Origin: Pinisolibacter aquiterrae
GTDB taxonomy: Bacteria > Pseudomonadota > Alphaproteobacteria > Rhizobiales > Ancalomicrobiaceae
DNA: 64,000 bases
NCBI RefSeq assembly: GCF_019160155.1
Contig: NZ_JAFNIH010000041.1
Span: 228,871 to 292,870 of the forward strand
Direction: 5' to 3'
Part shown: piece after piece, positions 1-64,000 of the stretch
Layout: each line of letters starts with the position of its first letter
How positions within the stretch are numbered: position 1 is the first letter of the stretch
The notes under the pieces: model-generated
Told to the model about the DNA's origin: nothing
What the model saw: only the letters and a program-made list of their open reading frames with translations
The model's database searches: none
Translations under genes and position numbers: made by a program

Positions 1-1
1 C

Positions 2-412
2 GCCGAGCGCTTCCGCTGCAAGTTGCGCATCGCCACCCCGCCGGAACTGGCGCCCAAGACCGAGATCATGGCCTGGGCCCGCAAGCACGGCGCCTCGGTG
101 GTGTGGACCGACGACGCCTTCGAGGCGGTGAAGGGGGCCGACTGCGTCATCACCGACACCTGGGTGTCGATGGGCGACGATGAGAGCGAGCGCCGTCACA
201 ACCTGCTGAAGCCCTATCAGGTCAACGCGAAGCTGATGGCCGCCGCCAATTCCGACGCCATCTTCATGCACTGCCTCCCCGCCCATCGCGAGGAGGAGGT
301 GACGGCGGAGGTGATCGACGGGCCGCAGTCGGTGGTCTTCGACGAGGCCGAGAACCGTCTCCACGCGCAGAAGGGCGTTCTCGCCTGGTGCCTGGGCCGG
401 GTCGGCGCCTGA
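2..412 (+). CDS. argF: Ornithine carbamoyltransferase, C-terminal part (5' end outside window)
   Basis: Transfers the carbamoyl group of carbamoyl phosphate to ornithine to give citrulline in cytosolic arginine biosynthesis. Only about 136 C-terminal residues are present and the frame is open to the left edge. The HCLPAHR motif (bases 269-289), whose Cys lies in the ornithine site, and the preceding DTWVSMGDD segment of the ornithine-binding domain are intact. A strong hairpin follows at 501-533, so this gene probably ends its transcription unit before hslO. Confidence 0.95.
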
Positions 413-500
413 CCCAGGTCGGTGCCTGATGCCGAGGACGGGCCGCGCGCGGACCCTCTGGCGAAACCGGCCCGCGCGCCCCATATGACGACGAACCCCC

Positions 501-533
501 GAGCCGACGGGCGCTGGCCAGCGCCGTCGGCTC
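501..533 (+). terminator. Probable intrinsic terminator after argF
   Basis: GAGCCGACG (501-509) pairs with CGTCGGCTC (525-533), and between them GCGCTGG/CCAGCGC is self-complementary, giving an almost continuous stem with one bulged G at 510. The hairpin is followed by the pyrimidine-rich TCCTCTTTC. It lies between argF and hslO. Confidence 0.7.
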
Positions 534-558
534 TCCTCTTTCGCCGACGAGTTCTTCG

Positions 559-1548
559 ATGACCGACGCCCCGCTCCCCGTCGCGCTGCCCGACAGTGTC
601 CTGCCCTTCACCGTGCCCGCCCTCGACGTGCGCGGCCGCATGGTCCATCTCGGCCCGGCGCTCGACGCGATCCTCGGCCGCCACGCCTATCCGGCGCCGG
701 TCGCCCGCCTCCTGGCGGAGGCGATCGCGCTCGCGACCCTGCTCGGCTCGTCGATCAAGTTCGAGGGCCGCTTCATCCTCCAGACCCGCACCGACGGGCC
801 GGTGTCGATGCTGGTGGTCGATTTCCAGACCCCTGACGGTATCCGCGCCTATGCGAGCTTCGACGCCGCCGGCGTCGAGACGGCGATCACCGAGGGGCGC
901 ACCTCGCCGGCCGAGCTGCTCGGCCGCGGCCATCTCGCCATGACCGTCGACCAGGGACCGGACATGCAGCGCTATCAGGGCGTGGTCGTGCTCGAGGGCG
1001 AGAGCCTGGAGGAGGTCGCCCACGTCTGGTTCCAGCAGTCCGAGCAGATCCCGACCCGGGTCCGTCTCGCCGTCGCCGAGATGCTGACCAAGGGCGAGGG
1101 CGGGGCGAGCCACGCCTGGCGCGCCGGCGGCCTGATGGTGCAGTTCCTGCCGGAGAGCGAGGATCGGGTCCGCGCCCGCGACCTCCATCCCGGCGATGCG
1201 CCGGAAGGCACGGAGCCGCACGCCCCCGAGGTCGACGACGCCTGGGCCGAGGCCGAAGCGCTGGTCGGCACCGTCGAGGACGTCGAACTGACCGACCCGG
1301 AGGTCTCCGCCGAGCGCCTGCTCTATCGCCTGTTCCACGAGCGCGGCGTCCGCGTCTTCGAGCCTCTGGCCATGGTCGAGCGCTGCCGCTGCTCGCGCGA
1401 GCGCGTCGAGGCGATGCTCGGCCAGTTCACCGCCGAACAGGTCGACGACATGACCGTCGACGGCGAGATCGTCGTCACCTGCGAGTTCTGCTCGACCCAT
1501 TATCGCTTCGACCCGGTCGCCGTCCGGGCGCTGCGCGACGCCGGCTGA
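559..1548 (+). CDS. hslO: Hsp33 redox-regulated chaperone
   Basis: Holdase chaperone of the cytosol, activated when oxidative stress releases zinc from its C-terminal redox switch. The 329-residue protein has the family's four-cysteine zinc site: Cys276-x-Cys278 and Cys308-x-x-Cys311. Residues 1-240 match the Hsp33 core. It follows argF in the same direction, an order common in Hyphomicrobiales (known from the family), but a terminator-like hairpin separates them. The ATG has only a weak upstream GAG as ribosome-binding site. It converges on the permease at 1593. Confidence 0.93.
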   Translation: MTDAPLPVALPDSVLPFTVPALDVRGRMVHLGPALDAILGRHAYPAPVARLLAEAIALATLLGSSIKFEGRFILQTRTDGPVSMLVVDFQTPDGIRAYASFDAAGVETAITEGRTSPAELLGRGHLAMTVDQGPDMQRYQGVVVLEGESLEEVAHVWFQQSEQIPTRVRLAVAEMLTKGEGGASHAWRAGGLMVQFLPESEDRVRARDLHPGDAPEGTEPHAPEVDDAWAEAEALVGTVEDVELTDPEVSAERLLYRLFHERGVRVFEPLAMVERCRCSRERVEAMLGQFTAEQVDDMTVDGEIVVTCEFCSTHYRFDPVAVRALRDAG

Positions 1549-1592
1549 AGGCACTCGCCTTCGGCCTGAGCAAAGAACTGGAAGGCTTGCCT

Positions 1593-2387
1593 TCAGCCCA
1601 GCACCAGCTTGAACCCGACCACGGTCAGCACCGCCGCCAGCACGAAGCGCAGCGCCGCCTCCGGCAGCTTCGGGCCGACGGCGGAGCCGATCACCACGCC
1701 GGGGACCGAGCCGACCAGCAGCGGCAGCAACAGGGACGGGTTCACCGACCCGATCATCCAGTGGCCGAACCCGGCGATCAGCGTCAGCGGCACCGCGTGC
1801 GCGATGTCTGAGCCGACCAGCCGGGCGATCGGCAGGCGCGGATAGAGCATCAGCAGCGCGGTGACGCCGACCGCGCCCGCCCCGACCGACGAGATCGACA
1901 CCGCCACGCCGAGCGCCGCCCCCAGAGCGACGGTCGCGATGCGCCGGCCGCGCACCGTCGCCTCCGCCCGCCGCCGCTTCTCCACCAGCGCCTTCAGGCG
2001 GTGGCGGAAGAACAAGGCGAGCGACGTGGCGATCAGGGCGATCCCGAGCACGTGCGAGACCAGTCCGCCGGCGCCGCCGGTCTTGGTTTCGATCTGCGAC
2101 AGGACGATCAGCGTCGCCGCCGTCGCCGGCACGCTGCCGAGCGCCAGGAGCCCGGTCACCCCCCAATCGACGGTGCGGTTGAACCCGTGCACCACCACGC
2201 CGACGCTCTTGGTCGCCGCCGCGAACAGGAGGTCGGTGCCGACCGCCGTCACGGGATGGACGCCGAACAGCAAGACCAGGATCGGCGTCATCAACGAGCC
2301 GCCGCCGACCCCGGTCATGCCGACCAGCAGTCCGACGACGAGCCCCGAAACGATGGTGGCCGGATCCAAGAGCGTGAAGATGGTCAC
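1593..2387 (-). CDS. TauE/SafE-family membrane permease
   Basis: Predicted anion permease of the TauE/SafE family (sulfite or organosulfonate export). The 264-residue product has about eight hydrophobic segments and the family repeat signature near its N-terminus (GLLVGMTGVGGGSL), echoed by the later SSVGAGAVG segment. I chose the GTG at 2387 because AGGGG sits 6-7 bases upstream and the protein then starts directly at the first membrane segment; the longer upstream frame is charged, low-complexity sequence. It stands alone, convergent with hslO, so its substrate cannot be told from neighbours. Confidence 0.85.
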   Translation of the reverse strand: MTIFTLLDPATIVSGLVVGLLVGMTGVGGGSLMTPILVLLFGVHPVTAVGTDLLFAAATKSVGVVVHGFNRTVDWGVTGLLALGSVPATAATLIVLSQIETKTGGAGGLVSHVLGIALIATSLALFFRHRLKALVEKRRRAEATVRGRRIATVALGAALGVAVSISSVGAGAVGVTALLMLYPRLPIARLVGSDIAHAVPLTLIAGFGHWMIGSVNPSLLLPLLVGSVPGVVIGSAVGPKLPEAALRFVLAAVLTVVGFKLVLG

Positions 2388-2693
2388 CGAGTCCCCTGTC
2401 CGAAGGCGCGACGGCGAGGGGCCGTCGTCGTCGTTCGGGGCTCGCGTGCGACCCCCATGGTGACGAGCGCCGCCCCTCGCGACCTCGCGGTTCTCCCTCG
2501 CCCCGCCCCGACGATCGGGGCGACGGCGAACACCCGGACTATCGGCAACCCCGAACGATCCGGCAAGCATCGGCCTGCCTCCGACCCCGGCCCGCACGGG
2601 TAGGTTTTGCTCGATCCGCCGGCGAGCGTGGAACGCGGCCGGGCGGATGCGCCCCGGCGGGACCGATCGTCGCCGCCCGCCGCGCGGCGCGCC

Positions 2694-3353
2694 TCACGCG
2701 TCCGCGGGGCCGTCCGCGAAGCCGAGCACGAAGGCGGCGACCGCGTCGCAGGCGACGGCGATGTTGCCCTTCAGCGTCGCCGGCGAGGCGCCGCGCGGGC
2801 CGAAATCGTGGCTGCCGTCCTCGATCCAGGCGAAACGGGCGCGGGCGCCGACGTCGAGCGTCTCCACCTCGGCGCGCGACCCGAAGTCGTCGCGCTCGCC
2901 CTGGACGATCAGCGCCGGCAACAACCCGCCCTGGAGCGGCGTGAGACGGATCTCCTCCGGCCGGCCCGGCCCGTGGAACGGATAGCCGAGGCACACCACC
3001 CCGGCGACCGCCGGATCGAGCGCCTCGCAGGCGGCGATCGCCGCGACCCGGCCGCCCATCGACTTGCCGCCGATCACCAGCGGCCCGATCCGTTCGGGGG
3101 CGGCCAGCACGGTCTCGATCGCCGCGCGGAACTCCGGCACCGCGCGTTCCGCCTTGATCGGCGGGAACTTCTTTCCCGTGGTCCGGCGCTTGGCCATGTA
3201 GGCGAATTCGAATCGCGCCACCGCGACGCCGCGCGCCGCCAGTCCCTCCGCGATGCGGGTCATGAAGGGGGCGTCCATCGGCGCGCCGGCGCCGTGGGCG
3301 AGGAGGAGGGTGGCGCGGGCGTCGTCCGCGCGGGTCCACAGGAGATCGGTCAT
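2694..3353 (-). CDS. Small alpha/beta hydrolase (KANL3/Tex30-like)
   Basis: Predicted cytosolic hydrolase of 219 residues resembling the KANL3/Tex30 group of dienelactone-hydrolase-like proteins. The nucleophile elbow GKSMGGR places Ser98, the motif LLAHGAG near residue 20 forms the oxyanion region, GERDD near 152-156 supplies the acid and GSHDF places His182. No substrate can be inferred. The solute-binding protein gene ends 21 bases upstream in the same direction, so the two may be co-transcribed. Confidence 0.82.
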   Translation of the reverse strand: MTDLLWTRADDARATLLLAHGAGAPMDAPFMTRIAEGLAARGVAVARFEFAYMAKRRTTGKKFPPIKAERAVPEFRAAIETVLAAPERIGPLVIGGKSMGGRVAAIAACEALDPAVAGVVCLGYPFHGPGRPEEIRLTPLQGGLLPALIVQGERDDFGSRAEVETLDVGARARFAWIEDGSHDFGPRGASPATLKGNIAVACDAVAAFVLGFADGPADA

Positions 3354-3374
3354 CGGGGTCTTTCGTGGTGGGGA

Positions 3375-4277
3375 TCAGTAATAGCCGCGCGGGAACCAGC
3401 GCAGATAGAGCTCGCCGAGCCGCCCGTCGATCGCCGCCTTGCGCAGGGCGTAGTCGAGGTGGCGTTTCAGGCGCGGGTTGGACTTCGGCACGGCGACGCG
3501 CAGGCCCTCGCCGAACACCGCCGGTTCCAGCCACGGCCCCCCGGCGAAGGCGCAGCAACTGCGCGCCGCCTCGCCGTCGAGCCAGAACGAGAGGCCGATC
3601 GCGTCGCCGAAATGGACGCTGACCTTGTGGTCGCGCAGTGCGTCGCGGGCCGAGGTCTCGTCGGGATAGGCGGCGATGCGGGCCTTGCGGAAATGCTCGA
3701 GCGCATAGGCCTCGTGCGCCGAACCGGAGACGACCGAGATCCAGCGCCCGGCGAGCCCCTCCGGCGTGACGTGGGCCGTCTCGCCGGCGAGGCCGACGAA
3801 GCGGCCGGGCGTCGTCAGATAGGCGTCGGTGGTGTCGAGACGGTCGCGCAGGGCGGGGCCGACCGCGAGACCGGCCAGGATCGCGTCGCCGCGCTTGTCG
3901 GCGACGGCGGCGACGAGATCGTCGAAGGGTCGCATCTGGAGCGTGCAGGTGGCGCCGATCTCCTCGCACAGCACCCGGGCGAGATCGACGTGATAGCCGA
4001 CCAGCCGCCCGCTCGCGTCGAGGAAGGAGAAGGGCGGGAAGTCGCCGGTGGTGAGGAACCGGATCGTCGAGATCTCGCCGGCCGGCTTCTGCGGTCGATT
4101 GGCGGGATCCCAGAACGAGGGACGGAACGGCTCGGCCGCCGCCGGGGGCGGCGCGGGCGCCGGGTCTTCCGCCCGCGCGCCGATCGATCCGGCGAAGACC
4201 GCGAGGGCGAGGGAGAGGGCGAGACCCGTCGCGCGTGGAATTCCGGAAGCGACAGGCGGGCGCGAAGATGCAATCAT
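3375..4277 (-). CDS. Periplasmic amino-acid-type solute-binding protein
   Basis: Family 3 extracellular solute-binding protein, 300 residues. The ATG at 4277 gives a signal peptide with hydrophobic core ATGLALSLALAVFAG and an alanine-rich cleavage region (GARAED), then a Pro/Ala-rich linker and the bilobed domain beginning IRFLTTGDFPPFSF. DVLARVLCEEIGA-type sequence and the SVVSGSAHEAYALE hinge are typical. No permease or ATPase lies next to it, so it may serve a transporter elsewhere or act as an orphan sensor. It is divergent from the glycosyltransferase at 4370. Confidence 0.82.
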   Translation of the reverse strand: MIASSRPPVASGIPRATGLALSLALAVFAGSIGARAEDPAPAPPPAAAEPFRPSFWDPANRPQKPAGEISTIRFLTTGDFPPFSFLDASGRLVGYHVDLARVLCEEIGATCTLQMRPFDDLVAAVADKRGDAILAGLAVGPALRDRLDTTDAYLTTPGRFVGLAGETAHVTPEGLAGRWISVVSGSAHEAYALEHFRKARIAAYPDETSARDALRDHKVSVHFGDAIGLSFWLDGEAARSCCAFAGGPWLEPAVFGEGLRVAVPKSNPRLKRHLDYALRKAAIDGRLGELYLRWFPRGYY

Positions 4278-4369
4278 GACGCGTCTCGGGTTGTGACATC
4301 GTGGCGACGAAGACGGGTTCGAACGCGCGGTCTGAACTCTAGGCGACGGGGGCGCGGGGAGAAAGCACC

Positions 4370-6205
4370 ATTCGATCGGGGGCCCATCGAGGATCGGACG
4401 AGATCGAGGCCGACGGCGCCGAGCCGGCGCCGGCGCCGGCGTCGCGCCCGTCCTCTCGCGAGAGCGTCCATTGGCAGGCCGTCGCCGAGGATCTCGGCGT
4501 CGGACGTCTCGCGCGGATCGCGGTCGAGCCGGCCGCCGAGACCGAGCCGCCGCCACCGCCGGCCGCCTTCTCGCGCGCCGAGGCCCTGATGCTCGGGGCG
4601 CCGGGCGAGACGACCCTGGTGATGGCGCCGCCGCCCGACCGCCGGGGCGCGGTCGCGGACTTCCTGCGTCTCAATCCGGGCGAACGCCCTCGCCTCGCGG
4701 TGGCGACGCCGCGCGAGATCCGCCGCGCCCTGATCGAGCGATGGGCGCCGGCCCTGACGCGGCGCGCGGTGCGTGCCGTTCTCGACCGCGATCCCGGGCA
4801 GTCGGCAGCCAGCGCCCCGGCGCCGGGCCAATTGCTCGCGCTCGGGGTCGCCGTCGCCGTCTGGGGGCTCGCCCTGTGGGGGGCGGTGTCGCCGATCGTC
4901 ATGGCCTGGACCTGCGCCTTTCTGATGATCGGCCTGTTTCGCATGTTGGTCGCCGACGCCCGCCCGCCGGTCGCGCCGAGCCCGGTCGACGACGCCGACC
5001 TGCCGCGTTACGCGGTGCTGGTTCCCGTCTTTCGCGAGGTGGAGGTGATCGCGCCCCTCGTCGCCGCCCTGAGCGCGCTCGACTATCCGCCGGACCGGCT
5101 CGAGATCCGGCTGGTGGTGGAGGCCGACGACGGCCCGACCCGCGCCGCCGCCGAGGCGGCCACCCTCGACACGCCGCTCGACATCGTCGTCGTGCCGCCG
5201 TCGCTGCCGCGCACCAAGCCCAAGGCGCTCAACTTCGCCCTCGCCACCGTCGATGCCGAATTCGTCACCGTCTATGACGCCGAGGATCGCCCGGATCCCG
5301 ACCAGTTGCGGCTCGCCGTCGCCGCCTTCCGCGCCGGACCGCCGGAATTGGCCGTGGTCCAGGCGGCGCTGGTGATCGATCACGACGCCCGGGCGCGGCC
5401 CTGGTTGGTGCGCCAGTTCGAGATCGAATACGCGATGCTGTTCCGCGGGCTCCTGCCCTGGCTCGCCGAGCGCCGCCTGTTCCTGCCGCTCGGCGGCACC
5501 TCGAATCACTTCCGCCGCTCGGTCCTCGACGTGATCGGCGGCTGGGATCCCCACAACGTCACCGAGGACGCCGACATCGCCGTGCGCATCGTGCGCGCCG
5601 GATGGCACGCCGGCGTCGTCGCCTCGGCGACGCGGGAGGAGGCGCCGATCGACCTGCGCGCCTGGCTTGCGCAGCGGACCCGCTGGATGAAGGGGTGGAT
5701 GCAGACCTGGCTCGCCCACATGCGCTCGCCCTTGCGCCTGCACCGCGAACTGGGCCTCGCCGGGGCGCTCGCCTTCCACCTCGTCTTCGCCGGCCAGCTC
5801 CTCTCGGCGATCACCTTCGCGCCGAGCCTGTTGCTGCTCTCGCTGCAGATCGGCGGCTTCGTGCCGCTCTTCGTCGGCGAGACCATCGACGGCGACGTGG
5901 TGGCGCTCTCCGCCCTGGTCGCCTTCTCCTCGGGCCTCCTCGGCGCCTTCATCCTGGCGATGAAGGTGTCGGAGCGCTCGCCCCGGCGTTTCCGCCTCGC
6001 CGACGTATTGTCGATGCCACTCTATTGGTGCGCCGTCTCGCTGGCGACCTATACGGCCGCGATCGAACTGATCCACGCGCCGAGCCGGTGGAACAAGACC
6101 CGCCACGGCCGCGCCGTCCGCGAAGGCGATGCGAGACCCCCTTGCACCACGCCCCCCGGCGAGGGTATGAGGAAGCACGCTCGAGCGGGTGTAGTTCAGA
6201 GGTAG
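4370..6205 (+). CDS. Membrane family 2 glycosyltransferase with GspE-N/MshEN-like N-terminal domain
   Basis: Predicted inner-membrane glycosyltransferase of the processive cellulose-synthase-like type. The catalytic domain has VPVFREVEVI, the DAED metal-binding segment, EDADIAVRI and QRTRWMKGW (the Q-x-x-RW motif), with membrane segments on both sides. The first ATG in frame is at 4589, but the 73 codons before it are open and encode sequence (WQAVAEDLGVGRLARI) that continues directly into the GspE-N-like domain, so the gene must start upstream. No ATG, GTG or TTG occurs between the in-frame stop at 4340 and 4589. The best candidate is the ATT at 4370, eight bases after GGAG. The stop codon lies inside the tRNA-Gly gene. 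Start uncertain; family assignment firm. Confidence 0.75.
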   Translation: MRSGAHRGSDEIEADGAEPAPAPASRPSSRESVHWQAVAEDLGVGRLARIAVEPAAETEPPPPPAAFSRAEALMLGAPGETTLVMAPPPDRRGAVADFLRLNPGERPRLAVATPREIRRALIERWAPALTRRAVRAVLDRDPGQSAASAPAPGQLLALGVAVAVWGLALWGAVSPIVMAWTCAFLMIGLFRMLVADARPPVAPSPVDDADLPRYAVLVPVFREVEVIAPLVAALSALDYPPDRLEIRLVVEADDGPTRAAAEAATLDTPLDIVVVPPSLPRTKPKALNFALATVDAEFVTVYDAEDRPDPDQLRLAVAAFRAGPPELAVVQAALVIDHDARARPWLVRQFEIEYAMLFRGLLPWLAERRLFLPLGGTSNHFRRSVLDVIGGWDPHNVTEDADIAVRIVRAGWHAGVVASATREEAPIDLRAWLAQRTRWMKGWMQTWLAHMRSPLRLHRELGLAGALAFHLVFAGQLLSAITFAPSLLLLSLQIGGFVPLFVGETIDGDVVALSALVAFSSGLLGAFILAMKVSERSPRRFRLADVLSMPLYWCAVSLATYTAAIELIHAPSRWNKTRHGRAVREGDARPPCTTPPGEGMRKHARAGVVQR

Positions 6206-6259
6206 AACGTCAGCTTCCCAAGCTGAATGTCGTGGGTTCGATTCCCATCGCCCGCTCCA
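6185..6259 (+). tRNA. tRNA-Gly (anticodon CCC)
   Basis: Complete 75-base tRNA gene with encoded CCA (6257-6259). GCGGGTG pairs with CGCCCGC in the acceptor stem, the anticodon stem TCAGC/GCTGA encloses loop TTCCCAA with anticodon CCC, and the T arm carries GTTCGATTC. It reads GGG codons. Its first 21 bases overlap the end of the preceding glycosyltransferase frame, whose TAG stop is formed by the D loop. Confidence 0.97.
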
Positions 6260-6324
6260 ATCCATCCCATTGACCTCGTGGCCATTCTTCGCGTGTCGAC
6301 GCGCGCGCCGAAGGCCGTGCCCAT

Positions 6325-6358
6325 GTCGACGACGCGTCGACGGCGGTGATCACCGCCG
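6325..6358. repeat. Two adjoining inverted repeats downstream of tRNA-Gly
   Basis: GTCGACG (6325-6331) pairs with CGTCGAC (6335-6341) around ACG. Directly joined is an 18-base perfect palindrome, CGGCGGTGATCACCGCCG (6341-6358). They could form alternative hairpins in the tRNA trailer or act as a protein-binding site. No integrase or second copy was seen. Confidence 0.5.
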
Positions 6359-6382
6359 CTGAGGCCGGTCCACGGCATCCCT

Positions 6383-6417
6383 GGAACCCCTCCCGAGGGG
6401 GCGCCGGGAGGGGTTCC
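6383..6417. terminator. Bidirectional terminator between tRNA-Gly and cytochrome c
   Basis: GGAACCCCTCCC (6383-6394) pairs perfectly with GGGAGGGGTTCC (6406-6417) around an 11-base loop. A CTTTTT run follows on the plus strand. It sits between the tRNA and the convergent cytochrome gene and can serve both. Confidence 0.8.
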
Positions 6418-6474
6418 CGCTCCTTTTTGGAGCGTCGGACGCTCACGAGGGGGAGGGGCCAGGGGGCGGCTCGC

Positions 6475-7002
6475 TCACCGCGCGGTCTTCCTGAGCGTCG
6501 CGAGAACCTCGCCGGGCACCTGCGTGAGGACGAGCGAGGTCGGGGTCTCGCTCGGTCCGAAGGGGCCCGGCACGGCGTTGTGGACCGGCGGCAGGCTCCT
6601 CAGATAGGCCACGATCGCCCGGGCATCCGTCTTCGTCAGTTTCGAGAGGGCCGGCCACGGCATCGCGGGGGCGAGATGGCGCCCGTCCGGACGCGTGCCC
6701 TTCGTGATCGCCGCGACGATCTCGTCGTCGGTCCAGGTCCCGAGCCCGGTCTCGCGATCGGGCGTGAGGTTGCGGCCGACGAAGACCCCGAGACCCGGGA
6801 CGTCGAAACCGACGTCGGAGCCGGCGAGGAACCGGGCTCCGTCCGGCTTGCCCTGGAGCGCGCCGGGCGTATGGCAGTCGGAGCAGCCGGAGATGGTCAC
6901 GAGATAGCGCCCGCGATCGACCGGCGATTCGGCGCCGTGGACCCGCAGCGCGCCCCAGAAGGACGCCGCGACCAGGACGGGGACGAAGAACAGTTTGGAC
7001 AT
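6475..7002 (-). CDS. Secreted mono-haem cytochrome c
   Basis: Predicted periplasmic electron carrier of 175 residues. A short signal sequence (hydrophobic core FFVPVLVAASFWGAL) precedes a single haem attachment motif CSDCH. The region DVGFDVPGLGVFVGRNLTPD and a downstream PAMPW segment that can supply the axial Met are typical of class I cytochromes paired with dehydrogenases. GAGGA precedes the ATG. It lies 123 bases after the flavin monooxygenase in the same direction, so they may share a transcript, although a functional link is not obvious because the monooxygenase is cytosolic. Confidence 0.85.
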   Translation of the reverse strand: MSKLFFVPVLVAASFWGALRVHGAESPVDRGRYLVTISGCSDCHTPGALQGKPDGARFLAGSDVGFDVPGLGVFVGRNLTPDRETGLGTWTDDEIVAAITKGTRPDGRHLAPAMPWPALSKLTKTDARAIVAYLRSLPPVHNAVPGPFGPSETPTSLVLTQVPGEVLATLRKTAR

Positions 7003-7125
7003 GTCGAATTTCCTCGAGAGTTTGCGATGTCGAAGACCGCCGGCCGAAGCGGCGGCGGAAGGGATCGGCAGGGCGGTGGCCGCAGGCGGATCGCCCCTCG
7101 GCCGCGCCGTCCGGCCGGCGCGATC

Positions 7126-8664
7126 TCAGGCGGCGGTGGCCGTGCGATCGCCGAGGAGGAGATCGCGCAGCGCCGCCTCCTCGCTCGTGTAGGTGTTGCC
7201 GCCGTCCCGGCCGAAGGCGTGTCCCGCCTCGGCGGTGCGGACGGCGGCGTCGGCGCGGGCATCGGGGCCGACGAGGCGGAAACTCGCCGGCGCGAGCGGG
7301 CCGAATAGCAGGGTCCGCTCCAGATCCGGCCAATCGCGCGGATCCGGTTCGACCCCGGCCCGGCGGGCGAAGAGAACCGCCGGACCATGCATCGGCGGCG
7401 ACCCCATCGCCCGCGCGGCCCGCCCCCGGGCGAGCCCCTCGCGCATCTCGGCGTCGCCCGGCGCCGGTCGAAGTCCCGCGAACGTGTAGGCGACCCAGCG
7501 GGCCTGGAGCTCCAGCACCGGCAGATAGGGGCCGACGAGATCGTAGAGGCCGACGAAGGCGAGCCCCGGGAGATCCGGATGGAACGTATGGTCGGCGAGA
7601 TCGATTTCGCCCTGGTCGAGGCCGAGCGTGCGGGCGACGTCCTCGGCGAGGAACGGCACCGACAGGCGATAGCCCGTGCCGAACAGGAGGGCGTCGGTCT
7701 CGACCGTGCCACCGTCGGTGAAGCGAACGGCGCGCCCGTCCACCGACGCGATCCAAGGCCGGGTTTCGATGCGGCCTTCGGCGACGGCGGCCAGGAAGTG
7801 CTGCGACTGCGCGATGCCGGCGGCGAAGACGTCGGGGTCCGCCGAGCCCGCCCCGTAGGGGGCCGGGTCGCCGCCGGCCCGCACGACCGCCGCCTTCAGT
7901 CCCGCCGCCCGCGCGGCCGGGGGCAGGCGTTCGCCCGCCAGCATCGCGGCGCGGTTGAACATCAGGTGCTCGGTCGGCAACCCGGCGTTCAGCTTCGGCA
8001 ACACCCAACGTTGCCGGCGCCGGCTCACGATCACCCGGCCGGCACCGCCGAGGGCGAGGGCGGAGGCGATCTCGAGGGCGCTGATCGAGCATCCGGCGAC
8101 CACGACGGTCGCGCCGCGATACGCCTGCTCACCGTCGTAGGCGGCGGCATGGGCGACGCCGAGCCGCCCGGCGAAGGTCTCGAGGCCCGGGATCTGCGGC
8201 ACCGAGGGCACGCGATGGCGGCCGTTGGCGACGATCACCCGCGCGAAGACCTCGCGCCGCGATCCGCCGTCCCCGGCCGAGGTGACGAGCCAGCCGTCCG
8301 GGTGGCGTTCGAGGCCTTCGACGCGCGCGCGGAACCGGATGCGCGGGGTGATCCCCATGGCATCGGCATAACGGCCGAGATAGGCGAACATCTGCTCGCG
8401 CGTCGGATAGGTGGCGGTTCCCTGGGGATGATCGAGGTCGGCGAAGGCGGTCATGACGCGGCTGGTGTTGGTGCGCATGCCGGGCCAGGTGGCGCTGCCC
8501 GGAGCGGCGCCGTTCCACTGCCCGCCGACGGCGGCGGCGGCCTCGAAGACGACGGGCTCCAGGCCCCGGCGCAGGAGATGGGCGGCCGAGGCGAGACCGG
8601 CCGGGCCGGCGCCGACGACGGCGACGGCCGTCTTCGGATGGGTGACGATTTCGATGGAGGACAT
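7126..8664 (-). CDS. Flavin-containing monooxygenase-like NAD(P)H oxidoreductase
   Basis: Class B flavoprotein monooxygenase-like protein, 512 residues. The FAD motif GAGPAGLASA is near residue 18 and the second Rossmann motif (VVVAGCSISALEIA), in which the usual second Gly is Cys-Ser, sits mid-protein. The FMO fingerprint F-x-G-x3-H-x3-Y is recognisable but loose (FAGRLGVAHAAAYDG). Substrate unknown; family members oxygenate N, S or ketone groups. GGGGAG precedes the ATG. Its promoter region (8665-8806), shared with the divergent split-barrel gene, carries four phased CTAA repeats. Confidence 0.85.
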   Translation of the reverse strand: MSSIEIVTHPKTAVAVVGAGPAGLASAAHLLRRGLEPVVFEAAAAVGGQWNGAAPGSATWPGMRTNTSRVMTAFADLDHPQGTATYPTREQMFAYLGRYADAMGITPRIRFRARVEGLERHPDGWLVTSAGDGGSRREVFARVIVANGRHRVPSVPQIPGLETFAGRLGVAHAAAYDGEQAYRGATVVVAGCSISALEIASALALGGAGRVIVSRRRQRWVLPKLNAGLPTEHLMFNRAAMLAGERLPPAARAAGLKAAVVRAGGDPAPYGAGSADPDVFAAGIAQSQHFLAAVAEGRIETRPWIASVDGRAVRFTDGGTVETDALLFGTGYRLSVPFLAEDVARTLGLDQGEIDLADHTFHPDLPGLAFVGLYDLVGPYLPVLELQARWVAYTFAGLRPAPGDAEMREGLARGRAARAMGSPPMHGPAVLFARRAGVEPDPRDWPDLERTLLFGPLAPASFRLVGPDARADAAVRTAEAGHAFGRDGGNTYTSEEAALRDLLLGDRTATAA

Positions 8665-8724
8665 GACGGGCTCCCCGTGAGACGATGGAGCCTTCTGATA
8701 GGCCGGGTGCCGGCGCGGGCCTTC

Positions 8725-8770
8725 CTAAATGAAGCCTAAGCGCGGGCCGGCGATGCTAAGACCTTCCTAA
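8725..8770. promoter_or_regulatory. Four CTAA direct repeats spaced 11-20-11 in a divergent promoter
   Basis: CTAA starts at 8725, 8736, 8756 and 8767. The outer two belong to an exact 9-base repeat CCTTCCTAA (8720-8728 and 8762-8770). Spacing near whole helical turns suggests tandem dimers of a winged-helix or LysR-type regulator bind one DNA face. The region controls the divergent genes at 8664 and 8807. Confidence 0.45.
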
Positions 8771-8806
8771 GCGGCGGGCCTGAGCGGCGGGGACGACGGA
8801 GGCGAC

Positions 8807-9274
8807 ATGATTCTGGACGACGAGCGGCGAGCCTTTCTCGTGAGCCCCGTCATGATCGTCGTCGCGGGCTGCGGTGCGGATCTGCGGCCCTCGATCGCGC
8901 GCGCCCTCGGGGCGCGTCTCGGCGCGGGCGACGAGGTCGAGTTGGTGGTGTCGCGCTGGCAATGGCCGACCCTGGTCGACGATGTCGCCGAGCGGGGCGG
9001 CGTCGCCGTCACCTTCGTGCGGCCGAACGATTACGTCACCTATCAAGTGAAGGGACGAGGACGGGTGCGCGCGGCGGGCCCCGACGACCTCGCTCTGGTG
9101 GAGCGCTACGTCGCGACCGTCTCCGCGACGCTCTCCGCGCTCGGCGTTCCCGCGCCCGTCATGGCCCCCTGGCTGGTGCCCCGGGATCTCGTCGTGATCA
9201 CCGTCTCGGTCGACGCGATCTATGTCCAGACCCCCGGTGCCGCGGCCGGGTCGCGCTTGGAGCCCGCGCGATGA
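8807..9274 (+). CDS. Split-barrel flavin-binding (pyridoxamine-phosphate-oxidase-like) protein
   Basis: A 155-residue single-domain protein that resembles the FMN-binding split-barrel fold: an N-terminal strand pair (FLVSPVMIVVAGCG), the central VAVTFVRPNDYVTYQVKGRGRV stretch and a C-terminal strand with VSVDAIYVQTPG. Enzymatic activity cannot be inferred. GGAGG lies just before the ATG. Its stop overlaps the next start (ATGA at 9271-9274), and the next protein begins with the same fold, so the two probably form a complex or a heterodimer. Confidence 0.65.
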   Translation: MILDDERRAFLVSPVMIVVAGCGADLRPSIARALGARLGAGDEVELVVSRWQWPTLVDDVAERGGVAVTFVRPNDYVTYQVKGRGRVRAAGPDDLALVERYVATVSATLSALGVPAPVMAPWLVPRDLVVITVSVDAIYVQTPGAAAGSRLEPAR

Positions 9275-10596
9275 CGCTCACGCTCTCCGATCTCTCGGCC
9301 TGTTTCGATGGGGTGATCCCGTCGTTGGTGGCCACCACCGACGCCAGCGGCCGGCCGAACGTCTCCTATCTCTCCCAGGTCGTCGCCGTCGATGCGACCC
9401 ATGTGGCCCTGTCGAACCAGTTCTTCGGCAAGACCGCCGCCAACATCCGCGAGAATCCGAACGCCACGTTGCTGCTGGTCGACGGACGCAGCGGCGAGCA
9501 ATACCGGCTCGACGTCCACTTTCGCGAAACGCTGATCGGCGGATCGATCTTCGACCGGATCGCCGCCCGGCTCGAGGCCGTGCGCGAGGAGAGCGGCCCG
9601 AATTCCGTGATGCGTCTGCGCGGTGTCGACGTCTACCGGGTCGAGGCGATCCGTCGTGTTCCCTCGCCGGCCGAGACCACGCCGGCTCCGGTCGTTCGGC
9701 CGCGGTCCTTCGCCGCTCTCGCCGAGCAGGCGTCGAGGATCGCGGATCAGGCCGACCTCGAAGCGATCATCGAGACGGCCCTCGCCGTTCTCTCGCGCGA
9801 TCTCGGTCTCGAACACGTCCTCGTCCTGCTGCTCGACCCCGGTCGCGGCGTTCTCACGACGATCGGCAGCCTCGGCTACGAACGCTCCGGCATCGGCTCG
9901 GAAGTGGCGATCGGCGAGCGCCCGATCGGCGTCGCCGCGCAGTCCGGTCTCGTCGTCCGGATCGCCGACCTCAGCCGCGAGCGCCGCTTCGGCGCCGCCG
10001 TCCGCGCCTCCTCGCACGACGAGAACCGCACCCGGAGCATCGCCGTTCCAGGGCTCGCGGACGCCCTCAGCCAGATCGTCGTGCCGCTCGTCTGGGGCGG
10101 GGAGACGAGAGGCGTCCTCTTCGCCGAGAGCCGCCGCCGCCTCGCCTTCGACGCCGACGACGAGGCGATCCTGACGGTTCTCGCCCGCCAGATCGCCGCC
10201 GGCATCGCCGCCGCCGAGGCGACCTCCGAGGCCCTCGCGCCCCCCTCCGCGGTGGTCGCGCCGCCGTCGACGGGCCGGTCCTTCCGTGTGGTTCATCACC
10301 ATTTCGACGACAGCGTCTTCGTCGACGACGAATACGTCATCAAGGGGGTCTCGGGTCGCCTGCTCGTCCACATGCTCGGCGTCGTGGAGCGGGAGGGACG
10401 CGACGAATTCACCAATCGGGAACTGCGCCTGGCCGACGGTCTGAAGTTGCCCGATGTGAAGGACAATCTGGAGACGCGGCTCCTTCTGCTCCGCCGTCGA
10501 CTGGAGGAGAAGTCGCTCCCGCTCCGCCTCCTGCGCATCGACCGTGGCCGAATGCGCCTCACACTCGACGGACGGCCGATCCTGACGAAGCTCTGA
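9271..10596 (+). CDS. Split-barrel / GAF / winged-helix protein, probable ligand-sensing regulator
   Basis: A 441-residue protein with three parts: a split-barrel flavin-binding-like domain (about 1-130, starting LSACFDGVIPSLVATTD), a GAF domain (about 150-320, ending AILTVLARQIAAGIAAAE) and a C-terminal winged-helix-like domain (about 345-441, with FTNRELR and DNLETRLLLLRRRLEE). The GAF domain could bind a small ligand or flavin. The C-terminus resembles OmpR-type DNA-binding domains, so I infer a one-component transcription factor. The ATG overlaps the upstream stop. The CTAA repeats in the upstream divergent promoter are a plausible target. No kinase, cyclase or receiver motif is present. 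Confidence 0.7.
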   Translation: MTLTLSDLSACFDGVIPSLVATTDASGRPNVSYLSQVVAVDATHVALSNQFFGKTAANIRENPNATLLLVDGRSGEQYRLDVHFRETLIGGSIFDRIAARLEAVREESGPNSVMRLRGVDVYRVEAIRRVPSPAETTPAPVVRPRSFAALAEQASRIADQADLEAIIETALAVLSRDLGLEHVLVLLLDPGRGVLTTIGSLGYERSGIGSEVAIGERPIGVAAQSGLVVRIADLSRERRFGAAVRASSHDENRTRSIAVPGLADALSQIVVPLVWGGETRGVLFAESRRRLAFDADDEAILTVLARQIAAGIAAAEATSEALAPPSAVVAPPSTGRSFRVVHHHFDDSVFVDDEYVIKGVSGRLLVHMLGVVEREGRDEFTNRELRLADGLKLPDVKDNLETRLLLLRRRLEEKSLPLRLLRIDRGRMRLTLDGRPILTKL

Positions 10597-10645
10597 TCCC
10601 CTCGCCTCCCGCGCGGGATCTCCCGCCTCGTGGGAGGGGCGGAGG

Positions 10646-11341
10646 TCAGATCTCTTCGTCGGCCTCTTCCTGCCGATCGGTCCGCTCGGGCGGGGTGGCG
10701 ACCGGGGGATATTGATCCAAGGCCTCCTCGAGCCGATCGGTGACGGTCGCCCACCCCCGATCGAAGATGATCGCCTTGGAGCAGAACTCGACCAGATCCC
10801 TCCCGCGCGTGCTCGAGGTGATCAGCGTCTTGCCCTCCGTCCGTTCGTCGAACAGCACCCGCCACATCTGCCCGAAACGGTCTCGGGGAGACGGAAAGGG
10901 CGCGTCGACGATATAGATGTCGAACGGTGGCAGAAGGGCGATGGCGAAGACGAATTCCCGCCGGAACTCGATGGGCCAGTGCGTCGACAGCTCGTCGAGT
11001 TGCGCGGGCGAGGTCAGAAGCGTCTCGAGAATCCCGTTCGACAGGGCCATGTCGAGACCGTAGAGCCGAGCGACCAGCGCGACGATGTGGCGGCCCGTGA
11101 CCTTGCCGCGAATGAAGCCGGGACGCCCGATCGGCCAGGACGACGATCCGACTGCGGTGACATGACCGGCGTGAGGGGGCCTCAGCCGCGCGAGCAGGTC
11201 GATCGCCGGACGACGCAGGTGGGGGTCGCCCGTCAGCAGGGCATAGCGGTCGACGGGGAGGTCCAGGTCGACGCGATCGGCCAAGAGCCGCTTCGAACCG
11301 GCGACGCGAGGCGAATCCGAGACCCGACTGAGAAGGATCAT
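10646..11341 (-). CDS. Degenerate ABC-transporter ATPase (pseudo-ATPase) paired with Kps-type permease
   Basis: A 231-residue protein with the length and outline of a KpsT/CtrD-type exporter ATPase, but every catalytic motif is eroded. The Walker A position reads GDPHLRRPAID (residues 38-48) without the Gly-Lys-Ser/Thr, the signature position reads STHWPIEFRREF, Walker B is IYIVDA with Ala147 where the catalytic Glu belongs, and the switch His position is in TSSTRG. The frame is intact and the ATG follows the permease stop by four bases, so it looks maintained. It probably cannot hydrolyse ATP; a regulatory or scaffolding role, or partnership with an ATPase encoded elsewhere, is inferred. The acidic tail is EEADEEI. 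Confidence 0.72.
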   Translation of the reverse strand: MILLSRVSDSPRVAGSKRLLADRVDLDLPVDRYALLTGDPHLRRPAIDLLARLRPPHAGHVTAVGSSSWPIGRPGFIRGKVTGRHIVALVARLYGLDMALSNGILETLLTSPAQLDELSTHWPIEFRREFVFAIALLPPFDIYIVDAPFPSPRDRFGQMWRVLFDERTEGKTLITSSTRGRDLVEFCSKAIIFDRGWATVTDRLEEALDQYPPVATPPERTDRQEEADEEI

Positions 11342-11345
11342 TGTG

Positions 11346-12590
11346 TCACATGGGCTGGATGTAACGTCGTATCAGCCTTTCCGCGATGAGGGCGATCGAC
11401 AGGCCCGCGATCACCGACAACCAGAAATAGCTCAGGCTGGCGTCCGAACAAACATATGCGTCGAAATAGAAGGAGCGCAACAGCTGCGTCCCGTGCGCCA
11501 GCGGATTCCAGAGGATGTATCCGCGATAGGCCTCGGGGAGTTGCTCCGTCACGAAAAAGATCGAGGAGAACAACTGCAGGATTCTCTCGATGACGGGGGT
11601 CAGGCGATTGAAGTAGGGCCAGAAGATGTCGATCGTCCCGAAGAGGACGCCGAGGCTCAAGCCCAGCGCCCAGATCCCGACGAAATGAACCGCGACCAGG
11701 GCCATGTGGTCCGGCGGCCCCATCAGGCCGAGCGCGCCGCCGATCAGGGAGATCGTCGTCAGCGACACGGTGAAGATCACCAGATAGATCAGCGCCACGG
11801 CGACGGCCTGATGCATGGGGGTGATCATCGGGAAGTTCACCAGGACCCGGTTGTGCGAAATCTGGCCGGTGACGCGGAAGATCACCTGCCGAAACATGAC
11901 CCAACTCCCGCCGCCGAGGAGGGCGAAGGTCGGAACGTCCATGTTCAGGATCGTGCGCGTGTCGACCAGGAGATAGCCGACGTGGATGATCGCCAGGAGG
12001 ACCGCCGGCTGTATCAGCAGCCAGACGACCGCGATGCGGCTTTCGGACGCGATCAGATGGAACTGGTGCAGGACCAGGGCCCGGACGATGTTGATCGTGT
12101 TCGAAGGCGACGACGACGTGGTGGAGCCGGTCCCCGTCCGGGGATCGAGGAAGGCGAGGGCCTGCCGCAGCCTGTCGACCGTCGCGGTGTCCGCCGGAGA
12201 GGCCGGGTCCGGCGCGCCGGCGGAAGCCCGTTCGCGTTCGACGATTCCCCGTTTCCGATCGAGACGGACACGCCGGCTGCGTTCGAGGTTCTCGAGAATG
12301 GCGTCCAGTTCCGCCGGGCGATAGTTCGGGGCCCAGACGTCGATGCCGGCGCGAATGTCGAGCTCCAGGAGACGGATGGTCTGCCTCAAGATGCGGATTT
12401 CGATTTCGCGGGTATCCTCGTCCATCGGAGGGTCCTGCGAATCGAAGAAGCGCAAGAGGTACTTCTGAGCGCTGTCGTATATTCTTCGCCGATCGCCCAT
12501 CGTCTCGTGCGGGGCGCCGGCGAGCGCGCGAAGCAAGACCGTGAGATAGGAGCGCTTCGTGGACGCCGTCTCGGCTTGCTGCGCGGACAT
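11346..12590 (-). CDS. Kps/Wzm-type ABC-2 polysaccharide export permease with long N-terminal extension
   Basis: Predicted inner-membrane exporter subunit, 414 residues. The C-terminal 260 residues hold six hydrophobic segments of the ABC-2 type (for example VWLLIQPAVLLAIIHVGYLL and FWLSVIAGLSIALIAERLI), as in KpsM. The first 150 or so residues are hydrophilic, rich in Arg and Glu and probably partly coiled, which KpsM proteins normally lack. The ATG at 12590 gives a sensible Met-Ser start; the upstream frame is low complexity. It precedes the degenerate ATPase gene by four bases and is divergent from the ligase/carrier operon. Confidence 0.82.
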   Translation of the reverse strand: MSAQQAETASTKRSYLTVLLRALAGAPHETMGDRRRIYDSAQKYLLRFFDSQDPPMDEDTREIEIRILRQTIRLLELDIRAGIDVWAPNYRPAELDAILENLERSRRVRLDRKRGIVERERASAGAPDPASPADTATVDRLRQALAFLDPRTGTGSTTSSSPSNTINIVRALVLHQFHLIASESRIAVVWLLIQPAVLLAIIHVGYLLVDTRTILNMDVPTFALLGGGSWVMFRQVIFRVTGQISHNRVLVNFPMITPMHQAVAVALIYLVIFTVSLTTISLIGGALGLMGPPDHMALVAVHFVGIWALGLSLGVLFGTIDIFWPYFNRLTPVIERILQLFSSIFFVTEQLPEAYRGYILWNPLAHGTQLLRSFYFDAYVCSDASLSYFWLSVIAGLSIALIAERLIRRYIQPM

Positions 12591-12992
12591 GGGTCGGAAC
12601 TCCGGTCGGATCGAAACCGCGTGGCGGCGATCGGTGCGGCGAGAGGAGCCCGAGAGGGCTGGGTCCACATCGACGGCCGATCCCCGTGTAATGCTCTTTC
12701 GCGAAGTGAATTGTATATGACAAGGCGAATTCGGTGGCCTTTTCTTGATGGGGGGGCGTGAGCCGCCTCCGAGGGGTCTCGCTCGCCGCCCCCGCGAGAC
12801 CGTCGCGGGCACCGGCTCGAGACCGGCACCGGCTGTCTGATTGACAGACGGTGCGCGAGTCTGCGATCAAGAGCCTGCGGAGAGACCGTCGGTGAGGTGG
12901 CGGCCAAAGGAGCTCCCGACGGCTCGGCGACTTTGAAAATCGGAAAATCTGACCTTCACGGATTGCCGACGAGCTTCATGGGAGTTTCCGAA
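12591..12992. promoter_or_regulatory. 402-base divergent promoter region between exporter and ligase operons
   Basis: No gene is supported here. It is less GC-rich than its surroundings in two places. An inverted repeat CTGTC-TGATT-GACAG lies at 12833-12847 and overlaps an exact TTGACA (12841-12846); the best -10 match 18 bases on (GATCAA) is poor. GGAG at 12981-12984 is the ribosome-binding site of the ligase. Promoters are therefore only tentatively located. Confidence 0.35.
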
Positions 12993-14489
12993 ATGTTTGT
13001 CGATGTAGTCGACCGTTTCTTGGCGATGGCGGAACGGCATCCACACCGCTCGGCAATAGAAACTTCCGACGGACGATACAGCTACGCTTGGCTGGAGGAG
13101 CGTGTCCGCGCCTATGCGAAGATCTTCTCCGCGCTTCCGGAACCGAAGATCGCGATAGCCCTGCCGCAGGTGGCCGACGCCTATGCGTGTATCTTGGCCA
13201 GTGGGCTCGCCGGCGGCTTTCACACGCCGATGAACACGACCGCCCCGGCCGACAAGCTCAAGCGCATCCTGCGCAGCTTCGAGCCGGATTTCGTCGTCGC
13301 CAGTGCCGCGACGGCCGGCGAGTTGCTCGACGCGGCGCCGAACGCGGTACACATCGACCCGACCACGGTCTCGTCGAGCGACGGGCTCTCCGGCGCCGGC
13401 CGACGCAATCGTCTCGCCTATGTCATGTTCACCTCCGGCTCTACCGGCGAGCCGAAGGGCGTGATGATTTCGCGGGCCAGCCTCGCCAATTACGTGGACT
13501 GGCTGGGGACGCTCGGCATCACGCCGGACGATCGCCTCTCGCAACAGCCCAATCTCGCCTTCGACATCAGCATGACCGACATCTTCGGAGCCCTGTGCTT
13601 CGGGGCGTCGCTCCACCCGCTGAACGAGGAGACGGATCGGATGTTCCCGGCGCAGTTCATCGCGCGGAAGGGCATCACGATCTGGAACTCCACACCGAGC
13701 GCCGTCAGCCTGATGATGCGCGCGCGGCAGGTGACGCGCGAGAATCTGTCGACGGTCCGCCTCTTCAACTTCTGTGGCGAGCCTCTGGTTCGCCAGCAGC
13801 TCGACGCGATCTTCGCGGTCGTGCCGGAGGCGCTGGCGCAGAACACCTATGGTCCGACCGAGGCCACCATCGCGATCACCGAACAGCCGCTGACCGCCTC
13901 CGACTACGAGCGCTTCTGTGGCGCGTCGGTCGCCCTCGGCCCCTGCATTCCGAACATGAAGGTCACGCTCGTCGGCGGCCCCTCGCCCAATGAGGGGCAG
14001 GTGGTGATCTCGGGGCCGCAGCTCGCCGAAGGCTATTGGCGCGACCCGGTTCGCACCGATCAGGCCTTCCAGGCGATCCCGGAACTCGGTGGCGAGCGCG
14101 GGTACTTCACCGGCGACTGGGCGGAGATGCGCGACGGCAATCTCTTCTTCAAGGAGCGTATCGACTTCCAGGTCAAGGTGAAGGGCTATCGGATCGAGAT
14201 GGACGAGGTCGTGTCCGCGATCAGAAAGTGTGGCTGGCCGGTGGCGATCGTCTTCAAGCGGGACGATTCCCTCGCGGCGGTGGTCGAGAGCAACGGCGGT
14301 GCGCCGCTCGACGAAGCCGCTCTCAAGGCCGCGCTGACGACGGTGATCGAGGCGCATGCGGTTCCGAGCCGCATTCTCGAGATTCCGAAGGCCCCGCGCA
14401 ACGAGAATGACAAACTCGACCGAAAGGCCGCGGCCGCCTGGTTCGAGGAGACACTTCACGCGATGAAGGAGCGTAGAAAAAATGGATGA
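12993..14489 (+). CDS. Class I adenylate-forming ligase (DltA/NRPS adenylation-like)
   Basis: Activates a carboxylic acid as acyl- or aminoacyl-adenylate and probably loads it on the carrier protein encoded next. The 498-residue enzyme has the P-loop-like core FTSGSTGEPKGV, NTYGPTEATIAIT, YFTGDWAEM, the hinge motif FQVKVKGYRIEMDEV and the C-terminal lysine in NENDKLDRKA. Overall it resembles D-alanine:carrier-protein ligase DltA and stand-alone NRPS adenylation domains, but the amino-acid specificity cannot be read by eye. I chose ATG 12993 because GGAG lies eight bases before it. Its stop overlaps the carrier start by eight bases. Confidence 0.88.
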   Translation: MFVDVVDRFLAMAERHPHRSAIETSDGRYSYAWLEERVRAYAKIFSALPEPKIAIALPQVADAYACILASGLAGGFHTPMNTTAPADKLKRILRSFEPDFVVASAATAGELLDAAPNAVHIDPTTVSSSDGLSGAGRRNRLAYVMFTSGSTGEPKGVMISRASLANYVDWLGTLGITPDDRLSQQPNLAFDISMTDIFGALCFGASLHPLNEETDRMFPAQFIARKGITIWNSTPSAVSLMMRARQVTRENLSTVRLFNFCGEPLVRQQLDAIFAVVPEALAQNTYGPTEATIAITEQPLTASDYERFCGASVALGPCIPNMKVTLVGGPSPNEGQVVISGPQLAEGYWRDPVRTDQAFQAIPELGGERGYFTGDWAEMRDGNLFFKERIDFQVKVKGYRIEMDEVVSAIRKCGWPVAIVFKRDDSLAAVVESNGGAPLDEAALKAALTTVIEAHAVPSRILEIPKAPRNENDKLDRKAAAAWFEETLHAMKERRKNG

Positions 14490-14751
14490 ACAGGCGATCT
14501 TCAACCGCATCGTCGACATCATCTCGGCCGAATTCCCCGACAACGACGAGCCGATCACGCGGGACACCACCGCCGAGGACGTCGCCGGCTGGGACAGCAT
14601 CGCTCACGTCGGACTGATGGCGGCGATCGAGGAGGCCTTCGGCATTCGCTTCTCGCCGGTCGAGATCGTGAGCTTCGAAGAGGTCGGCGGGGTCGTGCGC
14701 TCCGTCGCGGAGAAATTGGCCGCAGCCGGTGGCGCTGCCGCCGCTTCTTGA
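14482..14751 (+). CDS. Acyl/aminoacyl carrier protein
   Basis: An 89-residue carrier protein with the phosphopantetheine attachment site GWDSIAH (Ser about residue 39) and the following acidic helix (MAAIEEAFGIRF) that docks partner enzymes. Length and sequence fit ACP or Dcp/DltC-type carriers. It starts inside the ligase stop region after AAGGAG, so translation is coupled, and the ligase is its likely loading enzyme. No phosphopantetheinyl transferase lies nearby. Confidence 0.9.
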   Translation: MDEQAIFNRIVDIISAEFPDNDEPITRDTTAEDVAGWDSIAHVGLMAAIEEAFGIRFSPVEIVSFEEVGGVVRSVAEKLAAAGGAAAAS

Positions 14752-14766
14752 ACGCGAGGGTGAGCC

Positions 14767-15369
14767 GTGACCCAAGAGATACGCCGACTGACGAGGAGCG
14801 ACGTCGAAAGTGGCCTGAGCGAGGACGCGAAGGTCGATCTCGGCGACCTCATCTTCAGTGCTCTGCCGGAGCTCTACGAGCACGTCCCGATGGATCGGGA
14901 CGCTCTCAAGAAGATTCTCGCCGATCAGGTCGATGTCGAGATGACCGAGCTTTCGGAGACCTGGAGCTATTGGGAGGAGGGGCGCTTGCTCGGACTTCTC
15001 TCGGTGGTCGATTCGAAGGACCTCACGCCGTGCCAGCGCAACGGCACTCTCGACATCGTGCGTCGGCTCTCGCCCGAGGGCCGCAAGACCTTCAGGGACG
15101 TGCTGACGGGTCACGGTGCTCGCGTCGAGGATCTCGCGCGGCCGGAAGGGAAGTACCTGCCTCGGATGGCGGTTTCCGCCGCCGCGCGAGGACGAGGCGT
15201 GGCGCGCAAGCTGATGAACCACGTGCTCGGCCTCTATCCCGATCAGCTCTTCGCGCTTCATGTGGCGCGGACCAACGACATCGTCATTCGACTGCACACG
15301 TCTCTCGGATTCGTGCGGCAATCGGACGTGGATCTCCCGATCGTCGTGCTGGTTCGTCCCCCTGTGTGA
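14767..15369 (+). CDS. GNAT-family acyltransferase
   Basis: A 200-residue GNAT-fold protein. The acyl-CoA-binding loop is PRMAVSAAARGRGVARKLMNHVLG (Arg/Gly-x-x-Gly type) and the C-terminal strand is DIVIRLHTSLGFVRQSD, typical of the family. It starts with GTG after GAGGGTGAG, 15 bases after the carrier gene. In this operon it could transfer an acyl group from the carrier protein to a sugar or amine; that role is inferred from context only. Confidence 0.75.
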   Translation: MTQEIRRLTRSDVESGLSEDAKVDLGDLIFSALPELYEHVPMDRDALKKILADQVDVEMTELSETWSYWEEGRLLGLLSVVDSKDLTPCQRNGTLDIVRRLSPEGRKTFRDVLTGHGARVEDLARPEGKYLPRMAVSAAARGRGVARKLMNHVLGLYPDQLFALHVARTNDIVIRLHTSLGFVRQSDVDLPIVVLVRPPV

Positions 15370-15564
15370 ACGGCATCGAACATGGTCCCGGCCGGAACCA
15401 CGCCTCGGCGACGATCGGCCCCGACGCGCGGTCCATGTCGAACTTCGTCGACCCGCGCGACGAGGTTCGATCCCGTCGGCATGCCGGACCGGGAAATCAC
15501 GGCGTCTCTCGGGCAGAGTGGCGTTGCGACGACGACATCTCGTCGTAACTGAGGAGGCTGGCAG

Positions 15565-17898
15565 TTGAGCCGCATTCGTCCCATCACCTTCGGTGGTTGC
15601 CTGCTGAACAATCTCGTCTCGATCCTGCATCAGGAGGGGCGGGTCGACGGCCTGTTTCGAGAAATCGGCTTCAAACGGACCCCGTTCACGATCTCGGCGG
15701 CCAGCGCCGCGCAGCTCTGTGATTTCCTGACGGGGAGCATCGTGATCCCCGAGCACGTGCGGAAGTTCTGCTACCTCGACGCGTCGCACGTCCCGACGGG
15801 CGCTCAGACCAAGATCGCGGCGACCGCCGACTTCGCGACGGTCGAAATGAGCACGTCCGTCGACATCACTTATGACGGTTTCATCGTCAATACGAACAGG
15901 TTCCAGCAATATATCCTGCCGGAGCTGGATACGCTCGGCATCCACCACCGTATGGTCGCGAAGTGGCGCTCCAGCCTGATCAATGAGAACGAGGCGGAAC
16001 GCGCGAAATACGCCGCCGAGATCTTGGAGGTTCTCCCGCGCCAGCCGCAATACGAATGGATCGCCGATCTCGTGGGAAGAACGAGCTCGCGCCGGCTGAC
16101 GGTCGACGAGATGGTCGAGCACATCGCGCGCATTCGCGATGTCCTGCGCGTTCCCCTGGCGATGGTTCACCACAATTTCCGCTTCATGCCGGACGGGCGC
16201 CCCCTCTCCTGGCCGGCGGAGTTGAAGGATCAGTCGATCGAGGTCGCCAAGCGTCTCGGCGCCTTCGAGCACGACTTCGCGCCCTTCGTCGCCGAACACG
16301 GAGCGAAGCGGGTCTTGGCCGACGATTTCCGCCATTGGAACGTCGATTTCTACCCGCAGATCGCCAACCATCTCTACGGATTCTTCTGCAAGGTCGCCGG
16401 ACGGTCGCAGGACGAGCGCGTCGCCGCCCAGCCGGCGTTGGATCTGACGGAGCTGGAGACCGACGACGGTCCGCCCGAGGTGAAGCCCAAGAAGAAGCAG
16501 GCGGCGCGCGAAGCACCTGCCCCCGCACCGGCACCTGCGCCCGTGTCGGCGCCCGAAGCGGCGCCGTCGCCGAGCCGGACGATCCGCAGTGCTGACGTGA
16601 ACGCGACCGGGACCTTCGTCGATCACATCGCCTATGACGTCGCGACGGGCACCCATTTCGACTTCGACCCGCAGGTCTTGAACATGATCGTCGTCCTCGG
16701 CCAGTCCTGGGCCTTGGGCGGGAACAACGACGAGGCGGGCGACACGACGGTCACCACGACGCCGGAGCACCCCGGACACGCGCTCATGTTCGACTCCGGC
16801 GCCGCCCCGCGCGGCCGCGCTCTCACGCGACTGGTCGATCTGAAGGAGAACGCGACCGGGTCGACGAAGGAGACGCCCTGCGGTGGTCTCGCCGACTATG
16901 TCATGCGCACCTGCGAGCAGCGTTTCGGGCGGAAGCCGGTCGTCCTCTTCACCACCGTCGGCCGGGGCGGAACGACCCTGACCGGCGCGGGACAGAGCGG
17001 TGACGACGGCCTTCTCCGGGGATCGGCCCAACATCGCGAGACGATGCGTCTCGTCGCCAAGGCCGTCGAACTCGCCCGGGCCGAGGGCAAGCAGGTTCGC
17101 GTCCTCGCCCTCTGTCTCGCCCACGGCGAATCCGATTCCGGCCACCGCATGCCGTATGAGGCCTATCTGCGTGGGATGGTCCTGGTGCGGCAGCACTACG
17201 ACGCCGACATTCGCCGGCTGACCGGGCAGATCGAGACCGTTCCGATGCTCACCTATCAGGCGAACCGGGGCGCGTCACGACCCGGCCTGATCGCCGGGCC
17301 GGTGCTCGCCCAGTTCGAGGTGCGAAACCTCGACCCGTACATCCGTTGCATCGGGCCGGTCTATCATCACGAGGCCGAGTTCCGCGCCGATGGCCGCAGC
17401 GGACACCTGAAGGCGATCGGCTACCGCCGCATCGGCTACCAGTTCGGGCGTTACCTGCTCGACGATCTCTTCGGACGCGGCGTCGACCCGTTGCACATCG
17501 TCGACGTGCGCCAGTCGCGCCCCGACAAGCTCGAGGTCTTCTTCAACGCGCCGATCGTGGTCGAGGACGGCGACGAGCGCGTCGACACCTCCGCGCTCGG
17601 GCCGGGGAAGGGGGTCGACTTCGTCGGCACGCGCCGGCTCGATCCGACCGTCGCCTCGGTGCAGGTGTCGCAAGCGGACGATCGACTGCTGGAGGTCGTC
17701 CTCACCGAGCCGCTGCGGAACCTGGACGGCCGCCTCTTCGTCGCGGCGCGCTTCACGGGCCCCTCCAACTGCGGACGACGCCAGGGCGCCCGCAGCGGCA
17801 TCCGGTCGAAGGTCGCCTATGGCGCCGATCCTCTCGGCGGCGAGGACCTGTTCGATTGGGCCTGCACCCAGGTCGTCGCGCTGAAGCGCAACACCTGA
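15565..17898 (+). CDS. Tandem SGNH-hydrolase-like protein, putative surface-glycan acyl esterase/transferase
   Basis: A 777-residue protein with no signal peptide visible. The N-terminal part (1-290) looks like a divergent SGNH domain: block I reads TFGGC (8-12), so the usual nucleophile Ser is Cys12, and DDFRHWNVDFYP (253-264) resembles the Asp/His block. An Ala/Pro/Lys-rich linker spans about 300-340. The C-terminal part resembles sialate-O-acetylesterase-type SGNH hydrolases, with VVLGQSWALGG (Ser381), the LAHGESDSG block (518-526) and RSGHLKAIGYRRIGYQFG near 615. The start is TTG 15565 after GAGGAGG. It is last in the ligase/carrier/GNAT operon and may place or remove acyl groups on an exported glycan. 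Confidence 0.68.
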   Translation: MSRIRPITFGGCLLNNLVSILHQEGRVDGLFREIGFKRTPFTISAASAAQLCDFLTGSIVIPEHVRKFCYLDASHVPTGAQTKIAATADFATVEMSTSVDITYDGFIVNTNRFQQYILPELDTLGIHHRMVAKWRSSLINENEAERAKYAAEILEVLPRQPQYEWIADLVGRTSSRRLTVDEMVEHIARIRDVLRVPLAMVHHNFRFMPDGRPLSWPAELKDQSIEVAKRLGAFEHDFAPFVAEHGAKRVLADDFRHWNVDFYPQIANHLYGFFCKVAGRSQDERVAAQPALDLTELETDDGPPEVKPKKKQAAREAPAPAPAPAPVSAPEAAPSPSRTIRSADVNATGTFVDHIAYDVATGTHFDFDPQVLNMIVVLGQSWALGGNNDEAGDTTVTTTPEHPGHALMFDSGAAPRGRALTRLVDLKENATGSTKETPCGGLADYVMRTCEQRFGRKPVVLFTTVGRGGTTLTGAGQSGDDGLLRGSAQHRETMRLVAKAVELARAEGKQVRVLALCLAHGESDSGHRMPYEAYLRGMVLVRQHYDADIRRLTGQIETVPMLTYQANRGASRPGLIAGPVLAQFEVRNLDPYIRCIGPVYHHEAEFRADGRSGHLKAIGYRRIGYQFGRYLLDDLFGRGVDPLHIVDVRQSRPDKLEVFFNAPIVVEDGDERVDTSALGPGKGVDFVGTRRLDPTVASVQVSQADDRLLEVVLTEPLRNLDGRLFVAARFTGPSNCGRRQGARSGIRSKVAYGADPLGGEDLFDWACTQVVALKRNT

Positions 17899-17957
17899 GG
17901 CCGTCGACGGCGGATCCACGGTCGCGCCGTCGTCCGCCCCTGCCTCCGGACCCGCGG

Positions 17958-17990
17958 AAGGGTCTCGCGCCTTCGTTGCGCGAGACCCTT
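17958..17990. terminator. Bidirectional terminator hairpin
   Basis: AAGGGTCTCGCGC (17958-17970) pairs perfectly over 13 bases with GCGCGAGACCCTT (17978-17990) around a seven-base loop. It lies between the convergent tandem-SGNH and MetA-type genes. Confidence 0.8.
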
Positions 17991-17997
17991 CGTCGGC

Positions 17998-18852
17998 TCA
18001 GAATTTGGCCGTCACCGGCTTTGCGATCGGCGGGGCCGGGTTCCACAAGGGGATGGTGACGTTCGCCCAGGCGCGGGTATCCTTGGTGCCGTAGTTGGTC
18101 TCCGAGACGTCCGTCGTCAGCTTGAGCTGGACGTTGAACGCGCCGAAGTCGTAGCCGACGAGCCCGCCGACCGCGAATTGGCTCTGTTCGGCGTAGCCGG
18201 TGAAGGGGGCGGAGAGGTCGGTCGAGCCGAAGGCGACGGCGCCGACCTCGAACTTGTCGAACTTCCGGGTCGCGGTCAGGTCGACGTTGAACCAGTCCGG
18301 CCCGCCGTCGAGGCCGCTCTTGCCGGTGCCGTAGACGAGCGTCGAGGTGAGGTTCCAGCCGTCCTTGAAATAGCTGATCGTGCCGATGCCCTGGAACGAG
18401 GCGTAGTCGTGGGCGAGCCCGATCGTCGTCAGCTCGTTCTTCATCGGCAGATAGACGCCGGCATGGAAGCCGCCGAAGAAGCCGCCTCCGAGATCCCACT
18501 TCAGTTGCGCCCCGACGATCGGGTTGAGGAAGCCCGAGAAATGCGGGCCCTTGCGGATGCTCACGTCGGCATAGGGCGTGACGGCGTCGAACAGCACGCG
18601 CCCACCGGCGATCGTCCACGGCGTCGACCAGATCATCCAGGCCGGCGCCGTCGCGAAGATGTCGATGTCGGTGCCATTGCCGGAGCGGGTGCCCCAGCTC
18701 GGAATGGAGATGACGTAGAGCCCCTCCGGCAACGGCACGCCGAGCGGAAGGCCGGTGGAGATGCCCGGCAGCAGTTCCGATCCCGCCAGGGCGGAGAGGG
18801 TCGATGCGCCGAGCATGACCCCGGCGAGAAGCGTCCTCATGCGATGTCTCAT
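17998..18852 (-). CDS. MetA-type outer-membrane channel of aromatic degradation clusters
   Basis: A 284-residue outer-membrane beta-barrel of the 'MetA-pathway of phenol degradation' family. Start ATG 18852 follows GGGGGATC and gives a signal peptide (MRTLLAGVMLGASTLSALAGS). The body is a series of amphipathic strands with paired aromatic residues, such as GPHFSGFLNPIVGAQLKWDLGGGFFGGFHAGVYLP. The final Phe (VTAKF) is the usual outer-membrane insertion signal. Next to the phenol hydroxylase operon, a role in taking up hydrophobic aromatics is likely but unproven. Confidence 0.82.
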   Translation of the reverse strand: MRHRMRTLLAGVMLGASTLSALAGSELLPGISTGLPLGVPLPEGLYVISIPSWGTRSGNGTDIDIFATAPAWMIWSTPWTIAGGRVLFDAVTPYADVSIRKGPHFSGFLNPIVGAQLKWDLGGGFFGGFHAGVYLPMKNELTTIGLAHDYASFQGIGTISYFKDGWNLTSTLVYGTGKSGLDGGPDWFNVDLTATRKFDKFEVGAVAFGSTDLSAPFTGYAEQSQFAVGGLVGYDFGAFNVQLKLTTDVSETNYGTKDTRAWANVTIPLWNPAPPIAKPVTAKF

Positions 18853-19151
18853 GGTGATCCCCCGAATTGGCGCGGCGAGAGCGCCCTCTCCGCCGCCGTC
18901 CCCCGTTTCGTCGCCTTCGAACGGCACCCGCGCGGACGCGGTCGCCGAAGGTCGATCGAGCGTCGCCTCGCGACGTTCGTCGGCGCAGTTTCTTGTATTT
19001 CGATCGAAATGGATCGCTCTATAATGGGTTGTCATGCCCAATATGAGCGAAAATGAGAGATAAAACGAAGAATGTCGACGCGGATACGCGTATAAGATCG
19101 CCGATATGCGTGGATATGTACGAGATCAATTGAAATGAAGCCGCGATCACC
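18853..19151. promoter_or_regulatory. Promoter region of the MetA-type gene with palindrome ATACGCGTAT
   Basis: This 299-base gap has an AT-richer core. ATACGCGTAT (19084-19093) is a perfect 10-base palindrome and GATATGCG/GGATATG copies follow. TATAAT occurs on the plus strand (19020-19025) but has no good -35 and no gene to serve. A clear promoter for the minus-strand channel gene was not found. Confidence 0.35.
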
Positions 19152-19162
19152 TCAGGTGATCG
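19144..19162. repeat. Perfect hairpin enclosing a stop codon
   Basis: CGATCACC (19144-19151) pairs with GGTGATCG (19155-19162) around TCA, which is the TGA stop of the minus-strand HTH gene. It could act as a weak terminator; a T run is lacking. Confidence 0.45.
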
Positions 19163-19496
19163 TCTTCGCCAGTGCCATCCAGGCGGCGTAGTCTTCGACG
19201 ATCACGCCGTGGGGCGTCGTCTCGGTGAGACCGCGATCGGTCAGGCGGGCGATCTTGCGGCGGACCGTCTCCCGGGGAATGCCGAGGAAGGCGGCGATCT
19301 CCCCATGGGTGCGGGGCGTGACGCGCGCCAGCCCGCCGTCGCCGTCGAGACCGAGATGGCCGACGGCGAGGAAGATCAGCACCTCCTCGCTGGTCAATCC
19401 GCGCTCCTTGCGCGCCGAGGCCATGGCGCGCAACACCCCACCGAGGTGCCGCGCCGTGGCTTCGACCGCCCGCGTCTCGTTCGAGGCGTCGGTCAT
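19152..19496 (-). CDS. Stand-alone Crp/Fnr-type helix-turn-helix protein
   Basis: A 114-residue protein equal to only the C-terminal DNA-binding part of a Crp/Fnr regulator. The HTH is THGEIAAFLGIPRETVRRKIARLTDRGL (about residues 63-90), followed by a short wing. No cyclic-nucleotide or redox domain precedes it. It starts four bases after dmpP stops, so it is the last cistron of the phenol hydroxylase operon. It could be a small autonomous regulator of that operon, replacing the usual DmpR-type activator; this is inference. Confidence 0.72.
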   Translation of the reverse strand: MTDASNETRAVEATARHLGGVLRAMASARKERGLTSEEVLIFLAVGHLGLDGDGGLARVTPRTHGEIAAFLGIPRETVRRKIARLTDRGLTETTPHGVIVEDYAAWMALAKTIT

Positions 19497-19500
19497 GGCG

Positions 19501-20559
19501 TCAGATCCGCCGGAACACCGGGCTCTTCTTTTCCGCGCCGTCGGAGGCGGTGAGGAACCGTTCGGTGAAGATGCCCTTCTCGAAGAGCCGTCCGCGCATC
19601 AGCGTCGAGATCGCCGCCTCGATCATCGGCGGCGGTCCGCAGAGATAGGCGGTCTGCCCCTCGAAGCCGTTCGCGTGGAGCCGCTCGGCGACCTCGTGGA
19701 CGAAGCCGCGTTCGCCGTTCCAGGGGCTTCCCTCCGGTTCCGCCGACAGCGCCGGCACGTAGCGGAAATTGGCGTGCCGCGCGGCGAGCGCCTCGAATTC
19801 GGCCTGCCCGTAGAGATCGGCGCGCGTGCGAACGCCGTGTATCAGCGTGATCGGCGCGTCGTATCCCTCCGCCAGGAGATCGAGGATCATCGAGCGCGGG
19901 CTCGACACGCCGGTGCCGCCGGCCAGGAACAACAGCGGCCCACCGCGCGACTTTCGCACGAAGAAGCGGCCGTAGGGCCCGGAGAAGGTCAGCCGGTCGC
20001 CGACCTTCAGCGTCTCGTGCAACGCCGTGGTGGCGCGCCCGCCGACGACCTTGCGGATCTGCAGCTCGACGTGGCCGGCCTCCTGCGGCGGATTGGCGAT
20101 CGAGAAGGCGCGGGTGCCCTCGACGCCGGGAATGGTCAGATTGACGTATTGCCCGGCCTGGAAGTCGATGGTAGCGCCGCCGAGCTCGAGACGGATGCCC
20201 TTGACGTCATGGGTGAGATCGTCGAGCGCCGCGACGGTCGCGGTATGGTCGGCGATCGCGATGCGGCGTTGGTCGGGATCCTCGTCGATCTCCGCCTCGA
20301 TGGTGACGTCGTCGAGGAGCCGCGCCGTGCAGGCGAGCGTCTTGCCGTCGGCGCGTTCGAAGTCCATCAGCGCGAAGGAGGACGCATCGGCGTGGTCGAC
20401 CTCCCCGTCGACGACGTCGACCTTGCAGGTGCCGCACAGTCCGTGGCCGCAGGCATGCGGCAACCAGATCCCGGCGCGCAGACAGGCATCGAGGATGGTC
20501 TGCCCATCCTCGACCCGGATCGTCTCGCCGAGCGGCTCGATCGTCAGATCGTGACCCAT
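19501..20559 (-). CDS. dmpP: Phenol hydroxylase reductase, P5 component
   Basis: FAD- and [2Fe-2S]-containing NADH reductase that feeds electrons to the di-iron hydroxylase. The 352-residue protein has an N-terminal plant-type ferredoxin domain with C-x4-C-x2-C (CGHGLCGTC) and a distal Cys in LACTAR, then the FAD motif TRAFSIANPP and the NAD-binding part (FLAGGTGVSSPRSM, YLCGPPPMI). The ATG at 20559 gives the family's N-terminus. It is 14 bases after dmpO. Confidence 0.93.
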   Translation of the reverse strand: MGHDLTIEPLGETIRVEDGQTILDACLRAGIWLPHACGHGLCGTCKVDVVDGEVDHADASSFALMDFERADGKTLACTARLLDDVTIEAEIDEDPDQRRIAIADHTATVAALDDLTHDVKGIRLELGGATIDFQAGQYVNLTIPGVEGTRAFSIANPPQEAGHVELQIRKVVGGRATTALHETLKVGDRLTFSGPYGRFFVRKSRGGPLLFLAGGTGVSSPRSMILDLLAEGYDAPITLIHGVRTRADLYGQAEFEALAARHANFRYVPALSAEPEGSPWNGERGFVHEVAERLHANGFEGQTAYLCGPPPMIEAAISTLMRGRLFEKGIFTERFLTASDGAEKKSPVFRRI

Positions 20560-20573
20560 GACGTCCTCGCTCC

Positions 20574-20942
20574 TCAGCTCGCCGTGCCCTTCCAGCCGGA
20601 AAGGCCGGGCGTCCAGAACCGGACGAGGGTCTTGTGCTTCATGCCGTTGGCCGCGAGCGAGGCCTCCATGTCCGGCACCTTGGTCGCGCCGTCGATCATC
20701 CAGACGACCGCCGACCAGTCGATCGAGGCGGCCTCGGGGTGGGCGGCATAGGCGGGAGCGACGACCTCCGACACGAAGGCGCCGAAGGGTATCGCCGGCG
20801 GCAGCGGGAAGGCGACGGCGGAGCAGAAGGAGAGATGATCCTCCCAATGCACATAGACGAGCATGTTGCCGTGGAAATTCTCCACGGGATCGCGCGGCTC
20901 GATCCGGCGCGCGTAATCGGGAACGATGGCGGTGACCGACAT
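20574..20942 (-). CDS. dmpO: Phenol hydroxylase P4 component
   Basis: The gamma subunit of the (alpha-beta-gamma)2 phenol hydroxylase, 122 residues. Sequences NFHGNMLVYVHWEDHLSFCSAVAFPLP and PAYAAHPEA match the DmpO family. The ATG at 20942 gives MSVTAIVPDYA; the longer upstream frame is not coding. It lies 68 bases after dmpN in the operon. Confidence 0.92.
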   Translation of the reverse strand: MSVTAIVPDYARRIEPRDPVENFHGNMLVYVHWEDHLSFCSAVAFPLPPAIPFGAFVSEVVAPAYAAHPEAASIDWSAVVWMIDGATKVPDMEASLAANGMKHKTLVRFWTPGLSGWKGTAS

Positions 20943-21010
20943 GGGGGCGTTCTCCTGGCGAAGGCGTGACGGCGCGCGGCCGTCACGGCGTTTCGCGGTT
21001 CGTCGAAGGT

Positions 21011-22525
21011 TCAGACGGCTTCGCGGGTCTTGGCCGCGTGCCATTCGCTCCAGAGGCGGTCGTCCGGCGAGCCGACATAGTCCATGTTGTCGGCGCCGAC
21101 GTTCATCCGATACCAGTTCAGAACGTCGGGAACGGTCGCGCCGCCACAGTTGCCCTGGAAGATCTGGTGCACCGGCAGCCACGACTGGATGTATTTCTCC
21201 GGTTCGGCATCGAAGATGTCTTTGCAGCCGTCCGAGCAGAAGTGATAGGTCTCGCCGGCGACCTCGGTGCAGCGGAACGCGATCTTGGTCGGGTCTCCCG
21301 GCTCCGTATAGGCCATCGGGATCTGGCAGACCTGACAGAGCTGCGGCAGCGACGGATTGTAGAAGCGCTTGCCTTCCTTCTCCATCTCGGCCCACATCTC
21401 CCAGCGCGGGCGATAGTACTTGTCGAAGGTGTTCGGATATTTTTCCGACAACCAGTCGAGATGCTCCTTGTCGGGCATCCAGGTGTGGAACGCGGCGGCG
21501 TGGCTGTACTGGTAGAACACCGCCCAGTTCTGGTGGGAGATGTGCTCCGCCGCCTCGGTCGCGACGTCGGCGTATTTCGGCACCTTGAGCCCGTAGCGCT
21601 CGAGGTCCTGGAACAGCGAGCCGCCGGCCTCGGTGAAGTAGATCTCCCAGGCCTCCTTCCAGGACATGACCTTCTTGGGCAGCATGTAGTCCATCATCAT
21701 GGCGACGAGGCCGAGCACGCGGAAGCCGCGCCAGAACCACTTGTCGACCCACTTCTGCACGATCGGCAGATTGTCGGGATGCTGCTCGAGCAGGAACTTG
21801 ATGACCTCGATGCCGAGCGTCATGTGGCGGCTCTCGTCGGACTGCGCCGAGAAGCCGAAGGTCACCGTCGACATGTCGCCGTTGTAGGCCGCGCCCGACA
21901 TGAAGGGCACGAACAGCAGATTGGTCAGCAGGTATTCGAAGGCGAAGCCGATCGCGATCATGAACTCGAACGGCCCGGCCGCCCGCGCGTCGTCGAAGAA
22001 CGACTTCGGTACCGAGAGGTACCACACGCGATCGTGCATGTGCGGGAACTCGCCGATCCCGTCGAAGAACTTGTTGTAGTGGCTGATCGTGTGGATCTGC
22101 GTCTGCAGATGGCGCAGCTCGTCGAGCGACTGCATCTGGCAGGCGATGCGCGGACCGGCGCCGCGCAGGTGCCGGCCGGTGAAGGCGAAGCCGCGATGGG
22201 CCTGATACTCGAGCGGCGACACGCCGGTCAGGAACAGCTTGACGACGTTGATGTAACGCCCGTCGGAGACGCCGGTCTGGCCGTTGTTCTGGGCGAAGGC
22301 GTCGAGCACGGCGTAGAGCTTGCGCTCCTTCTCCGCCTGGAACTTCCAATAGGAGTCCATGGTGAGCCGGAAGGGATCCTCCCAGGCCGACCAGTCCTTG
22401 ATCTTGATCCCCTCGAACGTGTCGTAGGGAAAGACCGCGTCCATCGGCTGATAGGTGGTCTCCCAGTCGAGACCGCGGGTCATGTGGGCGTAGCGCTGCT
22501 TCAGCCCGAGCTTCTTCGGTGCCAT
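21011..22525 (-). CDS. dmpN: Phenol hydroxylase P3 component, catalytic di-iron alpha subunit
   Basis: Oxygenase subunit that hydroxylates phenol to catechol. The 504-residue protein has the two E-x-x-H iron-ligand motifs of bacterial multicomponent monooxygenases, in DELRHLQTQ (about 136) and DESRHMTLG (about 233). A C-terminal zinc-type segment (CQVCQIPM and CSDGCKDIF) is also as in DmpN. Full length for the family. With dmpL and dmpO it makes the hydroxylase and dmpM is its effector. Confidence 0.95.
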   Translation of the reverse strand: MAPKKLGLKQRYAHMTRGLDWETTYQPMDAVFPYDTFEGIKIKDWSAWEDPFRLTMDSYWKFQAEKERKLYAVLDAFAQNNGQTGVSDGRYINVVKLFLTGVSPLEYQAHRGFAFTGRHLRGAGPRIACQMQSLDELRHLQTQIHTISHYNKFFDGIGEFPHMHDRVWYLSVPKSFFDDARAAGPFEFMIAIGFAFEYLLTNLLFVPFMSGAAYNGDMSTVTFGFSAQSDESRHMTLGIEVIKFLLEQHPDNLPIVQKWVDKWFWRGFRVLGLVAMMMDYMLPKKVMSWKEAWEIYFTEAGGSLFQDLERYGLKVPKYADVATEAAEHISHQNWAVFYQYSHAAAFHTWMPDKEHLDWLSEKYPNTFDKYYRPRWEMWAEMEKEGKRFYNPSLPQLCQVCQIPMAYTEPGDPTKIAFRCTEVAGETYHFCSDGCKDIFDAEPEKYIQSWLPVHQIFQGNCGGATVPDVLNWYRMNVGADNMDYVGSPDDRLWSEWHAAKTREAV

Positions 22526-22547
22526 CGTCGTTTCCTCCCGGGGATCT

Positions 22548-22820
22548 TCAGTGCTTCCAGCTGAGCTTGAACCAGTCGTCGTCCTCGTCGAGATTGCCGG
22601 CCATCGAGATCAGCACCAGCTGGATCTCCTGCGGCTCCCACGGACGTCCGAGCCGGGCCTCGACCGAGGCGCGGTTGACGACGAGTTCGTCGTCGCAGTC
22701 GAGCTTGACCGCGCCGGGCATGTTGAGAACACGGACGCCGGGATTGTCGGCGAGGATCGCCTCGATGATCGGGCGGGCGTCGTCGTTGTGGAGCAGGGTG
22801 ATCGAAGCGATCTGGGCCAT
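22548..22820 (-). CDS. dmpM: Phenol hydroxylase P2 effector protein
   Basis: Small cofactorless regulatory (coupling) protein, 90 residues. It has the usual DmpM pattern ITLLHNDDARPIIEAILADNPGV and ends in WFKLSWKH. It binds the hydroxylase and speeds oxygen activation in this family. Located between dmpL and dmpN with gaps of 16 and 22 bases. Confidence 0.93.
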   Translation of the reverse strand: MAQIASITLLHNDDARPIIEAILADNPGVRVLNMPGAVKLDCDDELVVNRASVEARLGRPWEPQEIQLVLISMAGNLDEDDDWFKLSWKH

Positions 22821-22836
22821 CGGGTCGGTCCTTCGG

Positions 22837-23826
22837 TCAGAGGGTCAGGCCGAGCCCGCGGGCGCGGGTGCGGGCGGCATCGGCGGCGGCGGTCGCCGCG
22901 CTCTCGTCGCCGACGAGATCCACCGACAGCGGCCGGCCGGCCTCTTCCGCGCGATCGATCCACTCTTTCGCCCATTGCGAGACGAGGGCGAGGTTCTCCG
23001 GGCTCTCGGCCGCGACGGTCTTGACGACCACGTCGGACCACTTGCCCTCCTCGGCGCGCCAATCGGCCATGAACTCGGTCAGCATCGCGACGGTGAGACC
23101 GGCGGTGCCCCAGGCGGCCTCGCCATGGCGATAGACGAGGTCGAGCAGGACCGCGTTCACGCCGAGGGTCTGGGCGACGAAGAGCCGGAACCAGTCGCGC
23201 TCGACGAAACTGTCCTCGATCAGCCGGCGCGCGCCCTGCCAGGCCGGGGCGGTGAGCCAGGCCTCCTTGGCGGCGTCGAGCGAGGACCCGCTCTGCCCGT
23301 CGAGGACGAGGCCGATACGGCTGACGATCTGGGCCATGCCGAGCTGGTCGGCGGCGGAGAAGATGCAAGGGGCGGTCACCGCGGTGCCGTAACCGCGCTG
23401 GCAGATCTCCGCCATGTTCATGTTGGAGCCCCAGTGCAGGTGGCGGATCGGCAGCAGGCCGGAGATCAGCCGCGCCTTCACCGCCTCGCCGGCCTTGCCG
23501 AGGAGATCGCGTTCCTCGACGAAGGCGAAGTTGCGATCGACCGCCTGCTGCATGTTGGCGCGGGCGATGTTGTAGGTCCCGTAGTAGAACTGGCGCGGAT
23601 CGAGAGGCTTGTACCAGTCCTCCATCACCACGGCGGTCTTGCGGGTGTCGTAGAGCCAGTATTCCGGCTCCCACAGGGGCTTGTAGTGGAAGTTCGCCGT
23701 CGCCTGGACGTCGAGCGTCGCCTCCTGGTAGCGCGTCGCCGGCTTGTCGCCGCCGAGACGGCGGGCGATGTGCCCGAACGTCTGGCGTTTCGGCTCGAGA
23801 TCGATGGTCTTGATCTGTACGCTCAC
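22837..23826 (-). CDS. dmpL: Phenol hydroxylase P1 component, beta subunit
   Basis: The 329-residue non-catalytic beta subunit of the di-iron hydroxylase. It starts with GTG (MSVQIKTIDLEPKRQTF) and contains family sequence YKPLWEPEYWLYDTRKTAV and GSNMNMAEICQRGYG. It keeps the ferritin-like fold but lacks a full set of iron ligands, as expected. Second cistron of the operon, 61 bases after dmpK. Confidence 0.93.
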   Translation of the reverse strand: MSVQIKTIDLEPKRQTFGHIARRLGGDKPATRYQEATLDVQATANFHYKPLWEPEYWLYDTRKTAVVMEDWYKPLDPRQFYYGTYNIARANMQQAVDRNFAFVEERDLLGKAGEAVKARLISGLLPIRHLHWGSNMNMAEICQRGYGTAVTAPCIFSAADQLGMAQIVSRIGLVLDGQSGSSLDAAKEAWLTAPAWQGARRLIEDSFVERDWFRLFVAQTLGVNAVLLDLVYRHGEAAWGTAGLTVAMLTEFMADWRAEEGKWSDVVVKTVAAESPENLALVSQWAKEWIDRAEEAGRPLSVDLVGDESAATAAADAARTRARGLGLTL

Positions 23827-23887
23827 CGTTTTCCTCCTCGGGCCGTCGGCCGGCCTCTCGTCTGTCGTCGGGGGAAGCGGCGCGGGG

Positions 23888-24196
23888 TCAGCGCGCCGGA
23901 TCCGTGTCCTCTCGCGCCGTGCGACGCAGCAGGCCGGGATGGCCGGCGCGCCAAGCCATCTGTTCCAGCGTCTCCGCCGTCTTCGGATCAGGGGGGAGCA
24001 CTTCCGCCGAACGGGTTCGGCAGAACTCTTCGAAGGCCTTGGTCGGCAGGATCAGCTCGACCGCGAGCGTGCCGTCGCCGAGCGAATATTCGAACTCTAC
24101 GAAACGCCCCAGCCGCGTGCCGAGAATGCGGACGCGGGCTTGGCGGGGGTCGTCGCTGCCGGGCGCGACGGTGCGCGCTTCGACCTCGTCGGTCAC
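23888..24196 (-). CDS. dmpK: Phenol hydroxylase P0 assembly component
   Basis: The 102-residue first cistron of the operon; DmpK proteins help build the active iron-containing hydroxylase. Sequence FVEFEYSLGDGTLAVELILPTKAFEEFC is characteristic. GTG 24196 is supported by GGGAGG five bases before it. About 55 bases separate it from the -10 of the sigma-70-like promoter at 24259-24287. Confidence 0.87.
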   Translation of the reverse strand: MTDEVEARTVAPGSDDPRQARVRILGTRLGRFVEFEYSLGDGTLAVELILPTKAFEEFCRTRSAEVLPPDPKTAETLEQMAWRAGHPGLLRRTAREDTDPAR

Positions 24197-24538
24197 GGTT
24201 GCCTCCCTAAGGCGGTATGCGGAGTGTGCATGTCTGCCACCCCGTCATCGTTGAGCCGGTTATCCGAACTGGCCGTTCGATTGTCAATCATATTTTCGAT
24301 ATTTTTCGGAACACCGTAATTGTGTACGTGTGCTTCGGTAATATTCCACTCGAGATTTCAGTACGGCCGCGCGGACGCCTCGCGCCCGGAAAGGGCGGCT
24401 CCCGGGGCGATCGCGCGACGGGACGCGCCCCGGCGTCGGCGCACGCCGACCGGGTGGGCGCGCGTCCGCCGTGGGAAAATGTCGCAGGGAAGAAGGGGGG
24501 GGCACCCGGCCCGAGGCGGAGCCGGCGCGGCGCCGAGG
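24197..24538. other. 342-base gap upstream of dmpK
   Basis: The AT-rich part (24270-24350) holds the dmp promoter. A segment at 24320-24331 (TTGTGTACGTGT) matches 8 of 12 bases of the GTATAC-type sites at 31442 and 31694. The remainder (24370-24538) is GC-rich trailer of the GntR gene with no supported feature. Confidence 0.5.
24259..24287 (-). promoter_or_regulatory. Sigma-70-like promoter of the phenol hydroxylase operon
   Basis: On the minus strand an exact TTGACA (24287-24282) is separated by 17 bases from GATAAC (24264-24259), which matches the core ATAA of a -10 box. Transcription would start near 24252, about 55 bases before dmpK. No -24/-12 (GG-N10-GC in good context) sigma-54 promoter was seen in the gap. 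Confidence 0.6.
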
Positions 24539-25180
24539 TCAGGGGGCGATCAGGGTCATCTGCAGAGAGACCTGCGCCGCCTGGAGCATCTGCTCCAGGG
24601 TGCGTTCGGCCTCGACCACGTCGCGGCGCATCAGGGCCTCGACGAGGCGGCGGTTCAGCCGCTTCGACAGCGCGATGTTGCGCCGGTCGTGCAGCGTCTT
24701 CTGGCGGATATGGGCGGTCTGCTGCTCGAAGGTCTCGATCGCCGCGAGCAGCGGCCGGTTGCGCGCCAGACGAAAGACCGTGGCGCGGATCGTCCGGTTC
24801 GCCTCGATATAGGCGTCGTCGTCGAGGTCCTCGAGACCCTCGAGGAGCGCGCCGAGCGCCGCAAGTTCGGCGTCGCTCGCCCGCTCCGCGGCGAATCGCG
24901 CCGCCGCCGGTTCCAACCGGGCGCGGACCTCGAAGGTCAGCGCGATGTCCTCCGAGCGCCATTTCGGCACGACGAAGCCGCGTCCCTCTTGGAGCAGGAA
25001 CCCGTCGTTGGCGAGCATGCCGAGCGCCTCGCGCGCCGGGGTGCGAGACACGCCGAACTCGTCGGCGATCCCCTGTTCGGTGAGGAGATCGCCGTCGCCG
25101 TAGCGGCCCTCGGCGAAGCGCCGGCGCAGGTCGCGGTGGATCCGGCTGCGCAGATCCGGTGAAGGCGATGGTTCGTTCAA
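24539..25180 (-). CDS. GntR-family (FCD type) transcriptional regulator
   Basis: A 213-residue regulator. The N-terminal winged HTH includes LLTEQGIADEFGVSRTPAREALGMLANDGFL (about 32-62); the C-terminal all-helical FCD domain carries the metal/effector-binding pattern (EVRARLEPAAARFAAERA, ANRTIRATVFRLARNRPL). Such regulators usually repress catabolic genes until a carboxylic-acid effector binds. It is the last gene of the operon that starts at 31405 and lies upstream of the dmp promoter. It is related to, but distinct from, the GntR at 33020. Confidence 0.87.
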   Translation of the reverse strand: MNEPSPSPDLRSRIHRDLRRRFAEGRYGDGDLLTEQGIADEFGVSRTPAREALGMLANDGFLLQEGRGFVVPKWRSEDIALTFEVRARLEPAAARFAAERASDAELAALGALLEGLEDLDDDAYIEANRTIRATVFRLARNRPLLAAIETFEQQTAHIRQKTLHDRRNIALSKRLNRRLVEALMRRDVVEAERTLEQMLQAAQVSLQMTLIAP

Positions 25181-25270
25181 GGCGTTCCCCAGCCGCCGGT
25201 CCGGTCGGCGCTCGCGTCGGTCGATGGAACGACCATAGTCCAGCGCGGCTCCGACGCCAGTCTCCTCGCT

Positions 25271-26293
25271 TCAGGCGGCGAGGAGAAGGCGCTGGATCTC
25301 GGCCGCGTCGAGGCCGAGGGCGAGCGCCCGCATCACCAGGATGCGCACCTTGTGCGGCGGCAGCCGGCCGCCGCCGAGAATGCCGACCGCGCGGTTGTAG
25401 GCTTGATCGGGAACGACGCCGCGCCGTGCCCGGCTCGCCTGGACGACGAGAACCCCGGCGCGGGCGGCGCGGATCAACGCCTCGCGCTCGCCGTTGGCGG
25501 CGCGCCCCGGCGGAAAGCCGGCCGAGACGATCGCCCGCGCCGAGGCGGCGACGAAGGCGTCGATCGCCACGCCGTCGGCCCCGGCATGCGACCAGGCGAT
25601 GTCGACGCGCGGCATCGGCCCGCTCGGGACCGCTTCGGCGAAGACGAGACGGAGAGGGTCTGCCTCGCGGCGCGGCAGGGTCACGGCGCCGTCGGCCTCG
25701 ATTCGGCCGAGCGGACCGAATTCGGGGGAGACGAAGGCGTCGAGCTGATGGTTGCCACCCTTGGTGACGTCGGCGGCGGCATGGATCTCGCCGTTCATCA
25801 CCACCACCACGCCGAGGCCGCGCGCGACGGGGGCGGCGGCGACGGCGATCGCGGCGCGCAGATTGGCGATGGCGTCGCTCGCCGTGGTGTTCGGCGGGCG
25901 CTGCGCGCCGGTCAGGACGACCGGGCGGTCGCAGCGATGGCCGAGGGCGAGGAAGAACGCGGTCTCCTCGAGCGAGGCGGTGCCGTGGGTGACGACGATG
26001 CCGTCGAGCGCCGGATCGGTGGCGAGGAGCCGATCGATCACGGCGGCGAGGTCGCACCAGTCGGCCGGTGTGATGCCGGTGCTCGGCAGCAGGCGAAACT
26101 CGACCGGCACGATCTCGACGCCGGGCAGGATCTCGCCGGCGGCGGCGAGGATCTCGGCGACGGAATGGACGATGCCGGTGTCGCCGTAATCGACCCAGTC
26201 GAAGGGATGGGCGCCGTGCATGGCGATGGTGCCGCCGGCACCGACGACGGCGACCCGGCGCGCGCGCGCTTCAGACGGGATCGAGGCCGACAT
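25271..26293 (-). CDS. Asparaginase/glutaminase-type amidohydrolase
   Basis: A 340-residue cytosolic protein of the L-asparaginase family. Both catalytic Thr motifs are present: AGGTIAMHG at the N-terminus and VTHGTASLEETAFFL near residue 100, and Lys is in ADVTKGGNHQLDAFVSPEFGPLG. Tight embedding in an oxygenase operon suggests hydrolysis of an amide intermediate rather than asparagine. The ATG at 26293 lies 23 bases inside the ferredoxin gene, so the two are translationally coupled. Confidence 0.82.
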   Translation of the reverse strand: MSASIPSEARARRVAVVGAGGTIAMHGAHPFDWVDYGDTGIVHSVAEILAAAGEILPGVEIVPVEFRLLPSTGITPADWCDLAAVIDRLLATDPALDGIVVTHGTASLEETAFFLALGHRCDRPVVLTGAQRPPNTTASDAIANLRAAIAVAAAPVARGLGVVVVMNGEIHAAADVTKGGNHQLDAFVSPEFGPLGRIEADGAVTLPRREADPLRLVFAEAVPSGPMPRVDIAWSHAGADGVAIDAFVAASARAIVSAGFPPGRAANGEREALIRAARAGVLVVQASRARRGVVPDQAYNRAVGILGGGRLPPHKVRILVMRALALGLDAAEIQRLLLAA

Positions 26294-26600
26294 GGAGCAC
26301 CCCTTCGACGATCTTGGTGGGATGGACGGCGAGATCGCGGCAGGCCGGCGTTCCGACCGCGCGACCGTCGCGGAAGTCGAAGAGCCCGCCGTGCAGCGCG
26401 CATTCGAGCACCCCTTCCTCGACGTCCAGAAACCCCTCGCTGAGGAAGGAGCGGCCGTGCGTGCACAGATCGTCGAGCACATGGAAGTCGTCGCCGACGC
26501 GCACGACGCACAGCCGGTGGTCGCCGACGTCGCGGCGCTGCGGCGCCTCCGAGGGGAAGTCGGCGACGGCGCCGAGCGGGATCCAAGTCGCGGACGTCAT
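26271..26600 (-). CDS. Rieske-type [2Fe-2S] ferredoxin
   Basis: A 109-residue electron carrier. The Rieske ligands are C-T-H (LCTHGRSFLSEG) and C-x2-H (CALHGGLFDFRDG), spaced as in ring-hydroxylating dioxygenase ferredoxins. It probably passes electrons from the reductase at 31749 to the oxygenase at 30104. ATG 26600 overlaps the stop of the PyrD-like gene (ATGA). Confidence 0.9.
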   Translation of the reverse strand: MTSATWIPLGAVADFPSEAPQRRDVGDHRLCVVRVGDDFHVLDDLCTHGRSFLSEGFLDVEEGVLECALHGGLFDFRDGRAVGTPACRDLAVHPTKIVEGVLHVGLDPV

Positions 26601-27553
26601 GCGGATACCTTCGCGGGGACGGGGTCGATCGCGGCGGTCGGGACGCCGCCGCGCGGACGCATCGCGCCGATCAGCTCGGCGATGCGGGTGATGCCGTGGC
26701 GCCGGCAATAGGCCTCGAGCCCCTCGATCGCGCGCGGCATGGCGGTCGGCGTGACGAAGGTGGCGGTGCCGATCTGGGTCGCGGTGGCGCCGGCCAGCAT
26801 GTATTCGACCACGTCGCTCCAGTCGGAGATGCCGCCGCAGCCGATCACCGGGATCGAGACGACCTCGGCGCATTGATGGACCATGCGCAGGATGAGGGGC
26901 TTCAACGCCGGGCCGGTCAGCCCGCCCATGACGTTGCCGAGGCGCGGCTCGCGCGTCTCCGGATCGATCGCCATGCCGAGGAAGGCGTTGGCGACGATCA
27001 CGGCATCGGCGCCGGCCTCCTCGGTGATGCGCGCGAAGCCGGCGATGTCACCGACGTTGGGAGTGAGCTTGGCCCAGACCGGGCGGGTGGTCGCCGCCTT
27101 CATCGCCGTGATCACGTCGCGGGTCGCGACCGGATCCATGCCGAAGGCACGGCCGTGGGCGCGCAGGTTCGGACACGAGATGTTGGCCTCGATCGCCGCG
27201 ATCTCCGGCACGTCGAGACGGGCGGCGATGCGGGCGAAGTCCTCGACCGTGTCGGCCGAGACGCTCGCCACCAGGGGCGTCGGGAAGCGGGCGAAGAACG
27301 GCACGGTCTTCTTCAGGTAATAGTCCGGGCCCAGGCTCGGGATGCCGATCGCGAAGAGCGTGGCGTCGCGATATTCGACGAGGCGCGGCGGCAGCGTGCC
27401 GCGCCGGAGGTCCGGGGTGATGGTCTTGGTGACGATCGCCCCGAGCCGGCCGAGGTCGAAGACGTCGGCGAGCCCTTCGGCCAGCGTCCCCGATCCCGGC
27501 ATCACCGGATTGGCGAGAGTGACGGATCCGATCCTGACGCTCAGATCGACCAT
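26597..27553 (-). CDS. Dihydroorotate-dehydrogenase-like (PyrD class 1B-like) flavoprotein, probably of altered substrate
   Basis: A 318-residue FMN-binding TIM-barrel protein. It keeps the class 1 catalytic-loop motif NISCPN (Cys127), the conserved Lys in VTKTIT, WAKLTPNVGD and GGLTGPALKP. At the orotate site, the family's N-A-I-G-L-Q-N reads Phe67-AIGIPS, so the Asn that contacts the substrate is Phe, and the later Asn-Thr pair is Asn-Ala. These changes, and the position between a Rieske ferredoxin and a PyrK-like gene in a catabolic operon, argue against pyrimidine biosynthesis. It may reduce or oxidise a cyclic intermediate. Start ATG 27553 overlaps the PyrK-like gene by 13 bases. Confidence 0.78.
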   Translation of the reverse strand: MVDLSVRIGSVTLANPVMPGSGTLAEGLADVFDLGRLGAIVTKTITPDLRRGTLPPRLVEYRDATLFAIGIPSLGPDYYLKKTVPFFARFPTPLVASVSADTVEDFARIAARLDVPEIAAIEANISCPNLRAHGRAFGMDPVATRDVITAMKAATTRPVWAKLTPNVGDIAGFARITEEAGADAVIVANAFLGMAIDPETREPRLGNVMGGLTGPALKPLILRMVHQCAEVVSIPVIGCGGISDWSDVVEYMLAGATATQIGTATFVTPTAMPRAIEGLEAYCRRHGITRIAELIGAMRPRGGVPTAAIDPVPAKVSA

Positions 27554-28431
27554 GACGTGGCCTCCTCGATCGGGAACACCGGGCCGTCCCAACAGACGCG
27601 CCGGTATGAGGTTTCACCGGCGGCATCGACGAAGGGCCGCACACAGGCATGGCAGAGACCGACGGCGCAGGCCATGTGCTGCTCGAGCGCGACCTCGCCG
27701 GGAACGCCCCAGGCGCGGGCGAAGTCGCGGGCGAGGCGCATCAGCCGATCCGAGCCGCAGGTGACGATCGCGTCGAACGGCCGTTCCGCGTGGATCGCCG
27801 CGATCCGGGCGCGCAGCGCCTCGACGGCGGAAGTGCCGTCCGTATCGGTGACGACGAGCGTGTCGCAGCCGCAGGCGGCGAGCCGATCCTCGGCCATGAC
27901 GAGATCGCGGGCGCGGGCGCTGAGCACCGCCGTCACCCGCCCGCCCGCCGCCGCGACGGCTTCCGCCTGCGGCGCGAGGGTGGCGAGACCGACGCCGCGC
28001 GCCAGCATCAGAAGATGGCGCCGGCCCTCCGGCGCGGCGAACCCGTGGCCGAGGGGGCCGAAGGCGTCGAGCCGATCGCCGGGGGCGAGGGTGGCGAGCC
28101 CGCGCGTGCCGGCGCCCTGGACCTTGTAGAGGAAGGTGATGGTGCCGGCGGCCGGATCGACGGCGTGAATGCTCATGGGGCGACGCAGGAACGGCCGATC
28201 CTCGCCCGACGGCGGGCAGGCGAGATGGAAGAACTGGCCGGGACGCGCGGCGAGCGCCGCCGCCGGGGCGGCCGCGACCATCAGCCGGTAATCGTCGTTG
28301 ACGGCCGCGTTGACGAGGACCCGGCACAGGTTCTCCGCGACCGGAAAGCCGGCCGAGGCGGCGGGGACGTAAGGGGGGTGGACGTCGGGAATGGGGACAC
28401 GGGGGTCCGCGAGACGAAGGGCGCTCGGCAT
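27541..28431 (-). CDS. PyrK-like FAD/[2Fe-2S] electron-transfer subunit
   Basis: A 296-residue ferredoxin-reductase-type protein with an extra N-terminal 30 residues. FAD motif RRPMSIH and a GVGLATLAP nucleotide-binding loop precede the C-terminal iron-sulfur motif C-x4-C-x2-C (CAVGLCHAC) and a distal Cys (RVCWDGPVF), as in PyrK. It should link NAD(H) to the PyrD-like flavoprotein. The first Gly of the PyrK CG motif is Ala and the nucleotide loop is atypical. Confidence 0.82.
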   Translation of the reverse strand: MPSALRLADPRVPIPDVHPPYVPAASAGFPVAENLCRVLVNAAVNDDYRLMVAAAPAAALAARPGQFFHLACPPSGEDRPFLRRPMSIHAVDPAAGTITFLYKVQGAGTRGLATLAPGDRLDAFGPLGHGFAAPEGRRHLLMLARGVGLATLAPQAEAVAAAGGRVTAVLSARARDLVMAEDRLAACGCDTLVVTDTDGTSAVEALRARIAAIHAERPFDAIVTCGSDRLMRLARDFARAWGVPGEVALEQHMACAVGLCHACVRPFVDAAGETSYRRVCWDGPVFPIEEATSWSI

Positions 28432-28959
28432 TCAGAGGGTCTCCCCGAGAGGTGCCAGGCAGACGACCGCCTCGGCGGTCTCGGCCAGAACGAGGGCGTG
28501 AAGATCGGTGAAGCTCATGCGGGCGATGCGCCAGCCGTCGCCGGTGCGGCGCATCTCCTCCCGCGTCTCGCCGGTCATCGCCACGACGCGGCCGTCGGGG
28601 CGGATGCCGAGTTCCCACAGCCGCCAGATCGCGACGGCGCCGTCGCCGTCGAGGTCGATGCGCGGCGTCAGGTAGAAGTGGCGGGTGAAGCGCCACGGCG
28701 GATCGCGGAAGAAGGCGAAGAGCGCCTCGCGTCCGATCCGGTCGCCGCCGAAGGAGCCGCCCTCCCAGACCGCGTCCTCGGTGAAACAGTCCGCCTGGAC
28801 ACGGGCGGCGCGGTCGATCGCCTCGGCGTCGAGGCGCCGGCGGTCGGGGCCGTATTTGGCGTCGGCGGCGGCGGCGTAGCGCGCCTTGAGATCGCGGATC
28901 TCCTGCCCGTCGAGGAGCCGGGCGAGACGCGGATCGAGCGGGGCCAGGGCCGCGGTCAT
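28432..28959 (-). CDS. SnoaL/NTF2-fold protein, possible oxygenase beta-type subunit
   Basis: A 175-residue protein of the SnoaL-like/NTF2 fold: an N-terminal helix (EIRDLKARYAAAADAKYG), then CFTEDAVWEGGSFGGDRIGREALFAFFR and a curved sheet (TRHFYLTPRIDLDGDGAVAIWRLWELG). Beta subunits of Rieske oxygenases share this fold, so it may accompany the alpha subunit at 30104; an isomerase or dehydratase role is equally possible. It ends exactly where the PyrK-like gene starts and its ATG overlaps the cupin stop. Confidence 0.72.
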   Translation of the reverse strand: MTAALAPLDPRLARLLDGQEIRDLKARYAAAADAKYGPDRRRLDAEAIDRAARVQADCFTEDAVWEGGSFGGDRIGREALFAFFRDPPWRFTRHFYLTPRIDLDGDGAVAIWRLWELGIRPDGRVVAMTGETREEMRRTGDGWRIARMSFTDLHALVLAETAEAVVCLAPLGETL

Positions 28960-29285
28960 GGCGCCGGTGTCCCGGAGGCGTGATTGACGACGCGGTAGAG
29001 CACGCCGGTCGGCGCGACGAGACGCCAGCGATGCGGCTCGCCGGGCGGGATCACCACGGCGGTCCCCGCCTCGAGGCGATGGGTCTCGGCGGACAGGACG
29101 AGTTCGAAGGCGCCCTCGAGCACCGCGCCGACCTCCTCGCCGCCGGTGGTCTCGAACGTCTCGCCCGCGTTCCAGCGCTTCAGCTCGACGACGAGGTCGC
29201 GGCCCTGGTCGGCGAAGGCGACCGGGGCGGTCGCCCCCCGGTGCCAACCGCTCTCGGTGACGGTGCAACGGGTCGGGTCGGTCAT
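28956..29285 (-). CDS. Cupin-domain protein 1
   Basis: A 109-residue single cupin. The region GEEVGAVLEGAFELVLSAETHRLEAGTAVVIPPGEPHRW contains the cupin core with PxGxPH (motif 2). Motif 1 His ligands are weak (TTGGEEVG), so metal binding is uncertain. ATGA overlaps at both ends couple it to the SnoaL-like gene and to the second cupin. Possibly a small-molecule-binding or dioxygenase subunit. Confidence 0.72.
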   Translation of the reverse strand: MTDPTRCTVTESGWHRGATAPVAFADQGRDLVVELKRWNAGETFETTGGEEVGAVLEGAFELVLSAETHRLEAGTAVVIPPGEPHRWRLVAPTGVLYRVVNHASGTPAP

Positions 29286-29695
29286 GACGTGGGCGCTCCC
29301 GGGTAATAGACGCGGGTCGCGCCCTTGGCGCCGTATTCGGCGCGCGGCGGCGTCACCACGTTGATCCGGAGGCAGCGACCCTCCGCATCGAAACGGTTGA
29401 CGCCCCAATGGCTCTGTCCGGCCGGCATGATCATCACCACGCCGCTCTCGAGCTCGACCGTGTCGCAGGGGCCGGCGGGGTCGTCGCCGAGCCCGACGGT
29501 GCAGCCGCCGGTCACCTGCAGGGTCGCCTCCTCGCCGTGGGCATGGGCCTTGGCGGCGATGGTGGCGCCCTTTTCGGCGAGGAAGTCGACGATGCCGACG
29601 CTCAGCGTCTCCCCGACGACGCTGCGCATGCGCAGACCGCCGGGGACGACCTCGGTGAGGTCGTCGAGGAAGGAGAAGACTTGGGCGACGCTCAA
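29282..29695 (-). CDS. Cupin-domain protein 2
   Basis: A 137-residue cupin with better metal-ligand motifs: AHAHGEEATLQVTGG (H-x-H-x-E) and MPAGQSHWG. Start TTG 29695 is chosen because the upstream frame has no ATG or GTG before a stop and GAGGA lies about 9 bases before. It may be an enzyme (isomerase or dioxygenase) of the pathway. Confidence 0.74.
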   Translation of the reverse strand: MSVAQVFSFLDDLTEVVPGGLRMRSVVGETLSVGIVDFLAEKGATIAAKAHAHGEEATLQVTGGCTVGLGDDPAGPCDTVELESGVVMIMPAGQSHWGVNRFDAEGRCLRINVVTPPRAEYGAKGATRVYYPGAPTS

Positions 29696-29738
29696 GGGAT
29701 CGTCCTCATGGGATGACGAAGGGAAAGGGCGCGCCGGC

Positions 29739-30092
29739 TCAGAAGGCCGGGCGCAGCCGATGGCTCTCGACGGCGGGGAACCGCGCCGAGTCGTAACCGT
29801 CGCAGACCGCCGGTTGGTCGTAGCTTTCGATCGCCGGCGCGATCTCGGCGACCGACAGCATCATCGCGAAGAGATCGGCCTCCGGCTTCGGCAAGGCGTC
29901 GAGGTCGAAGCCGTCGAGATGGGCGGCGATGGCGTCGAGGCGCGGCAGCATCGCCTCGGCAAAGGCGCGGATCTCGCCCATGTCGGAGGCGAGACGGCGG
30001 CGGTTGCGCGCCGTCTCGGTCGGAAGCGCCCAGGCCGTGAACGGCGCGAGGTCGGCGAAGGCGGCGGGCAGAACGGCGGGGGAGGGGGTCAT
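29739..30092 (-). CDS. Small uncharacterised protein of the Rieske operon
   Basis: A 117-residue protein I do not recognise. It is mostly helical by inspection (ETARNRRRLASDMGEIRAFAEAM, then DLFAMMLSVAEIAPAIESYDQ) and has no signal peptide, cysteine cluster or metal motif. The ATG lies 11 bases after the oxygenase stop, so it is co-translated with it. A role as accessory or stabilising subunit of the oxygenase is possible. Confidence 0.62.
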   Translation of the reverse strand: MTPSPAVLPAAFADLAPFTAWALPTETARNRRRLASDMGEIRAFAEAMLPRLDAIAAHLDGFDLDALPKPEADLFAMMLSVAEIAPAIESYDQPAVCDGYDSARFPAVESHRLRPAF

Positions 30093-30103
30093 CTTCGTCT
30101 CCT

Positions 30104-31405
30104 TCAGGCGCGGGCGCGATCGGCCTCGAGGCCGGCCCGGATCAGCCGGTCGACCACGACCGCGCCGTGGCGCACCATGATCTCGAAGTCCTGCAGCACC
30201 ATGTGATCCTTGGCGCCGGTGGCGGCGGCGGCCTGGGTGTGCTCGAGCGTGCTCAGATCCTCGAGCAGCACGTCGCGCAGCGCCACCTTCATGTATTCCT
30301 GATAGAAGCGCCCGCCGGCGGTCTTCATCTCGGGGTAGTAGACGCGCGCCTCGAACAGCGTCTTGTCGTGAGAGATCGGCCGGAAATTATAGGCCTGGAA
30401 GTAGTTCGGCCGCGTCGAGAGATAGAACTCGGGGAAGACGCAGTTGATGTCGAAGGCCCAGTTGGGATGGCGGGTCCAGTTGAGCCCGTCGGGCAGACGC
30501 ACCTCGTCGAAGGAGAGCTTCGTCCCGCCCTGGGCGAGGCGCAGTGCGGCGGTGGCGATCGGCCGGTTCGATCCCGCGAGCGCCTCGGCGGCGGCGGAAG
30601 CGCCGGTGGTCGCGGCCTTGGGGTTGCCGTAGACCGACTTCGGATTGCCGGCGATCGACAGGCGGCGGTGGAAGTCGCCGCACAGACCGTCGATCGGATG
30701 GGGGCTGCCGGTGTCGGTCTTCTCCAGCGCGTCGGCGATCGAGCGGCCGTGCACGTAGCCGACGTGATAGGTCTCCTGGAAGGCGTCGAGCACCATCTTC
30801 CAATTGCAGTTCACCACCGTCGACCAGCCGTAACAGGCGGTGAACATGTGGAAGGGATAGCCCTCGAGCCCGCCGAACATCGGCGCCATGAAGTCGGCGA
30901 GCGAGAGCGCCGGGGCGGGGTCCATGTTGATGAAGACGAACCCCTGCCAGACGTCGCAGGAGACCGGGGTCAGGCCGTGGGTCTCCTTGTCGAAGTCGGC
31001 CTCGAAGGCCGCTTCGTCGGGCACGCCGGTCAGACGACCGTCGAGGTCGTAGGCCCAGCCGTGGAACTTGCAGAAGAACTTCCGCACCTTGCCGCAGGGC
31101 TCGTAGACCACCTTGTTGAGGCGGTGCGAGCACACGTTGTGGAAGGCCTTGACCGCGCCGGACCGCGTCCGGACGACGATGATCGAGGCGTCGCAGGCGG
31201 CGAGATCCTTCACGAAATAGTCGCCGGCGGTCGGGATCTCCTCGACGCGACCGACGTGCAGCCAGGTCTTCTTGAAGACGTGAGCCTTCTCGAGCTCCCA
31301 ATAGGCGGGATCGATATAGGGCGCGACCGGGAGCGGACCGCGTCCGAGATCGGGATAACGGTCATGGAGACGCGCCGGCTGCGCTCCGGTCACAGGCTGA
31401 TTCAT
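30104..31405 (-). CDS. Rieske ring-hydroxylating oxygenase, alpha subunit
   Basis: Catalytic oxygenase of 433 residues. The Rieske centre is C-x-H (VCSHRLNKVVYEPCG) with C-x2-H (FCKFHGWAYD) and the mononuclear iron site is DAFQETYHVGYVH (two His), with a further acidic ligand expected in the C-terminal region. These features fit Rieske dioxygenases and demethylases. Start ATG 31405. It is the first gene of the operon, 37 bases downstream of a GTATAC operator candidate, and divergent from its presumed reductase. Confidence 0.92.
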   Translation of the reverse strand: MNQPVTGAQPARLHDRYPDLGRGPLPVAPYIDPAYWELEKAHVFKKTWLHVGRVEEIPTAGDYFVKDLAACDASIIVVRTRSGAVKAFHNVCSHRLNKVVYEPCGKVRKFFCKFHGWAYDLDGRLTGVPDEAAFEADFDKETHGLTPVSCDVWQGFVFINMDPAPALSLADFMAPMFGGLEGYPFHMFTACYGWSTVVNCNWKMVLDAFQETYHVGYVHGRSIADALEKTDTGSPHPIDGLCGDFHRRLSIAGNPKSVYGNPKAATTGASAAAEALAGSNRPIATAALRLAQGGTKLSFDEVRLPDGLNWTRHPNWAFDINCVFPEFYLSTRPNYFQAYNFRPISHDKTLFEARVYYPEMKTAGGRFYQEYMKVALRDVLLEDLSTLEHTQAAAATGAKDHMVLQDFEIMVRHGAVVVDRLIRAGLEADRARA

Positions 31406-31441
31406 CGCTTGGCCCCGTGTCGTTCGGATGGGATGAGCAAA

Positions 31442-31453
31442 CGGTATACGTTT
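31442..31453. promoter_or_regulatory. GTATAC-centred operator candidate, copy 1
   Basis: CGGTATACGTTT lies 37 bases upstream of the Rieske oxygenase start. It is the exact reverse complement of the site at 31694-31705. GTATAC-centred palindromes are known for FCD-type GntR regulators such as ExuR/UxuR; a GntR gene is in each flanking operon. Confidence 0.6.
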
Positions 31454-31693
31454 TTCGGAAACCGACAAGGCGATTTTTCCGGCAGAGAGCGTCGAAACGG
31501 TGGTTCGGAGGGGTGAAGACCACGTCTCCGGGCCTCCGAAGAGGCGTCGCAGACGCGCGAAAAATATAGAAAAAACATATGATTGGTACCTCTCTGGATC
31601 GCGCGCCCACGGGTCGACGATAAAAACGAATGGCTGTCGTTATTTTGTGCGTCGATGCGGCCTACGTCGATTTACAGACCCGATTTTCCATGC

Positions 31694-31705
31694 AAACGTA
31701 TACCG
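31694..31705. promoter_or_regulatory. GTATAC-centred operator candidate, copy 2
   Basis: AAACGTATACCG lies 43 bases upstream of the ferredoxin reductase start and is the exact inverted copy of 31442-31453. The two sites face the two divergent operons symmetrically. Confidence 0.6.
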
Positions 31706-31748
31706 AGTTGGCGCCGAAGAGGTGCCGTCACTGTCCGAAGGGGGTCTC

Positions 31749-33014
31749 ATGTTCCAGGCGTCGGCCGATCGTCTCGATCTGACGGTGTTCGTCGCGGGGG
31801 CCGGTCAGGCCGGCGCGCGCGTGGCGCAGGGCCTGCGCGCGGCCGGCCATCGCGGGGCGATCGTCGTGGTCGGCGAGGAGATCCATGCGCCCTACGAGCG
31901 GCCGCCGCTCAGCAAGGAACTGCTGCTCGGGGAGCGTGCGGTCGAGGATCTCGCGGTGGTGCCCGCCGTCGAATGGGCGGCGCTGGGCGTCGACACCCGC
32001 CTGGGTCTCCGCGTCGCCGGCTTCGATCGGGACGCCGGCCGGGCACGGCTCTCGGACGGAACCACGGTCGATTTCGACGTGGCGGTGATCGCCACCGGCG
32101 GGACGCCGCGCCGTCTCTCCGTTCCCGGCGGCGACGACCCGCGCCTGCGTGTCCTGCGCGGTCTCGACGATGCCCTCGCTCTCGCCGCCGATCTGCGCGC
32201 CCTCGCCGGAACCGGACGCCTCGCCGTCGTCGGCGCCGGCGTCATCGGCCTCGAGGTCGCCTCCACCGCCCGCCGCCTCGGCGTCGACGTCGCCGTGCTC
32301 GAGGCCGGGCCGCGCGTCATGGCGCGCGTGGTGTCGCCCGACGTTTCCGACTGGCTCGCCGACGTCCATCGCGCCGCCGGGGTCGCGCTCCACCTCGACA
32401 CGCGGCTCGAGGCGGTCGAGCCGATCGGCTCCGGCTTCCGCCTGCATCATCGCGGCCCGTCGGGCGCCGCCACGCTCGACGCCGATCTCGTCCTCGTGGC
32501 GATCGGCATCGATCCCGCCGTCACCCTCGCCGAGGGCTGCGGCCTGCCGGTCGGCGACGGGATGATCGTCGATCGCTTCTGCCGCAGTCCGGCCGATCCG
32601 CGCTTCCATGCCGCCGGCGACGTCGCCTGCGTCGAGGATCCCGCGACCGGCCACCGCCTTCGCCTCGAGACGTGGCGCAACGCCGAAAATCAGGCCCGCG
32701 CCGTCGCCGAGATCATCCTCGGCCGCGCCGAGCCCTTCGCGGAGACCCCGTGGATGTGGACCTCCCAGCACGGCCACGACCTTCAGGTGGTGGGGCGGCC
32801 CGACCCGGAGGCGGTGGTGATCCGGCGCGGCGATCCGGCCGACGGCGGCTTCGCCCGCCTGTGGTGGCGCGACGGCCGGCTCGTCGGCGGGGTGCTGGTC
32901 GACCAGGGCCGCGACCGGCGCTTCCTCGAGCAATTGGTCACCGAGGCGCGGCCGGTCGATCCCGCGGCGCCGGCCGATCCGAGCCGGCCGCTGCGCAGCC
33001 TCCGGGCGGGGTGA
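31749..33014 (+). CDS. Rieske-oxygenase-type ferredoxin reductase (FAD/NAD(P) oxidoreductase)
   Basis: A 421-residue flavoprotein. It has the FAD motif VFVAGAGQAGARVA, the BphA4-type YERPPLSKELL, the NAD motif VVGAGVIGLEVAS, the ATG-type motif ATGGTPRRL, and HAAGDVACVE near the FAD. The C-terminal reductase domain (WMWTSQHGHDLQVVG) is as in ring-hydroxylating dioxygenase reductases. It should reduce the ferredoxin at 26271. ATG 31749 is preceded by GAAGGGG; the longer frame upstream covers promoter DNA. Confidence 0.9.
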   Translation: MFQASADRLDLTVFVAGAGQAGARVAQGLRAAGHRGAIVVVGEEIHAPYERPPLSKELLLGERAVEDLAVVPAVEWAALGVDTRLGLRVAGFDRDAGRARLSDGTTVDFDVAVIATGGTPRRLSVPGGDDPRLRVLRGLDDALALAADLRALAGTGRLAVVGAGVIGLEVASTARRLGVDVAVLEAGPRVMARVVSPDVSDWLADVHRAAGVALHLDTRLEAVEPIGSGFRLHHRGPSGAATLDADLVLVAIGIDPAVTLAEGCGLPVGDGMIVDRFCRSPADPRFHAAGDVACVEDPATGHRLRLETWRNAENQARAVAEIILGRAEPFAETPWMWTSQHGHDLQVVGRPDPEAVVIRRGDPADGGFARLWWRDGRLVGGVLVDQGRDRRFLEQLVTEARPVDPAAPADPSRPLRSLRAG

Positions 33015-33019
33015 GCGTG

Positions 33020-33739
33020 ATGGTCTCGACGGCGGCGGACGAGCGTGATGGAATGGCGCGACGGCAGCCACCGGCGAAGACGATGGACGACGATCGACGC
33101 ACCTCCGACTTGCGCGGCCGGATCTACGATCTCCTGAGGGCCGAGATCCGCGACGGCCGCCACGCCGAGGACATCGTCTTCGGCGAGCACGCGATCGCTC
33201 GCGCCTTCTCGGTGTCGCGGACCCCGGCGCGCGAGGCGCTCGCCCTGCTCGCCCGGCGCGGCATGCTGGTCCCGCGTCGGCGGGGGTTCGAATTTCCCCG
33301 TTTCACGCCGCGGGAGATCGACGAGATCTTCGAGGTGCGGCTTCTGCTCGAGCCCTGGGCGATGCGCGGTGTGGCGCGAAGCGCCGCGCCGGAGGATCGC
33401 CGCCGCCTCGCGGAGGCCTGCGCGGAGGATCTCGGCGAGGCCTTCGTCCCGGGTTCGCCCGAGGCGGTCGCCGCGCTCGATCGCGTCCAGCGCCGGCTCT
33501 CCGCGCTGGTCGCCAATCCCGTGCTCGCCGATCTCGCCGAACGGCACGCCGACAAGGTCGCCGTCCATGTCGCCGCGCTGCTGCGCGATCCGGCCGAGGC
33601 CGAACGCGCGCGCGGTGCGGTGGCCGCAATCGTGACGGCCGTCGCCCGGGGCGACGGACCCGACACCGAACGGCTCACCGTCGCTCGTCTCGAAGCTCTG
33701 CGGGACGCCCTGCGACGACGCGCCGAGGAGGGGAGCTGA
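33020..33739 (+). CDS. GntR-family (FCD type) transcriptional regulator 2
   Basis: A 239-residue regulator with winged HTH FGEHAIARAFSVSRTPAREALALLARRGML and a helical FCD effector domain (DEIFEVRLLLEPWAMRGVA). The ATG at 33020 follows GGGGTGAG, six bases after the reductase stop. As part of the operon served by operator copy 2, it is probably autoregulated. Its effector is likely a pathway intermediate (inference). Confidence 0.87.
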   Translation: MVSTAADERDGMARRQPPAKTMDDDRRTSDLRGRIYDLLRAEIRDGRHAEDIVFGEHAIARAFSVSRTPAREALALLARRGMLVPRRRGFEFPRFTPREIDEIFEVRLLLEPWAMRGVARSAAPEDRRRLAEACAEDLGEAFVPGSPEAVAALDRVQRRLSALVANPVLADLAERHADKVAVHVAALLRDPAEAERARGAVAAIVTAVARGDGPDTERLTVARLEALRDALRRRAEEGS

Positions 33740-34066
33740 CCCGCCCGCTCGACGATCAATAGCAATCATAATTCGGTTTATATCGCAGGAAGCGGAGGGG
33801 TGGAGGTCATCGCCACCGCCGCCGCTTCCTTATGCATTTTGCACTGAAGTTCGGCGGAAAATGGGAGAATGACGATGGTGATGCCGATGGATCGGCACCG
33901 CCGGAGGCCGTCTGGAATTCTTCTTATGCTCAAATTTTGAACAGCTAAAAACGTATTGCATTCTTTTTTGTCTGGCGCCTCGAGGGGCGTGGAGTAAGTT
34001 GAACACCGGATCGGGATTTTACGCATTCCCCTCTTGTGATCTCACCAGCCGATGAGGATCCGTCCG
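33740..34066. promoter_or_regulatory. 327-base upstream region of the NitT/TauT transporter
   Basis: This is the most AT-rich gap in the window. AAACGTATTGCA (33949-33960) matches 9 of 12 bases of the GTATAC operator, including eight in a row, which suggests shared GntR control. TTGAAC boxes occur near 33937 and 33999 but have no convincing -10. The short reading frames here lack codon bias and are not called. Confidence 0.4.
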
Positions 34067-34996
34067 ATGAAGGCCAAGAAGACCGTCGTTTTCTCTTCTT
34101 CCGTGGTTCTGCTGCTCTCTTCCCTAGCATCCGCCGCCTGGGCCGAAACGATCAAGATCGGCGTCGGCATCGACGCGGCCTTCGCCCCCATCTTCCTGGC
34201 GCAGCATCGCGGCCTGTTCGCCAAGGCCGGCGTCGATGCCTCCGTCCAGAAGTTCTCGCAGGGCGGCGAGGCGATGGACGCCCTCGCGGCCGGCATGGTG
34301 CAGATCTCCAGCGCCTCCGATCAGACCTCGCTGATCCGCATGTCGCGCGCCGATCTGAAGCCGCTGGCGATCTACGAGGAATCCGGCACCTACATCAAAC
34401 TCGTCGCCCGCCCGGGCGTCGCCTCGGTGAAGGACGTCAAGAAGTTCGGCGTGGTGAAGGGCACGGTCAGCGCCTATTCGACCTTCCTCGCCCTCAAGAA
34501 GGAGGGGATCGACCCGGCGACGGTGCAGATGATCCCGGCCGGCCCGCCGGAACTGCCGGCGCTTCTGGCGCGCGGCGACATCGACGCCTTCTTCGCCTGG
34601 GAGCCCTGGCCGGGCAACGCCGTGAAGCAGGGCGCCAAGGTTCTCGCCACCTCCGGCGACGTCGGCTACGCCTACACCATGTGGGCGGTCGCCAACGGTC
34701 CCTGGCTCGAGGGCCATCACGACGAGGCGAAGAAGATCCTGAAGGCGCTCGCCGAGGCCGCCGATCAGATCGTCGCCGACCCCGAGGCCGCCGCCAAGGA
34801 TCTCCAGGCGGAGACCAAGCTCCCCGCGACCGACACGATCGGCTTCCTCAAGGACACCAAGTGGAAGGTCCGCGACTTCGGCGAGAAGGACCTGAAGCTC
34901 TTCGACGGTATCGTCGGCTTCATGGTCGAGCAGAAGATCGTTCCGAAGCCCGTCCCCTACCGCGACGGCCTGCAGTTCGGCTTCTACAAGGAGTGA
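34067..34996 (+). CDS. NitT/TauT-type ABC transporter substrate-binding protein
   Basis: Periplasmic binding protein, 309 residues, of the SsuA/TauA/NMT1-like family. ATG 34067, eight bases after GAGGA, gives a signal peptide (VVFSSSVVLLLSSLASAAWA). The mature part begins TIKIGVGIDAAFAPIFLAQHRGLFAKAG, characteristic of the family. First gene of a three-gene importer. The substrate is probably the aromatic, sulfonated or N-heterocyclic growth compound of the surrounding cluster. Confidence 0.88.
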   Translation: MKAKKTVVFSSSVVLLLSSLASAAWAETIKIGVGIDAAFAPIFLAQHRGLFAKAGVDASVQKFSQGGEAMDALAAGMVQISSASDQTSLIRMSRADLKPLAIYEESGTYIKLVARPGVASVKDVKKFGVVKGTVSAYSTFLALKKEGIDPATVQMIPAGPPELPALLARGDIDAFFAWEPWPGNAVKQGAKVLATSGDVGYAYTMWAVANGPWLEGHHDEAKKILKALAEAADQIVADPEAAAKDLQAETKLPATDTIGFLKDTKWKVRDFGEKDLKLFDGIVGFMVEQKIVPKPVPYRDGLQFGFYKE

Positions 34997-35000
34997 GGTC

Positions 35001-35795
35001 ATGACCAAATACGAGGGCATCCGCCTCGACGGCGTCGGCGTCACGCTCGGCGGAACCGAAGTGGTGGCGAACGTCGATCTCGACATCGCCCCGGGCGAAT
35101 TCGTCTGCCTGCTCGGACCGTCCGGCTGCGGCAAGTCGACCCTGCTCAACGTCATCGCCGGCTTCGTGCCGGCGACCGGCGGGGTCTTCGTCGGCGGTCA
35201 CGAGGTGAAGGGTCCCGGGGTCGAGCGCGGCGTCGTGTTCCAGAGCGCCGAGGCGCTCTTCCCCTGGCTCACCGTCCGCCAGAACGTCGAATATGGGCCG
35301 AAGATCCGCGGCGCCTCCAGGAGCGAGTGCGCCGAGATCTCCGAGCGCTATCTGCGCCTCGTCGGCCTCTTCCACGCGAGCGACAAACTGCCGAGCGAAT
35401 TGTCCGGCGGCATGCGACAGCGCGTCCAGATCGCCCGCGTGCTCGCCAACGAGCCCTCGGTCATCCTGATGGACGAGCCCTTCGGCGCCCTCGACGCTCA
35501 GACCCGCGAGGTGCTCCAGCGCGAGGTCGATCGCATCTGGCGGGCGACCGGCGCCACCATCGTCTTCGTCACCCACGACATCTCCGAGGCGATCCTGCTC
35601 GCCGATCGCGTCGTCACCATGAGCGTCGGCCCGCGCGCCCGGATCAAGACGGTGGCGAAGGTCGATCTCGAGCATCCGCGCGATCTCATGGATCCGCGCG
35701 CCCTGGCGCTCCACCGGATGCTGCGTGACGACATCGGGTCGGAAGTGAACAAGTCGCTTCGCGCCCAGGGTCTCCTGACGGAGGAAGCGGCATGA
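35001..35795 (+). CDS. NitT/TauT-type ABC transporter ATPase
   Basis: A 264-residue importer ATPase with intact motifs: Walker A GPSGCGKST, signature LSGGMRQRVQIARVL, Walker B ILMDEPFGALDAQ and switch VTHD. It powers the permease encoded next, with which its stop overlaps by four bases. Closest family is SsuB/TauB. Confidence 0.93.
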   Translation: MTKYEGIRLDGVGVTLGGTEVVANVDLDIAPGEFVCLLGPSGCGKSTLLNVIAGFVPATGGVFVGGHEVKGPGVERGVVFQSAEALFPWLTVRQNVEYGPKIRGASRSECAEISERYLRLVGLFHASDKLPSELSGGMRQRVQIARVLANEPSVILMDEPFGALDAQTREVLQREVDRIWRATGATIVFVTHDISEAILLADRVVTMSVGPRARIKTVAKVDLEHPRDLMDPRALALHRMLRDDIGSEVNKSLRAQGLLTEEAA

Positions 35796-36613
35796 GCGTA
35801 CAAGGTGAAGTCATGACCGCCACGCGAGAACCTCGCCGCCGTCGCCCCTTCCTGTCGCGATGGCCCGGGTCGGGCGCGGCGATGACCGTCGCCTCGATCG
35901 TCGGCGGCATTCTGATCTGGCAGCTGCTGAGCCTGCGTCTGCCGCCGCTGTTCCTGCCGAGCCCGCGCGACACGGTGCTCGGCGCGATCGAGCTGTGGCA
36001 GGACGGCACCCTGCAGATGGCGATCCTCGCCTCGAGCGGGCGCATTCTCGTCGGCTGGGGCCTCGGCCTCGTCGTCGGCGTGCCGATCGGCATCCTGATG
36101 GGCCATTTCCGTTGGATCCGCACCCTGCTCGATCCCTATATCGAGTTCTTCCGCTTCATCCCGCCGATCGCGCTGGTGACCCTCGCGGTGATCTGGCTCG
36201 GGCCGGGCGAGATGTCGAAGGTCGCGCTGATCTTCTACACCACCGTGTTCCTGGTGACGCTCAATACGCTCGCCGGCGTGCGCGCGGTGCCGGAACTGCG
36301 TCTGCGCGCGGCGGCGAGCCTCGGCGCCGGCGCCGTGCGGACGCTGTGGACGGTGATCGTGCCCTCGACCGTGCCCTACATGGTGACCGGCGCGCGGCTG
36401 GCGCTCGGCAACTCGTTCCTGACCATCGTGTCGGCGGAGATCGTCTCGGCCGAGGACGGGCTCGGCGCGTTGATCTGGCTCGCTCGCAACTACAGCCGCA
36501 CCGAATGGGTCTTCGTCGGCATCATCGTCCTGGGCTGGCTCGGTTATGCCTTCGACCGTCTGCTGAAATACGCCTCGATGCGGCTCTTCGCCCGTTACGG
36601 CGTCAACGGCTGA
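35792..36613 (+). CDS. NitT/TauT-type ABC transporter permease
   Basis: A 273-residue inner-membrane protein with about six hydrophobic segments and the EAA-type loop (AAASLGAGAVRTLWTVIVPSTVPYMVTG). Its ATG overlaps the ATPase stop. Its last 19 bases overlap the convergent TetR gene, and a GC-rich palindrome GAGGCGGCGCCGCCTC (36612-36627) spans the junction. Confidence 0.92.
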   Translation: MSVQGEVMTATREPRRRRPFLSRWPGSGAAMTVASIVGGILIWQLLSLRLPPLFLPSPRDTVLGAIELWQDGTLQMAILASSGRILVGWGLGLVVGVPIGILMGHFRWIRTLLDPYIEFFRFIPPIALVTLAVIWLGPGEMSKVALIFYTTVFLVTLNTLAGVRAVPELRLRAAASLGAGAVRTLWTVIVPSTVPYMVTGARLALGNSFLTIVSAEIVSAEDGLGALIWLARNYSRTEWVFVGIIVLGWLGYAFDRLLKYASMRLFARYGVNG

Positions 36614-37248
36614 GGCGGCGCCGCCTCGGCCTCCCCGTCGAGCGTGCCGGCGTCCTCGTCCTCGAGCGACGTCGGCATCTCGCCGAGGAGCAGATCGACG
36701 AAGACGTCGGTGAGCGCGTTCATGTCGCGGGTGTCGCCGAGGCGCCGGTTCACGGCGAACCCGTCGAAGGCCATCCAGATCACGTGGGAGAGATAGTTCC
36801 CCCGCATGATCTCGCGGCGGGCCGGGGGCAGGCATTCCAGGATCAGATCGGTCAGGAAGGCTTCGGATTCGGCGAGGAAATCGGTCGGCTTCTTCACCGT
36901 CAGCGGCGCCGTCGAGAGCGCGTCGATGATCGCCACGGCGAAACAATTGTTGGTCGACGTGAAGTCGTTCCACGTCCCCAGCAGGATGCGCTTCAGACGG
37001 GTGCGCGGCGAACGAAACTTGCGCACCTCGACGGCCAGCCCGGCGAGTTGGCGCTTCATCCACGGCACGTACAGGGCCCGCAAGAGGACCAATTTCGACG
37101 GAAAATAGACGTAGAGGTTCGCCGGCGTCATGTTCGCCGATCGCGCGATCTCGGCAATCGTCGTCGCCGCATAGCCTTTTCGGCAGAAAAGATCGAATGC
37201 AGAAGCGAGAATTGCTTCGCGCAGCTCTTCCTTTTTGACCTGAGCCAC
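36595..37248 (-). CDS. TetR-family regulator
   Basis: A 217-residue regulator with N-terminal HTH (AATTIAEIARSANMTPANLYVYFPSKLVLLRAL) and a helical ligand domain. It is divergent from the EthD-type gene and convergent with the importer, and probably controls one of these. Three TTCCA repeats in the 100-base promoter may be its operator. Confidence 0.87.
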   Translation of the reverse strand: MAQVKKEELREAILASAFDLFCRKGYAATTIAEIARSANMTPANLYVYFPSKLVLLRALYVPWMKRQLAGLAVEVRKFRSPRTRLKRILLGTWNDFTSTNNCFAVAIIDALSTAPLTVKKPTDFLAESEAFLTDLILECLPPARREIMRGNYLSHVIWMAFDGFAVNRRLGDTRDMNALTDVFVDLLLGEMPTSLEDEDAGTLDGEAEAAPPQPLTP

Positions 37249-37258
37249 TGAATCACCA

Positions 37259-37295
37259 TTCCAACAATTAGACTTCCATTGGATCTAGCATTCCA
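37259..37295. promoter_or_regulatory. Three TTCCA repeats in the TetR/EthD divergent promoter
   Basis: TTCCA occurs at 37259, 37274 and 37291, with TTGGA after the second copy. It is an AT-rich 100-base gap; a TetR operator here is plausible but the symmetry is imperfect. Confidence 0.3.
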
Positions 37296-37348
37296 TTTGC
37301 TGTTTGAAAAGCCCGCAAACAGACGCCAAGAAAACGAAGGACATCGAA

Positions 37349-38071
37349 ATGACCGTCTGCTGTTTCGTCTATTTCGAGGCCCCGGACAATCTCGAAATCC
37401 GGATCTCGGACGAGGATCTCGATCGGGTCGTGACGACGGTGAGGACCTTGCCGGACATCCGTCGCGGGCTGGTCTTCACGCCGGTCGCCGCGACGGTCGA
37501 ACACCCCTTCTCCAACGACGGAACGCCGCCGGCTCTGGCGCTCCAGCTCTATTTCGACACCCTGCCGGCGCTCGAGGCGGTGTTGCGGCCGGGGGGCGCG
37601 CTGACGCCGATCGTCGGGCCCGAGGCCCTGCCGAGCCTCGCCGACTGCGCCGTGTCGCATCAGGTGACCATGGTCCGGCCCTTTCCGGTCGACGAGCCGA
37701 CCGTCGCTCCGCCGGCCGGCGAGCGTCCCTGTTCCTATCTCGTCCACTATCCCGGGGCGGCCGAGAACTTCGACGCCTGGCTCGCTCATTACGTCGATCA
37801 TCATCCCCAGATCATGCGGGACTTCCCCGGCGTGCGCGAGATCGAGATCTATACTCGGGTCGACTGGTGCTCGCTCCTTCCCTGGGCGAAGGTCGAGCAC
37901 ATGCAGCGCAACAAGCTGATGTTCGACAGCCCCGGCGCGCTCGCCGCCGCGCTCGCCTCGCCGACGATCCTGCGCATGCGCGCCGACTTCCACACCTTCC
38001 CGCCCTTCAGCGGCGGCAATCGCCATTATCCGATGACGACCCGTGAGGTGGTCGCGAGGCCGGTGTCATGA
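37349..38071 (+). CDS. EthD-type double ferredoxin-fold protein
   Basis: A 240-residue protein with two related halves of dimeric alpha/beta-barrel type. The second (YLVHYPGAAENFDAWLAHYVDHHPQIMRDFPGVREIEIYTRVDW) is typical of EthD proteins, small accessory or enzyme proteins of degradation pathways. AAGGA precedes the ATG at 37349. Its stop overlaps the next ATG. Confidence 0.7.
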   Translation: MTVCCFVYFEAPDNLEIRISDEDLDRVVTTVRTLPDIRRGLVFTPVAATVEHPFSNDGTPPALALQLYFDTLPALEAVLRPGGALTPIVGPEALPSLADCAVSHQVTMVRPFPVDEPTVAPPAGERPCSYLVHYPGAAENFDAWLAHYVDHHPQIMRDFPGVREIEIYTRVDWCSLLPWAKVEHMQRNKLMFDSPGALAAALASPTILRMRADFHTFPPFSGGNRHYPMTTREVVARPVS

Positions 38072-38805
38072 CGGCCTCGAGCGATCGTCACGTCGGCCAG
38101 CTCTACCCGTCCGGCGGTCTCGCCGACGACGAGGTCCAGACCATGGCCCCGCCGGGCCTGCGCTTCCACACCACGCGCATGCCCTTTCGCCGCACCGGCA
38201 TCGCCGACGATCTGGCGCTGGTCCGCGACCTCGAGGCCCAGGCGGGCCTCCTCGCCGATGCCGAGGTCGAGCTGATCGCCTTCAACTGCACCGCCGCCAG
38301 TCTTCTGGTCGGCCCGGCGGTGATCCGCGAGCGCATCGCGCGGGCGACCGGGCTCGCGAGCGTGACCACCATCGAGGCGGTCCTCGAGGCGCTGCAGGCG
38401 GCCGGCCTGCGCCGCATCGCCCTCGCCACGCCCTATCTGCCGGAGGTGGTGCGGGCGGAGATCGACCATCTCGCCGAACTCGGCCTCGAGGTCGTCGCCG
38501 AGGCCGGGATCCCCTGCGACACGCCGGTGAGACAGGGGCGCCTCGATGCCGAGATCTGGCTCGACGTCGCCCGCCGCCTCGCCGAGAGCGACGCCGACGG
38601 CCTGCTCCTGAGTTGCGCCGGGATCCGCCTGTCGCCGGTCCTCGGGGAGATCGAGCGCCTGTTCGGCCGGCCGGTGGTGGCGAGCAATCAGGCCCTGCTC
38701 TGGGCGGTCTTGAGACGGCTCGCCATGCCCGATCGCCCGGCCGGCTTCGGCGCGCTCCTCGCCGGCGCCTTCGACGCAGCGGCGGCGCCGGTCGCGCTCC
38801 GGTGA
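38068..38805 (+). CDS. Asp/Glu-racemase superfamily enzyme (maleate isomerase / arylmalonate decarboxylase type)
   Basis: A 245-residue enzyme with two half-site cysteines in FNCTAAS (Cys74 region) and LLSCAGIR. The pattern fits the maleate cis-trans isomerase and arylmalonate decarboxylase group rather than true racemases. In an aromatic degradation cluster, maleate-type isomerisation after ring cleavage would make sense (inference). ATGA overlap with the EthD-type gene. Confidence 0.78.
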   Translation: MTASSDRHVGQLYPSGGLADDEVQTMAPPGLRFHTTRMPFRRTGIADDLALVRDLEAQAGLLADAEVELIAFNCTAASLLVGPAVIRERIARATGLASVTTIEAVLEALQAAGLRRIALATPYLPEVVRAEIDHLAELGLEVVAEAGIPCDTPVRQGRLDAEIWLDVARRLAESDADGLLLSCAGIRLSPVLGEIERLFGRPVVASNQALLWAVLRRLAMPDRPAGFGALLAGAFDAAAAPVALR

Positions 38806-38823
38806 GATGGAATGCATTCGGAG

Positions 38824-38849
38824 AATTCATATGATTATGACAATGAATT
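38824..38849. promoter_or_regulatory. Inverted repeat in the AT-rich gap before the monooxygenase
   Basis: AATTCAT (38824-38830) and ATGAATT (38843-38849) are perfect arms around 12 bases, and a palindrome GAATGCATTC lies just before (38810-38819). The 102-base gap is much more AT-rich than its surroundings, suggesting an internal promoter and operator. Confidence 0.4.
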
Positions 38850-38907
38850 TGACGAATGAAGACATCGCGGGTTTGATCCAGATCAAATCCAACGGAGACC
38901 TTCGGCC

Positions 38908-40080
38908 ATGACACGGCATGTGAACCCGGACGCGGCGCGCGCCGCCGTCGACTTCGCGAGGCTGACCGAGCAGCCCGCCTTTCTCGCGTTGCTCGACACG
39001 GTCCGCGCCCGTCGCGGCGAGTTCGACCGGCTGCGTCACGTGCCGCGCGACGTGGTGGCCCAGATGAAGGCGGCGCGCATCTTCCGCGCGTCGACGCCGA
39101 CCAAGTTCGGCGGCGACGCCATGGCGCCGCATCACTTCCTGAAGATGGTGGAGAAGATCTCCGAGGTCGACGGCTCCACCGGCTGGGTCGCAGCCTTCGG
39201 ATCGGCCAACACCTATATCGCCGCCCTGCCCGAGGAGAGCCAGGCCGTCATCTATGCCGAGGGGCCCGATCAGGTCTATGCCGGCGGCCTCTATCCGCTG
39301 CAGCGAGCCGAGAGGGTCGAGGGCGGTTGGAAGGTGACGGGCCGCTGGCGCTTCGCCTCCGGCTGCATGGGCGCCGACTGGATCGGCGTCGGCATCACCG
39401 GCGGCACGGGCACGCCGGTCGTCAAGATGGCGGTGGCGCCGGCCGCCGAGGTCGAGATCATCGAGAACTGGGACGTCATGGGCATGCGGGCGACCGGCAG
39501 CCACGACACCACGGTCACCGACAAGTTCTACGCCGACGCCTGGACCTGCGATCGCGGCGCCGCCGGGATCTTCGAGGACACGCTCTATCGCTATCCCGCG
39601 CTCGCCTATCAGGCCGAGGTCCACGCGGCGGTCAATCTCGGTCTCGCCCGGGCCGCGCTCGATCTCGCCCGCGAGGCGGCCAATGCCGGCAAGCTGATGC
39701 CGGGCGCCCCTCGGCTCGCCGATCGGGCCTATTTCCGGCAGGGCATCGCCGAGGGCGAGGCGCGGCTGCGTGCCGCCCGCGCCTTCTATTACGAGAGCGC
39801 CGAGGAGGCCTGGGATCTCCTCGCCGGACGCGAGGCGCTTCCACTCGACAAGGTCAATCTCCTGCGTCTCTCCGCCAGCCATGCCTCGCGGGCGGCGAGC
39901 GAGACCGTTCTGACCTGTTATCGGATCTTCGGCATGGCGGCGGTGGAGAGCACCCATCGCATGCAACAGATCCTGCGCGACTCGCTCGTGGTCACCCAGC
40001 ATGCCGCCCTCAACGACGCGACCATCGACAACGCCGGTGCCGTGTTGATCGGCCTGCCGGCGCCGGTGGGTTACCCATGA
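38908..40080 (+). CDS. Class D flavin-dependent monooxygenase, oxygenase component (acyl-CoA-dehydrogenase fold)
   Basis: A 390-residue oxygenase related to HsaA and the C2 component of p-hydroxyphenylacetate hydroxylase. The pattern STPTKFGGDAMAPHHFLKMVEKISEVDGSTGWVAAFG and GRWRFASGCMGADW is typical of the group. It uses reduced flavin from the partner encoded next (ATGA overlap) to hydroxylate a phenolic or N-containing substrate; the real substrate is unknown. Confidence 0.87.
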   Translation: MTRHVNPDAARAAVDFARLTEQPAFLALLDTVRARRGEFDRLRHVPRDVVAQMKAARIFRASTPTKFGGDAMAPHHFLKMVEKISEVDGSTGWVAAFGSANTYIAALPEESQAVIYAEGPDQVYAGGLYPLQRAERVEGGWKVTGRWRFASGCMGADWIGVGITGGTGTPVVKMAVAPAAEVEIIENWDVMGMRATGSHDTTVTDKFYADAWTCDRGAAGIFEDTLYRYPALAYQAEVHAAVNLGLARAALDLAREAANAGKLMPGAPRLADRAYFRQGIAEGEARLRAARAFYYESAEEAWDLLAGREALPLDKVNLLRLSASHASRAASETVLTCYRIFGMAAVESTHRMQQILRDSLVVTQHAALNDATIDNAGAVLIGLPAPVGYP

Positions 40081-40661
40081 GGCCCGCCGCCGACCCCACC
40101 GCGCGCCCGACGTCCTCGGCGCGCGACCTCGCCACGCCCCGGGCGGAGAGGCTCACGTCTTCACCGATCGCCGTGCTCGAGTTCCGCGAGGCGATGTCGC
40201 GGCTCGGCGCCGCGGCGACCGTCGTCACCACCGACGGGCCGGCCGGGCGCTTCGGCATCACCGCCTCGGCGGTGTGCAGCGTCACCGACGCCCCGCCGAC
40301 TCTCCTCGTCTGCATCAACCGCGCCACGCGCCTCCACGACGCGGTGCTCGCCAACGGCGCGCTCTGCGTCAACCTGCTCGGTCGCGATCATGAGGCGCTC
40401 GCCCTGCGCTTCGCCCGACGCGGCACCTCGACCGAGGAGCGCTTCGCCGGCGAAACCTGGCGGCCGCTCGTCACCGGCGCCCCGGCGCTGGCGAGCGCCG
40501 TCGTCGCCTTCGACTGCCGGGTCGCCGCGTGCCGAGAGGTCGGCACCCACGGCGTGATCTTCGCCGAGGTGGTCGGTCTCGTCTTCACCGAGAAGGCCGA
40601 GAGCCTCGTCTATTTCGACCGGGCCTTCCACGCCCTCGGCGCCGCCGCGCCGGCGCCCTGA
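40077..40661 (+). CDS. Flavin reductase of the two-component monooxygenase
   Basis: A 194-residue flavin reductase of the HpaC/split-barrel family. The motif FGITASAVCSVTDAPPTLLVCINRATRLHDAVLANGALCVNLLG is diagnostic. It supplies free reduced FMN or FAD to the oxygenase with whose stop its ATG overlaps. About 35 N-terminal residues before the barrel look disordered. Confidence 0.9.
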   Translation: MRPAADPTARPTSSARDLATPRAERLTSSPIAVLEFREAMSRLGAAATVVTTDGPAGRFGITASAVCSVTDAPPTLLVCINRATRLHDAVLANGALCVNLLGRDHEALALRFARRGTSTEERFAGETWRPLVTGAPALASAVVAFDCRVAACREVGTHGVIFAEVVGLVFTEKAESLVYFDRAFHALGAAAPAP

Positions 40662-40692
40662 CCCCACCCCTCCAGAGACAGGAAGATCGCTC

Positions 40693-41256
40693 ATGCCCGT
40701 CACCGACGAGACCATCGCCGCCCTCGTGCGCCGCATCGAGGTTCTGGAGGCGGAGGCCGACATCCGCCGCCTCGAGGCGCGCTACATGTTCCTCTGCGAC
40801 ACGCCGCTGCCGGAATACGGCGTCGACCCGGAGGCCGGACGCATCGACCGCATCATGGATCTCTACACCGACGATGCGGTCTGGGAGGGCGTCGGTGAAT
40901 ATTACAACGGCCAATTCGGCCGGGCCGAGGGCAAGGCGGCGATCCGCGCGCATTTCGAGGCCTTCTGGGGCGAGAAGCGGGATCCGGCCCTGCTGCTCAA
41001 TTGCCATTATCTGACCTCGGAACAGATCCACGTCGACGGCGACACGGCGACCGGCCAATGGGTGCACATGCAGCCCTGGATCTTCTCCGACGGCAAGGCG
41101 CTGCTGCGCTCGTCGCGGCTCAACAACGCCTTCCGCAAGGAGCCCGACGGGACCTGGAAATTCACCCGGACGCGGACGGAGAACGTCTTCATCGCCCCGC
41201 TGCCGGCCGGCTGGGCGAGCGACTTCCCCGCCGCCTCGGTGCTGATGAAGCCCTGA
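40693..41256 (+). CDS. SnoaL-like (NTF2-fold) protein 2
   Basis: A 187-residue protein with N-terminal helix (ALVRRIEVLEAEADIRRLEARYMFLCD) and NTF2-type core (MDLYTDDAVWEGVGEYYNGQFGRAEGKAAIRAHFEAFW). It resembles scytalone-dehydratase/SnoaL-like enzymes and the protein at 28432. Last gene of the operon, before the convergent LysR gene. Confidence 0.75.
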   Translation: MPVTDETIAALVRRIEVLEAEADIRRLEARYMFLCDTPLPEYGVDPEAGRIDRIMDLYTDDAVWEGVGEYYNGQFGRAEGKAAIRAHFEAFWGEKRDPALLLNCHYLTSEQIHVDGDTATGQWVHMQPWIFSDGKALLRSSRLNNAFRKEPDGTWKFTRTRTENVFIAPLPAGWASDFPAASVLMKP

Positions 41257-41289
41257 CGTCACCGCACGAGACCGGGCCCGCCGTCGCCG

Positions 41290-42222
41290 TCAGTCGGACG
41301 GCGGCGGGTCCTCGGCGAAGAGTTCGGGCAGGATCGTCCGAAACCAGCGCAGGCCGGGATCGTCGGTGAAGTTGACGTGGACGTGCAGGTCGACGTCGAT
41401 CGCCGGGAGATCGAAGGGCAGGTCGAGGAGCGCGAAGTCGCCGCGCGCGGCGAGCCGCCGCGAGACCGAGCGGGGGAAGATCGCCGCCAGCTTCGAGTGG
41501 CGCACGATCTCCGGAACGATCGTGTAGTGCTCGATCGAGACGACGGTGGTGCGGGCCGCGCCGAGCGCCGTCAGCCGCTCGTCGATCGTCTTGTAGCCGG
41601 TCGCGTGCACCGCGACCTCGACGAAGTCGAGCCGCGAGAAGGCCTCGACGTCGAGCGCCCGCCCCGCCTGCTCGTGTCCGGCGGCGAGGAGGCAGACGAA
41701 CCTGTCGCGCAGGAGAAACGTCGAGACGATCTCGTCGGCCGGCAGGTCGGGCAGATGGCCGAGCGCCATGTCGATCCGCCCCGATCGAAGTGCGGCGGCG
41801 ATGCTCTCCGCATCGAGCTGGACCGAGCGGATCCGGAGGTTCGGCGCCACTTCGGCGAGCCGAGCGAGGATCTGCGGCAGGCAATAGAATTCCGAGACGT
41901 CCGACATGGCGATGGTGAAGGTGCGTGTCGACGTCTCGGGCCGGAACTCGGCATGGGCGGCCATGGTGCGGCCGAGGAGGCCGTAGGCCTGGGCGAAGGG
42001 CTCGTGCAGCCGCCGGGCGGCGGGGGTCGGCTCCATGGTGTGGCCGACCCGCAGGAAGAGCGGATCGGCGAACTGTTCGCGCAGTCGCCGCAGGGCGTGG
42101 CTGACCGCCGGCTGTGTCAGCCCCAGCCGCTCGCCGGCGCCGGAGATGCCGCGCGTCTCCCAGATCGCCAGGAACACCTTGATGAGATTGAGGTCGAAGG
42201 CGCCCGGGTCGCGCGGGGTCAT
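41290..42222 (-). CDS. LysR-family transcriptional regulator (NodD/LinR-like)
   Basis: A 310-residue regulator with HTH region AIWETRGISGAGERLGLTQPAVSHALRRLREQFADPLF and an effector domain. The overall pattern is that of the NodD/PcpR/LinR subgroup, often seen near degradation genes. ATG 42222 gives the canonical N-terminus. It is convergent with the monooxygenase operon, so its target may lie elsewhere in the cluster. Confidence 0.87.
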   Translation of the reverse strand: MTPRDPGAFDLNLIKVFLAIWETRGISGAGERLGLTQPAVSHALRRLREQFADPLFLRVGHTMEPTPAARRLHEPFAQAYGLLGRTMAAHAEFRPETSTRTFTIAMSDVSEFYCLPQILARLAEVAPNLRIRSVQLDAESIAAALRSGRIDMALGHLPDLPADEIVSTFLLRDRFVCLLAAGHEQAGRALDVEAFSRLDFVEVAVHATGYKTIDERLTALGAARTTVVSIEHYTIVPEIVRHSKLAAIFPRSVSRRLAARGDFALLDLPFDLPAIDVDLHVHVNFTDDPGLRWFRTILPELFAEDPPPSD

Positions 42223-42298
42223 GGCCTGTCTCCGATCGATCGCCCCTCGCCTCGGCCCGAGCGGGATCGACGTGAGATAGCCGGCCGGCCCGCGCCGT

Positions 42299-43606
42299 TC
42301 AAGACGGCGATCGCGGCGCGGCCGCCTGCGCCGGTCCGGCCCGCAGCCGCGAGAGGATCCCCGCCCCCGTCCGTCGCGCGCCGAGCCCATGGGCGGCGAA
42401 GAAGCGCAGCATCTCCCCGGTCGCGTCCGGGCCGGTCGCGACCGCATAGGATCCGGCGGGATCGCCGCCGAACCAAGCGTGACCGCCGTCGGCGACGTGC
42501 CACACCCTGCCGGTGACCCGGCCTTCGGCATCGGTGCGGGTCGTCACGGTCGCGGTCGAGCCCCCAGCGGCGCGGGTCTCGATCCGGGTCGCGCCGCCCG
42601 CCTCGGGCACGAGTTCGGCGAGGAGGCGGTCGGCGTTGCTCGGATGGACGGTGTGATCGGCGTCGCCCTGAAAGACGAGGAGCGGCACGGTCTCGGCGCT
42701 CGCCGTCCGCGCGCCGGCCGGCGCCTCGCGAAACCGGCCGCGCATCGCCGCGAGCCCGGAGCGCAGATCGTCGGCATGTCCCGGCGCCACGCCGGAATGG
42801 ATGCAGGCGGCGCCGAAGAGTTCGGGATGTGTGCGGGTGAGGATCGCGGTCATCGCGCCGCCGGCGGAAAGACCGGCGACGAATACCTGCTCGCGCCCGA
42901 GGTTCCAGCGCTCCATGATCTCGCGGACGATCCCGGCGAGGATCGCCGGTTCGCCGCCGTGGCGCACCTGATCGGCGAGGCGATACCAGTTCCAACAGCC
43001 GTTGGCATTGGCCGAGCGCGGTTGGTGCGGATAGGCGACGAGGAGCCCCATCGTCTCCGCCGCCGCGTTCATGCGGGTGCCGACGGCGAAATCCTCCGGC
43101 GTCTGGCGGCAGCCGTGCAGCATCACGACGAGCCCCTTCGGCCGCGCCCCGGCCGAGGCCGGCTCGTAGAGGCGATAATCTCGGGTCCCGGCCGCGCAGC
43201 TGAACACGTGGCGATCGAAGCGGGCGCCCTCGGGGACCGGCGGCGGTGCGACGTCGTCGTTCCACGAGCTCATCGCCGCCGTCCACGCCTCGAGACCGCC
43301 GAAGGCCCGACGCACCGCGCGCAGCGCCGCGATCGTGTCGCCGAGCGGATCGAGCGGCGCCCGCGCGAAGGCCGGCTCGGCCTCGGCGGCGGACGGCTTC
43401 GCCGGCTGCGTCGGGGGCGGGCTCGGCGGGAGCTTCGCGGCGGAGCGTTCGGCCGGTGGGGGAGGGGTCTCGGCGCGACGCGCGCCCGTGTCCGGGGTCG
43501 GCTTCGCGCCCCGGATCCGCTCGACGGTGCCTTCGGCGGTTCGCGCGAGCGCGGAAAGGCCGGAACGGAGACGGTCGAGAAGCGAGGGGGAAGATTTGGA
43601 TGGCAT
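42299..43606 (-). CDS. PHB-depolymerase-family esterase with disordered N-terminal extension
   Basis: A 435-residue alpha/beta hydrolase. Motifs GLVVMLHGCRQTPEDFA, the nucleophile elbow GLSAGGAM, DADHTVHPSN and DGGHAWFGG match the LpqC/PHB depolymerase esterase family. Residues 1-120 are Pro/Ala/Arg-rich with no signal peptide, so it is probably cytosolic or granule-bound. Start ATG 43606 is reasonable but lacks a strong ribosome-binding site. Confidence 0.82.
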   Translation of the reverse strand: MPSKSSPSLLDRLRSGLSALARTAEGTVERIRGAKPTPDTGARRAETPPPPAERSAAKLPPSPPPTQPAKPSAAEAEPAFARAPLDPLGDTIAALRAVRRAFGGLEAWTAAMSSWNDDVAPPPVPEGARFDRHVFSCAAGTRDYRLYEPASAGARPKGLVVMLHGCRQTPEDFAVGTRMNAAAETMGLLVAYPHQPRSANANGCWNWYRLADQVRHGGEPAILAGIVREIMERWNLGREQVFVAGLSAGGAMTAILTRTHPELFGAACIHSGVAPGHADDLRSGLAAMRGRFREAPAGARTASAETVPLLVFQGDADHTVHPSNADRLLAELVPEAGGATRIETRAAGGSTATVTTRTDAEGRVTGRVWHVADGGHAWFGGDPAGSYAVATGPDATGEMLRFFAAHGLGARRTGAGILSRLRAGPAQAAAPRSPS

Positions 43607-43808
43607 GCGAACCGGATGTCCTTCGTCGTCGGCGCGCGCGCGCCGGGTCGGCGGGCTCGCGCCCCACGGCCCCGACGTTCGCGGGCGGACCGGCGTGGGC
43701 GGCCTCGGGCGACCCACGCGAACCCTCAGTCTGCCACCGATCGGTGTCCTGAACATGTCCTCGTCGCCGGATCGTGCGCGAACGGTCGACCTCCGCGTCG
43801 CGCGACCG

Positions 43809-44609
43809 TCACCGCGTCGCGACCCAGGCGAGACCGGCGCGCCACAGAACATAGGCGGCGACGACGAAGACGACGGCGGCGAAGATGCGGGCGAGCGTGT
43901 TGCGGCGGGTCGAGAGGCGGGTCGAGAGGCGCAGACCGACGGCGCCGCCGACGAGCCCGCCGGCGAGGAATTCCGCCGCCACGGTCCAGTCGACGAGACC
44001 GGAGGCGGCGTAGTTGATCGCGGTCGCCAGGCCGAAGGTGCCGACCGCCATCAGTGAGGTGCCGACGGCGTCGATGATCGGCATGCCCGTGGCGAAGATC
44101 AGCGCCGGCACGATCAGGAAGCCGCCGCCGATGCCGAAGAAGCCGGAGGCGGTGCCGGTCGCCACCGCCACCGCCGCCGCCCGCAGGCAGCCGCCGCGCG
44201 AGATCGGTTTCCGCTCGAACGATGCGGCCGGGCGTGGCCGCAACATCGTGACGCCGACCGCCACCATGGCGAGACCGAACAGGAAGAGGAGCGCGTTGCC
44301 GTCGACGAGCTTGCCGACGGTCGAGCCGAAGAGCGCGCCGAGCGTGCCCATCACCGAGAACACGATCGCGCAGCGCCAGATCACGTGGCCGCGCAGCGCA
44401 TGGCCGACGAGATTGGCATAGGCGTTGAGCGAGACGGCCAGCGCGCCGGTGCCGAGCGCCACGTGCGGCGAGGCGACGCCGACCACGTAGAGCAGGAGCG
44501 GCGTCGCCAGAACCGAACCGCCGCCGCCGATGAGGCCGAGCACGAATCCCGAGAGGCTGCCCGACAGGACGGCGGCGATGGATTGAAAGGCCAAGATCTC
44601 ATCTCCCAT
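43809..44609 (-). CDS. TauE/SafE-family sulfite exporter
   Basis: A 266-residue membrane protein with about eight hydrophobic segments and the two family repeats (SGFVLGLIGGGGSVLATPLLLY and GTASGFFGIGGGFLIVPALIF). It follows a persulfide-dioxygenase-like gene by 102 bases in the same direction, which supports export of sulfite made from sulfane sulfur. A GTG at 44624 is an alternative start. Confidence 0.87.
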   Translation of the reverse strand: MGDEILAFQSIAAVLSGSLSGFVLGLIGGGGSVLATPLLLYVVGVASPHVALGTGALAVSLNAYANLVGHALRGHVIWRCAIVFSVMGTLGALFGSTVGKLVDGNALLFLFGLAMVAVGVTMLRPRPAASFERKPISRGGCLRAAAVAVATGTASGFFGIGGGFLIVPALIFATGMPIIDAVGTSLMAVGTFGLATAINYAASGLVDWTVAAEFLAGGLVGGAVGLRLSTRLSTRRNTLARIFAAVVFVVAAYVLWRAGLAWVATR

Positions 44610-44711
44610 GACGAGGGGGCTCACCCGGCAGGCCGCGGTGGTCGTGGCATCTCAACCCCGCGATCTCCTCGCGGCGGGGATCCGAACGCCCCGAGGCGAC
44701 GCGGTGCGGGG

Positions 44712-45605
44712 TCACAGGGTGTCGATCGGCAGCTTGAAGAAGCGCTTTCCGGCAGCGTTCGGTTCGGGCAGGCGGCCGGCCTTCATGTTGACCTGGAGCG
44801 AGGGAAGGATCAGGCGCGGCATCGCCAGCGTCGCGTCGCGGGCGGCACGGCGAGCGACGAACGCATCCTCGTCGATGCCGTCGCGCAGGTGGATGTTGTG
44901 GGCGCGCTCCTCGGCGACGGTGGTCTCCCAGACCATGCCGCGCCCCTCGCCGCCGTAGTCGTGGCAGAGGAAGAGCCGCGTCTGCGGCGGAAGGTCGAGG
45001 ATGCGGCGGGCCGAGCGGTAGAGCGTGCGGGCGTCGCCGCCGGGGAAATCGGCGCGGGCGCTGCCGGAGTCGGGCATGAACAGTGTGTCGCCGACGAAGG
45101 CGGCGTCGCCGATCACATGGGTCATGCAGGCCGGCGTGTGGCCCGGCGTCGCCAGCGCCACCGCCTCCAGGGCGCCGATGCGATAGCGTTCGCCGTCGCG
45201 ATAGAGCCGGTCGAACTGGCTGCCGTCGCGGCGGAAATCGGGCCCCTCGTCGAAGACCGCGCCGAAGGTCTCCTGGACCAGCGTGATCTTCTCGCCGATG
45301 CCGATCTCGCCACCGAGCCGCTCGCGCAAATAGGCGGCGGCGGAGAGATGATCGGCATGGACATGGGTCTCGATCAGCCGCTCCACCTTCAGCCCGTTCG
45401 CCTCGACGAAGGCGACGAGCGCGTCGGCGGACCGATGGGCGATGCGGCCCGCCGCATAGTCGAGATCGAGCACCGGATCGATGATCGCCGCCGCACCGGT
45501 CTCGGGATCGGCGACGACGTAGCTGATCGTGTTGGTGTCCGGATCGGGAAAGGCGGTCACCACGGGACGGGCGGCGGCGGCGAGATCGGGGGCGTTCGCG
45601 GTCAT
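44712..45605 (-). CDS. Metallo-beta-lactamase-fold hydrolase, persulfide-dioxygenase-like
   Basis: A 297-residue MBL-fold protein with metal motif ETHVHADHLSAA (H-x-H-x-D-H), a His in TPGHTPACM and an Asp in FVGDTLFMPDSG. The arrangement resembles ETHE1/Blh-type persulfide dioxygenases, which oxidise glutathione persulfide to sulfite. The ATG at 45605 is preceded by GAGGGA. No rhodanese domain or BigR-type repressor is next to it. Confidence 0.82.
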   Translation of the reverse strand: MTANAPDLAAAARPVVTAFPDPDTNTISYVVADPETGAAAIIDPVLDLDYAAGRIAHRSADALVAFVEANGLKVERLIETHVHADHLSAAAYLRERLGGEIGIGEKITLVQETFGAVFDEGPDFRRDGSQFDRLYRDGERYRIGALEAVALATPGHTPACMTHVIGDAAFVGDTLFMPDSGSARADFPGGDARTLYRSARRILDLPPQTRLFLCHDYGGEGRGMVWETTVAEERAHNIHLRDGIDEDAFVARRAARDATLAMPRLILPSLQVNMKAGRLPEPNAAGKRFFKLPIDTL

Positions 45606-45700
45606 GAGGTCCCTCGGGTCGGTTCGATCGGCGTGTCGAAACATATATGGTTCGACGAAGTTTGAGAAAAGACCCTCGGCGCTGCGGCCGCCGCGAGCGA

Positions 45701-46468
45701 TCAGCGCACCCAGGCGAGAGAGGCGATCCTCGGATCCGCCGCGAAGGCGTCACGGCCGAATTCGAGCCGAACGATCGGAAATTCGCAGATCGCCTGGACG
45801 CCGTGCGCCCCGACGCGGAGGCGCCAGGTTCGGCGCTCGACCGGCGCCGGTTCGGTGAAGGCCGCGCAATCGAGCACGGCGAGGGCGATGCCATGCTCGG
45901 GGTCGCGCACGGATTCGCTGCGAAGCAGGGCGATGCCGGCGGCGCGGGCGCTCTCGGCGAGGCTCTGGCAGGCCTCGTAACCGATCGGCGCGGTCCAGGC
46001 GGCGCGATTGCGATCGAGCGGCGGCAGGGTCAGATCGAGACTTCGGTCGCAGGCGATCCGCACGGCGAAGGCGGTATGGTCCGCCGCGTCGTCCGGCCAC
46101 GGCGTCGCCGGCGATTCCGCGAAGAACAGCAGGCGGTAGAAGGCCATCTCGGCGACGGCGGTCTCCGGCCGTTCGGCGGCGTAGAAGACCCCCGGTGTGC
46201 GCCCGGCGCGGCGGAAGCGCGAGCCGGTCGGATAGATCGCGTCGTAACGAAAAGGGGTGGCGAGCAGCCGGTCGAGGCCGCGGCAGGCGAGGGGCAAGAT
46301 CGGCTTGCTCTCCTCGAGCAGTTCCTCGAGCAGAGCCTGTTCGCCGAGGCGATCGACCAGCTTCAGGGTCGAGACCCGATGTTGCGCCTCGACCAGACGC
46401 CAGCCGAGACCGCCCCAGGGGCGCGCCTCAGACGACAGCGCGTCGGGCGTCCAGGTAGGCGATGACAT
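45701..46468 (-). CDS. RES-domain toxin
   Basis: A 255-residue protein with a RES domain; members degrade NAD+ and act as toxins. The core has the family's Arg (YPTGSRFRRAG), Tyr and Glu (GVFYAAERPETAVAEMAFYRL) and a later Ser (LLRSESVRD). Its start lies 41 bases inside the antitoxin gene, the typical order of RES/Xre pairs. Confidence 0.87.
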   Translation of the reverse strand: MSSPTWTPDALSSEARPWGGLGWRLVEAQHRVSTLKLVDRLGEQALLEELLEESKPILPLACRGLDRLLATPFRYDAIYPTGSRFRRAGRTPGVFYAAERPETAVAEMAFYRLLFFAESPATPWPDDAADHTAFAVRIACDRSLDLTLPPLDRNRAAWTAPIGYEACQSLAESARAAGIALLRSESVRDPEHGIALAVLDCAAFTEPAPVERRTWRLRVGAHGVQAICEFPIVRLEFGRDAFAADPRIASLAWVR

Positions 46469-46817
46469 CGACGAGCCCCGTGATGGTGCGGATCTTCTCG
46501 GACGGCGGCGCACCGAGGGCGGTGTTGTCTGCGACGAGCCAGACGCGGGCCACCCGCTCGTCGCCGCCGACGATGGCGTCGAGCGAACGGAACAGGCGCA
46601 CGAACAGAACCGCCAACTCGAACGGTTTCGAGCCCGGCTCGAGGGCGTGGTCGCCCTTTCGCATGCGCGACAGCGTCGCTTCGCTGACCCCGAGCACGGC
46701 GGCGAGCGCCTTGCCCTTGAGGTCGAGCCGCTCGGCGGCGCGTACCGCCGCCTTGGTCACGACCGGGCCGGCGGCCGGTGTCGCGCGAGGTGAGGACCGT
46801 TCGAAGGCGAGAGACAT
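46428..46817 (-). CDS. Xre/MbcA/ParS-type antitoxin of the RES pair
   Basis: A 129-residue antitoxin: N-terminal HTH (AALAAVLGVSEATLSRMRKGDHAL region) and the C-terminal toxin-binding domain (formerly DUF2384; FELAVLFVRLFRSLDAIVGGDERVARVWL). The ATG at 46817 is five bases after AAGGAGG, which favours antitoxin over toxin translation. Its C-terminus should plug the toxin active site; the pair is likely self-repressed. Confidence 0.87.
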   Translation of the reverse strand: MSLAFERSSPRATPAAGPVVTKAAVRAAERLDLKGKALAAVLGVSEATLSRMRKGDHALEPGSKPFELAVLFVRLFRSLDAIVGGDERVARVWLVADNTALGAPPSEKIRTITGLVDVIAYLDARRAVV

Positions 46818-46982
46818 GGAAGCCTCCTTCTCTTGAAACAATCATATTGGAAAATTCCCATGGAAACAAGAAGAGTGCGCGCGACGAGACGGAACGGGGT
46901 GTGACTTTGGTTCCAGCCTCGGGGGTGGTCGCCGTGACAGGATCCTTCTCGTCCCGATCGAACCACGAGAGGAACCGTTCCG

Positions 46983-47297
46983 ATGGACCCCGCGAAGACC
47001 CCCCTGAAGTTCTTCATCGACACCCACGACCTGCGCCACGGCACCTTCCCGGCCGGCCTCTCTGCGGAAGCCTTCGCCGGGTTCCACGCGCAATACGAGG
47101 AAGCCTGCCGTGCCGAGGGGGTGGTGTCGCTGCGCATCCACGTCGGCTTCGGCGAGGGGCGCGCCTTCTGTCTCAACATGGCGCCGGACGCCGGCGCGGT
47201 GCGCCGCGTGCACGAGCGGGTCGGCCTGCCCTTCGACGAGATCACCGAAGTGGTGACCTCGACGCCGGGTGACCTGTTCTTCGCCCGTGCCGCGTGA
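46983..47297 (+). CDS. DUF4242 (SCO4226-like) protein
   Basis: A 104-residue ferredoxin-fold protein. FFIDTHDLRHGTFPAGLSAEAFAGFH and EITEVVTSTPGDLFF are typical of DUF4242, one member of which binds nickel in Streptomyces. Function unknown. It lies 19 bases before the Crp/Fnr regulator and may be co-transcribed with it. Confidence 0.77.
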   Translation: MDPAKTPLKFFIDTHDLRHGTFPAGLSAEAFAGFHAQYEEACRAEGVVSLRIHVGFGEGRAFCLNMAPDAGAVRRVHERVGLPFDEITEVVTSTPGDLFFARAA

Positions 47298-47316
47298 GAC
47301 CCCGAGGAGGCGCGAC

Positions 47317-48021
47317 ATGGCGTCCGTGTCGAACCGCGTCGCGAGAGGCTACGATCGGCGCATGTCTCCTGCGCCGATCCCCGACCTCTTTCCGAGCCTC
47401 GCCACTCTCTCGGCCGACAGTCGCGCGCTGCTCGAGGCTTCGGTGACGCGCATCGCCTGCGCCGGTGGCACGCCGCTGGTGGCGCGGGGCGATCTCGTCA
47501 CCGGCGCCTATCTGGTCGAGAGGGGAGCGCTGCGCGTCTATTACGTCTCGGCCGAGGGGCGCGAGGGCACGCTCTATTGGGTCGAGCCGGGCCAATCCTG
47601 CATCCTCGCGCTCAACTGCATGTTCTCCCGCCTCGCCTATCCGGCCTGGGTCGAGAGCGAGGGCGCGACCGAGGTGACGATCGTCCCCGGCGACGTCTAT
47701 CGGCGGCTCTTCGCCAGCGAGCCGGCGGTGCAGAGCTTCACCTTCGACGTCCTGTCGGGGCGTCTCTTCGAACTGATGGCGCTGATCGAGGAGACCGCCA
47801 GCCAAGGGCTCGAGGCGCGCGTCGCCGCCTTCCTCCTGCGCCGCGCCAAGGGCGGAGCGGCGGTCGCCGTCACCCAGGATCAGATCGCCCGGCATCTCGC
47901 GACCTCGCGCGAAGTGGTCTCGCGGGTGTTGCGCGGCCTCGTCGCCCGGCGGCTGATCGCGACGACGCAGGGACGCATCACCATCGTCGATCCCCCGGCC
48001 CTGCGCGGTCTCGCCGAATAG
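47317..48021 (+). CDS. Crp/Fnr-family transcriptional regulator
   Basis: A 234-residue regulator: cyclic-nucleotide-binding-like domain (about 40-140, GDLVTGAYLVERGALRVYYVSAEGREGTLYWVEPGQSC) and HTH (AVTQDQIARHLATSREVVSRVLRGLVARRLI). There is no Fnr-type N-terminal cysteine cluster; single Cys residues are within the sensor domain. ATG 47317 lies just after GAGGAGG. It precedes the di-haem peroxidase gene and may control it. Confidence 0.87.
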   Translation: MASVSNRVARGYDRRMSPAPIPDLFPSLATLSADSRALLEASVTRIACAGGTPLVARGDLVTGAYLVERGALRVYYVSAEGREGTLYWVEPGQSCILALNCMFSRLAYPAWVESEGATEVTIVPGDVYRRLFASEPAVQSFTFDVLSGRLFELMALIEETASQGLEARVAAFLLRRAKGGAAVAVTQDQIARHLATSREVVSRVLRGLVARRLIATTQGRITIVDPPALRGLAE

Positions 48022-48052
48022 GCCGCCGGCCCCGTTTCGGAAGCCGATCGTC

Positions 48053-49363
48053 ATGTTCGAAGTCTCCCCTCTCCTCGCCATCGGCGTGGGGGCGGTCGCG
48101 GTCGGCCTGACCGCGGCGGTTCTCATCGTCTGGCGCGATCTCGGCCCGATGGCGCGGCTCTCCGCGCCGCAACGCGTCGCCCTGGTGGTGGCGCTCGCCG
48201 GTGGCGTCCTCGCCTTCGGTCTGAAGCTGACGGTGATCGAGACGTTGACCCATGCGAGCCGCGATCGCCTCGCGCCGACCCTCACCGAGATCGAACCGGC
48301 CGCCGAGGCCGACGGCGGGATCGAGACCGGGCGGCCGGTATGGGAGGCGCTGCCGAGCGAGGCGCCGGCGCCGGCGGGAAATCCGACCACGCCGGCGAAG
48401 GTCGCGCTCGGCCGCGCGCTCTTCTTCGACCCCGCCCTGTCGCGCGACGGTACGCTGACCTGCGCCTCCTGCCACGATCTCGAACGCGCCGGCGGCGCCG
48501 ACGGCCGGCCGACCGCGCGCGGCATCGACGGGCGGATCGGCCCGCGCAACACCCCGACCGTCTACGATGCCGCCTTCCAGGCGCGTCTCTTCTGGGACGG
48601 GCGGGCACGTTCGCTCGAGGAACAGGCGCTCGGGCCGATCGTCAATCCGATCGAGATGGGGGCCGATCTCACCGTGGTGGTCGAGCGGTTGAAGGCCCGC
48701 GCCGATCAGGTCGCGGGTTTCGCTGCCGCCTTCGGGCCGGAGGCGCCGATCGACGCGCGGCGCATCGCCGAGGCGCTCGCCGCCTTCGAGCGCACGCTGA
48801 TCACCGCGGACGCGCCCTTCGATCGCTTCGTGCGTGGGGAGCCGTCCGCTCTCACCGCGCAACAGATCCGCGGCATGTCGCTGTTCGAGACCGTCGGCTG
48901 CATCGTCTGCCATGCCGGGCCCGGCTTCAGCCGGGCGAGCCTGCTCGCGCCGGAGAAAGGGAGTTCGGCGTTTCGCCTGTTCCCGTCGCTTTCGTCCGAC
49001 TACACCGAGAAATACCGCCTGACCGAGGATCTCGGCGCCGCCGGCGGAGGTCGCGCCGGTCTGTGGCGGGTGCCGTCGCTGCGCAACGTGGCGCTGACCG
49101 GGCCGTGGTTCCACAACGGGTCGGTCGACGATTTGAGCGAGGCGGTGCGGATCATGGCGACGGTTCAGGCCGGCCGCGTCGTCACCGACGGCAAGGTCGA
49201 GACGCGGGTGGCGTGGTCGCCCGAGACCCGCCGCCTCACCCGGCGCACGCCGCGCCCGCTCGCCGAGGCGGAGGTCGCCGACATCGTCGCCTTTCTGAAG
49301 GCCCTGACCAGCGACCGCCTGGCGATCGAGGCGGCGCGATCGGCGCGGGCGGAGGGGATGTGA
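48053..49363 (+). CDS. Membrane-anchored di-haem cytochrome c peroxidase (CcpA/MauG family)
   Basis: A 436-residue protein with an N-terminal membrane segment (LLAIGVGAVAVGLTAAVLIVW), a second hydrophobic stretch, then two haem c sites CASCH and CIVCH. Family sequence includes NTPTVYDAAFQARLFWDGRARSLEEQALGPI and VALTGPWFHNGSVDDLSEAVRIM. It should reduce periplasmic H2O2 with electrons from a c-type cytochrome. It stands 31 bases after the regulator. Confidence 0.88.
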   Translation: MFEVSPLLAIGVGAVAVGLTAAVLIVWRDLGPMARLSAPQRVALVVALAGGVLAFGLKLTVIETLTHASRDRLAPTLTEIEPAAEADGGIETGRPVWEALPSEAPAPAGNPTTPAKVALGRALFFDPALSRDGTLTCASCHDLERAGGADGRPTARGIDGRIGPRNTPTVYDAAFQARLFWDGRARSLEEQALGPIVNPIEMGADLTVVVERLKARADQVAGFAAAFGPEAPIDARRIAEALAAFERTLITADAPFDRFVRGEPSALTAQQIRGMSLFETVGCIVCHAGPGFSRASLLAPEKGSSAFRLFPSLSSDYTEKYRLTEDLGAAGGGRAGLWRVPSLRNVALTGPWFHNGSVDDLSEAVRIMATVQAGRVVTDGKVETRVAWSPETRRLTRRTPRPLAEAEVADIVAFLKALTSDRLAIEAARSARAEGM

Positions 49364-49374
49364 CGCCGAGCCGC

Positions 49375-51348
49375 TCAGTCGCGCGAGAGGGCCGCGACCG
49401 GATCGAGCAGCGCCGCGCCATGGGCCGGCAGCCAGCCGAAGACGACGCCGATCAGGGTGGAACAAAGGAAGGCGGCGAGGATCGTCGTCGCCGAATAGAC
49501 GAAGACGAAACTCGATCCGAAGAGCGCGAAGGCGAGGCCGGCGGCGAAGGCGAGACCGACGCCGAGCACCCCGCCGATCAGGCAGACCAGAACCGCCTCG
49601 GTCAGGAACTGCTGCAGGATGTCGGAGCGCCGCGCCCCCACCGCCATGCGCACGCCGATCTCCTTGACCCGTTCCGACACCGACACCAGCATGATGTTCA
49701 TCACGCCGATGCCGCCGACGACGAGCGAGATCACCGCGATCGCGGCGATCAGCAGCGTCAGCGTCGTCGTCGTCGCGGTGATGGTCTGGCGGATGTCGTC
49801 GGTGTTGAGGATGAAGAAGTCCTTGCTGCCGTGGCGGCGGGTGAGGAAGGCGGTGGTCGCCTCGTCGGCGAGGCTCGTGTCGACGTCGTCGGCGACCCGG
49901 AGCAGGATCGAGCGCAGCGAGGTGTCGCCGAGGAAGCGCACCTGCACCGTCGTATAGGCGAGGAACACCGAGAGATTGCCGCTCGAGCCGAAGCCCTGTT
50001 GCTTCTGGGTGACGCCGATCACCGTGCAGGGCACCTTGCCGACCAGGATCACCTTGCCGATCGGACTCTCGGTCGTGTCGGCGAAGAGCGTCTTGGCGGT
50101 GTTCTCGTCGATGACGATCTCCTGCGACATGGCGCGGGCGGCGGCGGCGTCGAAGAAGCGGCCGGATAGGAGCTTGACGCCGCGCACCGTGAAATAGTCG
50201 ACCCCGACCCCGTTGACCTGGGCGCTCGCCTCGATCGCGCCGAAGCGCAGCGTGGACGAGGTCGCGACGGTCGGGGTGACGCCGGCGGCGAAGGTCTGCC
50301 GCGCCAGCGCCTCGGCGTCGGAGAGCACCAGCGTCTTGATCTTGGCGGAGCGGACGTCGCCGAAATCCTTGCCCGGGAAGATCTCCAGCGTGTTGGTGCC
50401 GAGGCTCGAGATGTTGGAGAGCACCTTGCGCCGCGACCCCTCGCCGAGCGCCACCATGGCGACCACCGAGGCGATGCCGATGACGATGCCGAGCATGGTG
50501 AGGAAGGTGCGCAGGCGGTGGGCGAACATGGCGAGCACCGCCATGCGGAAGGATTCCTGAAACCGGGCGAGGGCCGCGCCGAGGACGCCTACGCTCGCCG
50601 GCGTCTCCGACGGTCCCGATCCGAGCGCGGAGGCGGCGTCGGCCTCGATCGGCGCGGCCTCGTTGGGCCGGTCCGAGACGATGCGGCCGTCGGAGAGTTC
50701 GACGATCCGCCGGGCACGCCGGGCGACGTCGTGGTCGTGGGTGACGAGGATCACGGTATGACCCTCGGCGTTGAGCTCGGCGAGGATCTTCAGCACCTCC
50801 TCGCCGGAACGCCGGTCGAGCGCGCCGGTCGGCTCGTCGGCGAGCACCACGTCGGCGCCGTTCATCAGGGCCCGCGCGATCGAGACGCGCTGTTGCTGGC
50901 CGCCCGAGAGCTGGCCGGGCCGATGGCCGAGACGATCGGCGAGGCCGAGGCGGGTGAGGATGGCGCGCGCCCGCGCGCGCCGCTCCTCGGCGGAGACGCC
51001 GGCATAGATCGCCGGGATCTCGGTGTTGCCGATCGCCGAGAGTTCGGAGAGCAGGTGGTAGCGCTGGAAGATGAAGCCGAAGTGCTCCCGCCGGAGTTCG
51101 GCGAGATCGTCCGGATCGAGGTCGGCGGTCGGCCGTCCGGCGAAGCGATAGTCGCCCGCCGTCGCCCGATCGAGACAGCCGAGGATGTTCATCAGCGTCG
51201 ACTTGCCCGAGCCCGAGGCGCCCATGATCGCGATGAATTCGCCCGCGCCGATGTCGAGATCGACGTCGGCGAGCACCGCCACGGTGCCCTCGCCGGCCGG
51301 ATATTCGCGCCGCACGCCGCGCAGCGAGATCAGCGGCTCGTCGCTCAC
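49375..51348 (-). CDS. macB: MacB-type ABC transporter, fused ATPase and permease
   Basis: A 657-residue inner-membrane tripartite pump component. The N-terminal ATPase has [24 protein letters not shown] and [11 protein letters not shown]; the permease part has four membrane helices and a large periplasmic domain between the first two. Works with MacA and an outer-membrane TolC. Start GTG 51348, one base after the macA stop and preceded by GGAGG within macA. Exported substrate not inferable. Confidence 0.92.
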
Positions 51349-51349
51349 C

Positions 51350-52567
51350 TCAGAGCCCTCCGGGCGGTCGCGGCATGGACGGCGCCTTCGCCTCCGTCGA
51401 ACGCCGCCCGACGACGACCCGCTCGCCGACCGTGAGCCCCGAGCGGATCTCCACCCGCACCTTGTCGTCGAGGCCCGTCGTGATCGCGCGCCGCGCGGTG
51501 GTGCCGTCGGCGGCGACCACGTCGACCGTGCGCCCGCCGTCGCGCCCGGCCGGCGACAGCGCCGCCGTCGGCACGGTGACGACGCCCTTGGCCTCGCCCA
51601 GGATCACGCGGATCTGGGCCGTCATGTAGGTGCGCAGCATCCCGTCGGGATTGGGGACGTCGAAACGGCCGTAATAATAGATCGCCGAGGAACTCGACGA
51701 GGACGACGACGAACTCGACGCCGAGGAGGAGGTGGAGGACGTGATCGCGCTGTCGGAGCGCAACGTGTCCGGCGCCGGATCGAGCGCCTCGAGCGTCGCC
51801 TCCCAGCGCCGTTCGATGTCGCCGAGGATCGAGAAGGTGACGGGCTGGCCGACCTTCACCTTGGGCGCGTCGGCCTCCGAGATCTCGGCGCGCACCGTCA
51901 TGCGGTCGATCCGGCCGAGGGCGACGATGGTCGGCGCCGACTGGACCGCGTTGACCGTCTGTCCCTCCTGCGCCATCACCAGGAGCACGGTCCCGTCGAT
52001 CGGCGCGACGATGCGGGTATAGCCGAGATCGACCTGGGCGGTGTCGACCTTCACCTCGGCCTGGGCGATCTGGGCGGTGAGGGCTTCGATCTGGGCGCGG
52101 GTGGTCTCCACCGTCGCCCGGGCGCTCTCGAAGGCGTCCTTGGAACTCGCCTGTTTGGCGAAGGTCGCGGTCTCCCGTTCGAGCACCGCCTGCGCGTAGA
52201 CGAGGCTCGCCTCCTTCTCCCGCTTCTGGGCGCGGACGTCGGCGAGCGCGGCCTTCGCGCTCTTCAACCCGTTCTCCTGGGTGAGACTGTCGATGGTGGC
52301 GACGAGGTCGCCCTTCTTCACCCGGTCGCCGACCGCGACCGCGAGCGCGGTGATGCGGCCCGACACCTGGGCGCCGACGGCGACGAGACGAACCGGACGC
52401 AGCGTGCCCGTCGCCTGCACCGTCTGCTGGATGTCGCCGATGGTCGCCTGGGCGACGAGGAGATCGGTGAGCGGATCCTTCTGGCCGCGCGACCACCACC
52501 ACCACCCGCCGAGGGCGAGGGCGGCGAGGCCGCCGGCGACGATCGTGGTGCGGATCGAGAGCTTCAT
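51350..52567 (-). CDS. macA: MacA-type periplasmic adaptor of the MacAB pump
   Basis: A 405-residue HlyD-type membrane-fusion protein. An N-terminal membrane anchor ([19 protein letters not shown]), biotinyl-lipoyl halves, a coiled hairpin with alternating Ala/Glu/Gln and the C-terminal [20 protein letters not shown] segment are all as in MacA. A run of 11 Ser with neighbours lies just before that segment; similar Ser-rich loops occur in MacA proteins, so I do not treat it as damage. Divergent from the TetR gene at 52796. Confidence 0.9.
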
Positions 52568-52708
52568 CGGAGGAACTCTTTCGCGAGGCGATCGGCGCCG
52601 CGTCGGTGGCGACGTCGAGGGCGGGACGTCCCTTTTCCCTCGGGTTTCCCGCCGATCGGCCCCGTTCGAGGCCGACCGAGGCGGCCCGGGACGCGGCCGC
52701 CATTTTCG

Positions 52709-52724
52709 GGTACGATGGCGTACC
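52709..52724. promoter_or_regulatory. TetR-type operator candidate in the macA/TetR promoter
   Basis: GGTACG (52709-52714) and CGTACC (52719-52724) are perfect arms around ATGG. It lies between the divergent macA and TetR starts, the expected place for the autoregulated operator. Confidence 0.5.
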
Positions 52725-52795
52725 TTTATTCGTCGGAACGCCGAGCCCTGTCAATCGCGGTCGAGGTCCCGACGTTCGGGGGGAGGGGGCGCGCC

Positions 52796-53449
52796 ATGCG
52801 CGAGGAAAGGCTCGATACGGCCGAGGAGACGGCGCGGACGCGGCGGCGCGGCCGGCCGAAAGTGACGCCGGACGACCACCGGCGTGCCCTGATCGTCGAG
52901 ACGGGGCGCCGCCTCTTCCTCGAACGCGGCTTCGGTCGCGCCACGATGAGCGAGGTCGCGGCGCGCGCGCGTGTCTCCAAACGGACGCTCTACGGTTTCT
53001 TCGCCGACAAGTCGGCGCTCTTCGCCGCCGTCGTCGAGGCCCATCGCCACACGATGCTGGCCGTGCCCGGCGACGACGACCGGCTTCCGCTCGAGGAGGC
53101 TCTGAGGGGGATCGTCCGCATCGACATCGACGCCGACGAGGATCGCGCCCGCCATGCCCTGATCGAGATGGCCTTTCACGAATCCGTCGCCCACCCCGAA
53201 CTGCGCGAGGTGATCCTGCGCCACGGCGTCGAGAAGTCGCGGCAGGATCTGGCGGCCTGGCTCGAGCGGCGCGCGGCGGCGGGCGAGGTGATCGTCGACG
53301 ACGCCGAGGCGCTGGCGGGGATCCTGATGGACATGGTGTTCGGCGCCAGCCGGCCGCCGCTCCCCGGCAGGGGCGAGCCGTCCGAGGCGCGCCGCCACCG
53401 GCTCGAGCGATGCATCGCCGTCTTCCTCGGTGGCATCGCCCGCCGCTGA
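52796..53449 (+). CDS. TetR-family regulator, probable repressor of macAB
   Basis: A 217-residue regulator with a basic tail (RTRRRGRPKVTPDDHRRA), HTH (ATMSEVAARARVSKRTLYGFFADKSALFAAV) and a C-terminal TetR domain resembling the AefR/AcrR group. The ATG at 52796 has GGGGGGAGGGGG before it. Divergent from macA with a palindrome between them, so local control is likely. Confidence 0.87.
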   Translation: MREERLDTAEETARTRRRGRPKVTPDDHRRALIVETGRRLFLERGFGRATMSEVAARARVSKRTLYGFFADKSALFAAVVEAHRHTMLAVPGDDDRLPLEEALRGIVRIDIDADEDRARHALIEMAFHESVAHPELREVILRHGVEKSRQDLAAWLERRAAAGEVIVDDAEALAGILMDMVFGASRPPLPGRGEPSEARRHRLERCIAVFLGGIARR

Positions 53450-53458
53450 CGGGAGGCC

Positions 53459-54427
53459 TCACGTCTCAGCGTCGGCGCCGTCGCGGGGAAGGGTGGGGGC
53501 GAGGCCCGCGCGCCGCGCCGCGAGATCCGCCGCCGTCTCCTGCGCCAGCCAGTCGCGGAAGGCGGCGAGGGGGGGATGGTTGGCGCGGCCGATCGGCCAG
53601 ACGAGGTGATAGGCGCCGGCGCTCTTCAGCGGCCGGTCGAGGATCCGCACCAGCGTTCCCGCCGCCAATTCCTCGTCGAACAGGAAATCGGGCAGGAGCG
53701 CCACGCCGAGCCCCGCCGTGGCCGCCCCGGCGATCGTCGCGAACTGATCGAACAGCATGCCGTGGATGCCCTCGGCGGGGGCGCCCTGCGCGCGGAACCA
53801 ATGTTCCCAGGCGTCGGGACGCGAGGTGAGGTGCAACAGCGTCAGGCCGCGCAGATCCTCCGGCGTCGCCACCGGATGACGGCGGGCGAAGTCGGGCGAG
53901 CACACCGGAACGACCGCCTCGTCGCGGATGAAGGCGGTCTCGACGTTGGGCCAGTCGTCGCCGCCGAAATGAATCGCCGCGTCGGCGGTGTCGAGGGTGA
54001 AGTCGAAACGCTGCGACCGGGTGGCGAGATTGATCGTGACGCCGCCGTGGTCGCGCAGGAAGCGCGGCAGTCGCGGCGCCAGCCAGCGCGTGCCGAAGGT
54101 CGGCAGGATCGCCAGATTGAGCGTGCCGCCGGCGGGATTGGCGCGCAGGTTGAGCGAGGCGTCGGCGATCTTGTTGAGCGCCTCGCGGATCTCGCGGGCA
54201 TAGGTCTCCCCGGCGAGCGTCACGCGGATGCGCCGCCGCTCGCGCACGAAGAGCTTCGTCTCGAGCTGTTCCTCGAGGGCGAGAATCTGGCGGCTGACGG
54301 CGCTCTGGGTGAGGTTCAGCTCCTGCGCCGCCGCCGTGATGCTGCCGGTGCGGCTGGCGGCCTCGAAGGCGGTGAGCATGGAGAGGGCCGGCAGAAAACG
54401 GCGAGGCGGCGGCATCGACAGTCCCAT
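53459..54427 (-). CDS. LysR-family regulator (GcvA-like)
   Basis: A 322-residue regulator with the GcvA-type N-terminus RRFLPALSMLTAFEAASRTGSITAAAQELNLTQSAVSRQI and an effector domain. It starts at ATG 54427 (or 54415) and is the downstream neighbour of the malonyltransferase/E1/ALDH operon in the same direction. The T-N11-A inverted repeat at 59538 upstream of that operon is a plausible target. Confidence 0.87.
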   Translation of the reverse strand: MGLSMPPPRRFLPALSMLTAFEAASRTGSITAAAQELNLTQSAVSRQILALEEQLETKLFVRERRRIRVTLAGETYAREIREALNKIADASLNLRANPAGGTLNLAILPTFGTRWLAPRLPRFLRDHGGVTINLATRSQRFDFTLDTADAAIHFGGDDWPNVETAFIRDEAVVPVCSPDFARRHPVATPEDLRGLTLLHLTSRPDAWEHWFRAQGAPAEGIHGMLFDQFATIAGAATAGLGVALLPDFLFDEELAAGTLVRILDRPLKSAGAYHLVWPIGRANHPPLAAFRDWLAQETAADLAARRAGLAPTLPRDGADAET

Positions 54428-54537
54428 TCGGCACGACGTGTCGCCGAACCATCGGGTCGCCGGGCCGAGGACGCAAGCGAAAAGACGGGCGGTGCCGATC
54501 ACGCCGCCCGTCTCGGATCGCCGCCGCGCGGGCCGGA

Positions 54538-55569
54538 TCAGCGCGCGACGAGGGCGCGCTGGTCGTCCATGCCCATCGAGATCAGCAAGGGATCCTTCGC
54601 CTGGATCGCCTGAAACGCCGCCTTGGAGGTCATCCCCGCCCAGTCGGCGAGGATCAGCGACTGCGCCACCGCGCCGCCGAGCGTCGTGCCGGGGCCGGTG
54701 ACGACGAAGAGGTCCGGGGCGAATTCGCGCGCCGCCACCTCCACCGCGCGGGTGAAGTCGTAGGTCTCGGTCACCTGATGGCCGAGCGTATAGTCCCACA
54801 GCGCCGCGACGTCGGTGGTGCCCGGCCACCAGACGTGACCGCGCCCGTCGACCATCGGCAGCTTCGGCTGTTCGAACAGCGACGGCGGCAGGCGGCCGCG
54901 ACCGAGTTCGGCGACCGGGGCCTGGAGCGCGGTGTGGAAGGCGGCGTGATTGGCGAGCCGCAGCGGGAAGCGCCCCTGCGCCGGCTCGACGCGCGCCTGG
55001 AAGGCGGCGAGGCCGGCCTCGTCGCCGGCGACGACGAGCATGCCGCCGAGATCGATCGAAAGCGCCAGCCGATGGCCGGGAAGCGCGTCGATCTCGGCGA
55101 CGAGGGCGAGCAGCGCCGCCTTGCGCGCCGGATCGGGCCGCCAATCCTCGTCGACGACCGGATGGACGATCTGCCCGCCGATGAGATGCTCCTGCATCAA
55201 GGTGCCCATGGTGTCGACCACCTCGAAGCCGTTCGTCGGCGACAGCGCCCCGGCGCAGGCGAGGGTCGAATACCACCCCATGGAATTGCCGGTGACGGCG
55301 ACGACGCGCACCCGCTCGGCGTCGAGCGCGGCGAAATCGGCGAGGGTCGCGGCGTAGATCAGGGCGGAGGCGTTGTCGCCGCGCGTGTGGGTGGCGACCG
55401 AATAGGTCGCCGCGCCGTCGAGGGCGGAGAGCGTCGGTTTGCCGCCGGCCGCGCGCCGGGCGTCGAAGGCGGCGAGGAGTTCCTTGTCGGCGAAACGGCG
55501 CCCGAGGGTGCCGAGCTCGGTCTTGTTGTAGGTGCCGCGCCCGGGGCAGATCACGACGGCCGTCTTCAT
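54538..55569 (-). CDS. FabD-like (acyl-carrier-protein malonyltransferase fold) protein
   Basis: A 343-residue acyltransferase-fold protein. The Ser elbow is VTGNSMGWYSTLACAG (GNSMG rather than GHSLG) and NHAAFHTALQ supplies the catalytic His. N-terminal VVICPGRGTYNKTE and the C-terminal VTGPGTTLGGAVAQSL also fit. Its occurrence beside an E1-type dehydrogenase and an ALDH, with no carrier protein nearby, leaves the acyl donor and acceptor open. ATGA overlap with the E1 gene. Confidence 0.78.
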   Translation of the reverse strand: MKTAVVICPGRGTYNKTELGTLGRRFADKELLAAFDARRAAGGKPTLSALDGAATYSVATHTRGDNASALIYAATLADFAALDAERVRVVAVTGNSMGWYSTLACAGALSPTNGFEVVDTMGTLMQEHLIGGQIVHPVVDEDWRPDPARKAALLALVAEIDALPGHRLALSIDLGGMLVVAGDEAGLAAFQARVEPAQGRFPLRLANHAAFHTALQAPVAELGRGRLPPSLFEQPKLPMVDGRGHVWWPGTTDVAALWDYTLGHQVTETYDFTRAVEVAAREFAPDLFVVTGPGTTLGGAVAQSLILADWAGMTSKAAFQAIQAKDPLLISMGMDDQRALVAR

Positions 55570-57755
55570 TTCGTCCCCTCGATCATCCGCGTCGCCGTGG
55601 CGAAGATGCCGTCCGCCGACGGCATGGTGGCGGCATAGGCCGGTCCGGTGGCGATGAAACTGTCTTCCGACGTCAGCCGCTCGACCGGCGCCTCGGTCCG
55701 TTCGGCGAGGAGCGCCATCAGCCCTTCGGCGACACCGCCCGACCGCCGCGTCTCGTCGACGATCAGGATGCGGGCGCAGCCCTCGACCGCCGCGAGGAGG
55801 CTCTCTTCCGGCAGCGGCGACAACCAGCGCAGGTCGATCACCCGCACCCGGTGTCCGGCCGCCTCGAGCCGCGCCGCCGCTTGACGCGAGAGGTAGTAGC
55901 CGTTGGCGAAGGAGACGATGGCGAGATCCGTGCCGCGCCCGTGGACGCCGACCTCGCCGAGGCGGATCGAGCGGCCGGGTTCGGGATAGGTGGTCATCCA
56001 CGCCCCGTCCTTCTCCGCGTGGAGATCGCGCATCGGATAGAGCGCGATCGGCTCGAGGAAGACGACGACCCGCTGCTCCTCGCGGGCGAGGCGCACGCAT
56101 TCGCGCAGCATCATCGCCGCGTCCGCCCCGTTCGAGGGACAGGCGAGGACGACGCCGGGCACGTCGCGCAGCACGGCGACTGAATTGTCGTTGTGGAAAT
56201 GGCCGCCGAAGCCCTTCTGATAGCCGAGCCCGGCGATGCGCAGCACCATCGGATTGGCGTATTGCCCGTCGGAGAAGAACGACAGGGTCGCCGCCTCGCC
56301 GCGGATCTGGTCCTCGGCATTGTGGAAATAGGCGAGGAACTGGATCTCCGGCATCGGCAGGAAGCCGTCGTGGGCCATGCCGATGGCGAGGCCGAGGATC
56401 GTCTGCTCGTCGAGCAGGGTGTCGATCATCCGGTCGGGCCCGAACCGGCTCTGGAGCTTCTGGGTGACGCCGTAGACGCCGCCCTTGCGGCCGACGTCCT
56501 CGCCCATCATGACGATTTCCGTGTGCGCCAGCATCAGGTCGGTCAGCGCCCAGTTGATGATGCGGCTCATCGGCTGCGGCGTGTCGAACTGGCGCATGTC
56601 CGTGCCGAAGGCCGCCTCGCGCGCCTCCGACGAGGGGCCGTTGACCGGACGGTTGGCGCGCTCCGGCGGGATCAGCGAGGCCATCACGTCCTTCGCCGTC
56701 TTCAGACGCGGACGCTCGACCGCGCGCGCCGCGACCCGCGCGACCCGCTCATTGGTCTCGACATAGATCGCCAGCGCCTCGTCGGGGGTGAGGACGCCGG
56801 CCTCGGCGAGGAGCCGGGCTGCGTGCAGCAACGGATCGTTCGCCTCCTCCGCCTCGACCTCGGCGCGGGAGAGATAGGTGGTCGGCACGTCGGCGCCGGC
56901 ATGGCCGTAGAGGCGGATGGTGCGCAGGTGCAGAAACGCCGGCTTGCGCCGCCGGCGAACGAAGTCCGCCGCCTCCGAGGCGACGCGGAAGGTCTCGAAG
57001 AGATCGAGCCCGTCGGCCTCGAAATAGCGCAGGCCCGGCCGGTTCTCGAACGAGGCGCGGATCCAGCCCTTGGGCGTCTTGGTGGAGATGCCGATGCCGT
57101 TGTCCTCGCACACCAGCAGCAGCGGCAGCGGCGTCGACTGATAGGCGGTCCAGCCGGCGGCGTTGATCGCGCCCTGAGCCGTCGAATGATTGGCGGAGGC
57201 ATCGCCGAAGGTGCAGACCACCAGCGCGTCGTCGGGCAGCACCTTGTGTTCCGGAGCCCGCCGCCGCGCCGCGCCGATCGCATAGGCCGCGCCGACCGCC
57301 TTCGGCAGATGCGAGGCGATGGTGGAGGTCTGCGGCGGGATGAACAGCGCCTTCGATCCGAGCACCTTGTGGCGGCCACCGGAGATCGGATCCTCCGACG
57401 AGGCGGCGAAGGAGAGCAGCATGTCCCAGGTGATCGACTGTCCCGGCACTTGGCCGGCGCGGGCGATCTGGAAGGCGGCGTCGCGATAGTGGAGGAAGGC
57501 CATGTCGGTCGGCCGCAGCGCGGCGGCGACGGCGGCCATGCCCTCGTGGCCCGAGGAGCCGATCGTGTAGAAGCCCTGTCCCGCCTTCTGCATGGCGCGG
57601 GAGGTACGGTCGAGCGCGCGGCTGAGGCAGGCGGCGCGATAGATCGCCACCGCCCCGACCGCCGTCAGCGGACCGCTCGGCGCCGCGCCCGGAGGGAAGT
57701 CGCGCTCGGCGACCCGGCGCAGGAAATTCTCGTGGACGATGTCGGCGCGATCCAT
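55566..57755 (-). CDS. Fused E1 alpha-beta thiamine-diphosphate dehydrogenase
   Basis: A 729-residue 2-oxo-acid dehydrogenase E1 with both subunits in one chain. The alpha half has the ThDP motif GDASANHSTAQGAINAAGW ... EDNGIGIS; the beta half (from about 390) has TEIVMMGEDVGRKGGVYGVTQ and LDEQTILGLAIGMAHDGFLPMPEIQF. Separate alpha and beta genes are the norm for branched-chain type E1. No E2 or E3 gene is in the operon, so it must borrow them or act alone. Confidence 0.87.
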   Translation of the reverse strand: MDRADIVHENFLRRVAERDFPPGAAPSGPLTAVGAVAIYRAACLSRALDRTSRAMQKAGQGFYTIGSSGHEGMAAVAAALRPTDMAFLHYRDAAFQIARAGQVPGQSITWDMLLSFAASSEDPISGGRHKVLGSKALFIPPQTSTIASHLPKAVGAAYAIGAARRRAPEHKVLPDDALVVCTFGDASANHSTAQGAINAAGWTAYQSTPLPLLLVCEDNGIGISTKTPKGWIRASFENRPGLRYFEADGLDLFETFRVASEAADFVRRRRKPAFLHLRTIRLYGHAGADVPTTYLSRAEVEAEEANDPLLHAARLLAEAGVLTPDEALAIYVETNERVARVAARAVERPRLKTAKDVMASLIPPERANRPVNGPSSEAREAAFGTDMRQFDTPQPMSRIINWALTDLMLAHTEIVMMGEDVGRKGGVYGVTQKLQSRFGPDRMIDTLLDEQTILGLAIGMAHDGFLPMPEIQFLAYFHNAEDQIRGEAATLSFFSDGQYANPMVLRIAGLGYQKGFGGHFHNDNSVAVLRDVPGVVLACPSNGADAAMMLRECVRLAREEQRVVVFLEPIALYPMRDLHAEKDGAWMTTYPEPGRSIRLGEVGVHGRGTDLAIVSFANGYYLSRQAAARLEAAGHRVRVIDLRWLSPLPEESLLAAVEGCARILIVDETRRSGGVAEGLMALLAERTEAPVERLTSEDSFIATGPAYAATMPSADGIFATATRMIEGTK

Positions 57756-57833
57756 GCGAGGTCCTCGGCGAGAAGGCGTGGAGATCGAGTTCGGTTCGCG
57801 GCGCCGCCGTCGCGGCGGCGCCGTCGCCGCCCG

Positions 57834-59366
57834 TCAGACGTCGAACTTCACACCCTGCGCCAGCGGCAGCGCATGGCCGTAGTTCATGGCGCTGGTCTGG
57901 CGCCGCATATAGGCCTTCCAGGCGTCGGAGCCGCTCTCGCGACCGCCGCCGGTCTCCTTCTCGCCGCCGAAGGCGCCACCGATCTCGGCGCCGGACGTGC
58001 CCATGTTGACGTTGGCGATGCCGCAGTCGGAGCCGCGCTCGGAGAGGAACTGCTCGATCTCGCGCACGTCGGTGGCGAAGATCGAGGAGGAGAGCCCCTG
58101 GTCGACGCCGTTCTGAAGCGCGATCGCCTCCTCGAGGGTCGCGTATTTCACCACGTAGAGGATCGGCGCGAAGGTCTCCTCGAGCATCGGCCCGACCTGC
58201 GCCGGCATCTCCACCAGCGCCGGCCGCACGTAGAACGAGGCCTCGCCCGCCACGTCGATCCGCTCGCCGCCGTGGACCGTGCCGCCGGCCGCCTTCGCCG
58301 CTTCGAGCGCGGCCCGCATCGCCGCGAAGGCATGGCCGTCGATCAGCGGACCGACCAGCGCGGAGGAGGTGATCGGGCTGCCGACCGAGATGGTGCGGTA
58401 GACGTTCGCGAGTTTCGGCACCAGCGCGTCGTAGACGCTCTCGTGGACGATGAGCCGGCGAAGGGTGGTGCAGCGCTGGCCGGCGGTGCCCATGGCGCCG
58501 AAGGCGACGGCGCGCAGCGTCATGTCGAGATCGGCCGAGGCGGTGACGATCGAGGCGTTGTTGCCGCCGAGTTCCAGGATCGGCCGGGCGAAGCGCCGCG
58601 CCAGCCGCTCGCCGACGATGCGGCCCATGCGGGTCGACCCGGTCGCCGAGACGACCGGCACGCGGCGGTCGTCGACCAGCACCGCGCCGACTTCGGCGCC
58701 GCCGATCACCAGCGTCGAGAGATGGTCCGGCGCCTCGGCGCCGAAGCGCGCGGCGGCGCGCAGGAACAGCGCCTGGGTCGCGAGCGCGCTCAAGGGCGCC
58801 TTCTCCGACGGCTTCCACACGACCGCGTCGCCGCACACCAGCGCCAGCGCCGCGTTCCACGACCACACCGCGACGGGGAAGTTGAAGGCCGAGATCACCC
58901 CGACGACGCCGATCGGCCGCCAGGTCTCGGTGAGCTTGTGGTCGGGCCGCTCCGACTGGATGGTCAGGCCATAGAGCTGGCGGGAGAGGCCGACCGCGAA
59001 ATCGCAGATGTCGATCATCTCCTGGACCTCGCCGAGGCCCTCCGACAACACCTTGCCGACCTCGATCGAGACGAGCCGTCCGAGTTCGTTCTTGTGCGCG
59101 CGCAACTCCTCGCCGAGCAGGCGGACGAGTTCGCCGCGTCGCGGCGCCGGGACGCCGCGCCACGCCCGATAGGCGGCCTGGGCTCGTCCGATCGCCTCGG
59201 CGGTCTCGCTCGGGGTCGCCTCGCGCACCCGGCCGACGACGCTGCCGTCGACGGGGGAGATCACGGCACGGCCGTCGTCGGAAAGCAGCGCCGCGTCGAC
59301 GCCGAGCGTGGCGAGAATCGTGCGCGCCTCGAGCGCGAGGGCGGAGGGGGAGGAATGGTCGGTCAT
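57834..59366 (-). CDS. Aldehyde dehydrogenase, ALDH7 family (aminoadipate-semialdehyde dehydrogenase-like)
   Basis: A 510-residue NAD-dependent dehydrogenase. Catalytic Cys is in TAGQRCTTLRRL and the general-base Glu in ELGGNNASIV; FGGEKETGGGRESGSDAWKAYMRRQT is characteristic of the antiquitin/ALDH7 group, which oxidises alpha-aminoadipate semialdehyde (piperideine-6-carboxylate) in lysine breakdown. First gene of the operon; the other members suggest a lysine or related dicarboxylate route (inference). Confidence 0.9.
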   Translation of the reverse strand: MTDHSSPSALALEARTILATLGVDAALLSDDGRAVISPVDGSVVGRVREATPSETAEAIGRAQAAYRAWRGVPAPRRGELVRLLGEELRAHKNELGRLVSIEVGKVLSEGLGEVQEMIDICDFAVGLSRQLYGLTIQSERPDHKLTETWRPIGVVGVISAFNFPVAVWSWNAALALVCGDAVVWKPSEKAPLSALATQALFLRAAARFGAEAPDHLSTLVIGGAEVGAVLVDDRRVPVVSATGSTRMGRIVGERLARRFARPILELGGNNASIVTASADLDMTLRAVAFGAMGTAGQRCTTLRRLIVHESVYDALVPKLANVYRTISVGSPITSSALVGPLIDGHAFAAMRAALEAAKAAGGTVHGGERIDVAGEASFYVRPALVEMPAQVGPMLEETFAPILYVVKYATLEEAIALQNGVDQGLSSSIFATDVREIEQFLSERGSDCGIANVNMGTSGAEIGGAFGGEKETGGGRESGSDAWKAYMRRQTSAMNYGHALPLAQGVKFDV

Positions 59367-59676
59367 CGGATCGGGGTCTCGGCGCTGACGGCGGGATGAG
59401 CATGGGGTGACGGCGAAGGCGGATCGTCGGGCGATCGGTCGCGCGACCGTGCCTTCGACCTCGCGTCCGGCGTCGTGGTCGCGAACGGCGATCTTTGCCG
59501 CTTCGCGGCTCGCCCGCAAATGATCATGTCGTCAGAGTTCATTCCGAGGCGGAATGAATGGCCCTTCGCCGCGACGCTCTTCGGCCCCGCCTCCGCCGGA
59601 CGAGGGTCGGGCGAGGAAACGGGGTCGAGAACGGGTGAGACGTCTTCGCGGGCGCGGAAAGCGCCGCCGTGGCGCC
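59367..59676. other. 310-base gap upstream of ALDH7 operon
   Basis: It holds the T-N11-A inverted repeat at 59538-59558 and the 3' hairpin of the nucleotide-sugar dehydrogenase. No gene is supported. A promoter for the minus-strand operon must lie here but no clear hexamers were seen. Confidence 0.5.
59538..59558. promoter_or_regulatory. LysR-type (T-N11-A) operator candidate
   Basis: TTCATTCC (59538-59545) and GGAATGAA (59551-59558) are perfect eight-base arms around GAGGC, and the inner ATTCC-N5-GGAAT has the T-N11-A form of LysR binding sites. It lies 172 bases upstream of the ALDH7 start, whose operon is followed by a LysR gene. Confidence 0.58.
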
Positions 59677-59688
59677 TCAGGGGCGCCA
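59670..59688. repeat. Hairpin enclosing the stop codon of the nucleotide-sugar dehydrogenase
   Basis: TGGCGCC (59670-59676) pairs with GGCGCCA (59682-59688); the loop contains the TGA stop (59679-59677 on the minus strand). No T run follows, so it is a doubtful terminator. Confidence 0.4.
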
Positions 59689-60948
59689 GAGCGTGATGTC
59701 GTCGGGCTTGGTCGAACGGTCGAGCACGCCCTTGACGTCGAGGACGATGCCGCCGGCGCCGCCGAGGAGCCGCGAGACGAGCGGCCAGCCCGCCTCGACG
59801 TAGTCCCGATGGGAGACCGCGAAGACCACCGCGCCGACCGGACCGATCGCCTCGACGGGGGTGAGAGTGACGCCGTATTCCCTCTTCGCCTCCTCGGGCG
59901 AGGCCAGCGGATCGGCGACCACGACCTCGGTTCCGAAGGCTTCCAACTCGTTGATGATGTCGGCGACCTTGGAGTTGCGGAGATCGGGGATGTTTTCCTT
60001 GAAGGTGAGGCCGAGGACCGCCACCCGGCGATTGGTCGCCCGGGTCTTGGTCATCAGGCGCACGCATTCGCGCGCAATGTGCTCGCCGACCGAATCGTTG
60101 ATGCGGCGGCCGGCCAGGATCACGTGCGGATGGTAGCCGAAACGCTCCGACTGATAGGTCAGGTAATAGGGGTCGACGCCGATGCAGTGACCGCCGACCA
60201 GACCGGGCGTGAAGGCGAGGAAGTTCCACTTCGTCGACGCCGCCGCCAGAACGTCGTTGGTGTCGATGCCGAGGCGATGGAAGATCCGCGACAGCTCGTT
60301 CATGAAGGCGATGTTGATGTCGCGCTGCGAGTTCTCGATCACCTTGGAGGCTTCGGCGACCTTGATCGACGAGGCCCGATGGATCCCGGCCTTGACCACG
60401 GACCCGTAGACCTCGGCGACGATGTCGAGCGTGCGCTGATCCTGGCCGGCGACGACCTTGGTGATCGTCTCGAACGTGTGCAGCTTGTCGCCCGGATTGA
60501 TGCGCTCCGGCGAATAGCCGACGGTGAAGTCGCGGCCGCAGACGAGGCCGGAGGCCTCCTCGAGGATCGGGACGCGCACCTCTTCGGTCGCGCCGGGATA
60601 GACGGTCGATTCGTAGACGACGATGGCGCCCTTGCGCATCGCCGACCCGACCGACCGGGACGCCGACCGGAGCGGGGTCAGATCGGGCTGATTGGCGCGA
60701 TCGACCGGCGTGGGAACCGTGACCACGAAGAAATCGGCCTCGCCGAGAATGGCGGACTCGTTGGTGAAACGGATGCTCGCGCCCGCGAGGTCCTCCGCGG
60801 AAATCTCGAGCGTACGGTCGACGTTGCGCGAGAGTTCCTCGATACGGGAGGTGTCGATGTCGAAACCGATGGTGTGCTTACCCGATTTCGCAAAGGCCAC
60901 GGCGACGGGGAGTCCGACGTAGCCAAGGCCGACGACCGCAAATTTCAT
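59677..60948 (-). CDS. Nucleotide-sugar dehydrogenase (UDP-glucose/UDP-N-acetylhexosamine type)
   Basis: A 423-residue NAD-dependent dehydrogenase that oxidises a UDP-sugar to the uronate. The N-terminal Rossmann motif is FAVVGLGYVGLPVAVAFA, the central helix has EASKVIENSQRDINIAFMNEL and the catalytic Cys lies in GLVGGHCIGVDPYYLTYQ, as in WbpA/VipA-type enzymes more than in classical Ugd. ATG 60948 is preceded by AGGTGA; a TTG at 60969 is an alternative. It should supply precursors for the capsule. Confidence 0.9.
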   Translation of the reverse strand: MKFAVVGLGYVGLPVAVAFAKSGKHTIGFDIDTSRIEELSRNVDRTLEISAEDLAGASIRFTNESAILGEADFFVVTVPTPVDRANQPDLTPLRSASRSVGSAMRKGAIVVYESTVYPGATEEVRVPILEEASGLVCGRDFTVGYSPERINPGDKLHTFETITKVVAGQDQRTLDIVAEVYGSVVKAGIHRASSIKVAEASKVIENSQRDINIAFMNELSRIFHRLGIDTNDVLAAASTKWNFLAFTPGLVGGHCIGVDPYYLTYQSERFGYHPHVILAGRRINDSVGEHIARECVRLMTKTRATNRRVAVLGLTFKENIPDLRNSKVADIINELEAFGTEVVVADPLASPEEAKREYGVTLTPVEAIGPVGAVVFAVSHRDYVEAGWPLVSRLLGGAGGIVLDVKGVLDRSTKPDDITLWRP

Positions 60949-61128
60949 GTCATCACCTGTCGATTTCAAACAATGTTCGACGCTTCATATCGTCGCTGGC
61001 GGAATTCTACTCGTACGGCGGCGGCAATAAGGCACGGAACGCGGCCGATCTCAATCTCAAAAGCGGCCCGATCGCACCTCGACGCACGTCGCCATGGTCG
61101 CAGGCATGCCCTCCTTGCGCGTCGAAAG

Positions 61129-62130
61129 TCAGCTCGCGTAATACGAGCGATACCAATCGACGAAGTTGCGAATGCCGACGGAGACCGGCGTCGACGGGCG
61201 ATAACCCGTGAGCGCTTCGAGCAGTTCCGCCGCCGCGTAGGTGGCCGGAACGTCGCCCTTCTGCATCTCCATGAAGTTCTTCTTCACCGGCACGCCGAGC
61301 GCCCGCTCGATCTCGTCGACGTAGTCGAGGAGCGCCACGGGCACGCCGCCGCCGATGTTGACGACCCGGTAGGGGGCGGCCGGCGAAAGCGAATCGATCT
61401 CGCCGATCGGCGATCCCGCCACCGGGACGCAGCCGATCAGACGCGCGATCGCCTCGACGAGGTCGCCGACATAGGTGAAGTCGCGCATCATGTTGCCGTG
61501 GCCGTAGACGTCGATCGGTTCCCCGGCGAGCGTCGCGCGGACGAACTTGAAGAGCGCCATGTCCGGCCGGCCCCAGGGACCGTAGACGGTGAAGAAGCGG
61601 AAGGCCGTGGTCGGGATCTTCCAGAGATGCGCATAGGAATGCGCCATGTCCTCCGTCGCCTTCTTGGTGGCGGCGTAGAGGGTCATGGGATGATCGGTGC
61701 GCTCGGTCTCGTGGAACGGCATGTCCTGATTGGCGCCGTAGACCGAACTGGTCGAGGCGAAGAGGAAATGCTTCACCTCGAGCCGGCGGGCGAGCTCCAT
61801 CACGTTGAACGTGCCGACGAGATTGGAATCGACATAGGCCCGCGGATTCTCGAGGCTGTAACGGACGCCGGCCTGGGCGGCGAGATGAACGATCACGTCG
61901 GGCCGCGCCGCCTCGACGACCGCGTTCAGCGTCGCCTCGTCCTCGAGCATGACGGTATGGGCGGCGAAGGCGTTGGTACGGCCGAGAATCCGATGGCGGG
62001 CTTCCTTCAGGCGCACGTCGTAATAGGGCGTCATGCCGTCGACGCCGGTGACCAGATGACCGTCGGCGAGCAGCCGCTTGGCCAGATGGAAACCGATGAA
62101 ACCGGCGGTTCCGGTGATCAGGACGTGCAT
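61129..62130 (-). CDS. NAD-dependent sugar epimerase (UDP-glucuronate 4-epimerase type)
   Basis: A 333-residue short-chain epimerase. N-terminal [15 protein letters not shown], a Ser/Tyr-x3-Lys catalytic set (STSSVYG and [19 protein letters not shown]) and [18 protein letters not shown] identify the UDP-GlcA 4-epimerase (LpsL-like) group, giving UDP-GalA. GAGGAG precedes the ATG at 62130. Together with the neighbouring dehydrogenase it makes uronic-acid sugars for the capsule. Confidence 0.92.
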
Positions 62131-62215
62131 CGTGCTCCTCGTCATTCGAACATCCACGGGACGAGGCCGGCGCGCCGCCGGCCTCGGAGTTTCCGACCCT
62201 GTTCGATCGATCGCC

Positions 62216-63370
62216 TCAGTTCACGGTCGCGGTCGACTTGAACGCGCCGACGGTCGAGGTGACGCCCCGGATCACGGTCACGAACTTCGAGAATTGAACG
62301 GTGGGAGCGTTGGCGACGTAGATCATGTCCTTGTCGCGGACGGTGATCTGTTGGGCGAAGAAGTAATCTCCGGCCTTGTCGAAGCGAAGCCGATAGATGA
62401 CCGGAACGGGTTCGTTGCCGGCGAGATGTCTGGAGTTCGGACGCAGGGCGCGCACGACGCTCGCCGCCTCGCGACGGAACAGGAACACGGCGCTGGAATC
62501 GGCCTGGGTGTCGATCAGACCACCCGCCTTGGCGACCGCCTGCAGCAGCGTCATCGGCTCGTCGTCGATCGGATAGTCCTTCTGCGCGGCGACCGCGCCG
62601 AGCGCCACGAACACCGGGGCGTCGCGATAGACGTAGATCTTGTCGCCCGGGTAGACGTAGACGTCTTCCTTCGGGTTCCTGAGGATCGTCTCGAGCAGCG
62701 CCGACTCGCTCGTCGAACCGCGCGTCAGCCGGACCTTGGTCTCGTGCGGCAGCGTCTTGACGCCGCCGGCCTGGGCGATGACGTCGAGCAGGCGATCGCC
62801 CTTGAGGGAGAGCGCGACGCGCGCGGCGCCGGTGGCGTCGCCGGTCACGGTGGCGGCGGCGCCGTTGCCCTGCGTCGAGACGATCACCTGCGGTTCGATC
62901 GCCTTGTCCTTGAGCTTGGTCTCGATGGCCTTGGCGACCGCGGCGGGCGTGCGCCCGGCGGCGGGGACGCGTCCGGCATAGGGGACGCTCAGCGACCCGT
63001 CGCGATCGACGGTCTGCGGCGGCAGCGCGATGTTGCGCGAACCGGCCGAGGTCGTGCCCATCGGCGCGGTATTGGAGAAGAGACCGCCGCCGGCGGCCTC
63101 GAAGATGGTGATGACGACCTGGTCGCCGACGGACAGCGCCTGCGAGGGCGCCGGAGCGTGGCTCGAGAAGCGGCCGGCGAAGGCATTGACGGGGCGATTG
63201 CGCAGCGCCGGCAGGTCCGACTCGGTGACGTCGATCACTTCATAGGGAAGGTCGGCGACCTCCGTGCCCGTCGGTTCCACGACCATGCTCGCGGTCGGTC
63301 CGGAGGCCGGAAGATTGGAACATCCCGCGAGGAGACCGAAGAGAAGGGGCAGGAGGATCAGCTTCTTCAT
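62216..63370 (-). CDS. Polysaccharide export lipoprotein (Wza/KpsD-like)
   Basis: A 384-residue outer-membrane auxiliary protein. Lipobox LLAGC (Cys17) follows a short signal. The polysaccharide export domain ([18 protein letters not shown]) is followed by SLBB-type repeats ([27 protein letters not shown] and [31 protein letters not shown]). It forms the outer-membrane pore or its collar for capsule export. Same orientation as the KpsE-like gene upstream. Confidence 0.92.
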
Positions 63371-63613
63371 AGTCTACCAGCGTGTCCGATTTCACGGGGG
63401 GTGCTTAGCACGGAACCGTGCGAGCGCCAACCGAAGGGCCGCGACGCAGTCGAGCCCGAACAATGCTTCGAACTCGTCAAGTTTCTGTATGCTTGGATCA
63501 TTCGATGGAAAGACAAATTCTCCCGGCGGCCGATATCGGGCCGGCGATGTTGCCGAATGGCAACGGTCTTCGCGTCCGCCGCTGCGGTCGATCGTCGCAT
63601 CGACGAGGCCGGA

Positions 63614-64000
63614 TCAGCCGACGAGATGCGAGCGCAGCACGCCGAAGACGAGCGAGCCGAAGAACGACAGGCCGATGCCGATGATCCCCGCCGCCAACAG
63701 GCTGGTGAAGGGGGTCGGATAGGAGGGGCGCCCGTCGGCGTGCGGGGCGGCGACGACGGCGACGTATTTCTGCTGGCGCAGCATCGCCCGTCGGGTGAAG
63801 TCGAGCGACTGGCGCGCCGCCGTCAGGTTCTGTTCGGCATATTCCTGCGCGATCTTCAGTGCTTCGAAGCGGGAGATCTGGTTCGCCGCCGCGCTGCCGG
63901 CGCCGCCCAGGCGCCTGCGGAGTTCGGCGATGCGATCCTTCGTCGTCTGGATCTCGGTCATGAGCGACCGGCGTCGCGGATGGTCGCGCGCGCCGGTGGC
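63614..64000 (-). CDS. KpsE-like capsule export inner-membrane protein, C-terminal part
   Basis: The frame is open to the right window edge (129 codons seen), so the N-terminus is missing. It has a coiled region (IAELRRRLGGAGSAAANQISRFEALKIAQEYAEQNLTAARQSL), the PxxP-like segment RPSYPTPFTSL and a last membrane helix (LLAAGIIGIGLSFFGSLVFGVL), the normal C-terminus of KpsE/Wzz-type proteins. It would connect an ABC-2 exporter to the lipoprotein pore. The Met at 63961 is internal, not a start. Confidence 0.82.
   Translation of the reverse strand, partial: ATGARDHPRRRSLMTEIQTTKDRIAELRRRLGGAGSAAANQISRFEALKIAQEYAEQNLTAARQSLDFTRRAMLRQQKYVAVVAAPHADGRPSYPTPFTSLLAAGIIGIGLSFFGSLVFGVLRSHLVG

Follow-up and report, generated by a model that had tools for sequence, protein, structure and literature searches.

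What could a stand-alone adenylating ligase, a carrier protein, a GNAT acyltransferase and a 777-residue SGNH-like protein do beside a capsule exporter? This question is raised by positions 10646-17898 of a 64,000-nucleotide stretch of the Pinisolibacter aquiterrae genome, which we refer to as the window. The first-pass annotation proposed a free-standing locus that acylates and exports a glycan. All six of its open reading frames were found where it had placed them, and the KpsT-/KpsM-like pair does face the ligase, carrier, GNAT and 777-residue genes. The locus is not free-standing, however: matches to Vi models and related Mesorhizobium plasmids place these genes as a cassette within a Vi-type capsule locus. 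We therefore read them as an accessory acylation cassette, together with the inner-membrane exporter, of a Vi-antigen-type capsule that depends on an ABC exporter, and we give the full pathway proposed below a probability of about two-thirds. The features are as follows.

10646..11341, minus strand: ATPase-dead subunit at the KpsT/VexC position (NCBIfam VexC 2e-5; no Pfam match)
11346..12590, minus strand: KpsM-type ABC-2 permease (KpsM 3.3e-17; longest ORF from 12812)
12993..14489, plus strand: stand-alone DltA-like amino-acid-adenylating ligase (AMP-binding 8.7e-55; longest ORF from 12897)
14482..14751, plus strand: acyl/peptidyl carrier protein (PP-binding PF00550 1e-6)
14767..15369, plus strand: GNAT acyltransferase (PF00583 2.1e-8)
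15565-17898, plus strand: 777-residue protein (no trustworthy Pfam match)
15565..16404, plus strand: its putative TviD-type (SGNH-like) acyltransferase domain (hhalign against TviD N-domains)
16594..17898, plus strand: its C-terminal esterase-like SGNH domain (alignment A5, phage matches)
59677..60969, minus strand: TviB-like UDP-sugar dehydrogenase (NF011729 TviB 1.1e-129)
61129..62157, minus strand: UDP-sugar epimerase, putatively in the TviC role (TviC model 2.2e-26)
62216..63370, minus strand: VexA/KpsD-type outer-membrane export lipoprotein (NF011722 VexA 2.5e-27; Poly_export, SLBB)
63614..64000, minus strand, cut by the window end: KpsE/VexD-type copolymerase (full length 434 residues, L045:5485-6789)

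The KpsM gene probably starts at 12590, because its Mesorhizobium homologues begin at window residue 75, and the homologues of the ligase likewise suggest that it probably starts at 12993.

The cassette and its capsule locus

In four Mesorhizobium plasmids, all four cassette genes lie inside one Vi-antigen-type capsule locus, with identities to the window proteins of about 70% for the ligase, 51-57% for the carrier, 59-61% for the GNAT and 59-60% for the 777-residue protein. The ligase, carrier and GNAT genes are consecutive in all four loci found; the gene for the 777-residue protein follows directly in two of them and lies behind mobile elements in the other two, in one of which its frame is in two pieces. 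This co-occurrence goes beyond chance and upholds the gene association claimed in the first pass, and the capsule loci support its link to a surface polysaccharide and exporter. These loci came from a plasmid collection and were missed by our genome, order, phylum and family searches.

The full cassette is known solely from the window and these four related plasmids. It was not seen around ten other loci with a dead KpsT-like subunit (15-21 kb fetched for each), and a further Vi-type locus (L100) has just a distant ligase match (23%, 2.5e-12). Matches to the 777-residue protein occur in 7 of 199 genomes of the order, its own included; among these, the N-terminal half is matched by G198 only and the linker alone by G177. 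Searched by itself, the N-terminal half was matched in 1 of 398 genomes of the phylum, which is its own. Scans of genome contigs with the whole protein and of viral contigs with its C-terminal half confirmed no relative. The ligase was matched at 1e-60 in its own genome only (1/199), and at 1e-35 in 3 of 15 genomes of the family, the two besides its own at 32-35% identity.

In the window's genome the capsule locus is split, its other half running from 59677 to beyond the window end, and a second KpsT fragment, broken, is found close to KpsE, which indicates that a rearrangement has occurred. The TviB-like dehydrogenase (433 bits against an NF011729 equivalog cut-off of 592) is 52% identical to its Mesorhizobium and 66% identical to its Labrys homologues. 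The epimerase is 79% identical to that of Labrys and 49-51% identical to the Mesorhizobium locus epimerase, and other epimerase models outscore the TviC model on it. The VexA-like lipoprotein and the KpsE-type protein are 67% and 56-57% identical, respectively, to their Mesorhizobium counterparts. About 14 kb past the window end, L046 encodes a TviE-like polymerase (NF011726 2e-168; 561.8 bits against a cut-off of 733); the Mesorhizobium locus L058 encodes one too (1e-157) and also has a VexE-like gene (1.5e-107). Every Vi-model score falls below its NCBIfam equivalog cut-off. A neighbouring lyase-like protein matches the pectate-lyase model PF00544 weakly, under its cut-off (0.0077), and a TPR protein is encoded by a gene separate from the TviD-type domain. 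VexE is matched in all four Mesorhizobium plasmids, and Labrys also has a VexE-like gene; NF011721 at 1e-30 gave no match in the window's genome, where the best likeness is a weak 27% match to Mesorhizobium VexE. A Capsule_synth protein (PF05159 2.8e-80) stands in its stead in the locus. With VexE not found and this protein present, the lipid anchor may differ from that of Vi. In the limited literature collection searched, we found no paper joining Mesorhizobium, capsular polysaccharide and the Vi antigen.

A TviD-type domain and a possible route of acylation

The 777-residue protein was initially described as a double SGNH-like protein. Profile comparison and alignment do give two SGNH-like halves, although Pfam gives none that can be trusted. 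The N-terminal domain aligns with TviD N-domains (hhalign probability 99.1, E=4e-19, 251 columns, with a thin query profile of Neff 1.75), which supports the earlier suggestion of a likely acyltransferase. Its C12, D254 and H257 are invariant in alignment A2 (5 rows) and line up with the invariant C14, D247 and H250 of A3 (11 rows); by this alignment, Cys12, Asp254 and His257 are candidate catalytic residues. One paper reportedly assigns TviD itself to the SGNH O-acetyltransferases and describes its triad as atypical. The C-terminal domain carries the pattern GQS ... GE(S/T)D ... followed by a conserved His (alignment A5; HGESD in the window) and is shared with phage tail proteins, some of the phage matches being named tail fibre. 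The SASA model PF03629 gave no Pfam match on the window protein, and a Thioclava relative stays below its cut-off (0.0029, 17.7 bits against 24.8). A single-sequence structure model of the whole protein reached a pLDDT of 36.5, too low to reveal its folds.

Together, these genes suggest that the cassette probably puts an amino-acid-derived group on the capsule sugars inside the cell, before export. The dehydrogenase and epimerase would make a HexNAc-uronic acid donor, which the TviE-like glycosyltransferase beyond the window would polymerise in the cytoplasm. The ligase would adenylate its substrate, which we infer to be a small amino acid, and load it onto the carrier. In the predicted order the GNAT comes before the transferase and probably acylates the amino nitrogen of the amino acid attached to the carrier. 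The TviD-type domain, with its putative Cys-His-Asp residues, would then move the group from the carrier to an acceptor sugar of the cytoplasmic polymer, and the esterase-like domain may edit or remove acyl groups. The polymer would exit via KpsM, KpsE and VexA, with a KpsT subunit that is predicted to keep its fold and should be unable to hydrolyse ATP by the usual chemistry.

According to PMC3448643, Vi polymer synthesis takes place in the cytoplasm. No acyl group would then need to cross the membrane and, for a Vi-type polymer, an MBOAT step would be unnecessary. This modifies the first-pass idea that the SGNH protein replaces MBOAT-dependent transfer: PF03062 indeed had no match in the window's genome (a control search was positive in 3 of 14 genomes), confirming a ligase and carrier without MBOAT, but the protein need not replace any membrane MBOAT step. 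A second Labrys locus has another kind of loader, FkbH-like, and a carrier next to a TviD-type domain, with VexE- and lyase-like genes close by; this arrangement suggests that carrier thioesters donate the acyl group. The cassette thus suggests that TviD-type enzymes can take acyl groups from dedicated carriers, and that aminoacylated capsules can be made without a membrane acyltransferase.

Two other readings of the cassette carry less weight. The ligase matches an amino-acid adenylation domain model (1.6e-81; 274.2 bits against a cut-off of 317.4). Its score on the DltA profile (2.8e-72) would fit a Dlt-like pathway, with D-alanylation of a surface polymer on the periplasmic side. That score is below the cut-off, however (243.9 bits against 559.85), which together with the lack of an MBOAT match in the genome led us to reject a DltABCD system; as the partner protein is moreover TviD-like, periplasmic D-alanylation of any such kind is highly improbable. 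The 777-residue protein could instead be solely a capsule esterase, with the ligase, carrier and GNAT making a separate small molecule. The likeness of its C-terminal domain to phage tail-fibre and SASA-like esterase domains would fit this, as would the occurrence of ligases of this type in NRPS pathways, but the TviD-type N-terminal half and the presence of all four genes within the capsule locus in every Mesorhizobium plasmid found make it unlikely, and we prefer transfer of a carrier-bound group to the capsule.

A clade of KpsT-like subunits without catalytic motifs

The neighbouring 'pseudo-ATPase' deserves its name, as its P-loop glycines, Walker-B Glu, signature and H-loop His are all replaced. 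Its AlphaFold2 model (pLDDT 91.4) nevertheless finds S. thermodepolymerans KpsT as its best PDB matches (TM 0.77-0.83), and a profile of nine clade members matches KpsT 8tsh at 6.3e-33. The clade comprises 19 KpsT-like proteins from alpha- and betaproteobacteria, which fall on one branch (SH-aLRT 100) in a quick tree with long branches flagged and motif columns included. By column counts, all 19 have lost every one of the three P-loop glycines as well as the Walker-B Glu and the H-loop His, and none has the signature motif; for one member, L099, the motif table records a signature match, whereas the column counts show none at that place. In 29 ABC ATPases used for comparison, the P-loop Lys was present in 29, the Walker-B Glu in 25 and the H-loop His in 22. 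In all 19 members the P-loop lysine position is still basic (H, R or K) and the Walker-B Asp position still acidic (D or E), so these subunits may still bind nucleotide. Decay of the ATPase in a single genome was ruled out by a loss common to 19 sequences on one branch.

One scan yielded 12 loci, all with dead subunits, but it used [DE][GA] at Walker B, a pattern that favoured dead subunits and makes 12/12 an unfair fraction. A VexE-based search gave four distinct loci (3 of 398 and 2 of 399 genomes, with G497 in both), of which G497 and G663 have dead subunits and G570 and G309 retain the P-loop lysine with the Walker-B Glu replaced. The limited literature collection searched yielded no account of a degenerate KpsT within a capsule exporter, and we consider the clade-wide conservation of the dead subunit more surprising than the acylation cassette.

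The dead subunit accompanies an unusual permease. KpsM in the window is extended at its N terminus by about 140-180 residues, and KpsM proteins beside dead subunits are 391-470 residues long (longest frames 488 in the window and 589 in L099), compared with 251-330 for other KpsM proteins, with exceptions of 377 (L092), 583 (L035) and 594 (L033). The order KpsM-KpsT-KpsE is retained in ten dead-subunit loci; in G087, about 9 kb separates KpsM from KpsT.

KpsMT capsule export is taken to be driven by ATP hydrolysis at KpsT. The KpsT-like subunit might be a structural or regulatory partner, with a canonical ATPase from another locus powering export. A second KpsT-like ATPase (E of at most 1e-35, at least 35% identity) is present in 7 of 15 distinct whole genomes with a dead subunit (G106 and G952 being one genome), among them the window's own (C16:45486, 35%). 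The search scored at most 150 first-look candidates per genome. The other eight genomes have no second KpsT that close: six have more distant ABC ATPases, their best other matches at about 1e-14 to 1e-27, and in two MAGs (Siculibacillus and Novosphingobium; thresholds 1e-12 and 1e-10) the sole match among the candidates scored is, by position, the dead subunit. A heterodimer would also be expected to retain two broken composite sites. A borrowed ATPase is thus a real possibility that falls short of even odds. Alternatively, no ATP would be hydrolysed at this subunit, polymerisation or proton-motive force would drive the chain through a KpsM channel, and the dead subunit and KpsM extension would dock the synthase. 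Motif loss throughout a clade whose window member still models as KpsT, the retained gene order and the extended KpsM all fit this. Against it stand the conserved basic and acidic residues, the separation of KpsM and KpsT in G087 and, according to PMC11041684, the abolition of detectable capsule by the single Walker-B change E151Q in the solved KpsMT system; we regard it as somewhat doubtful.

Our tentative proposal, which we think may well prove wrong, is a conserved class of ABC-2 capsule exporters in which the ATPase subunit has lost ATP hydrolysis and Vi-type polysaccharide is moved by a different source of energy or by a motor from elsewhere, the window polymer being first decorated in the cytoplasm from an aminoacyl carrier by a TviD-type enzyme. 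With a conserved clade that has no catalytic motifs, and many of whose members belong to Vi-type loci, the question of what powers capsule export can be put to a direct test.

Comparison with known systems

The closest parallel is the Vi antigen (viaB) of Salmonella Typhi, Citrobacter and some Burkholderiales, with which the locus shares TviB-, TviE-, VexA-, KpsE(VexD)- and KpsM(VexB)-like genes, a TviD-type domain and a lyase-like gene; relatives in Mesorhizobium, Labrys and Burkholderiales add VexE-like genes. Unlike viaB, the window cassette adds a ligase, carrier and GNAT, its TviD domain is fused to an esterase-like domain with the TPR protein apart, and its genome has the PF05159 capsule protein without a clear VexE. 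The N-extended KpsM and probably also the ATPase-dead KpsT set it apart. Similar to Dlt D-alanylation (DltABCD), there is a stand-alone amino-acid ligase with a carrier, but no MBOAT was found in the window's genome, the ligase falls under the DltA cut-off, and the transferase is TviD-type and probably cytoplasmic. PMC4104973 describes the WcbI capsule acyltransferase family as having a Cys near the N terminus and a capsule locus, a likeness to the window protein by motif only. The GQS ... GE(S/T)D ... His pattern is that of SASA esterases and phage tail-fibre esterase-like domains, but here the domain misses the Pfam cut-off and belongs to a bacterial capsule locus, where it is joined to a TviD-type domain. 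Finally, most relatives share the KpsM-KpsT-KpsE order of the KpsMT-KpsE-KpsD exporter of S. thermodepolymerans (8tsh, 8tsi, 8tsl, 8tsw), and the window member shares its KpsT fold as modelled, whereas the window KpsT is without the catalytic motifs and its KpsM is N-terminally extended.

Genes and arrangement of the Vi-type locus

The first-pass annotation had claimed six open reading frames, and all were found where it placed them. The amino-acid-adenylating ligase, the carrier and the GNAT protein were identified by Pfam and NCBIfam models, and the KpsM-like gene matched the capsule KpsM model (3.3e-17). The KpsT-like gene (10646..11341, minus strand) had a sole, weak match to the Vi VexC model (2e-5), as did the 777-residue protein to the Vi TviD model (0.0025, residues 36-115). 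When the ligase was searched against plasmids by tblastn, 112 records were found at 1e-40, four of which, all from Mesorhizobium, had 60-80% identity. Consistent with the predicted co-occurrence of these families, all four plasmids carry the ligase, carrier, GNAT and 777-residue protein genes together with KpsM and KpsT-like genes. Their shared order is NusG-like regulator, UDP-sugar dehydrogenase, epimerase, KpsM, KpsT-like, KpsE, VexA-like, ligase, carrier and GNAT. The 777-residue protein gene follows GNAT directly in L058 and L060, and lies beyond mobile elements in L059 (transposases), where its frame is in two pieces, and in L061 (a recombinase). Glycosyltransferases lie downstream in L058 and L060; downstream proteins of L058 match TviE (1e-157) and VexE (1.5e-107), and a VexE match is present in all four plasmids.

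The window's genome holds the same kinds of gene at two sites about 42 kb apart:

10.6-17.9 kb (first half): KpsM, KpsT, ligase, carrier, GNAT, 777-residue protein
From 59.7 kb (second half): dehydrogenase, epimerase, VexA-like, KpsE
Beyond the window end: lyase-like, PF05159 capsule, TPR and TviE-like genes

Next to KpsE past the window end (L045:6740-6985) is a second KpsT piece, broken and containing a stop, which points to rearrangement of the capsule locus in this genome. This locus also encodes a 704-residue PF05159 Capsule_synth protein (2.8e-80; L045:8561-10675), KpsC-like by reading, and no clear VexE was found in it. In Labrys genomes, the dehydrogenase, KpsM, KpsT, KpsE, a 279-residue TviD-type protein and the epimerase stay together. 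We read the window locus as a variant Vi-type capsule locus that carries a well-placed, predicted acylation cassette. GC content is 63.5-68.4% at 10-18 kb and 64.5-66.8% at 60-64 kb, compared with 70-74% in much of the remainder; because it is also low at 18-24, 30-32 and 34-38 kb, the dip is weak support for acquired DNA. Between the two halves lies a putative soluble di-iron monooxygenase cluster (19501-24196; reductase and hydroxylase subunits, named by reading).

A KpsT-like clade without catalytic motifs

Using a pattern from an alignment of nine KpsT-like proteins, we searched one genome per species (84,980 species); 77 stretches fit it, and confirmation was obtained for 12 loci, in Labrys (3), Paraburkholderia (3), Burkholderia, Caballeronia, Eoetvoesiella and Novosphingobium, Siculibacillus and Neomegalonema MAGs. 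KpsT is degenerate in all 12, the search pattern having favoured degenerate proteins. Loci chosen through VexE instead comprised two degenerate cases and two, the alphaproteobacterial Vi-type loci L100 (genome G570) and L101 (G309), that have the P-loop lysine without the Walker-B glutamate and perhaps represent an intermediate state. Gene content was examined in ten of the 12 loci, L065 and L066 being left out as near-copies of L064. A VexE-like gene is present in seven (split in two in L068) and a full TviD-like gene in seven; L064 has the TviD-type domain alone, and none of the ten showed the ligase cassette.

In a quick tree of 48 KpsT-like and related ABC ATPases (near-copies removed, long branches flagged, motif columns included), 19 degenerate proteins fell on one branch (SH-aLRT 100). 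None of the 19 keeps any P-loop glycine, the Walker-B glutamate or the H-loop histidine; in all of them the residue is basic at the P-loop lysine site and acidic at the Walker-B aspartate site. The 29 other ATPases have the lysine in every case, the glutamate in 25 and the histidine in 22. A structural model of the window protein, built with 12 relatives, had a pLDDT of 91.4, and its best PDB matches were S. thermodepolymerans KpsT (TM 0.77-0.83). The partner KpsM in dead-subunit loci has 391-470 residues, with longest frames of 488 (window) and 589 (L099); other permeases compared have 251-330, with three exceptions (377, 583 and 594). In one genome (G087), about 9 kb separates KpsM from the dead subunit.

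One possible explanation for how such exporters are powered is that they borrow a close KpsT. Canonical KpsT was searched in nine and then ten genomes or records, which amount to 15 when whole genomes are counted once. A candidate second KpsT-like ATPase (E<=1e-35, at least 35% identity) was present in seven of the 15, whereas none of that closeness was found in the other eight, so borrowing of this kind is possible but not general. It is also possible that a more distant ABC ATPase is borrowed: six of those eight genomes have one, and in the remaining two, both MAGs, the sole match is, by position, the dead subunit itself. We consider that the conserved ATPase-dead exporter subunit merits follow-up above the acylation cassette.

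The 777-residue protein and proposed carrier-based acylation

Both halves of the 777-residue protein were assigned to domains from profiles and alignments, and their folds are putative. Residues 1-280 aligned with the TviD N-domains of Vi-type loci (hhalign probability 99.1, E 4e-19, 251 columns, 22% identity; query profile Neff 1.75). Because a cysteine (in GGC, GTC or GSC) and D-x-x-H are invariant in both alignments, we infer that this domain is a Cys-His-Asp enzyme. The C-terminal part could be aligned with one Thioclava protein and with three others that either read as prophage proteins or have prophage genes nearby; across all seven rows, no variation is seen in GQS, a G-G pair, the glycine of HGE/QGE/QGQ and a histidine. 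It also matches 22 phage records at 24-29%, some named tail fibre, and these phage and prophage relatives may be capsule de-acylases. In L003, L010 and L011, relatives of the domain lie within proteins that read as prophage tail proteins. The Thioclava relative is encoded on a plasmid (L063:9635-11104) that also carries a type I-E CRISPR-Cas cluster, roughly 2 kb away.

The ligase, read by eye, has intact adenylation motifs and an aspartate that we take to be the residue holding the amino group in amino-acid-activating domains; together these make an amino acid its likely substrate. Its pocket code, read by hand as D-I-T-N-N-C-T-I-A, points to no particular substrate, and the one Mesorhizobium ligase read (L058) differs only in its final residue (A to S). 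A second Labrys locus (L009, genome G198) encodes an FkbH-like protein (FkbH_N 1.8e-10), a carrier (PF00550 4.6e-6), a TviD-type domain and a MaoC/SDR fusion, with lyase- and VexE-like genes at most about 10 kb away, and appears to be another carrier-based acylation cassette. That two unrelated loaders, each with a carrier, adjoin the same type of transferase suggests the carrier as the source of the group that the TviD-type transferase transfers. Where a locus has no loader, acetyl-CoA may serve this enzyme as donor.

Relation to known systems

The literature searched yielded neither an account of a degenerate KpsT nor a paper joining Mesorhizobium, capsular polysaccharide and Vi antigen. This absence is weak evidence that these features are new, because subscription Vi papers were thinly covered. 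A capsule-attachment review mentions Vi antigen a single time, among its references (PMC12220298). The substrate of VexE is given as beta-hydroxyacyl-ACP in another paper (PMC9597891). A loose parallel is offered by WcbI, a capsule protein whose Cys14 binds CoA (PMC4104973).
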